From the IMG/VR virus record IMGVR_UViG_3300006102_000008, positions 1-26,007 of that record: a DNA stretch of 26,007 nt. The stretch is one strand, 5' to 3'. Shown piece after piece: positions 1 through 26,007 of this stretch. The notes beneath the pieces were generated by a model. The model was given only the letters and a program-made list of their open reading frames with translations. It did no database searches and was not told where the DNA came from. The DNA comes from a virus. A program made the translations under genes and the position numbers. Every line of letters starts with the position of its first letter. Position 1 is the stretch's first letter.

Positions 1-255
1 GGGGAAGGGTTTGCAATGGTGTATATGCATGTGTATGTGCAATTGATGCGTGGTGTCGTCATATGTTGACGCGAGCCATCAGGATGCCCCAGGACGCCCG
101 CCGCGGGCCGGGGAGCTGGTAGGGTAGCCCGGACCTCGCAAACGGCCGCCAGCGGCCCGATTTACCCCCCTGGCGTTGATGTATTTGCGCCCGGCAATCC
201 CCATATCGGCGGTTCGGCTCCGCCTCACCGACGAGAGAACGCGAAAAAGAAGATG

Positions 256-284
256 TTGACAGGACGCGTCAAATGTGGTTTATA
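256..284 (+). promoter_or_regulatory. sigma70-type promoter with overlapping TTGAC inverted repeat
   Basis: A perfect -35 box TTGACA (256-261) is followed by a 17-nt spacer and TTTATA (279-284). Transcription would start near 291 and read into the operon beginning at 533, leaving a leader of about 240 nt. The -35 box is one arm of an inverted repeat, TTGAC-N7-GTCAA (256-272), which could be a repressor operator. The core TTGACAGGACGC is nearly shared with sites at 16946 (minus strand) and about 20108. Confidence 0.7.
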
Positions 285-349
285 GGCGTCGTGAGCGGAT
301 CTAGGTCCGGTCACCGCGCAGGCAGCGGAAAGGCGCGTTATAAGATACC

Positions 350-421
350 GTCACCGACCCGAAGCTTCGGGTACCGCTCGCAAAGCGGCGTGACCAGCGG
401 CATGAATGCCTGTTGGGGCAT
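350..421 (+). other. possible structured RNA element in the 5' leader
   Basis: Four helices can be drawn. An outer stem GTCAC (350-354) pairs with GTGAC (390-394) and encloses two hairpins: the 14-bp palindrome CCCGAAGCTTCGGG (358-371) and CCGCT/AGCGG (374-388). A fourth hairpin, ATGCC/GGCAT, follows at 406-421. This makes a compact three-way-junction-like fold. It lies downstream of the promoter and upstream of the first gene. No known riboswitch class was recognised, and GC-rich DNA gives such helices by chance fairly easily. Confidence 0.3.
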
Positions 422-532
422 GGCGACCGTGTCGGAATAGGTCGAACACCCAGTCTTTCGCGGGATTGGGCCTTTCTAGCCGAGGCCGCCAGGCCCGCGA
501 AGCTGGCAGTCTCGGCGAAAAAGGCCCAACCG

Positions 533-808
533 ATGAACGATCATGAAAAAGGCGGAGAGGACAAAACCGACCCCATCACCCTCGCGACTCTGGCTCCATT
601 GCTGTTGACGTTTGCAGCGCTGGTGACGGCGTTGGTCGCGCTGACGGTGCTCGAGCCGATGTGGAGTGCGTCGCCGGCCGGCACAGCGGCCATGATTCCG
701 CTGCGACTGCAACCGCAACCCGCGCCGGCTGAGGTCGGGGTTGCGACGCAGATCGCGGAGTTGCGCCGCCGTGTCGAGCAATTGGAGTCGCGCCTACGAA
801 AGCGGTGA
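533..808 (+). CDS. small single-pass membrane protein with C-terminal coiled coil
   Basis: A 91-residue protein. The ATG at 533 is preferred over the upstream in-frame ATG at 413 because residues before it look like non-coding translation and an AAAAAGG sequence lies shortly upstream. A short charged N-terminus precedes one hydrophobic helix (about residues 18-41). A Pro/Ala-rich stretch and a short heptad-like coiled coil near the C-terminus (AELRRRVEQLESRLRKR) follow. The stop TGA abuts the GTG start of the holin candidate. The topology and position next to a holin would suit an inner-membrane spanin or a holin accessory protein, but no signature confirms this. It is first in the long plus-strand operon. 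Confidence 0.65.
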   Translation: MNDHEKGGEDKTDPITLATLAPLLLTFAALVTALVALTVLEPMWSASPAGTAAMIPLRLQPQPAPAEVGVATQIAELRRRVEQLESRLRKR

Positions 809-1081
809 GTGGTGAACCTCAACGTCTCGGATTTGTTCGTCGCCCTATGGGGCATGTTGGGCGGCGTTTCGCGCGCGCTCGACAACGTGTTGCGCGTGGG
901 CGTTGTCCCTGGCGTCCCACGGCTGATCGGGCACCTGGTCATAGCCTGCTTTTGCGGGTTCGTGGCGCACCGCCTGGCGGTCAAACTGGACCCGGAGCTT
1001 GGCGTCGCCGCGGCGTCCATCGGCGGCTGGCTGGGGCCGGAGGTGATTGATTTATGGGTGAGGGCCAAGACTGGCAAGTGA
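809..1081 (+). CDS. putative phage holin (LydA-like)
   Basis: A 90-residue protein starting at tandem GTG codons directly after the previous stop. It has two or three hydrophobic segments (about residues 8-20, 38-58 and 64-80). The C-terminal part LGVAAASIGGWLGPEVIDLW resembles small holins of the LydA/phage-holin-3 type, in which a Gly-rich turn leads into the last helix. A holin would form inner-membrane lesions that let the endolysin out. The match is by pattern, not by a hard motif. The endolysin gene is far away at 23067-23597 and a second holin-like gene is at 9660, so the lysis genes would be scattered. The next gene starts one base after the stop. Confidence 0.6.
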   Translation: MVNLNVSDLFVALWGMLGGVSRALDNVLRVGVVPGVPRLIGHLVIACFCGFVAHRLAVKLDPELGVAAASIGGWLGPEVIDLWVRAKTGK

Positions 1082-1082
1082 C

Positions 1083-1793
1083 ATGACTGAAATATTGCAA
1101 CTGGCGATCGTCCTGGTTGAGGTGGCCTTTATCGCGGGGACGCTGTGGTATCAGCAGCGGTTGACGCACAACGGCTACAAGCTGCGCAATCTCGTCATGA
1201 TGGCTCTGATCAATCTGGCGCTGATCGCGACCTGTGGAAGCAAGCTGGTCCTCTCCTTCGGAGTGGAGACTAACGTCGGCAATGTGTTTTTCGCGATCAT
1301 CATCCTCGTACAGGCGATCATCGTCCATCGCTGGGGCATGGCGATCGCGCTCGACAACATCATGCGGCTGATCGCGGGCCTGATGCTGTTCTACGTTCTA
1401 GGTCAAATCGTTAAAAATATGCCCGAGGTGCCAGGCAACGAAGCGAGCGCCCGCGCCATCGGCGTGATTTTCTCGATTTCCGCGAGGCTTGGTGTCGCCT
1501 CTCTGCTGGGGCTGCTGGTGAGCGCTCAAGTTTTTGCCCTGTTGTACGGCAGGTTGAGCGACAGTTTTGGCGTCGTCACCAAATATCTCCTGTCGGCGTT
1601 TGCCTGCTTCGCTGTCGATAACACTATCTTTTTTTCCATCACCTTTCACGGCGTCATTCCCATAGACGAGATTGCGATCGTTGCGCTGGGCGGCTTTGCC
1701 ATCAAATGCGGGGTGGCCGTGCTGACTGCGCCCGTCGTCGTTCTCGCGGCTCGCTATGACGCTGAGCTGGAAACTCGCGCGGGCGCACACTGA
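1083..1793 (+). CDS. yhhQ: YhhQ/VUT-family queuosine-precursor transporter
   Basis: A 236-residue, very hydrophobic protein with about six transmembrane helices. The C-terminal half matches the VUT (vitamin uptake/queuosine precursor) transporter pattern: a segment RLGVASLLGLLVSAQ, then a serine/threonine-rich turn and the family hallmark AVDNTIFFSITFHGV (family form: D-T-x-I/V-F-x-x-I-A-F-x-G), ending with a helix containing a conserved Lys and Pro. YhhQ of Escherichia coli imports preQ0/preQ1, precursors of the tRNA base queuosine. Some phages use deazaguanines to modify their DNA. No other queuosine or DNA-deazaguanine gene is seen in this window. It sits between a holin candidate and a DNA methyltransferase; the stop overlaps the next ATG (ATGA). 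Confidence 0.8.
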   Translation: MTEILQLAIVLVEVAFIAGTLWYQQRLTHNGYKLRNLVMMALINLALIATCGSKLVLSFGVETNVGNVFFAIIILVQAIIVHRWGMAIALDNIMRLIAGLMLFYVLGQIVKNMPEVPGNEASARAIGVIFSISARLGVASLLGLLVSAQVFALLYGRLSDSFGVVTKYLLSAFACFAVDNTIFFSITFHGVIPIDEIAIVALGGFAIKCGVAVLTAPVVVLAARYDAELETRAGAH

Positions 1794-2644
1794 TGACTCG
1801 AGAGTTCGGACCCCGTGGGGACATTCGCCGTACCGTCCGTGCGCCGCGCAATAAGCGCGGCATCGCCATGTCGCCGTGGGAGATCCTGGGTATACCGCCG
1901 CCCTCCCAGCCACTCATTCCGCCGCAACCGGTGGTTGTAGATAGCGCTCCCGATATCCGCCATGCCGTGTCGCAGATAACGAAAGGAACCATCGAGGACT
2001 GGCACCGCGAGCGCGCCGCCAAGGGCGTCGTCTTCATCGCGGACCCGCCGTGGCGGCACGAGACGTTCTCGGACAAGGGGCAGAAAAAGGCCCCCCAATA
2101 TCTCACCATGACACTATCGGAAATGGTGGCCCTGGCGCACACGGTCAGCCAGTTGCGCGCCAAACGTCCGGCGCTGATGCTCATGTGGTGTACGCCTCCG
2201 CAGCTTGTCAACGGCCTGTCGCTGCTCGCCGCCTGGGGCTTTGAATACAAATCCTACCGCATCTGGCTCAAGGCTCGGATGGGCACCGGCTATTGGTCGC
2301 GCGCAAATTCCGAGATCGTTCTTGTCGGCACTGCCAAAGGGCGCAGCATGACCTTCCCCGCTCCATTGCCGGGCACGCAGGGTATGCAGGTGTTTGAGGG
2401 ATTTGGCGCCGGCGAGCATTCGAGCAAGCCACCCTACTTACACGATGAAGTGGACCGTCTGTGGCCGACCGCCGAGCGCATCGAGTTGTTCGCCCGCCAT
2501 CAGCGGCCCAACTGGAAATGCGTCGGCGCCGATCTTGGCACGCTGATCACAGCCAACGGAATCATACCCTATGCCGCTGAACCCGAGCGCGACACGAAGA
2601 CCTTATCGCACTCTGGGGACGGTACGGCTGACGCTCGATCGTGA
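1793..2644 (+). CDS. MT-A70-family DNA adenine methyltransferase
   Basis: A 283-residue protein that overlaps the previous stop as ATGA; an alternative ATG lies at 1868. The catalytic motif DPPW is at residues 84-87 (IADPPWRHE). It is followed by the family segments APQYLTMTLSEMVAL and LMWCTPPQ, then the RMGTGYWSRANSEIVLVGT block that marks MT-A70 enzymes. These transfer a methyl group from S-adenosylmethionine to N6 of adenine. No restriction endonuclease is adjacent, so it looks like an orphan phage methyltransferase that protects phage DNA or affects its expression. The N-terminal 75 residues are Pro-rich and family-unspecific. Its 3' end overlaps the next reading frame by 74 nt. Confidence 0.9.
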   Translation: MTREFGPRGDIRRTVRAPRNKRGIAMSPWEILGIPPPSQPLIPPQPVVVDSAPDIRHAVSQITKGTIEDWHRERAAKGVVFIADPPWRHETFSDKGQKKAPQYLTMTLSEMVALAHTVSQLRAKRPALMLMWCTPPQLVNGLSLLAAWGFEYKSYRIWLKARMGTGYWSRANSEIVLVGTAKGRSMTFPAPLPGTQGMQVFEGFGAGEHSSKPPYLHDEVDRLWPTAERIELFARHQRPNWKCVGADLGTLITANGIIPYAAEPERDTKTLSHSGDGTADARS

Positions 2645-2939
2645 TCGAGCCGGCGGCGAGGAATTGGATTCGCCCGTCTTCTATCATGTCTTCCGCGCCA
2701 AGCATCATCTGGCCATCGACAGATATCATCGCGACGGCAACGGCATGGCTTATTTTGCTGGCCGCTTCGCTGTCCGCCGCGATCTGACCTACGCCAAGTC
2801 TGCCCCAACATTCCGGGTCTACCACTGCGTCCCCCACGCGCGTCACGTCAAGGTCAACAGCGAAATGGTGCATGGCCCGATGTGGGACGACATCGTGGCG
2901 GTGGCCAAGGTTGTATATCGCACGTTTTCGGTGCTTTAG
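2571..2939 (+). CDS. hypothetical protein
   Basis: A 122-residue product not recognised. From about residue 33 it looks like a folded, His/Tyr/Val-rich soluble domain (PVFYHVFRAKHHLAIDRYHR), with no membrane segment. The ATG at 2571 lies 74 nt inside the methyltransferase gene. The only clear alternative before the core is TTG at 2667, with a GAGGAA sequence immediately in front that is too close to be an ideal ribosome site. The start is therefore uncertain, but the frame continues well beyond the upstream gene and fills an otherwise empty gap. Confidence 0.6.
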   Translation: MPLNPSATRRPYRTLGTVRLTLDRDRAGGEELDSPVFYHVFRAKHHLAIDRYHRDGNGMAYFAGRFAVRRDLTYAKSAPTFRVYHCVPHARHVKVNSEMVHGPMWDDIVAVAKVVYRTFSVL

Positions 2940-3008
2940 GAATTCCCTTGACCAGTCCGTTGTTTTATGTCATCACAGATGACAGGAAGCAACAAAGAGA
3001 TTCGCCAC

Positions 3009-3644
3009 ATGAATGACAACCTAGAGCCAGTCGAGATCATGTTGGATCTGGAGACGCTTGGAACCCGCGCCGGCTGTCAACTGCTGTCGATCGGTGCCGT
3101 CGCATTCCGGCTCAACGCCAATGGCGTTGAGATCGTCGATTCGATCTATATGCCGATCGCCGCCGACATTGAGGGGATCAACACCCCGCAGAAAGACATG
3201 GGGCTGACGCGCGATGACAAAACGGTCGCCTGGTGGGGCCGGCAGTCGGCGGAGGCGCGCAAGGTGTTCGACGACCCGGACGCGCTCAACATTCTCTTGG
3301 CGCTCGATGCATTCAAGCAATGGTACGGCCTGCATGAGGTGCGGCGACTCTGGGCACACGGCGCGTCCTTCGATTTCCCGATCCTCGAGGCGGTGTTTGT
3401 CGCAGCCGATGACAGCTTCCGCGTGCCCTTCACGCTGATGCGTGACACACGCACGATTTACGACCTCGCCGGCATCGACCCCAAGCTCTACAGGTCGGCG
3501 AAGCATCACAATGCGCTGGCGGACTGCTTTGATCAGATCACCGCGCTTCATGCGGCATGGGCGGCGCTGAAACTGCATCGCACGACATGCGTGCTCGAGG
3601 ATCAAAGGCGTGAGGAGTTGATTTATGCAGAAGCTAGTACTTGA
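3009..3644 (+). CDS. DnaQ-like 3'-5' exonuclease (DEDD superfamily)
   Basis: A 211-residue protein if translation starts at the ATG at 3009, preceded by AAAGAGA; a longer frame from 2967 is possible. The DEDD exonuclease motifs are visible: Exo I MLDLETLG near the N-terminus, Exo II WAHGASFDFPIL in the middle, and Exo III with HNALADCFDQ near residue 170, where His and Asp are catalytic. It resembles phage 3'-5' exonucleases/exoribonucleases related to RNase T and Rv2179c. Such enzymes trim DNA or RNA 3' ends and may serve in proofreading, recombination or host RNA decay. It is in the plus-strand operon and overlaps the next start by 20 nt. Confidence 0.85.
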   Translation: MNDNLEPVEIMLDLETLGTRAGCQLLSIGAVAFRLNANGVEIVDSIYMPIAADIEGINTPQKDMGLTRDDKTVAWWGRQSAEARKVFDDPDALNILLALDAFKQWYGLHEVRRLWAHGASFDFPILEAVFVAADDSFRVPFTLMRDTRTIYDLAGIDPKLYRSAKHHNALADCFDQITALHAAWAALKLHRTTCVLEDQRREELIYAEAST

Positions 3645-3975
3645 GCAACCGCTCGGGCAGACTCCAATCGGCGTTGCGATCGGCGATATCGTTTCGGCGG
3701 CGCAGTTGAAAAAGCTGTTTGAGAATGGATATCTCCTCGTCAAGAAAAGTGATTTCCTCACCACGAGCGTTGCGGTTGATTGGCCTGCCGCGCTGGATCA
3801 GGTTGACCTGCCGCTCGGCGTGCGCGGCGCAATCGGCGCGCATTTGAGACAGGCGATGATTATGAACCTGCCCAATAAATTCCTGCACGAGGAAACGCGC
3901 GACGTGAGTGGAAGACGCATGCGTGTTTTGAGCATGACGCTGTTGGAAATTCCAGAAGAGCAGCCCAATGGCTGA
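3625..3975 (+). CDS. hypothetical protein
   Basis: A 116-residue soluble protein. The start is supported by GAGGAG placed about 8 nt before the ATG. It is translationally coupled on both sides, overlapping the exonuclease by 20 nt and the HD protein by 8 nt. The sequence is a mixed alpha/beta composition with a central segment about sodium-free charged helices (AQLKKLFENGYLLVKKSDF) and a basic patch near residue 95. No family was recognised. Confidence 0.75.
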   Translation: MQKLVLEQPLGQTPIGVAIGDIVSAAQLKKLFENGYLLVKKSDFLTTSVAVDWPAALDQVDLPLGVRGAIGAHLRQAMIMNLPNKFLHEETRDVSGRRMRVLSMTLLEIPEEQPNG

Positions 3976-4639
3976 TATCAATCTGAATAATATTCACGAG
4001 CCCGACCCAGTTTACGGCTGGGTGCAGCTTCGCGCCGGCGCGTCGTTCGACCTCGGCAGCGGCAAAATCGCAGAGCGGCTGACGCCGCGCGATATCGCGC
4101 GCAGCCTGTCCAATATCTGCCGCTTCGCCGGCAACTGCGACAAATTCTATTCCGTCGCGCAGCATTCCGTCATCACCAGCTATGTCGCCGAGGTCTTGTG
4201 GCCGTTTGATGCGCGGACGCAAATCGACTGTCTGCTGCACGACATTCACGAGATCGTCATCGGCGACATAACGCGACCCGTTGCCCAATGTCTCCTGGAC
4301 GAGGCCGCGACCGCTAAATTGCTGGCGCTGAAAATGCTCGTGGACGACGCGTTGATGCCAAAATTTCAGTGGTCCCGGCCGACGACGGCTGACGCGCTCG
4401 CCGCGGTGCGCCTCGCCGATGACCTGGCGCTTGCCGTCGAGGTGCGACAACTTATTCGCCAAAGCCCGAGGTGGCCCGGCATCCTCGGTGTGCCGGCGCG
4501 ACTGCGGACACGGCGGTTCATGATCGAGCCGCAGACGCCGCGCGCAGCCGAAAACGCTTTCATGTTCCGCTGGCGTCAATTGCGCCGGGAATTGCTGCGG
4601 CAGGTACAGCGTGAACGCACTCTGATCAGGGCGGCGTGA
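3968..4639 (+). CDS. HD-domain phosphohydrolase (YfbR/DatZ-like)
   Basis: A 223-residue HD-superfamily protein. The metal-binding residues are visible: His66 in YSVAQHSVI, His91-Asp92 in LLHDIHEIVIGDI, and a late Asp near 154 (LADDLA). The preceding RDIARSLSNICRFAG segment is typical of the phage branch related to the 5'-nucleotidase YfbR, a branch that also includes the dATP triphosphohydrolase DatZ of diaminopurine phages. The expected role is hydrolysis of a (deoxy)nucleotide in the cytoplasm. No PurZ-type gene is visible in the window, so a diaminopurine role is only a possibility. It starts 8 nt inside the previous gene and its stop is followed one base later by the methyltransferase ATG. 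Confidence 0.85.
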   Translation: MADINLNNIHEPDPVYGWVQLRAGASFDLGSGKIAERLTPRDIARSLSNICRFAGNCDKFYSVAQHSVITSYVAEVLWPFDARTQIDCLLHDIHEIVIGDITRPVAQCLLDEAATAKLLALKMLVDDALMPKFQWSRPTTADALAAVRLADDLALAVEVRQLIRQSPRWPGILGVPARLRTRRFMIEPQTPRAAENAFMFRWRQLRRELLRQVQRERTLIRAA

Positions 4640-4640
4640 C

Positions 4641-5657
4641 ATGGCCGCATATTACAACGAGATCAATCAATTCTGCGTCGAGGTTTTAAGGGCGCGCATT
4701 GCCGATGGGGATTTGCCTGATGGAATCGTTGACGATCGAAGCATCCGAGACGTTGAGCCCGGAGATTTGGCGGGATTTTCGCAGTGCCATTTTTTCGCAG
4801 GCATTGGCTTGTGGCCTTTTGCTGCGCGACTCGTCGGATGGCCGGACGATCGCGAGCTATGGACAGGAAGCGCGCCCTGCCAACCGTTCTCGTGCGCGGG
4901 CAAAGGAAAAGGTGACGCCGATCCACGGCACCTATGGCCCGACTTTTTTCGACTCATCCGTGCCCATCGGCCCACTGTCCTCATGGGAGAGCAAGTCGAG
5001 GCAGCGGTTGGCAAGGGTTGGTTCGACCGAGTGCAATCTGATCTGGCGCGTGAAGGATACGCCAGCCGGGGTATCGTTGTCCCAGCTTGTGCCGTCAATG
5101 CGCCGCATCGAAGAAACCGACTCTGGTTTGTGGCCGACCGCGGTCGCGAACGATGCGCAGAAGCGAGGACGGGTGTCGATTCGGCCGGGAAAGTCGAATG
5201 GCCTCGCAGCAATAGCGAAATCGACGGCCGCAGATGCGAGCAAAGCCCTATGGCCAACGGCGGTCGCGTCGATGGCGGAGAGGGGCGGTCGCGGGGATCT
5301 GCTGACAGTGGCTCGCGGTTATCAAACGGCGCACGCGGGGACGCTGTGCCCGACGGCGGTAGCAAGCCCGAACGAAAACCGCAACACCCGCTCGGCACCG
5401 TCGCATGGCAAGGGGCGGGGGGCCACGCTGGCGGGCGTTTCGGCGGACACGCACAAAGCGGCGATGGCAACGCTTGGTCCGACGCAACCCCCCTCGCCTG
5501 CGCGGACGGTCGGGTCAGGCGTATTAAACCCGGAGTTCGTCTGCTGGTTGATGGGCGTCCCATCGACGTGGCTGACGCTCTCACGGCCCTCGGCAACGGA
5601 ATCGTCCCGCAAATCGCGGCGGAAGTCATCGCGGCGTATCTCGAGTGCGACGACTGA
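4641..5657 (+). CDS. C5-cytosine DNA methyltransferase
   Basis: A 338-residue protein. Motif I is FFAGIG (about 51-56), binding S-adenosylmethionine. The catalytic Cys80 lies in SAPCQPFS (motif IV loop). GEQV near residue 117 stands for the usual ENV, an often-seen phage variant that keeps the Glu. Motif VIII-like HRRNRLWFVA follows, and motif X is ALGNGIVPQIAAEVI at the C-terminus. Between about 165 and 285 lies a low-complexity Gly/Arg/Ser-rich stretch in the place of the target-recognition domain, with repeated (V/M)A(D/N)xG-like words. That same DNA is open in the +1 frame. No partner restriction enzyme is seen. It is an orphan methyltransferase that probably protects phage DNA. Confidence 0.9.
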   Translation: MAAYYNEINQFCVEVLRARIADGDLPDGIVDDRSIRDVEPGDLAGFSQCHFFAGIGLWPFAARLVGWPDDRELWTGSAPCQPFSCAGKGKGDADPRHLWPDFFRLIRAHRPTVLMGEQVEAAVGKGWFDRVQSDLAREGYASRGIVVPACAVNAPHRRNRLWFVADRGRERCAEARTGVDSAGKVEWPRSNSEIDGRRCEQSPMANGGRVDGGEGRSRGSADSGSRLSNGARGDAVPDGGSKPERKPQHPLGTVAWQGAGGHAGGRFGGHAQSGDGNAWSDATPLACADGRVRRIKPGVRLLVDGRPIDVADALTALGNGIVPQIAAEVIAAYLECDD

Positions 5658-5667
5658 GCCATGCTGA
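4699..5667 (+). CDS. overlapping ORF nested in the cytosine methyltransferase gene
   Basis: A 322-residue open frame in the +1 phase of the methyltransferase, running its whole length and ending 7 nt into the next gene. It is not random in appearance. It has SYGQEARPANRSRARAKEK near residue 55, then STECNLIWRVKDTPAG, then three copies of a (G/A/T)L(W/C)PTAVA(N/S) word (about residues 143, 183 and 215) and a degenerate fourth (LGPTQ). Last comes NPEFVCWLMGVPSTWLTL and a Ser/Arg-rich tail. I recall phage proteins with repeated WPTP-type words and an NPxFxxWLMGxPxxW ending beside such methyltransferases, often annotated as methyltransferase or hypothetical. That recollection is unverified. The start could be ATG 4699 or ATG 4720, the latter having GGGGAT upstream. 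It may be an overprinted gene or a by-product of repeat constraint. Confidence 0.45.
   Translation: MPMGICLMESLTIEASETLSPEIWRDFRSAIFSQALACGLLLRDSSDGRTIASYGQEARPANRSRARAKEKVTPIHGTYGPTFFDSSVPIGPLSSWESKSRQRLARVGSTECNLIWRVKDTPAGVSLSQLVPSMRRIEETDSGLWPTAVANDAQKRGRVSIRPGKSNGLAAIAKSTAADASKALWPTAVASMAERGGRGDLLTVARGYQTAHAGTLCPTAVASPNENRNTRSAPSHGKGRGATLAGVSADTHKAAMATLGPTQPPSPARTVGSGVLNPEFVCWLMGVPSTWLTLSRPSATESSRKSRRKSSRRISSATTEPC
5131..5364 (+). repeat. three interspersed 18-bp direct repeats in the methyltransferase gene
   Basis: Copies at 5131-5148 (TGGCCGACCGCGGTCGCG), 5251-5268 (TGGCCAACGGCGGTCGCG) and 5347-5364 (TGCCCGACGGCGGTAGCA). The spacings of 120 and 96 nt are both multiples of three, so each copy is read in the same phase in both overlapping frames. 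In the methyltransferase frame they read VADRGR, MANGGR and VPDGGS. In the +1 frame they read WPTAVA, WPTAVA and CPTAVA, a closer match than the methyltransferase words. Confidence 0.7.
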
Positions 5668-6512
5668 TCCACACGATATCCGACCTGCATTTGGAGTTTG
5701 GCTCGCCGCCGGTTCTGCCCGGAGGCGATGTGTTGCTGGTGTGCGGAGACACGGTGGTCGCGTCGCATATTGGATTAAAGAACAGATCGAACGAGGCGGC
5801 TGAGATCAATAAGCTATACCGCAAATTCTTGCGCGAACAGGTGGCGCGCAAATATTCGCACGCGCTGTTCCTCCTTGGCAATCATGAGCACTACGGCTGT
5901 GCGTTGGAGGACACCGCTGGCATCGTGCGCAATCTGCTGGCCGATACCGCCCCTTGCGCGCGTCTCCTCGACGACGAGGTTGCCGTTATAGACGGAGTTG
6001 GGTTCGTTGGCTCGACGCTATGGGCACCGTGCAAGGATGCCAGGATGCCTGATGCGGAAAATGTCATTCAGCAATCTATGAACGACTTTATGTGGATCAA
6101 AACCAAGGCGGCATACGCGGACTCACAATCGCTCCAAATGAATTATTTAGCATTGCAGTGGGGACGCCAGATCACGACTCTCGACGTGAGGCGGAAGCAT
6201 CAGAAATCGCTCAAGTGGTTGCGCGCGGAAGTGAAAAAGCACACGCGTTGCTTTGTGCTCACGCATCATGCGCCGAGCTATCGTTCAACCACGAAATATT
6301 ACAACGACAAGTTGACGCCGGCATATTGCAGTCGGCAGGACAGGTGGATTCGGGGCTCCAACATCATCTGTTGGGCGCACGGACACACTCATACGAACGC
6401 TGACTACGAGATAGGAGCGACGCGCGTCATATCGAATCAGCGTGGCTACTTCGGACGAGAGAGAATCGCGGCTGAGTTTGACCCATCGAGGTGCGCAATT
6501 GAAATTCGCTGA
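5661..6512 (+). CDS. calcineurin-like metallophosphoesterase
   Basis: A 283-residue protein with the full metallophosphoesterase motif series. These are SDLHLEF at the N-terminus, CGDT (about 30), GNHEHYG (about 73), VGSTLWAP, THHAPSYRS (about 200) and WAHGHTHTN (about 235), which together supply the His/Asp/Asn ligands of a di-metal centre. The family hydrolyses phosphomono- or diesters of nucleotides, nucleic acids or proteins. The substrate here is unknown. The spacing to the preceding methyltransferase is 3 nt. In a phage operon with methyltransferases and an HD phosphohydrolase, a nucleotide or nucleic-acid substrate is the simplest guess. Confidence 0.88.
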   Translation: MLIHTISDLHLEFGSPPVLPGGDVLLVCGDTVVASHIGLKNRSNEAAEINKLYRKFLREQVARKYSHALFLLGNHEHYGCALEDTAGIVRNLLADTAPCARLLDDEVAVIDGVGFVGSTLWAPCKDARMPDAENVIQQSMNDFMWIKTKAAYADSQSLQMNYLALQWGRQITTLDVRRKHQKSLKWLRAEVKKHTRCFVLTHHAPSYRSTTKYYNDKLTPAYCSRQDRWIRGSNIICWAHGHTHTNADYEIGATRVISNQRGYFGRERIAAEFDPSRCAIEIR

Positions 6513-6693
6513 AGCCGTCACGCCAGATCTGCTGGCGTATGTCGCTTGCCTCGAGCACGCAAAGCGCAGCAATGAGCTTGTGGCGCTGACAGTGTGCGTC
6601 TGCACTCTCAGCACCGCTATATTCGCCTCGAGCGCATGGGGCGTCCTGTCTCTTGCACTATTCGGACTCTGGAAACGCCCGCGCAGGATTTGA
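6499..6693 (+). CDS. small membrane protein
   Basis: A 64-residue protein if it starts at the TTG at 6499, which has GAGG about 8 nt upstream and overlaps the phosphoesterase by only 14 nt. The longer frame from ATG 6442 would overlap by 71 nt. A short amphipathic N-terminal part is followed by one long or two short hydrophobic segments (LVALTVCVCTLSTAIFAS and GVLSLALFGLW) and a basic C-terminus (KRPRRI), so the C-terminus is probably cytoplasmic. No family was recognised. It ends three bases before the primase ATG. Confidence 0.55.
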   Translation: MKFAEAVTPDLLAYVACLEHAKRSNELVALTVCVCTLSTAIFASSAWGVLSLALFGLWKRPRRI

Positions 6694-6696
6694 GAA

Positions 6697-9369
6697 ATGT
6701 TTTATGCACGCTATGGTCGCGCGCTTTGCGCGAACGGATACTCTGCGATTCCCGTGCTGCCGTCGAACAAGGCGCCGGGATTTTTTGATGAGCAGGAGTC
6801 CTCCGTTCCGCTGTGGAAATGGCCGCAGTATTGCGAGCGTGTGCCGACTCCAGATGAGATACGAGAGTGGGAGCAAAGAAATGCTTCGGTTGGCATCGCC
6901 TGTGGGCGCGTCATCGGAATTGATATTGACTTTCTGACCGAGTCCGAGGCGGAGGAGGTGGAGGCACTGGTTCGCCGTATCACGTCGGGAAGACCTCTCG
7001 TGAGAATTGGGCGCGCGCCCAAGCGCATGCTTGTCTATCGCGCGGACGGCGTTGTGGACAGCCGCAACAAGCGGTATTCCGACGAACGCAACATTGAAGT
7101 ATTGAGCACCGGGCGGCAGTTCGTCGCCTACGGCCTGCACAAAGATACGGGCCTGCCGTACACATGGATCGGGAGCGAGCCGACCGGCTGCCCCGCCGCC
7201 TCCCTGCCGCCGATCACTCAGGTGCAGTGCGCGACGATAATGGACGCTGTGTCGGCGTTTCTCGGTATAGCTCCCGAGGTTCCGCACGAGTCGCGCGCAC
7301 GCGTGTATCGGGACGCGCCACCGCGCTTTGCGCAAGCCGTCAGCCACAATCAGCCACGGCCCGAGGCCGTCGTTGCCGCTATCGAGGCTCTGCCGAACGA
7401 CGTTGGTTGGGAGGAATGGGTCAAAGTCGGCTTTGCAATTTGGGAGAGTGTGCGCCCGAACGAGGCCCTTGGCTGGCAGTTGTTCGAAGCATGGAGCGCC
7501 AAATCCAATCTCAATAACAAGACGATCGGCACCGCCCACAAGTGGCGGTCGATTATCCGTGATTCAAGCGGGCAGTCGAATTTTGGCGCGATATTAAACA
7601 TGCTTAAATCGCGCGGCATTACTCTGCCTCATCACATTAGATTCCACGATGAGGATGCCGGTACAGTGGTTGATATAAGCGCTCTCATTGCACGTTATGA
7701 GACGCTGGCAAGCGCGCGTCCTGCTCTGTCTCAGGACGAGGGCATGTTGCGCGCCGACATGGCGGCGGAGGCCGTGGCTGCGGTACGCGCCGAAGCGCTG
7801 GCGCCACCGCCGCCTGATACGCACCCGTCTCTGACGCCGGAGCAGATCGAGGAGATTGAACGTCTCAATGGCGGCGGCGAAGTGGACAACATCGTCAAGT
7901 ACGACAACCCGAGCCTGGCGCTCGACCTGCGCGCGGAATTGTCGCTGCGGCTGACGCCGCGGGAGACTCCGGTCTTTCCCAAAGCCTGCGTCAGTCACTC
8001 GGGCCTGATCCACGACATATCGACTTGGATATTGCAAGGCTCTCCCTCGCCGATACCCGAATATGGTTTAGTTGCGGCCACCGCACTTGTGGGCACAATG
8101 GCCGGCCGGGCGGTGCGGACAGAAAACGGCGCACGTCCCAATTTATATTTCCTCAACGTTGGTCCCACGGGCGTTGGCAAAAATCACGCGATAAAATCTG
8201 TCCAGACTCTATTGGCGTCCGTCAACTCAATCGAGGAGCACGTGCTAGGCGACATGGTGTTTTCGGGCTCCGGGCTGCGCCAATCGTTTATTGCGGCGGC
8301 CGGAGCTAAGGACGCCGACGAGGACGGCGGTGAAAAAGACAAAAAGACCCGCCGGGCGGACGGCAATTCCATGAGCAAGATCCTGATCACGGACGAGGTC
8401 GGGAAGCTGATCGGCGCACATACCGGAGAGAAGGCCAGCGCAAATTCGCAAACCGTGCTCGGTGATTTGCTGTCAATGTTTAGCATGTCCGGTCAGATCA
8501 TGGCCGGCGCATCGAAAGTGGGTGAAGGCACTCTATCGATTCCCTATCCGCATTTGACGCTGATGGGGGCGACGACCCTGCAAGCGCTGACGCCAAGCTT
8601 GAATGAGGCCATGCTGAAAGAGGGGCACATTAATAGATTCCTGCTGGCGGAAGTGCCCGAGGCGGCACGACTGACCATTGAATCCTCGCGGGAGTTTATT
8701 GCCGGCGGCGCCGTGTTGTATCCGCCATCTGATATCATCGCCAAGCTGGACGCGCTCAAATACTGGACTTCGCGTCGTCATCTGATGACTGGCGCCGGCA
8801 GCTATTGGAACGACTACGCTCAGCCGGTCAAATTGACCGATACGGCGCATGAGTTTGTGTCGTCGATCCGCATGCTACAGGAGGAGGTCGGAGCAACGGC
8901 GCGCGGAACCGGAGGCGAGATCTCCGAGGCACCGTTCGGCCGGCTTGCCGAGATAGCGCTGCGGTTGGGCCTGATTTCAGCCGTCAGCAAGGCGGCGGGG
9001 GCACCGGTCACGGTTGACGGGCGGCTGACGATCGATATCTCAAAGTTGCATATAGGAGTAACCGACGTTCTTTGGGGCTGGCGGATCGCGCGATACAGCG
9101 CCGAGAGGTTTGCCTACATGCTTGTGCATGAGATTGCCAAAGAGGGCGACAGGGACATGGAGCGCGTGCGAGTAGCACTCAGACGCGCCGGAAAGCTCGG
9201 GCTCATGAAGTCCGAATTAATGCGCAAGCTGACGATGCAAACAGCCCGCGCCGACGCCGCCATACGGTCGCTGATCGATTCGGAGGAAGTCAGATCGGGA
9301 GTCCCGCCCGGTCTCCGGCGCGAGCGATACTATATGTCAAAGATGTTGCCGGATTACTTGAGAAAATGA
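6697..9369 (+). CDS. primase-polymerase/helicase replication protein
   Basis: An 890-residue multidomain protein. An N-terminal bifunctional primase/polymerase (archaeo-eukaryotic primase) domain spans about residues 1-190, with catalytic acidic residues in GIDIDF (Asp76, Asp78) and the late YGLHKDTGLPYTW motif. A PriCT-like helical domain follows near 222-290 (AIEALPNDVGWEEWVKVGFA). The C-terminal half is an ATPase: Walker A GPTGVGKN at 489-496 and Walker B-like KILITDEVG at about 561-569. Such proteins prime and unwind phage DNA. A linker rich in Ala/Glu (about 330-390) joins the halves. This is the main replication gene of the plus operon. Its last bases overlap the next ATG (ATGA). Confidence 0.9.
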   Translation: MFYARYGRALCANGYSAIPVLPSNKAPGFFDEQESSVPLWKWPQYCERVPTPDEIREWEQRNASVGIACGRVIGIDIDFLTESEAEEVEALVRRITSGRPLVRIGRAPKRMLVYRADGVVDSRNKRYSDERNIEVLSTGRQFVAYGLHKDTGLPYTWIGSEPTGCPAASLPPITQVQCATIMDAVSAFLGIAPEVPHESRARVYRDAPPRFAQAVSHNQPRPEAVVAAIEALPNDVGWEEWVKVGFAIWESVRPNEALGWQLFEAWSAKSNLNNKTIGTAHKWRSIIRDSSGQSNFGAILNMLKSRGITLPHHIRFHDEDAGTVVDISALIARYETLASARPALSQDEGMLRADMAAEAVAAVRAEALAPPPPDTHPSLTPEQIEEIERLNGGGEVDNIVKYDNPSLALDLRAELSLRLTPRETPVFPKACVSHSGLIHDISTWILQGSPSPIPEYGLVAATALVGTMAGRAVRTENGARPNLYFLNVGPTGVGKNHAIKSVQTLLASVNSIEEHVLGDMVFSGSGLRQSFIAAAGAKDADEDGGEKDKKTRRADGNSMSKILITDEVGKLIGAHTGEKASANSQTVLGDLLSMFSMSGQIMAGASKVGEGTLSIPYPHLTLMGATTLQALTPSLNEAMLKEGHINRFLLAEVPEAARLTIESSREFIAGGAVLYPPSDIIAKLDALKYWTSRRHLMTGAGSYWNDYAQPVKLTDTAHEFVSSIRMLQEEVGATARGTGGEISEAPFGRLAEIALRLGLISAVSKAAGAPVTVDGRLTIDISKLHIGVTDVLWGWRIARYSAERFAYMLVHEIAKEGDRDMERVRVALRRAGKLGLMKSELMRKLTMQTARADAAIRSLIDSEEVRSGVPPGLRRERYYMSKMLPDYLRK

Positions 9370-9653
9370 ACGCACCCCGCCCCCGCCCGACTAGATTGAC
9401 GCCGGCCGAGGCGACATACCAGTTGCGTCAGCGCGGCGATCGTCTGTCGAGAGCCTGTGCCGATCTCATTGAAACGATTATGCGCAATCTTACATTGTCG
9501 GAAGAGGCAGCCGCGGTCGCTCTACAGCGACTTGCCGAAAGCTCCGCAGACTGCGCTTATTGCGATCTGCCGCACTCACAAATCAATGAATGTCCGAACG
9601 GCGAATATTGCCGCCGCCGTGTTGACCTCGGAGGCTGGACATTCGGGGAGTAA
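9366..9653 (+). CDS. small protein with a four-Cys cluster
   Basis: A 95-residue protein whose ATG overlaps the primase stop as ATGA, indicating translational coupling. The first two thirds are helical and charged (PAEATYQLRQRGDRLSRACADL). The last third holds CAYC-x9-C-x5-C, a plausible zinc site. No known family was identified. Its position directly behind the primase suggests a replication-related accessory protein, but that is context only. Confidence 0.75.
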   Translation: MNAPRPRPTRLTPAEATYQLRQRGDRLSRACADLIETIMRNLTLSEEAAAVALQRLAESSADCAYCDLPHSQINECPNGEYCRRRVDLGGWTFGE

Positions 9654-9659
9654 TCTTCG

Positions 9660-10340
9660 ATGTGGACCTCGATCATCGCCTTTCTTGCCGCCCTGATACC
9701 CAGCATCACGTCGCTAGGCACAAAAACGCTCGACAACCAAGGGGCCGCCGAGAGCGACGCCGCCAAGGCGGACGCCTCCGCACAGGAGGAGCTTGGTAAG
9801 GAATTTTCCTACCCCCTCGGCAGCGCCCGCACGCAATTCGACGCCGTCATGGACGGCCTCAATCGCATGCCGCGCCCATTCATGGCGTTCGGTACGCTGA
9901 TGATGATGGCATGGGCCTGCGCCAATCCGGCCGCCTTCGCCGTCAGCATGGGATCGCTAGCCGTCACGCCGGCCTGGCTGCAAAACGTCTTCTATATGAT
10001 CGTCGGCTTTTTCTTCTCAAGCCGCATGATCGAAAAGCTGTCGTTCAAAAAATTCGACGTAGGCGCCGAGGTCGGCGCGGCGGTTCGCCGCGTCACGCGG
10101 AGGCAGGGATTTGTTGGCGAACCTGATACGGGTGATCTGCCGTCGCGCTCCGCGCTCGAGGCGGATCAGGGAATGCCTGAACAGGTGTTAGGGCTGGCAA
10201 CTCTTCCCCGCGACGATCTAATGCAGGCGTCTGGGTTTGGGGCTGGGTCTCTGACGCATTCTGGCTACACGGGCTCTCTCCCGCGCTCGCGAGCGGGGGG
10301 ATGGCGGAATCCGGTTGCGCAGCAGTACGCCTCGGCATAG
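9660..10340 (+). CDS. holin of the gene-transfer-agent 3TM type
   Basis: A 226-residue protein. The N-terminus is hydrophobic (WTSIIAFLAALIPSI), followed by a charged Ala/Asp/Glu-rich segment. The core at about 60-128 has RMPRPFMAFGTLMMMAW, a short loop, and NVFYMIVGFFFSSRMIEK. This order, with an Arg-Pro before the second hydrophobic segment, matches the GTA_holin_3TM family used for particle release in gene transfer agents and related alphaproteobacterial phages. The last 80 residues are low-complexity and lie antisense to the 3' end of the minus-strand gene 10093-11643, so the true functional end may be earlier. It is the last gene of the plus-strand operon. Confidence 0.75.
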   Translation: MWTSIIAFLAALIPSITSLGTKTLDNQGAAESDAAKADASAQEELGKEFSYPLGSARTQFDAVMDGLNRMPRPFMAFGTLMMMAWACANPAAFAVSMGSLAVTPAWLQNVFYMIVGFFFSSRMIEKLSFKKFDVGAEVGAAVRRVTRRQGFVGEPDTGDLPSRSALEADQGMPEQVLGLATLPRDDLMQASGFGAGSLTHSGYTGSLPRSRAGGWRNPVAQQYASA

Positions 10341-11643
10341 GAACGCTGGCTGCCAGCAGCGCGGTTTTGCCTACCGTATTGAGAAAGCGAATGGGAATCC
10401 TCAGTAGCGCGACGTGCATGGGAACATCGATCTCGTCGAAGTGAACCATGCCCAATGCCCTAGCCTCGCGGACAATGTACGCATTATGCTGCGCAATTGT
10501 ATCCCTGCCGCGCGCGCTATTGTTTTTGACTGTCGTCCCGCGAGTATTGGGTCCAGTGTACGATCTGTTCGGATTGCTCACTCGATCGAGTGACGGCTTG
10601 TCGGGGAATGGGCCGAGCGAACTATCCCAATCGTCCGGCGTGGCAAAACGGGGCGGCCCGCTGAGGTATTCAGCGGTTTTCTGTTGTATGTCGCGTTCGG
10701 TAAAATGCACGTCTACCTCCGGCAGAATGCGGGAGTGCTGGCGGGTGCGCTTTCTTTCTGTCGCTTTCCGCCGCGCCTGTGCGCGATACTCCGCCGCGAC
10801 CTCATCGGCTGTCGCGAGGCGCGCGGTGCCGTTCAGACACGCGAGATCAAATCTGGCTAGCTGCTCGTCATACAGGCGCGCGCGTTCCTCGTGAGTAAGG
10901 GCTTTGGCCGCGCGACGCGCGGCACCTTTCGACACGCGCTTGGCCGTCGGCGCGTTCGGGTCGCGGTCGAGGTTGGTGGCCACGACTTTGTCCAACGAGT
11001 CCGCGATCGCCTCCTCCAAGTCTATCTGGCCGTTGGCGATGGCTGCCGCTCGCTCTGTCGGCTGCCGCTCGCTACGTTGCTGCGGAACGGCCGGCGCTGG
11101 CGCGACAGCAGCGCCTCCGTCGAGGGGTAGTTGGGAAAAAACAGGGTGTGCTGCATTTGATGGCCAAATCGTGCCGTCTGGACCGAGTTTTTCTGGGATA
11201 ATGACGCGAGCATACGCGGCGCGAGCGTGTACGTGGCGCTCGCGTTTGAGGGACCAGAGCCCGAGATCTATGGCGGCGGAGCGGGTGATGGTGCGTCCGT
11301 CAATGCTCGCGAGCTGCACGTTGCCGCGCGCCCTGGTGGAGTGGTGGGAGGGCATGCGCCGCAAGCGCGCGGCATGACATTCGCGACAACGCGACGTACG
11401 CGATCCCCGCCTTTGGTTATCGCGAAGGTTGCTGTTGGGGAAGCTGTCGATCGGCTTTGACGTTTTGCACGCGTTGCATCGCACTGCGTCACCAAAATAT
11501 GCGATCAAGTCTGGTGACGGAGGCGTGCGAGTGCGCGGGTACACCCCTCGGTTCCCGCTCCTATTGCCCGGCCCCATCGGCGCCACCGGCTCGATAGACC
11601 GCACCCACTCCACACTCAGCGGAACCTGTTCCTGCGCAATCAT
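10093..11643 (-). CDS. zinc-ribbon protein of unknown function
   Basis: A 516-residue protein from the ATG at 11643, which overlaps the upstream stop as ATGA; a TTG start at 11661 is also possible. Near residue 55 it carries C-x2-C ... C-x2-C (VRCNACKTSKPIDSF then SRCRECHAARLR), a zinc ribbon like those in HNH-type phage proteins. The rest is mostly Ala/Arg-rich with a long basic, predicted helical stretch (about 230-320). A more ordered segment near 390-440 (YIVREARALGMVHFDEIDVP) follows, then a Pro/Gln-rich tail. The last 82 codons overlap the holin gene in antisense. The function is unknown; nucleic-acid binding is likely. Confidence 0.65.
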   Translation of the reverse strand: MIAQEQVPLSVEWVRSIEPVAPMGPGNRSGNRGVYPRTRTPPSPDLIAYFGDAVRCNACKTSKPIDSFPNSNLRDNQRRGSRTSRCRECHAARLRRMPSHHSTRARGNVQLASIDGRTITRSAAIDLGLWSLKRERHVHARAAYARVIIPEKLGPDGTIWPSNAAHPVFSQLPLDGGAAVAPAPAVPQQRSERQPTERAAAIANGQIDLEEAIADSLDKVVATNLDRDPNAPTAKRVSKGAARRAAKALTHEERARLYDEQLARFDLACLNGTARLATADEVAAEYRAQARRKATERKRTRQHSRILPEVDVHFTERDIQQKTAEYLSGPPRFATPDDWDSSLGPFPDKPSLDRVSNPNRSYTGPNTRGTTVKNNSARGRDTIAQHNAYIVREARALGMVHFDEIDVPMHVALLRIPIRFLNTVGKTALLAASVPMPRRTAAQPDSAIPPLASAGESPCSQNASETQPQTQTPALDRRGEELPALTPVQAFPDPPRARSATADHPYQVRQQIPASA

Positions 11644-12194
11644 CGGCGTGTCACCCGGCAATTTCCATCGATAAATCCCGCGTCCTGCCTGATCCGCGTC
11701 ACCGCCAGCGGCAACGAGATTAAACCTTTGCGTCTTCGCATCTTATACAGGTTATCCAAATAAAACGACCAATCTAGGCTGTATTCGAGTCTCTGCCGCT
11801 TGGCCGTCTTACGCGTTGCCCGGATCAACCTCAGCGTCTTTACCTCGACGTTTGTCAGATCCAACTCGTCCATCCAATTGCGATCTATCCCACGCTCGCG
11901 CAGCAAGAGCGGGCGGCAATGGCGACAAATGTCATCGATTCCGTCTGGAAACAGTCTGTTCCTTGAGAACTGCTCGACCGGCTGGTTGGTGAGGCACGCC
12001 TTGCATTTGCGCGCATCCCCGCCGCTTGCGCGCCGCCTGGCGCGACGTGCGGCAGCTTCGATCCGAGAGCAATCGCGGCAGCGCGTTTGCAGGCCGTCGC
12101 GCCGCCGCGAGGCTTTGTTGTACTCTGACCAGGCGAGAGTGCGCTTGCATTTGTTGCAAGGCTTCTCCTGCACAACTTTAATATGGAATTGCAT
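11640..12194 (-). CDS. double zinc-ribbon, HNH-like protein
   Basis: A 184-residue protein from the ATG at 12194, 17 nt inside the previous gene; an upstream in-frame start at 12254 would overlap far more. It has two C-x2-C/C-x2-C zinc ribbons, CNKCKRTLAW...CRDC and CKACLTNQPV...CRHC, each followed by Arg-rich helices. A C-terminal part around EYSLDWSFYLDNL and ending DGNCRV recalls the end of phage HNH-type nucleases, where D-x-x-x-G-(Y/F)-x-x-G-N-x-x-V is common. The classical His/Asn/His residues are not clear, so it may be a DNA-binding relative rather than an active nuclease. It is coupled to the next gene by ATGA. Confidence 0.65.
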   Translation of the reverse strand: MQFHIKVVQEKPCNKCKRTLAWSEYNKASRRRDGLQTRCRDCSRIEAAARRARRRASGGDARKCKACLTNQPVEQFSRNRLFPDGIDDICRHCRPLLLRERGIDRNWMDELDLTNVEVKTLRLIRATRKTAKRQRLEYSLDWSFYLDNLYKMRRRKGLISLPLAVTRIRQDAGFIDGNCRVTRR

Positions 12195-12420
12195 CGATCT
12201 CACGCAACGCTTGTTGATATTCAGCGACGTTTTCGGTATTCGCTCTCTGCACACCCGTCGCGAGCACGGTCCATATGAACTGCCGCCACGTCTCCGTCGT
12301 CCATTGCATCAGGTCGGTGCCGTGCGCTGTCGCGAATGCGCCGCCAGCGGCAGACGCAGCCTCCATTGCAATGTTGCCGTGGCGCGTTAGATTTACGCGC
12401 ATGTCGATATCGTCAGACAT
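12178..12420 (-). CDS. hypothetical small protein
   Basis: An 80-residue protein starting at the ATG at 12420, which overlaps the helicase stop (ATGTCTGA). The sequence is acidic to neutral and helical, with a block AMEAASAAGGAFATAHGTDL and then WTTETWRQFIWTVLATGV, a segment rich in Trp. No family was recognised. Its tight coupling between the helicase and the zinc-ribbon gene suggests co-translation with the early replication genes. Confidence 0.65.
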   Translation of the reverse strand: MSDDIDMRVNLTRHGNIAMEAASAAGGAFATAHGTDLMQWTTETWRQFIWTVLATGVQRANTENVAEYQQALREIDAIPY

Positions 12421-14065
12421 CTGCCGCCAACTCCGCGAATGAGGGTTTTCCGCCAAAATCTATCGCGACAATTTCAAAAAATTTTCCGACTTTTTGAATC
12501 ATCACGCGCTTCGGAATCTTGAGGTCGTCGGACAGGTGAAGGCAGGTGCGCACGTCGGCCGGCAGCGGAGCAATCGACCGCAGCCGCCACCATTCCTCCG
12601 CCCGTCGTCGCCGACTGCCGTGGCCCTCGACGTTCACCCATTCGCGCACGATCGTTCCGGGGCCGAGGTGATAGATGATCATCAAAGCCGGCGCGTACCC
12701 CTCGCGCTGATGCGACTCATACTCAACGGTGCGCACGCTCCACCACGCGGGTTTGCTGGCGCCGGACATGATCGCATCTTCCGACGCCCGCGCCTCGAGC
12801 TTCGCGAGACGATCCGGCGGCGGCCACTGGTGGCCGCAGACGCAGGTGAGGACTGACGTGTGGACGATGGCGCGGCAGTTGGGGCATTCCTTCGCGGGCG
12901 CCATCCCAGGCGCGCCGCTGCCGCTCTTGTCTGGCCCGCGGATGCGATCTACCGGGCCGTGCCGCATCGTATTTCCTGCGAAGTCTAAAACCACGCAATT
13001 TCTTTTGGCAGTTTCGGGCGACAGGCGGAAACCACGCCCGAGCTGCTGGACAAGCAGGCCCGGACTGAGCGTTGGCCGCAAAAGAGCGATCAGATCTATG
13101 CAGGGCGCGTCAACGCCCGTCGTCAGTGCGTTTGCCGATGTGAGCGCGCGAATGTCGCCTGCTTTGAACATCTGCAGGAACGTCTCGCGTTCCGTGTCCG
13201 ATGTGGACCCGGTGATCGTTTCCGCGTGGACGCCAAGCGCCCTGAGTTCGTCACGCACGTGAAATGCGTGATCCACGCCCGTGCAAAAGACTTTCCAGGA
13301 GTGGCGATCGCGCCCCGCCTCCACGATCTCTTTCGCAATTGCACGATTGAGCCCAGCCCTGTCCACCGCCCCGGCGAGCGCGCCTGGCACAAACTCGCCG
13401 CCACGCGTTGCCACGTCAGAAGTACTCAGGCGCTCGACGGTGCCACGCGTGACAAGTGGTGAGATCCAGCCCTCATTCAACAGGCGATCTATGCCAATGT
13501 TGTAGGCGATGCCGTCGAACAGCGCCTTCGTGTCGCGAAAGTCATCGGTCAGATAGCCGCTATCCATGCGGTATTCGGTGGCGGTCAGCCCAACGACCTT
13601 GAGGTGCGGATTCTTTTCAAAACACGCTGCTAAAAACTTCTGGTATTGAGAGGAATCATTGCGTGATACCAAGTGGGCCTCGTCAATAAGGATCACGTCG
13701 AACTTGCCGAGCAGGTCGCTTTTGTCAGCGCAAGTCTGTATGCCGCCGAATATGATAGGGGCGTGCGGCTCAAATTTCTTGAGGCCGGCAGAGCAAATGC
13801 CGGCGGGCGCGTCAGCCCAAATTGGCGGCTGTCCAGGTCCGCCCTTGAGGCGCTTGTAGTTCTGATCGACCAATTCACGGACATGTGTGAACACTCCGAT
13901 GCGCGTGTTCGGATATGCCTGCATCGCCTCTTTGCAGAACGCGGCGATGATGGTCCCCTTGCCGCTCGCTGGCGGCGCGACGATCAGCGGATGCTTGTAC
14001 GTGTTGGATCGCCAGACGCCGTAGAGGGCGTCGAGAGATTCGCGTTGATATGGGCGGAGAGACAT
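12413..14065 (-). CDS. DEAH-box superfamily 2 helicase
   Basis: A 550-residue protein with the SF2 helicase motifs. They are LRPYQRESL at the N-terminus (Q-motif-like), Walker A APPASGKGT (about 30-38), motif II IDEAH (127-131), motif III GLTATEYR (about 160), motif V-like TTGVDAP and motif VI QQLGRGFRLS (about 340). A C-x2-C-x9-C-x1-C zinc site lies near 400 (CPNC...CVCG). It resembles phage helicases of the Hel/UvsW/RadD-like group that remodel branched DNA. It sits in the minus-strand operon with a nuclease, an ATPase and ssDNA-binding candidate, which supports a role in recombination-dependent replication. Confidence 0.9.
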   Translation of the reverse strand: MSLRPYQRESLDALYGVWRSNTYKHPLIVAPPASGKGTIIAAFCKEAMQAYPNTRIGVFTHVRELVDQNYKRLKGGPGQPPIWADAPAGICSAGLKKFEPHAPIIFGGIQTCADKSDLLGKFDVILIDEAHLVSRNDSSQYQKFLAACFEKNPHLKVVGLTATEYRMDSGYLTDDFRDTKALFDGIAYNIGIDRLLNEGWISPLVTRGTVERLSTSDVATRGGEFVPGALAGAVDRAGLNRAIAKEIVEAGRDRHSWKVFCTGVDHAFHVRDELRALGVHAETITGSTSDTERETFLQMFKAGDIRALTSANALTTGVDAPCIDLIALLRPTLSPGLLVQQLGRGFRLSPETAKRNCVVLDFAGNTMRHGPVDRIRGPDKSGSGAPGMAPAKECPNCRAIVHTSVLTCVCGHQWPPPDRLAKLEARASEDAIMSGASKPAWWSVRTVEYESHQREGYAPALMIIYHLGPGTIVREWVNVEGHGSRRRRAEEWWRLRSIAPLPADVRTCLHLSDDLKIPKRVMIQKVGKFFEIVAIDFGGKPSFAELAADV

Positions 14066-14078
14066 GGGGCGGTACTTG

Positions 14079-14441
14079 TCAGCCGGCCGTCAGGGTCATG
14101 CGTGGAAAATCTCCGTCATCGTCACATTTCTCGGCCTCCGCGATCCCAACCGCTTCGATTTGTTCGACGATCGCACGCCACGGCTCCGGCAGGGAGGGCC
14201 ATTCGCCGTCATCGTCGTCGTCGCAGTCAGTATCAAACGCGGTGTTTATGTCTCGGCAGAATTTGCTTAGCGCGGCATGAAGCTCTGTGACGCGCTGTTT
14301 GCCGAGTGCGCGCAATGCGCCCCGCACCGCCTCAAGGGGGTAGTTGCCCCAATCATGGTCAACGGCGTAGAGGCCGCAATGCCCCTCAAGTCGGAAGCCT
14401 TTCCCATACACACGAAAATATTCGTCAAATCTGCACCTCAT
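14079..14441 (-). CDS. hypothetical acidic protein
   Basis: A 120-residue protein whose start overlaps the nuclease stop by four bases. The N-terminus is RFDEYFRVYGKGFRLEG; a run of acidic residues (about 73-79, CDDDDDGE) and a second one near the C-terminus stand out. The middle is amphipathic helical (EAVRGALRALGKQRVTELH). No family was recognised. It lies between the Cas4-like nuclease and the helicase, so a link to recombination or replication is likely from context only. Confidence 0.7.
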   Translation of the reverse strand: MRCRFDEYFRVYGKGFRLEGHCGLYAVDHDWGNYPLEAVRGALRALGKQRVTELHAALSKFCRDINTAFDTDCDDDDDGEWPSLPEPWRAIVEQIEAVGIAEAEKCDDDGDFPRMTLTAG

Positions 14442-15379
14442 TCCGGCCCCGCATCTTCAAGATTCCTGCCGTCCGTTCGCATCTTGTAGCGCCCGATATC
14501 CTCGCTGACGTTGTTTGTCCGCTCGGCGTTGAGGATTGTTGGTATCCAACGATGCAGTTCGCAACCGCGCATCTGCGTCACGCGGTCTACCTCCTCCTGT
14601 CGCCGCTGGCACAGCCATTTGCCGTCGTCTATCGGTGCCGAGAAACGACAGGTGCGGCAGTTGCGGAGCGGCAGCGTGTCGCCTAGGCATGTATCGCGAT
14701 GATTGCAGAAACTACACTTGTAATAGTCCGGGTCCGACGATATGCGCTCGGGCGCGGCAGGGCTGAATGCGATGCGCTCGACGCGTTCCAAATGCATCTG
14801 GGCGCCGTCGGCGTCGTAGTCCACTTCGATAAATAAATCCGTTTCATCATTCTTGTTGCGCGCTGCGTACAGAGCAAGCTTCGCCTGCAGCATGTGCATG
14901 TAAAGTTGTAGCTGCGCCCAATGCTTCGGTGCCGTCTTTTTCAGCCCATGCTTGTTGAGCGCGCGAAAGTTTTTTTCGTTGTGTGATTTGGCCTCGAGGA
15001 TCGCCCACTCGCGGCGCCTCAAATACTTCATCGACCCGTCGAATGCGACGCCGTCAACCAAGCCATACATATGGCCACGCGCAGCGACGACGGCATACTG
15101 CTTGCCCGTGCAGGGATCGCGCACCATGACGGTGATCCCTGTCTTTTGCACGTCGTCTATGATATTTTCTTCTTCTCGGTTGCCGCGAGAAAAGATGCGT
15201 GCGATCCGCCCTGGCGGCGCTTTCGGCAAGCTCGCCCACCGGAATGAGAGCCAGAGATATCGCGAGCATTCGTCGCCAATTTCTGACGGTCGCATTCGAT
15301 ACCAGAAAGACGGGCGATGCGAGCCTTTATGGGACTTGTCAACGTCCGTCGCTAGTGTCTCTATGGTTCGCTCGGACAT
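14438..15379 (-). CDS. PD-(D/E)XK exonuclease with a Cas4/AddB-like iron-sulfur cluster
   Basis: A 313-residue protein. The nuclease core shows GLVDGVAFD (Asp109), ILEAKSH (Glu129, Lys131) and QLQLYMHML (Gln156, Tyr160), the RecB-type order D ... E-x-K ... Q-x-x-x-Y. One Cys near the N-terminus (DECSRYLW, about 38) plus C-x2-C-x5-C near residue 222 (YYKCSFCNHRDTC) is the arrangement that binds a 4Fe-4S cluster in Cas4 and AddB. A further CRTC ... C ... C group at the C-terminus may bind zinc. With the Sak4-like ATPase and the ssDNA-binding candidate next to it, it probably resects phage DNA ends for recombination. Confidence 0.85.
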   Translation of the reverse strand: MSERTIETLATDVDKSHKGSHRPSFWYRMRPSEIGDECSRYLWLSFRWASLPKAPPGRIARIFSRGNREEENIIDDVQKTGITVMVRDPCTGKQYAVVAARGHMYGLVDGVAFDGSMKYLRRREWAILEAKSHNEKNFRALNKHGLKKTAPKHWAQLQLYMHMLQAKLALYAARNKNDETDLFIEVDYDADGAQMHLERVERIAFSPAAPERISSDPDYYKCSFCNHRDTCLGDTLPLRNCRTCRFSAPIDDGKWLCQRRQEEVDRVTQMRGCELHRWIPTILNAERTNNVSEDIGRYKMRTDGRNLEDAGPE

Positions 15380-15385
15380 GGAGTC

Positions 15386-16039
15386 TTAGGTGTTCCAGGG
15401 GGCCGCTGCACCGGCCGTCAGAGCTACAGAGGGCGGCATCGGAAGCGGCGGCAGCATCGCGGCAGACGCCATCTGCGCCTGCAGTTGAGGTTGTCCGGTC
15501 GGTGGGGCAGGCAGAGTCGGCGTCGGCGAAAGCGCCGACGCGTGGTGCTGATGAACCACGGGTGCCGCTGTATGCACTGGCATCTTCGCTAGCGCCCCGA
15601 CTCCGTCGAACGCATGTGGGAGCCCGAGATCGTTCTGAGCGTCAGTGCCTTTTTCAGTGTTCGCGGGCTTGAGCTTGATGCTCATGCGAATGAGCTTGCC
15701 GTAGCAGGGGTCAAAGCTGTCTGCGCACTGTAGGCCGCATGCCTGGATCAATTTGGCTATGAACCCCCGACTCATGGCCAGATACACCGGACTATAGCCA
15801 TGGATGCCGACGTGCCTAGTTGCTTTGCGTCCCTTGAACGGGCCTTCCTGAATTGTGAATTGCAGACTGGTGCCGGACTTGGTGTTTCCGCGCCCGTCCG
15901 CTGGCTTCGACGTGGGGAACTCTTTCGTGAACGCCCAAACGTAATCGCCGGTCGGGATTAACTGGGATGCATCCGCTTCGCTGGCAAACCGCGTCAGGTT
16001 TTCTGGATCGCCGAAGCCAATATCTCTCAAGTTCGTCAT
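15386..16039 (-). CDS. DUF669-like ssDNA-binding candidate
   Basis: A 217-residue protein. The first about 110 residues look like a compact OB-type or mixed-beta domain, with GDYVWAFTKEFPTSKP, then GTSLQFTIQEGPFKGRKATR and a helical MSRGFIAKLIQACG. This order is like the DUF669 proteins that lie beside Sak4-type ATPases in phages and are thought to act as single-strand binding proteins. The last about 60 residues are a disordered Pro/Ala/Gln-rich tail, as in many ssDNA-binding proteins that recruit partners through an intrinsically disordered C-terminus. It is directly downstream of the ATPase gene and separated from it by a hairpin. Confidence 0.7.
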   Translation of the reverse strand: MTNLRDIGFGDPENLTRFASEADASQLIPTGDYVWAFTKEFPTSKPADGRGNTKSGTSLQFTIQEGPFKGRKATRHVGIHGYSPVYLAMSRGFIAKLIQACGLQCADSFDPCYGKLIRMSIKLKPANTEKGTDAQNDLGLPHAFDGVGALAKMPVHTAAPVVHQHHASALSPTPTLPAPPTGQPQLQAQMASAAMLPPLPMPPSVALTAGAAAPWNT

Positions 16040-16060
16040 GCTACGTTTCCTATGCTACGT
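16038..16060. repeat. 9-bp direct repeat at the start of the ssDNA-binding candidate gene
   Basis: ATGCTACGT occurs at 16038-16046 and again at 16052-16060. It lies at and just upstream of the minus-strand ATG (16037-16039), in the leader before the gene. It could be a translational operator for the product, but it may be chance. Confidence 0.4.
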
Positions 16061-16063
16061 GTA

Positions 16064-16086
16064 CTCGGCAGAACTATTCTGCCGAG
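16064..16086. other. perfect 10-bp hairpin between two early genes
   Basis: CTCGGCAGAA (16064-16073) is the exact reverse complement of TTCTGCCGAG (16077-16086) with a 3-nt loop. It lies in the 68-nt gap between the Sak4-like gene stop and the start of the ssDNA-binding candidate, read on the minus strand. No U-run follows on that strand, so a simple intrinsic terminator is unlikely. An RNA processing or stability site, or an attenuator that sets the ratio of the two products, fits better. Confidence 0.6.
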
Positions 16087-16107
16087 TTGTCACTGACTCA
16101 TTGCTAC

Positions 16108-16893
16108 TTAGTTCGCTGGGATTCCGCTCAGGTATTTCGCCAGTTCCGGCCACATGAGCGGAATGTAGTCGGGTGCTTGGTCGCGGCATTTGGCGACATA
16201 GCCGCCGCTGGGTTGCAGGTACAGCCGCCGATCAGCCATGCCGACAATCTTTGCCGATCCGTTTTTCTGGAATCCGGAACCAGGCGCCTCCGCAGTGATG
16301 AGGGGGATCGCGCAGTATCCGATCACATCGCAAATCTCACGGAGGTAGTCGTCCGTCCGTTTGTGCAACTTGGGCGCCCACCTCGTGAAACCTTGCGCGG
16401 AATCGGGCGGCGATTCCTTGACCGGGCTTGAGTGGGCAATCAGGATGACGAGATAGCCGACATCGCGCAGCGCCTCGATCCAGGGGCCAAACTGCGTGCG
16501 AAAGATATCAGCTTGAAAAATGTAACCCTTGCCGTAAGGGATATCCTCAATCTGCGAGACTTTGTGCTTGTCGCAAACGACGGCCTGCACCAGGGGCTCC
16601 GCGTGATCCACGGAATCGATCACGATCGTCCCGAACCTAGCGCACTTGTCCGCGAGCAAGATCTGAAACGACTCGATCATGTCGCGCCATGATGCGATAT
16701 TCAGCGCAGGCACGTTCTTAAGCGCTTCATTGCGGCCGAGGCCGCGTTCCGTGCAGAGAAAGATTGGACGCGGCGCATTCGCCGCAATCGTCGATTTGCC
16801 AGTCCCCGACTGTCCGTGAAAGAGGATCAGGGGTGTCCGCGTGTGATTCGTGATAACGTTGTCGAGAGAAAGCGCCATATGCTTTGCCACCAT
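16108..16893 (-). CDS. Sak4-like recombination ATPase (AAA family)
   Basis: A 261-residue protein; ATG 16893 and ATG 16878 are both possible. Walker A is GQSGTGKST (about 28-36). Walker B ends in FGTIVIDSVD (about 88-97). A third block, YLVILIAHS (about 147-155), corresponds to the strand after the sensor region. This is the AAA_24/Sak4 single-strand-annealing ATPase group related to RecA, which promotes annealing together with a phage ssDNA-binding protein. It is the first gene of the minus-strand operon and has a strong promoter 24 nt upstream. Confidence 0.85.
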   Translation of the reverse strand: MVAKHMALSLDNVITNHTRTPLILFHGQSGTGKSTIAANAPRPIFLCTERGLGRNEALKNVPALNIASWRDMIESFQILLADKCARFGTIVIDSVDHAEPLVQAVVCDKHKVSQIEDIPYGKGYIFQADIFRTQFGPWIEALRDVGYLVILIAHSSPVKESPPDSAQGFTRWAPKLHKRTDDYLREICDVIGYCAIPLITAEAPGSGFQKNGSAKIVGMADRRLYLQPSGGYVAKCRDQAPDYIPLMWPELAKYLSGIPAN

Positions 16894-16916
16894 GCCACTA
16901 TGCTAGGGATGATGAC

Positions 16917-16946
16917 AATATAAGTCGCTATGATGCGTTCTGTCAA
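16917..16946 (-). promoter_or_regulatory. minus-strand early promoter
   Basis: On the minus strand TTGACA (16946-16941) is followed by 18 nt and TATATT (16922-16917), a near-consensus sigma70 promoter. It reads into the Sak4-like gene and the recombination/replication operon behind it. The sequence TTGACAGAACGCA at its -35 end is identical to a sequence at about 20108-20120 and close to the one at 256, so it may be under the phage repressor. Confidence 0.75.
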
Positions 16947-16995
16947 TACAAATTCCGCGAAGGTCTTGCCTAAATCAAACCACACGTGAGTTGTA

Positions 16996-17403
16996 TCACC
17001 ACTCGCAGTTTTCGGGTTGCAGCCCCGCATAGGTCTTCGGAGTATCGTCGAGTTCCTGCGGCAGAAGGCCGGCTGCGATGCGGGCGCTCGTCTCGATGAA
17101 ACACATCATGTTCCAGGCCGCTGCCTCGGCGTGCGGCTCGTCGGTAAAGCCGGCCGACAGCTTGAATGTGTGCCGCAACGCCGCGTCGAGATAGAACGAA
17201 AGCGGCAACCCCTTCTCCCAATTGCGGCGTTCATACTTGTTTGCGCCGGCTTCGAAGTGCTGAGCGAGCCGAACCATCGCCGTCGGCGGCAGAAGGTCGA
17301 ACGCGCCCTTTCCCGCAGCGCGGTCGCGCTGCGCCCCCGTCTCCGATGTTCGGCGCTCGCCGCTGTCTTTTAACGGCTGGGCCTTGTTCGTTTTCTGTTG
17401 CAT
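16996..17403 (-). CDS. dATP/dGTP diphosphohydrolase-type protein (DUF5664-like)
   Basis: A 135-residue protein. The start is firm: AAGGAAGG lies about 5 nt before the ATG at 17403. The order SGERR..., GKGAFDLLPP, LAQHFEAGANKYERRNWEKG, LDAALRHTFK and HAEAAAWNMM is that of the phage dATP/dGTP diphosphohydrolase N-terminal family, related to the MazZ of diaminopurine phages and to all-alpha NTP pyrophosphatases. It would remove pyrophosphate from deoxynucleotides. Its gene begins inside the 3' part of the resolvase gene on the same strand, overlapping by 173 nt. Confidence 0.8.
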   Translation of the reverse strand: MQQKTNKAQPLKDSGERRTSETGAQRDRAAGKGAFDLLPPTAMVRLAQHFEAGANKYERRNWEKGLPLSFYLDAALRHTFKLSAGFTDEPHAEAAAWNMMCFIETSARIAAGLLPQELDDTPKTYAGLQPENCEW

Positions 17404-17875
17404 GCGCCTTCCTTTGGATCTGAGCCAGGATAAATAGTGCGACGGACAGCGCGTCCGCCTCGTTGTCGTCAGTTACATGATAGCCACGCGTGATCATTGC
17501 GCTGATCATCTGATCCTTTTTTGCCGCCCCATTGCCGGTCGCGTGCTTTTTGACGGACCCAACCGGCGCGTAGTGCAGCGGTATTGCGCGCTGAGCGCAC
17601 ACAAGTTCCAGCACCGCCCTATCGCCATAGTGAAGCTCACGCTGTCGGTTCCCGCGCATGGTGGCCGCGTTGACCTGTTCCACCGCGATGTTGCTCGTGT
17701 TGTACTGGCGTGATTTGCGATCTAAGAATGAATAAAGTCTTAGCCTGCGCTCGACATCGGTGATTTTTTCTGTCGTCTTGTGTTTTAGGCACATGCTGCC
17801 GGACTCTACGAAGCCTTGCGGGCCAAAAACCGCCCACCCAAGCGTGGTTCCTAGGTCAAGGGCGAGCAGGAACAT
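17231..17875 (-). CDS. ruvC: RuvC-like Holliday junction resolvase
   Basis: A 214-residue protein. RuvC-fold acidic residues are visible: Asp7 in LLALDLGTTLGWA, Glu66 in AVEQV, and Asp137/Asp141 in TDDNEADALSVAL. RuvC cuts four-way junctions; phage versions resolve recombination or replication intermediates before packaging. The conserved fold ends near residue 155. The following about 58 residues are Arg/Ala/Gly-rich, and their DNA also encodes the start of the diphosphohydrolase in another frame. This tail looks like a run-on rather than a domain, so the functional product may be shorter than the frame. Confidence 0.82.
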   Translation of the reverse strand: MFLLALDLGTTLGWAVFGPQGFVESGSMCLKHKTTEKITDVERRLRLYSFLDRKSRQYNTSNIAVEQVNAATMRGNRQRELHYGDRAVLELVCAQRAIPLHYAPVGSVKKHATGNGAAKKDQMISAMITRGYHVTDDNEADALSVALFILAQIQRKAHATENEQGPAVKRQRRAPNIGDGGAARPRCGKGRVRPSAADGDGSARSALRSRRKQV

Positions 17876-17897
17876 TTAACAAACTCATATTTTTGCG

Positions 17898-17927
17898 TTG
17901 ACAAGCGGTAAATGGGTCAGCTATTGC
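17898..17927 (+). promoter_or_regulatory. probable repressor-gene promoter
   Basis: TTGACA (17898-17903) is followed 18 nt later by TATTGC (17922-17927), a weak -10. It lies in the 121-nt divergent region between the resolvase gene (minus) and the repressor gene (plus). A GTCA half (17916-17919) is placed so as to form a loose TTGAC ... GTCA pair. The divergent position is where a phage control region is expected. Confidence 0.5.
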
Positions 17928-17996
17928 CTGTCTCCACGTGCTGACAAAAGACATTACAACAAAGCGCGGGATCGGTCAAATTTAGTGGAGTTGGCT

Positions 17997-18776
17997 ATGG
18001 CGAACACTCGCAAAATTAAAACGGCGAAGCGGCCCGCACGGGAGACGAAGATGAAACATCTTCAGGCGGAGGACAAGGCAACTGTCGCGGCGACAGGAGA
18101 TTGGAGAAGCCGCCTGCGGGCGCTTATTGATAAGCAGCGGCTCTCGATGCGGCAAGTCAGCATAGCCGCAGGTCTCCACCCAACCACTGTTTCGGTATTG
18201 CTTGGCTCGGATCGAATCCCGAGCGTCGTGAACCTAATGGAGGTGTGTAAGGTGCTGCGGTGCGGCATTGGGTTTGTGATGGGGGAAGATCTTAGTGTGT
18301 ATTCCTCGTCCGAAGGTAGGACTTCGGGCGAGGAAGTGCAGATGATCCCGGTTGTTGAGTGGGAAGATATTACACAATTTCTGAATCAGGAGGGGGATGT
18401 GAGGGCACTAAGAAAGGAGGCGGCTGCTGTGATGGAGCCGGCCTCGAGGAGATTCCGGCTGGATTGGGAGGGATCGGCAATGTCGCCTGTAATAGAGAGC
18501 GGCAGCGTACTCGATTGTAGCGCAGCAATAGACCCGGAGCCGGATGATTATGTCATCGTCTACTTGAAAAAGACGAAGCGGTGTATCCTGCGACAGTTGT
18601 CGCCGTCCGAGTACAACGCCGCAGGCTATGTTGCGCGTGCGACGTTGAAAGCGGCCAATAAAGCGTGGCCGCCTATTATGTTCTCGGCGGAGGCGGGTGA
18701 CCAAATCGTGGCCGTCGTCATCAGCTTCACTAGACAGTTGCGCCGAGTAAGAACGCCGACCAAGCGCCGCAAATGA
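17997..18776 (+). CDS. CI-like repressor with degenerate S24 domain
   Basis: A 259-residue protein from the ATG at 17997, which has GGAG 6 nt before it; the longer frame from 17898 overlaps the promoter. Residues about 38-95 form an XRE-type helix-turn-helix (MRQVSIAAGLHPTTVSVLLG). Residues about 150-230 match the LexA/CI S24 fold. The motif expected as G-x-S-M reads GSAM (about 159-162), with Ala in place of the nucleophilic Ser. The catalytic Lys of T-x-K-x-L reads CILRQL, with Arg (about 199). If so, the repressor cannot cleave itself in the SOS response. Its ATGA overlap with the next gene shows an operon with the excisionase-like and integrase genes. Confidence 0.85.
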   Translation: MANTRKIKTAKRPARETKMKHLQAEDKATVAATGDWRSRLRALIDKQRLSMRQVSIAAGLHPTTVSVLLGSDRIPSVVNLMEVCKVLRCGIGFVMGEDLSVYSSSEGRTSGEEVQMIPVVEWEDITQFLNQEGDVRALRKEAAAVMEPASRRFRLDWEGSAMSPVIESGSVLDCSAAIDPEPDDYVIVYLKKTKRCILRQLSPSEYNAAGYVARATLKAANKAWPPIMFSAEAGDQIVAVVISFTRQLRRVRTPTKRRK

Positions 18777-19132
18777 TAACCGCGCTGACGTTTTCCAGGG
18801 CGGCGGAACTTCTTTCGTCACGCGGGCTAGACGGCGTGACTGAGGGCGTGCTACGTCGCGCCGCCCGACGCGGCGACTTGGCTCAAATGAAGGTCGGGCG
18901 GCGGACCTATCTGCTGCCCGACGACCTTGAGGAGTATGTGACATGGCTCGCCGCCGCAAGGCCCCCCGCAAGGTGCTCTATTGCCCGCCAGGATTTACAC
19001 CTCCGCGCCACGTCGCCGAGTATCGGCACAAACGAGAGGTCAGAGAGCCAACCTGGTACATTGTCCACCTCGACACTGAGCGCAGTTGTTATGCGCCGCT
19101 TGAGCGGGAAGACATTGCCAACCAAGCGCTAG
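18773..19132 (+). CDS. excisionase-like helix-turn-helix protein
   Basis: A 119-residue frame coupled to the repressor by ATGA. Residues 1-60 look like a MerR/HTH_17-type excisionase DNA-binding domain: FSRAAELLSSRG, an acidic/polar turn, LRRAARRGDLAQMKVGRRTYLLPDDLEEYV, with the RRTY turn expected before the last strand. Such proteins bind att arms and bias integrase to excision. The last about 60 residues overlap the integrase gene in another frame and look like out-of-frame sequence (Ser/Thr/Arg-rich), so the functional part is probably the first 60 residues. Confidence 0.75.
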   Translation: MITALTFSRAAELLSSRGLDGVTEGVLRRAARRGDLAQMKVGRRTYLLPDDLEEYVTWLAAARPPARCSIARQDLHLRATSPSIGTNERSESQPGTLSTSTLSAVVMRRLSGKTLPTKR

Positions 19133-20073
19133 CTGAGTATTTGATTGACGCGAGACGTGACGAGCGCGCGCCGGATCTACTGATATCTGAGGTGCTGCTG
19201 CACTACTGCGAGGAGCGTCCGCACGATCCCGACAAGCGCTTTTCGGATAGACAGCGGCAGCGCTGGATTGCGTCAACTAGATCGCGCTGCAAACGCCTGT
19301 TGCCGGTCTTCGGGCACATGCAGGCGCATGAGTTGTCTGTACATGCGTGCAGAAATTATCACACCAAACGCACCGCGGATGGGGCCGCCCCCGAAACTGT
19401 CCGGCGGGAGCTGGGGCTGCTGCGTGCCGCGCTCGGATGGGCAGTCGCGCGCGGTAGGTTGCCGGTGCTCCCCGCAGTGTGGTGCCCAGCGCAGCACCGC
19501 GTACCCCGTCCGATGCTGAGCAGATCCGACGTGGCACGGATTCTATTGAGCGCTCGCCGGGAGCGGCAACCGGAGATGGCCCGCGCTTTCTGTCTATTGG
19601 TGCGCCTGATGATCCACACTGGCCACCGCTATGAGGCCGTCATGGACCTCAAATTTGCGCCGTGGCGCGATGGCGGCTATATTGACAACGGGCGTGGGCT
19701 CATCGACTTCAACCGCGGCGATGGGCACCGAACCAGCAAGGGGCGTTCGCGTATGCGCGTGCCGCGGCGTCTGCGCGTGGCTATGCTGGCGGCGGAGCGC
19801 AGGAGCGCTAGCGGTTTTGCAATCGACTGCATACGCTGCCGCTGGTCCTACAGGGAGGCTTGGGTGCGCATACTGGCTCGGGCCGGCCTGGCCGCAACGC
19901 GCAAGAGTGGCGGCTATACTTTTCATGATCTCATCCACCACGGCATCACCGAGAGACTCAGGGCGGGCGGTTCCGTTTGGCACGTTGCCAGTCACTCGGG
20001 TAGATCAGAGAAAATGGTCCGCGATGTATACGGGCACTGGATCGACGATGAATTCGCCGACGCGGACAGATGA
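18943..20073 (+). CDS. int: tyrosine recombinase (integrase)
   Basis: A 376-residue protein; GAGGAG lies about 8 nt before the ATG. The N-terminal part has an arm/core-binding look (LLISEVLLHYCEERP, then VRRELGLLRAALGWA). The catalytic domain carries Arg I in TGHRYEAVMDL, a candidate Lys in TSKGRSRMRVP, then the box-II segment FHDLIHHGIT, the late His in ASHSGRSEKM and the nucleophile Tyr in DVYGHW. The family form of box II is H-x-L-R-H, but here the Arg is Ile (ATC). It should integrate the phage at a host attB. It is the last gene of the lysogeny operon. Confidence 0.88.
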   Translation: MARRRKAPRKVLYCPPGFTPPRHVAEYRHKREVREPTWYIVHLDTERSCYAPLEREDIANQALAEYLIDARRDERAPDLLISEVLLHYCEERPHDPDKRFSDRQRQRWIASTRSRCKRLLPVFGHMQAHELSVHACRNYHTKRTADGAAPETVRRELGLLRAALGWAVARGRLPVLPAVWCPAQHRVPRPMLSRSDVARILLSARRERQPEMARAFCLLVRLMIHTGHRYEAVMDLKFAPWRDGGYIDNGRGLIDFNRGDGHRTSKGRSRMRVPRRLRVAMLAAERRSASGFAIDCIRCRWSYREAWVRILARAGLAATRKSGGYTFHDLIHHGITERLRAGGSVWHVASHSGRSEKMVRDVYGHWIDDEFADADR

Positions 20074-20245
20074 CGCCTTCCATTTTATTTCCGAGATATA
20101 AGCCAATGTTGACAGAACGCAATGGAAAACGTCGCTTTTAGTCAACACCTATCAACATCAAAAGTCGAGGAAACCCAGTGAATTTAATCCTTTGTAATGA
20201 CAAAAAACACCGCACGCTTGCCGACTCAGGGCAAATTGGTTGTGC

Positions 20246-20273
20246 GTTTTCCCCGGGAAAACCGCCATTTTTT
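20246..20273 (+). terminator. possible intrinsic terminator after the integrase
   Basis: GTTTTCCC (20246-20253) and GGGAAAAC (20255-20262) form a palindrome around one base; as a stem it is GTTTTC/GAAAAC with a CCCGG loop. Six T follow at 20268-20273 after a 5-nt gap. It would end transcription of the repressor-xis-int operon. The AU-rich stem is weak, so it may instead be a protein-binding palindrome. Confidence 0.4.
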
Positions 20274-20281
20274 CAATTTCC

Positions 20282-20303
20282 TTCCGGGATTGTTCCGGGA
20301 TTG
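20282..20303. repeat. tandem 11-bp repeat
   Basis: TTCCGGGATTG occurs twice in direct succession (20282-20292 and 20293-20303) without mismatch. The 11-bp period equals about one helical turn, which would suit arm-type binding sites for integrase or another DNA-binding protein. Confidence 0.7.
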
Positions 20304-20473
20304 CGCCTGATGACAATTCTAGTCTCTGGGTCTAAAATGCAGGCGGTTGTGCGCGCGGCTCCCCTCTCTGCCGCGATGCGCCCCGCAGCGGGTGTCCGAT
20401 CAAAAAGATTTTTGCGAATTGTTCACTTTTTGGTTGACTCCCGTTTCGGGGCGGCCTACGAAAGGGGCGTCGA

Positions 20474-20490
20474 GAGCACCACGGTGACTC
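20474..20490. other. imperfect palindrome, CACC/GGTG type
   Basis: GAGCACCACGGTGACTC forms arms around CACC and GGTG, ending in GAG and CTC. It lies 10 bp before the start of the larger palindrome and shares its core order (GAG...CACC...GGTG...CTC), so the two look like a pair of related sites. Confidence 0.45.
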
Positions 20491-20492
20491 GA

Positions 20493-20527
20493 GGGGGGCG
20501 GAGTACACCAAGGTGTCTCCAGCCCCC
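20493..20527. terminator. strong hairpin just after the minus-strand membrane protein gene
   Basis: On the plus strand, GGAGTACACC (20500-20509) pairs with GGTGTCTCC (20512-20520). Flanking G-runs (20493-20498) pair with CCCCC (20523-20527), giving a stem of about 14-15 pairs with few mismatches. It begins three nucleotides after the stop of the minus-strand gene 20530-21672. No clear U-run follows on the minus strand, so it is either a rho-independent-like terminator with a poor tract or a stabilising 3' hairpin. Confidence 0.45.
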
Positions 20528-20529
20528 TG

Positions 20530-21672
20530 TTACTTTAAGCGCACGCCGTGCCAGCCACGCTTGCCTTGCGATTTCTCCGAAGACACGCCGGTTGCTATAG
20601 CCCACCGCCCCCACGCGGAATGGAACGGCGCGCTCCCTCGCCCTTCCGAACACTGCGCCCTATAGCTGGCGAAAATTTCCCGCGAGGAAACGGCGCAGGT
20701 GGGATCAAGTTGTATATGCGCTTCAATCCATTCCTCGAATGTGCGGCAGCCCCGCTGAGTTCGTGGTGGCTCAATGCCGGCGCTAACGTGCCGCGGCGCG
20801 GCACCTCCAACTTCGATCGCCTTAGATTCTCCCATAACAAACAGCACGTGCACCAGGAATGAAGTGAGTATCATTTCAAGCAATAGTACCCACGCCCTCG
20901 TCAAAAACGGGAGCGCGGCGGCTGCGTATTGCACTTCGATGCCGGGCAAGATCTTGTACAATTCGCCTCCAAAGCCTCCGAGTGCTCGGGCCACCGCATC
21001 GCACTTTGTTACTAGGTCGTGCTCGAGTTGTATCAGCGCCTTGATTTGATTCTCTTTTTCCGTGGCATCGCTCAAATCCTTCTGTTGCTGTTTTGCAACA
21101 GATTTGGTGTACAACGGACCTGCCTCAAGCCTCTTGATGTCGGCTTCGATTTGCCCCTTGCTCCTCTCTGGCCACTTGCGGCGGGCGAGGGTGTCCTGCG
21201 CGTCCTTTATAGCTGTCCTGACCCCGTCCACGTCCACGGCCAACTGCGTGGACACGATGGCATTGTCCGCGGACAGACTAATGGCCGTGGTGCCTGCGAG
21301 CCCGAGACACGTCACGGCGGCCGACAGCCACATGGCGGACAAAACCCTCAAAAAAGCGCGCAGGGACATGTGTTGGACGCGTCCATACCCTGTCCTACCC
21401 TGTCCATACCCTGTCCTACCCTGTCCATACCCTGTCCAATCGCTCCGCGGACGCCCTATGTTGGACACGTGACACGCACGTGTCATTTGGATGATCGGGA
21501 GTAGATACACCGAACTTACGATGAATAGCGCCGGCACGGCAGATGCCAGCGTTTCGCGCAGTGTTCCGAAGCGCCTGTAGTCGTCCGGGATCGCCAGAAA
21601 ATATTCGAACGCCGCGCACGGCAGTAGCAAAAAAAGCACACCGATGATTTTAGGCCACACTCTCTTTTTCAT
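20530..21672 (-). CDS. multi-pass membrane protein with coiled coil and winged-helix-like tail
   Basis: A 380-residue protein. Three hydrophobic helices (about 9-28, 42-63 and 107-132) precede a long charged coiled-coil segment (about 145-225), then a fourth helix (about 250-280, RAWVLLLEMILTSFLVHVLF). The C-terminal about 75 residues (FEEWIEAHIQLDPTCAVSS, SREIFASYRAQCSEG, then GWHGVRLK) resemble the winged-helix tail found at the C-terminus of D5-type primases. A 21-bp repeat encodes TGYGQGR copies near residues 79-98. I recall this layout in mobile-element proteins of unknown role, but could not check. A superinfection-exclusion or other host-directed function is possible from its place between int and the structural genes. 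Confidence 0.75.
   Translation of the reverse strand: MKKRVWPKIIGVLFLLLPCAAFEYFLAIPDDYRRFGTLRETLASAVPALFIVSSVYLLPIIQMTRACHVSNIGRPRSDWTGYGQGRTGYGQGRTGYGRVQHMSLRAFLRVLSAMWLSAAVTCLGLAGTTAISLSADNAIVSTQLAVDVDGVRTAIKDAQDTLARRKWPERSKGQIEADIKRLEAGPLYTKSVAKQQQKDLSDATEKENQIKALIQLEHDLVTKCDAVARALGGFGGELYKILPGIEVQYAAAALPFLTRAWVLLLEMILTSFLVHVLFVMGESKAIEVGGAAPRHVSAGIEPPRTQRGCRTFEEWIEAHIQLDPTCAVSSREIFASYRAQCSEGRGSAPFHSAWGRWAIATGVSSEKSQGKRGWHGVRLK
21381..21437. repeat. 21-bp tandem repeat, 2.7 copies
   Basis: The units start at 21381, 21402 and 21423, each GTCCATACCCTGTCCTACCCT or a part of it, with no mismatch in the complete copies. On the minus strand this encodes repeated TGYGQGR in the membrane protein. 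The unit is a multiple of three, so copy-number change would lengthen or shorten a loop without a frameshift. Confidence 0.8.
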
Positions 21673-21779
21673 GACAGTCTCATATACAACTTATGCTTGC
21701 TCGCGATGATTCGTGTCGTCGCACAATAGCTGGAATGTCGAGAATAATCAATGTTCGATGTGTTTAGTCATCGTCGCGG

Positions 21780-21808
21780 TTGACACTGACGACAGGAAGC
21801 GCTATTCT
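21780..21808 (+). promoter_or_regulatory. sigma70-type promoter for the 21838 gene cluster
   Basis: TTGACA (21780-21785), 17-nt spacer, TATTCT (21803-21808), which is close to consensus. The first gene starts at 21838, with GGAAAGAG as its ribosome site. This promoter reads away from the minus-strand membrane protein gene, so the small plus-strand cluster has its own expression, independent of the structural genes, as for a moron or lysogeny-expressed gene. Confidence 0.75.
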
Positions 21809-21837
21809 TCTTACTTGCACTGGAAAGAGACAAAATC

Positions 21838-22239
21838 ATGCGCATCTGGATCTGGCTTGCGCGCGCCGGCCTGGCAGCACTCATCGCGGTTGGCATAGCG
21901 GCGATGGTTAAGACGCGGCGGAGCAATGGCGATGCCCCCGCCCCCGTGAGCAACTACGTCCCACTCCCGATGGTGCCTGTGCGCCCCATCACCACACTGC
22001 CGCCCCTCGAGCAGCCAACTCCGGTCGCGCCTGCCGTACCGGTGCCGGCGACTGCTTCAGCAACGCCGGCTCCGCCGGCGAAGCCGAAGGCGGCAAAGAG
22101 TAAAGCTACAAAGCATCACTTCGTCCGCAAGAGCCAGGGGTCACCCAATGCAACGACGGGTCTGCCAATGTTCGACCAGTTGTTCGGAGCACCCGCGGCA
22201 CCGAGTGAAGCCCGTTCTGCTCGAAAAACGAGTCCTTGA
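21838..22239 (+). CDS. small membrane-anchored Pro/Ala-rich protein
   Basis: A 133-residue protein. A single N-terminal hydrophobic helix (about 4-23, WIWLARAGLAALIAVGIAAM) is followed by a basic residue group and a long Pro/Ala/Val-rich stretch (about 33-85), then a Lys-rich segment (KPKAAKSKATKHH). The layout is that of an inner-membrane anchor with an extended periplasmic stalk, as in TonB-like or spanin-like proteins. No family signature was found. The gene is the first after the 21780 promoter. Confidence 0.65.
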   Translation: MRIWIWLARAGLAALIAVGIAAMVKTRRSNGDAPAPVSNYVPLPMVPVRPITTLPPLEQPTPVAPAVPVPATASATPAPPAKPKAAKSKATKHHFVRKSQGSPNATTGLPMFDQLFGAPAAPSEARSARKTSP

Positions 22240-22612
22240 TCGACACGAAGTCGAGCAGATGCTTGCGCGTCCGGTGTTCCAGCGCTTTCCCGGCCCGGAC
22301 GGCAAGCACGCGGTCACAGGCTTCAAGCGCACGCGCAACGGTGCGCCTTCCGGCTACATACGGTTGCCGGTTGAGGAACAGACGTGGGTTTTTATGGGGG
22401 ACCGCCCGCGCGATGCGAGGGGCAGGCCAGGCGTCCCGCATCAAGTGACAATGTACTTGACCACGCTCGTGGACGTGTCCCGCTATACGGGACCGGAGTT
22501 GCGTCAGATTGAAAAGCGCAGGGGCGTATCTGCAACCAAAGGATCTCCCGCCTGGATACGGCGGCAAATCGAACGGGACGTGCTTCGTGGGACATTTCGA
22601 ACAGCAGCCTGA
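22205..22612 (+). CDS. hypothetical protein
   Basis: A 135-residue product if it starts at the GTG at 22205; the frame is open from 22148. It overlaps the preceding gene by 35 nt. It begins VKPVLLEKRVLDRHEVEQML and has a central GPDGKHAVTGFKRTRNGAPSG-type basic turn, then WVFMGDRPRDARGRPG. The composition is soluble and basic. No family recognised. Weak ribosome-site support makes the start uncertain. Confidence 0.55.
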   Translation: MKPVLLEKRVLDRHEVEQMLARPVFQRFPGPDGKHAVTGFKRTRNGAPSGYIRLPVEEQTWVFMGDRPRDARGRPGVPHQVTMYLTTLVDVSRYTGPELRQIEKRRGVSATKGSPAWIRRQIERDVLRGTFRTAA

Positions 22613-22805
22613 GCGCTATTACCGCGTTGAAGAGGGCGAGGGCGGCAATAATCACCATTGGTACGTTTGGGCGCCACTGGGCTCAATCGAGGTCGGCGAC
22701 CTGTTTACGCCGAATGGCGACGCAAGCCCGACTCACGAAGTGACCTCGATCGACGGCGGGTTTGTCTTTGTGCGGAAATTGTCGGCCGAATTATCGCCGG
22801 CTTGA
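22587..22805 (+). CDS. hypothetical small protein
   Basis: About 72 residues if the GTG at 22587 is the start; a longer frame from a TTG at 22509 exists but overlaps the upstream gene by more than 100 nt. The sequence EQQPERYYRVEEGEGG, then NNHHWYVWAPLGSIEVGDLF and THEVTSIDGGFVFVRKL look like a small beta-rich domain. No family recognised. Confidence 0.5.
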   Translation: MGHFEQQPERYYRVEEGEGGNNHHWYVWAPLGSIEVGDLFTPNGDASPTHEVTSIDGGFVFVRKLSAELSPA

Positions 22806-22821
22806 AAGCGGGAGAGGACGT

Positions 22822-23070
22822 GTGCGTACAGTCGAAGTTTTCTACCTCGCCAACGGACAGAAACATTCGGCGACGGTCGGTGCCGAAGCGGCCGGCTCGT
22901 TAGGCATCAAGGCCGGCGCAACTGTGTCGCGGGAACGATTGATGAGATTGTTTGTTATACAACTCAACGATGCCGGCAAACATTTGAGAGAGCGGCGCCC
23001 GACAGTTAACTACGTGCTTGAGCCGTCGTCCAAGCAGAACAAGCGTCGATCGCTGCGGCCGTCGAATTAA
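22822..23070 (+). CDS. hypothetical small basic protein
   Basis: An 82-residue protein from the GTG at 22822, preceded by GGAGAGGA at a good distance. Its beginning RTVEVFYLANGQKHSATVG and the helical VSRERLMRLFVIQLNDAGKH suggest a small alpha/beta fold, with a basic C-terminus (KQNKRRSLRPSN). It converges on the endolysin gene, overlapping its 3' end by four bases. No family recognised. Confidence 0.55.
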   Translation: MRTVEVFYLANGQKHSATVGAEAAGSLGIKAGATVSRERLMRLFVIQLNDAGKHLRERRPTVNYVLEPSSKQNKRRSLRPSN

Positions 23071-23597
23071 GCCCAGAACGGTCGCGACCTTCCGTTTATC
23101 CAGCCCCGCAGGAATTTGCCCTGGCCGGCCGAGTTGGCAACGATGCGGCCGAAAAAGTGTGTGCGCTCTACAACATAGGCTTTCAGGAAGTCGGTGCCCA
23201 TGGCTTCCTGCGCGGCGAATGCCGCATCAACAGTATCCGCGTCCACAACACCGCTGACAGCCAGACCGGCGCCCATATCGTTGAGCAAGTCTTGCAGCCC
23301 CTTGATCGCCCACGTGCCGCTTGTCGTGTACCAGTCATATGCGAACTCCAATATTTCCTGCGGGAGCTGGTCGAGCTTGGGGCGGTGAATGTAGGCGTCG
23401 CGGTAAATTTGACGCGCGTCGTCCTCGGTGAGATTTCGCACGTCTTCCGCGGTCTTGTTGCGTCCGCGCTCAGTGCGGAGGCGGCCGATGGTTATCCCGA
23501 ATTTGGTTGGTCCGCCGCGATCCCCCGGCACATTTTCATAGGTGCGCCCCTCGCGCTCGATGACTTTTGTGATCAGCGCGTCAATCGCGTCTGTCAT
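23067..23597 (-). CDS. endolysin, GH108-type muramidase
   Basis: A 176-residue protein from the ATG at 23597, preceded by GGAGG; a GTG six bases earlier is too close to that site. The N-terminal hydrolase shows VIEREG with the catalytic Glu, VPGDRGGPTKFGIT, and LTEDDARQIYRDAYIHRP, the signature of the GH108/N-acetylmuramidase family. The C-terminal part (GLAVSGVVDADTVDAA and the FLRGWINGR end) corresponds to the family's peptidoglycan-binding domain. It cleaves peptidoglycan for host lysis after a holin opens the membrane. No signal peptide is seen. Confidence 0.88.
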   Translation of the reverse strand: MTDAIDALITKVIEREGRTYENVPGDRGGPTKFGITIGRLRTERGRNKTAEDVRNLTEDDARQIYRDAYIHRPKLDQLPQEILEFAYDWYTTSGTWAIKGLQDLLNDMGAGLAVSGVVDADTVDAAFAAQEAMGTDFLKAYVVERTHFFGRIVANSAGQGKFLRGWINGRSRPFWA

Positions 23598-23898
23598 GCT
23601 CACCTCCGTTGACTGTGATCATCGGCGCCTGATTGGAGATAGTCTGCGCGCGCACAACCTCGTCATGGCGCTGGACTACTTCATCCCGAAACGACTCCAC
23701 CGCAGCGCACGCCCGCCGCATCTGCATGCTGCCTTCGACAAGCATCAGTGGCAGCCATGTGATTGCGCAGCCCCAATGATCGATGTCCGCGTTTGTTTGC
23801 GGATTTTTCCCGCGGACCTGCGCGTACCACTTGCATTTCAAGCCGATGCAGTCCTTTTGTAGCAATGGGCAGAAGTCCCCCACCTTCAATTCGTCCAC
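23581..23898 (-). CDS. conserved-looking phage protein with four Cys
   Basis: A 105-residue protein. The start is GTG at 23898 with AGGAGG about 7 nt upstream, overlapping the fibre stop region. CPLLQKDCIGLKCKWYAQVRGKNP and DHWGCAITWLP give four Cys in a short N-terminal domain that may bind a metal. A helix (VEGSMQMRRACAAVESFRDE) follows. I recall similar small proteins beside phage tail or lysis genes with unknown function, unverified. It overlaps the endolysin start by 17 nt, so the two are co-translated. Confidence 0.65.
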   Translation of the reverse strand: MDELKVGDFCPLLQKDCIGLKCKWYAQVRGKNPQTNADIDHWGCAITWLPLMLVEGSMQMRRACAAVESFRDEVVQRHDEVVRAQTISNQAPMITVNGGEHDRRD

Positions 23899-23910
23899 GC
23901 TATCTCCCTC

Positions 23911-24960
23911 CTAGTTTTTCGTGCAGATGATGACGTTCGCGTAGCTCACGGCGAAATTCATGTTGTTCGACGTGAACGTGTGAGTATGCGCGGAACCGCT
24001 GCCGGCGCTCCCAGTGTTCGCGGAATAAGCGCTGCCGACGCCGGTCACGTCTGGGTTGTTCGTCCCAGCGCCCCCGTAGCCGCCCGTGATAGGGTGGGTG
24101 TGCGGTGGCATTTCACCGATACTGAGCGCGTGCCCATCAACCGTACCTGTTGCGGTGCGCGTCGATGTGAACACGGTGGTGAACGCAGCGCCCGCGACGA
24201 GGCTGCCTCCGCCGGAGCCGGAATTGACAACACGTAGCGCGTAGTCACTGGCCGTTATCGCCGTCCAGCCCGTAGGGGCTGCGGACTGATAGAATACGAT
24301 TCCGGTGGTACTGGCGAAGATTGCTGAATTAGCCGTTGTCTGCGCCGCTGCTGCGGCCGTCGAAGCGGCTGCGGCAGCTGTCGAGACAGTGGCGATTGAC
24401 GCATTGAGCTGATCCGGCGTCGGAGAGTTTTGCAGCCGGAACGCGGTGCCATCATACTCGAATTCGTAGGCGCGCCCGTTTAAACACGTATTGGCTACGA
24501 TGGCCGTCGAGCCATCCGTTTGATAAACTGTCTTCACGCCAAGGGCGTTGATGTTGAGCGTCATCGCGGTCGTGTTGGTCGCGCTGACGTAACCGCGGAC
24601 GCGCAAGCCGGCGCTCAGTGCGGATGGCGGCGGATTGAGCGTTGCCGTGAGCGTATTCGCGTCGGACCCGCCAAAGGTGCCGATGAACGACGCCTTGCCG
24701 CCGACAACCTGTGAGCACACGGCGGCGTGCGCGTCGGCGGTGCCGGCGCCGAGATTGGTGAACTTGTGTGTTCCCATCGGAAGATCGCCGAGTGGGGTGT
24801 TTTGTCCGTCACGCGCAACGCAGTTCACGAGCCCGGTCGCGATGTTCACGAACTCGGTGTTGAACTTCGTCGGATCGATGATGTTGTACGGCGACCCGAG
24901 CGCGTAGTCGTTCGGGAAGTTCTGCGTCAATGTAAAGTTGCCTGAACCATCCCATGGCAT
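23911..24960 (-). CDS. tail fibre/collar protein with HxH tip
   Basis: A 349-residue protein from the ATG at 24960, with GAGGT about 7 nt upstream; the longer frame is rejected because it enters the preceding gene. The N-terminal part (WDGSGNFTLTQNFPNDYALG) looks like a virion attachment domain, as in podovirus-like tail fibres. An Ala/Thr-rich linker or coiled coil (about 220-245) leads to a tail-collar-type C-terminus. There, MPPHTHPI and SAHTHTFTSN (HxH pairs) resemble metal-binding tips of receptor-binding fibres. This is likely the host-recognition protein. Confidence 0.8.
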   Translation of the reverse strand: MPWDGSGNFTLTQNFPNDYALGSPYNIIDPTKFNTEFVNIATGLVNCVARDGQNTPLGDLPMGTHKFTNLGAGTADAHAAVCSQVVGGKASFIGTFGGSDANTLTATLNPPPSALSAGLRVRGYVSATNTTAMTLNINALGVKTVYQTDGSTAIVANTCLNGRAYEFEYDGTAFRLQNSPTPDQLNASIATVSTAAAAASTAAAAAQTTANSAIFASTTGIVFYQSAAPTGWTAITASDYALRVVNSGSGGGSLVAGAAFTTVFTSTRTATGTVDGHALSIGEMPPHTHPITGGYGGAGTNNPDVTGVGSAYSANTGSAGSGSAHTHTFTSNNMNFAVSYANVIICTKN

Positions 24961-24964
24961 GGTG

Positions 24965-26007
24965 TTACCTCGTTGAATTCGCTGTCGCCGCCTGAGTGCC
25001 AGTGCCGGCGGCGGTTGACATTTGGAAAAGGTTATTAAGGATAGCCTCGCGCCTGCTCGCGGGAATCCCCTGCAACCTGTCAAGCATCTGAGTCATTTGG
25101 CCGGCGTCGCCATAGCGCGTCGTCAAATGTCGCAGTATCGCCTCGGCCCGCGCCGGCTGATTATCAGCGCCGAGCATCGCCAACGCCTTGCCAATAAAGG
25201 TCGAGTGATACCCCATGACTGCGCCAGCGCCGAGTTTCGTAATATCGTCTACTATGCTTGAAGCTCTCTGAGCATTGAGCCCGGCGTCTGCGGCGGCCTG
25301 CGGAGTCTGGCGCAACATGTTGGAGGCGACGCCGTATTGTCGTTGCGCGTCTCGCAGCGCGCCTATGAAATTTTGGGCGTCAGCGTTTCCACCTTGTAGG
25401 GCGCCCTGAAATGTATCTCGCGCAACTCCGGCGTTAAAATCTCGTGCCCCACTTCGTTCGCCATTTTGCACCAAGCTCTGCAACACTTGATCCATAACGT
25501 CCAAGTGTGCGGGGGAGTAGGTGCCGGGGGCGTTCGACGGGGCAATGTTGCGCGCGCGCAACCAATCTCTTGCGGTGGCGTCTGCGCCGGCAATCAAGGG
25601 ATTCGCATTGGCGCCCTGCGTCAACTGTTGCAACTGCGGGCTGGATACATTCGGCATCTGATGCAGGGCATCGTATGATGCCTGAGCCTGATCACGCCGT
25701 ATTCTGTCTGTCTCAGCAATACGCCTATCCAGCATGCCCGCGCCGGCAGCGCTATCGTTCCTCACCGCATTGGCGAGACCGGAGCCGTAGTCAAGGGTGG
25801 TGGCGAGGGAGCGTTCCGCGTCGATTGCGCCGGTCACCGGGTCCGGCGGAGCATTCACTTGCCCGCGAACGTTGTTGATTACATCATCCCGCGTGATTGT
25901 CTGCCCCTCGCGCGCGCTTTGCCGCGCCGCAGAATTGTCGAAGGCGTCACCAACGGCGCGCATGGCCTGATTGTCAGAAACCACGCCCCTCGCGTAGGGC
26001 ACTCGCG
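24965..26007 (-). CDS. virion structural or internal protein, 5'-truncated by the window
   Basis: The last 346 or so residues of a protein whose frame is open to the window edge, so the start lies outside. The sequence is Ala/Gln/Asn/Arg-rich and mostly alpha-helical, with repeated ArgAla-rich helices, and ends in QAATANSTR. No enzymatic motif is visible. Just before the tail fibre, the position and composition fit an internal virion or ejection protein of a short-tailed phage, or a large minor tail protein. The identity is inferred from context. Confidence 0.6.
   Translation of the reverse strand, partial: RVPYARGVVSDNQAMRAVGDAFDNSAARQSAREGQTITRDDVINNVRGQVNAPPDPVTGAIDAERSLATTLDYGSGLANAVRNDSAAGAGMLDRRIAETDRIRRDQAQASYDALHQMPNVSSPQLQQLTQGANANPLIAGADATARDWLRARNIAPSNAPGTYSPAHLDVMDQVLQSLVQNGERSGARDFNAGVARDTFQGALQGGNADAQNFIGALRDAQRQYGVASNMLRQTPQAAADAGLNAQRASSIVDDITKLGAGAVMGYHSTFIGKALAMLGADNQPARAEAILRHLTTRYGDAGQMTQMLDRLQGIPASRREAILNNLFQMSTAAGTGTQAATANSTR

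Follow-up and report, generated by a model that had tools for sequence, protein, structure and literature searches.

Can one stretch of phage DNA encode a cytosine methyltransferase and, along almost the whole of the same gene, a second protein in another frame? The question is raised by a locus in a 26 kb IMG/VR virus record (26,007 nucleotides, called the window here), for which an earlier note, made from the sequence alone, had proposed a true overprinted gene of unknown role.

The two reading frames of the window gene

The methyltransferase frame, referred to as alpha, is an open reading frame of 338 amino acids (4641-5657, plus strand, as are all features described for the locus). Its assignment as the catalytic protein of a C5-cytosine methyltransferase holds up in profile searches (phrog_363, 5e-64; PF00145, 1.2e-16), and motifs I (FAGIG, 4794-4808), IV (PCQPFS, including the PCQ, 4875-4892), VI (GEQV, 4986-4997), VIII (RNRLWF, 5112-5129) and X (GNGIVPQ, 5592-5612) are all present and in order. 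Cys80, Glu117, Arg158, Arg160, Gly318 and Asn319 are invariant in 52 homologues. The AlphaFold core has a pLDDT mostly above 90 and its fold matches M.HhaI, M.HaeIII and other C5-methyltransferases in Foldseek, while residues 176-273 (pLDDT <50) are predicted to be disordered. The recognition domain of C5-methyltransferases sits at the position of alpha residues 166-285 (5136-5495), which we refer to as region C.

The second frame, beta, is shifted by +1 and runs from TTG 4699 to the stop codon at 5665-5667, giving the 322 codons described before; ATG codons at 4705 and 4720 are alternative starts. A helix followed by a beta-hairpin is predicted for residues 95-132 (4981-5094, pLDDT 80-91), overlapping the catalytic region of alpha. 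Three module words follow, LWPTAVA at 5128-5148 and 5248-5268 and LCPTAVA at 5344-5364, in which W145 and T147 (first word) and T219 (third word) are nearly invariant across 138 aligned homologues. Further downstream lies a motif IX-like block, LNPEFVCWLMGVPSTW (5524-5571, with NPEFVCWLMGVPSTW at 5527-5571), whose P278 and W283 are invariant both in 51 and in 138 homologues. The tail SATESSRKSRRKSS is indeed the +1 reading of methyltransferase motif X (LGNGIVPQIAAEVI), as the earlier note had observed.

A search of the +1 frame against phage proteins, which had been suggested as a check, identified the product as phrog_1008 (2.9e-27 over residues 28-301), a family matched by 124 of 124 aligned relatives. 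Comparisons with Pfam, NCBIfam and PADLOC gave no matches, and nothing credible was found in the PDB by sequence or by fold; hits of short profiles to designed SAKe proteins were discarded as repeat artefacts, the individual repeats giving weak matches. The AlphaFold model of beta is of low confidence overall (pLDDT 58.7) with no predicted fold for the modules; confidently modelled are the helix-hairpin and, at the NPEFVCWLMG block, a helix. Against viral models, Foldseek returned low-confidence matches, some of them named methyltransferase.

Openness of the +1 frame

When the codons of the window methyltransferase were shuffled synonymously, the +1 frame stayed free of stops in only 3 of 1000 shuffles (mean 4.0 stops). 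A +1 profile from which the window sequence was excluded gives the real frame 272.8 bits versus 120.6 +/- 12.5 (maximum 161.7) for the shuffles. The pairs of the substitution test below do not include the window, which is without a close relative; the shuffles and the profile serve as its own test.

The related loci were gathered by methyltransferase-frame queries as well as by +1-frame queries and therefore do not represent a sample selected solely for open +1 frames. Both profiles, in +1 relation and with an overlap of >300 nt, were found in 244 of the first 248 loci collected. Stops in the +1 frame of homologues had been named as an observation that would speak against a second gene, and we looked for them: of the 210 distinct genes whose methyltransferase frame is full-length, 209 have no +1 stop from about residue 65 to about residue 295, the sole core stop being that of locus L170, and other +1 stops lie at the edges. 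An open +2 frame occurs in none of these 210 genes. For any single GC-rich gene, the probability of an open +1 frame is modest, and the weight of the evidence therefore comes from the concordance of many divergent genes and from the substitution test.

A second, deeper family, retrieved by the methyltransferase-frame query and typified by Paenibacillus phage Jacopo, has a median GC of 0.53 and keeps its +1 frames open at GC 0.42-0.55. Here, the 90 codons following PCQ are free of +1 stops in 59 of 60 members, and +1 stops are depleted overall, with 35 observed compared to 226 expected from synonymous shuffles. For the actinophage genes, the count is near expectation (166 observed, 185 expected). 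An overlap private to the window phage is ruled out by the loci of its relatives, including the Jacopo-type family.

Selection on the two frames

Substitutions in 45 independent close pairs, covering methyltransferase residues 37-335, were classed as synonymous (S) or nonsynonymous (N), the first letter referring to the methyltransferase frame and the second to the +1 frame. If the methyltransferase frame were the only coding one, SS should equal SN and NS should equal NN. The rates per site, calculated with kappa fixed at 3, with multiple hits uncorrected and from few SS sites, were 0.469 (SS), 0.219 (SN), 0.167 (NS) and 0.112 (NN). Across the overlap, NS/NN is 1.49 (CI 1.32-1.69), i.e. changes that are nonsynonymous in the +1 frame are suppressed, whereas the ratio is 0.88 in the neighbouring genes (SN 0.348), 0.83 in methyltransferase codons 1-36 located 5' of the overlap and 0.60 in the +2 frame control. 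Selection on the +1 frame, once the methyltransferase frame is allowed for, is thus purifying, and the pattern of substitutions indicates that both frames of the overlap are under such selection, as the earlier note had supposed.

The constraint is unevenly distributed. Region B, the part encoding the helix-hairpin, is constrained in the +1 frame (NS/NN 1.27). In region C, where alignment errors dilute the contrasts between substitution classes, SN/NN is 1.02 (CI 0.93-1.10) and NS/NN 1.58 (CI 1.36-1.87). Hence, only the +1 frame is constrained in region C, and the Jacopo family has the same pattern. A constrained target-recognition domain sought in the alpha chain between motifs VIII and IX was not found.

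Considering all comparative evidence, the overlap is judged real and the +1 frame a genuine gene, and dual coding of the window locus is near certain.

Start signals of the +1 gene

In many relatives, R33-S34 of the methyltransferase is written AGG AGC and D37 is written GAT, which creates AGGAG together with a +1-frame ATG. AGG makes up 34 of 73 codons there as compared to 180 of 2352 arginine codons overall, and the combination of Shine-Dalgarno sequence and ATG is present in 41 of 54 representatives versus 12.9 +/- 2.9 expected (maximum 22 in 500 shuffles). Together with the constraint on region B, this excess over synonymous expectation points to independent initiation. Most relatives have these signals near methyltransferase codons 33-38. 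The window is without this start and instead carries TAAGGG (4687-4692) six bases 5' of TTG 4699, a possible Shine-Dalgarno sequence with a 4-nt match to the core, of which the TAA doubles as the preceding +1 stop.

Relatives with the recognition segment in frame

Insights into the role of beta come from single-chain actinophage methylases such as gp73 of Mycobacterium phage Fancypants, which carry WPTP modules and a WMMGxPxGW block in the methyltransferase frame, directly before motif X. Residues 143-298 of beta align with this stretch, located in frame between motifs VIII and X (profile comparison, E=5.8e-9, probability 96%), and the C-terminal half of beta is homologous to it. In M.HhaI, the corresponding position upstream of its GNSV is occupied by KLHPRECARVMGYPDSY, although a direct profile match between the +1 block and M.HhaI motif IX is weak when taken by itself (hhalign probability 8%). 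Both arguments of the earlier note for the gene, its repeated word and its coherent C-terminus, thus rest on real features, but neither is private to the window phage, and the C-terminal half has a counterpart in phage methyltransferases written in one frame.

The position of the motif IX segment also separates the families. The +1 frame carries it in 241 of 245 loci of the window family and in 73 of 80 Jacopo-type loci, the methyltransferase frame in 27 of 33 actinophage loci. In genes with an in-frame motif IX, it is the methyltransferase frame that is constrained in the middle part (SN/NN 1.92, NS/NN 0.89; 7 pairs), and genes with motif IX in the +1 frame show the reverse pattern there (SN/NN 0.88, NS/NN 1.23; 14 pairs).

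The helix-hairpin half of beta behaves differently: it is constrained, overlaps the catalytic region, has no in-frame counterpart in single-chain methyltransferases and stays in the +1 frame in 13 actinophage loci, and therefore beta would do more than supply a recognition segment. In seven Fancypants-type loci (L264-L267, L271, L284 and L285), the helix-hairpin segment is in the +1 frame and the motif IX segment in the methyltransferase frame; these are possible intermediates.

Several individual loci depart from the common layout. In L163, L307 and L368/L371, a frame change has fused the catalytic domain, the modules and motif IX in one ORF with motif X in another frame, an assembly error being possible for such single contigs; L163 (2789-4037) is a Klebsiella michiganensis gene. 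Two loci (L066, 1799-2936; L089, 2175-3087) have a stop in region C of alpha next to an intact +1 frame, which would represent either a three-part split or a decaying alpha. Two further loci (L227, 2476-5598; L154, 1824-3692) each contain two dual-frame methyltransferase genes close together, every one with its own +1 ORF. A seemingly stand-alone +1 gene in L156 (1-1329, without a methyltransferase frame) was rejected as such, as it is a short C-terminal remnant at a contig end, fused to the end of another ORF, which contains Cys pairs and is HNH-like by eye. N15 gene 58, a native dual-frame gene, had no close counterpart among E. coli genomes.

Discussion

The best explanation of these data, and in our opinion a quite probable one, is a split C5-cytosine methyltransferase written in two overlapping frames. 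The earlier note regarded the role of the +1 product as unknown; its homology to the target-recognition and motif IX segment allows a role to be proposed, and the product is likely the beta subunit of the split enzyme, while the dual-coding gene itself stands as described there. Alpha, with motifs I-VIII and X, would bind SAM and attack the cytosine. Beta, translated from an internal start, would contribute the helix-hairpin, the arrayed WPTP-type modules and motif IX, and would form the small domain responsible for recognising the target DNA. Both proteins would be made and bind each other, with beta setting the specificity, and the assembled solitary phage methyltransferase would protect the phage DNA from restriction. 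This explanation is favoured further by the frame trade-off and by the fused relatives, whereas the low-confidence model of beta, the weak match to M.HhaI motif IX, the helix-hairpin half and the interrupted alpha frames of L066 and L089 count against it.

Among the alternatives, a separate protein, e.g. an anti-restriction factor or a regulator of the methyltransferase, could have been overprinted on the gene by happenstance. The helix-hairpin half without in-frame counterpart, the Ser/Pro- and Arg-rich ends of the +1 product and the lack of a credible fold match all fit such a protein. However, the C-terminal homology to an in-frame recognition segment and the frame trade-off tie the product to methyltransferase function, and alpha would otherwise have no constrained recognition region, which makes this alternative unlikely. 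Programmed +1 ribosomal frameshifting past motif VIII, yielding one chain of catalytic domain, +1 modules and motif IX, would be in line with the natural in-frame fusions near that point, but it appears quite improbable, as the excess of internal Shine-Dalgarno and ATG signals suggests independent initiation, the constraint on region B lies 5' of any such shift and the fusion product would be without motif X.

The last alternative is a chance frame, given that long spurious frames occur in GC-rich genes and that synonymous shuffles still reach 121 bits through conservation of the methyltransferase alone. The proposal of a similarity carried over in this way is contradicted by the shuffles, the substitution test and the open +1 cores of the relatives, as well as by the Jacopo-type frames that are open at lower GC, and is extremely improbable; a GC-driven chance ORF is ruled out by the synonymous shuffles together with the substitution classes.

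For the split enzyme, the closest precedent is M.EcoHK31I; this enzyme recognises YGGCCR and belongs to a restriction-modification system, and its beta gene probably lies inside the alpha gene in another frame. M.EcoHK31I consists of two polypeptides, the larger with motifs I-VIII and X and the smaller with motif IX only, and its predicted recognition domain has been assigned to the larger subunit (PMC3404938). In the window locus, the motif IX-like block is likewise assigned to a second, smaller polypeptide, which is read in the +1 frame. In contrast to M.EcoHK31I, the recognition region of the window alpha is unconstrained and predicted to be disordered, the constrained modules are in the +1 frame, and no partner endonuclease was identified for the window methyltransferase. 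M.AquI also divides its motifs between two polypeptides (PMC3404938), but it is split within the variable region with motifs IX and X on the small subunit, whereas motif X stays with alpha in the window and the genes overlap almost fully. A layout resembling M.AquI is found in Gordonia phage Upyo (L258, 2032-3572), where gp54 (catalytic) and gp53 (modules, IX and X) follow each other as separate ORFs in different frames. The actinophage single-chain methylases of the Fancypants gp73 type share a related catalytic domain, homologous WPTP modules and the motif IX-like block, but have all motifs in one frame, and most lack a full-length +1 overlap. An alternate-frame protein within a phage methylase gene is also known from ShiLan, where an out-of-frame HNH endonuclease is found (PMC11855218); that case differs in being a homing element inserted in the gene and not a length-wide overlap of two methyltransferase parts.

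The overlap has precedents in the databases. Both frames are already annotated in Escherichia phage K1G (a C-specific methylase and an 'Mte8-like' protein), Xanthomonas phage PhiXhv-28 and Paenibacillus phage Jacopo, and other records keep one frame, which is sometimes not the methyltransferase frame (Salmonella phage W5_chr3). The +1 product therefore belongs to a known family and is an annotated ORF, but phrog_1008 and the K1G ORF are named just 'DNA methyltransferase' or 'Mte8-like', and the literature searched gives no account of the dual frames or of a role. In the same literature, from which most subscription papers were outside the search, we found neither an explanation of 'Mte8' nor a description of phage-wide dual coding.

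Near-complete same-strand overlaps that last over long evolutionary distances have rarely been established in bacteria and their DNA phages. Hundreds of phage and prophage loci carry the present arrangement, mostly under a single-gene annotation, and the in-frame relatives offer a natural control, so that the sharing of one sequence by two proteins can be studied directly. If the split enzyme applies, many phage methyltransferase annotations would describe half an enzyme, and recoding the annotated frame for expression cloning would destroy the other half. A more far-reaching idea, which we regard as possible but doubtful, is that a large superfamily of phage cytosine methyltransferases is a dual-coded two-subunit enzyme whose +1 frame would provide interchangeable recognition modules in an array, with a separate target for every WPTP unit. 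The overlap would then persist in phages from several bacterial phyla because neither loss nor exchange could affect catalysis and specificity separately.

Besides the overlapping frames, the window encodes an MT-A70 family adenine methyltransferase (1793-2644), given which the phage may have more than one DNA-modification function. This gene adjoins a Vut_1 (PF02592) transporter of the vitamin-uptake type (1083-1793). Elsewhere in the window, a match to the GTA-type three-helix holin family (PF11351, 9660-10340) follows directly on the primase gene.
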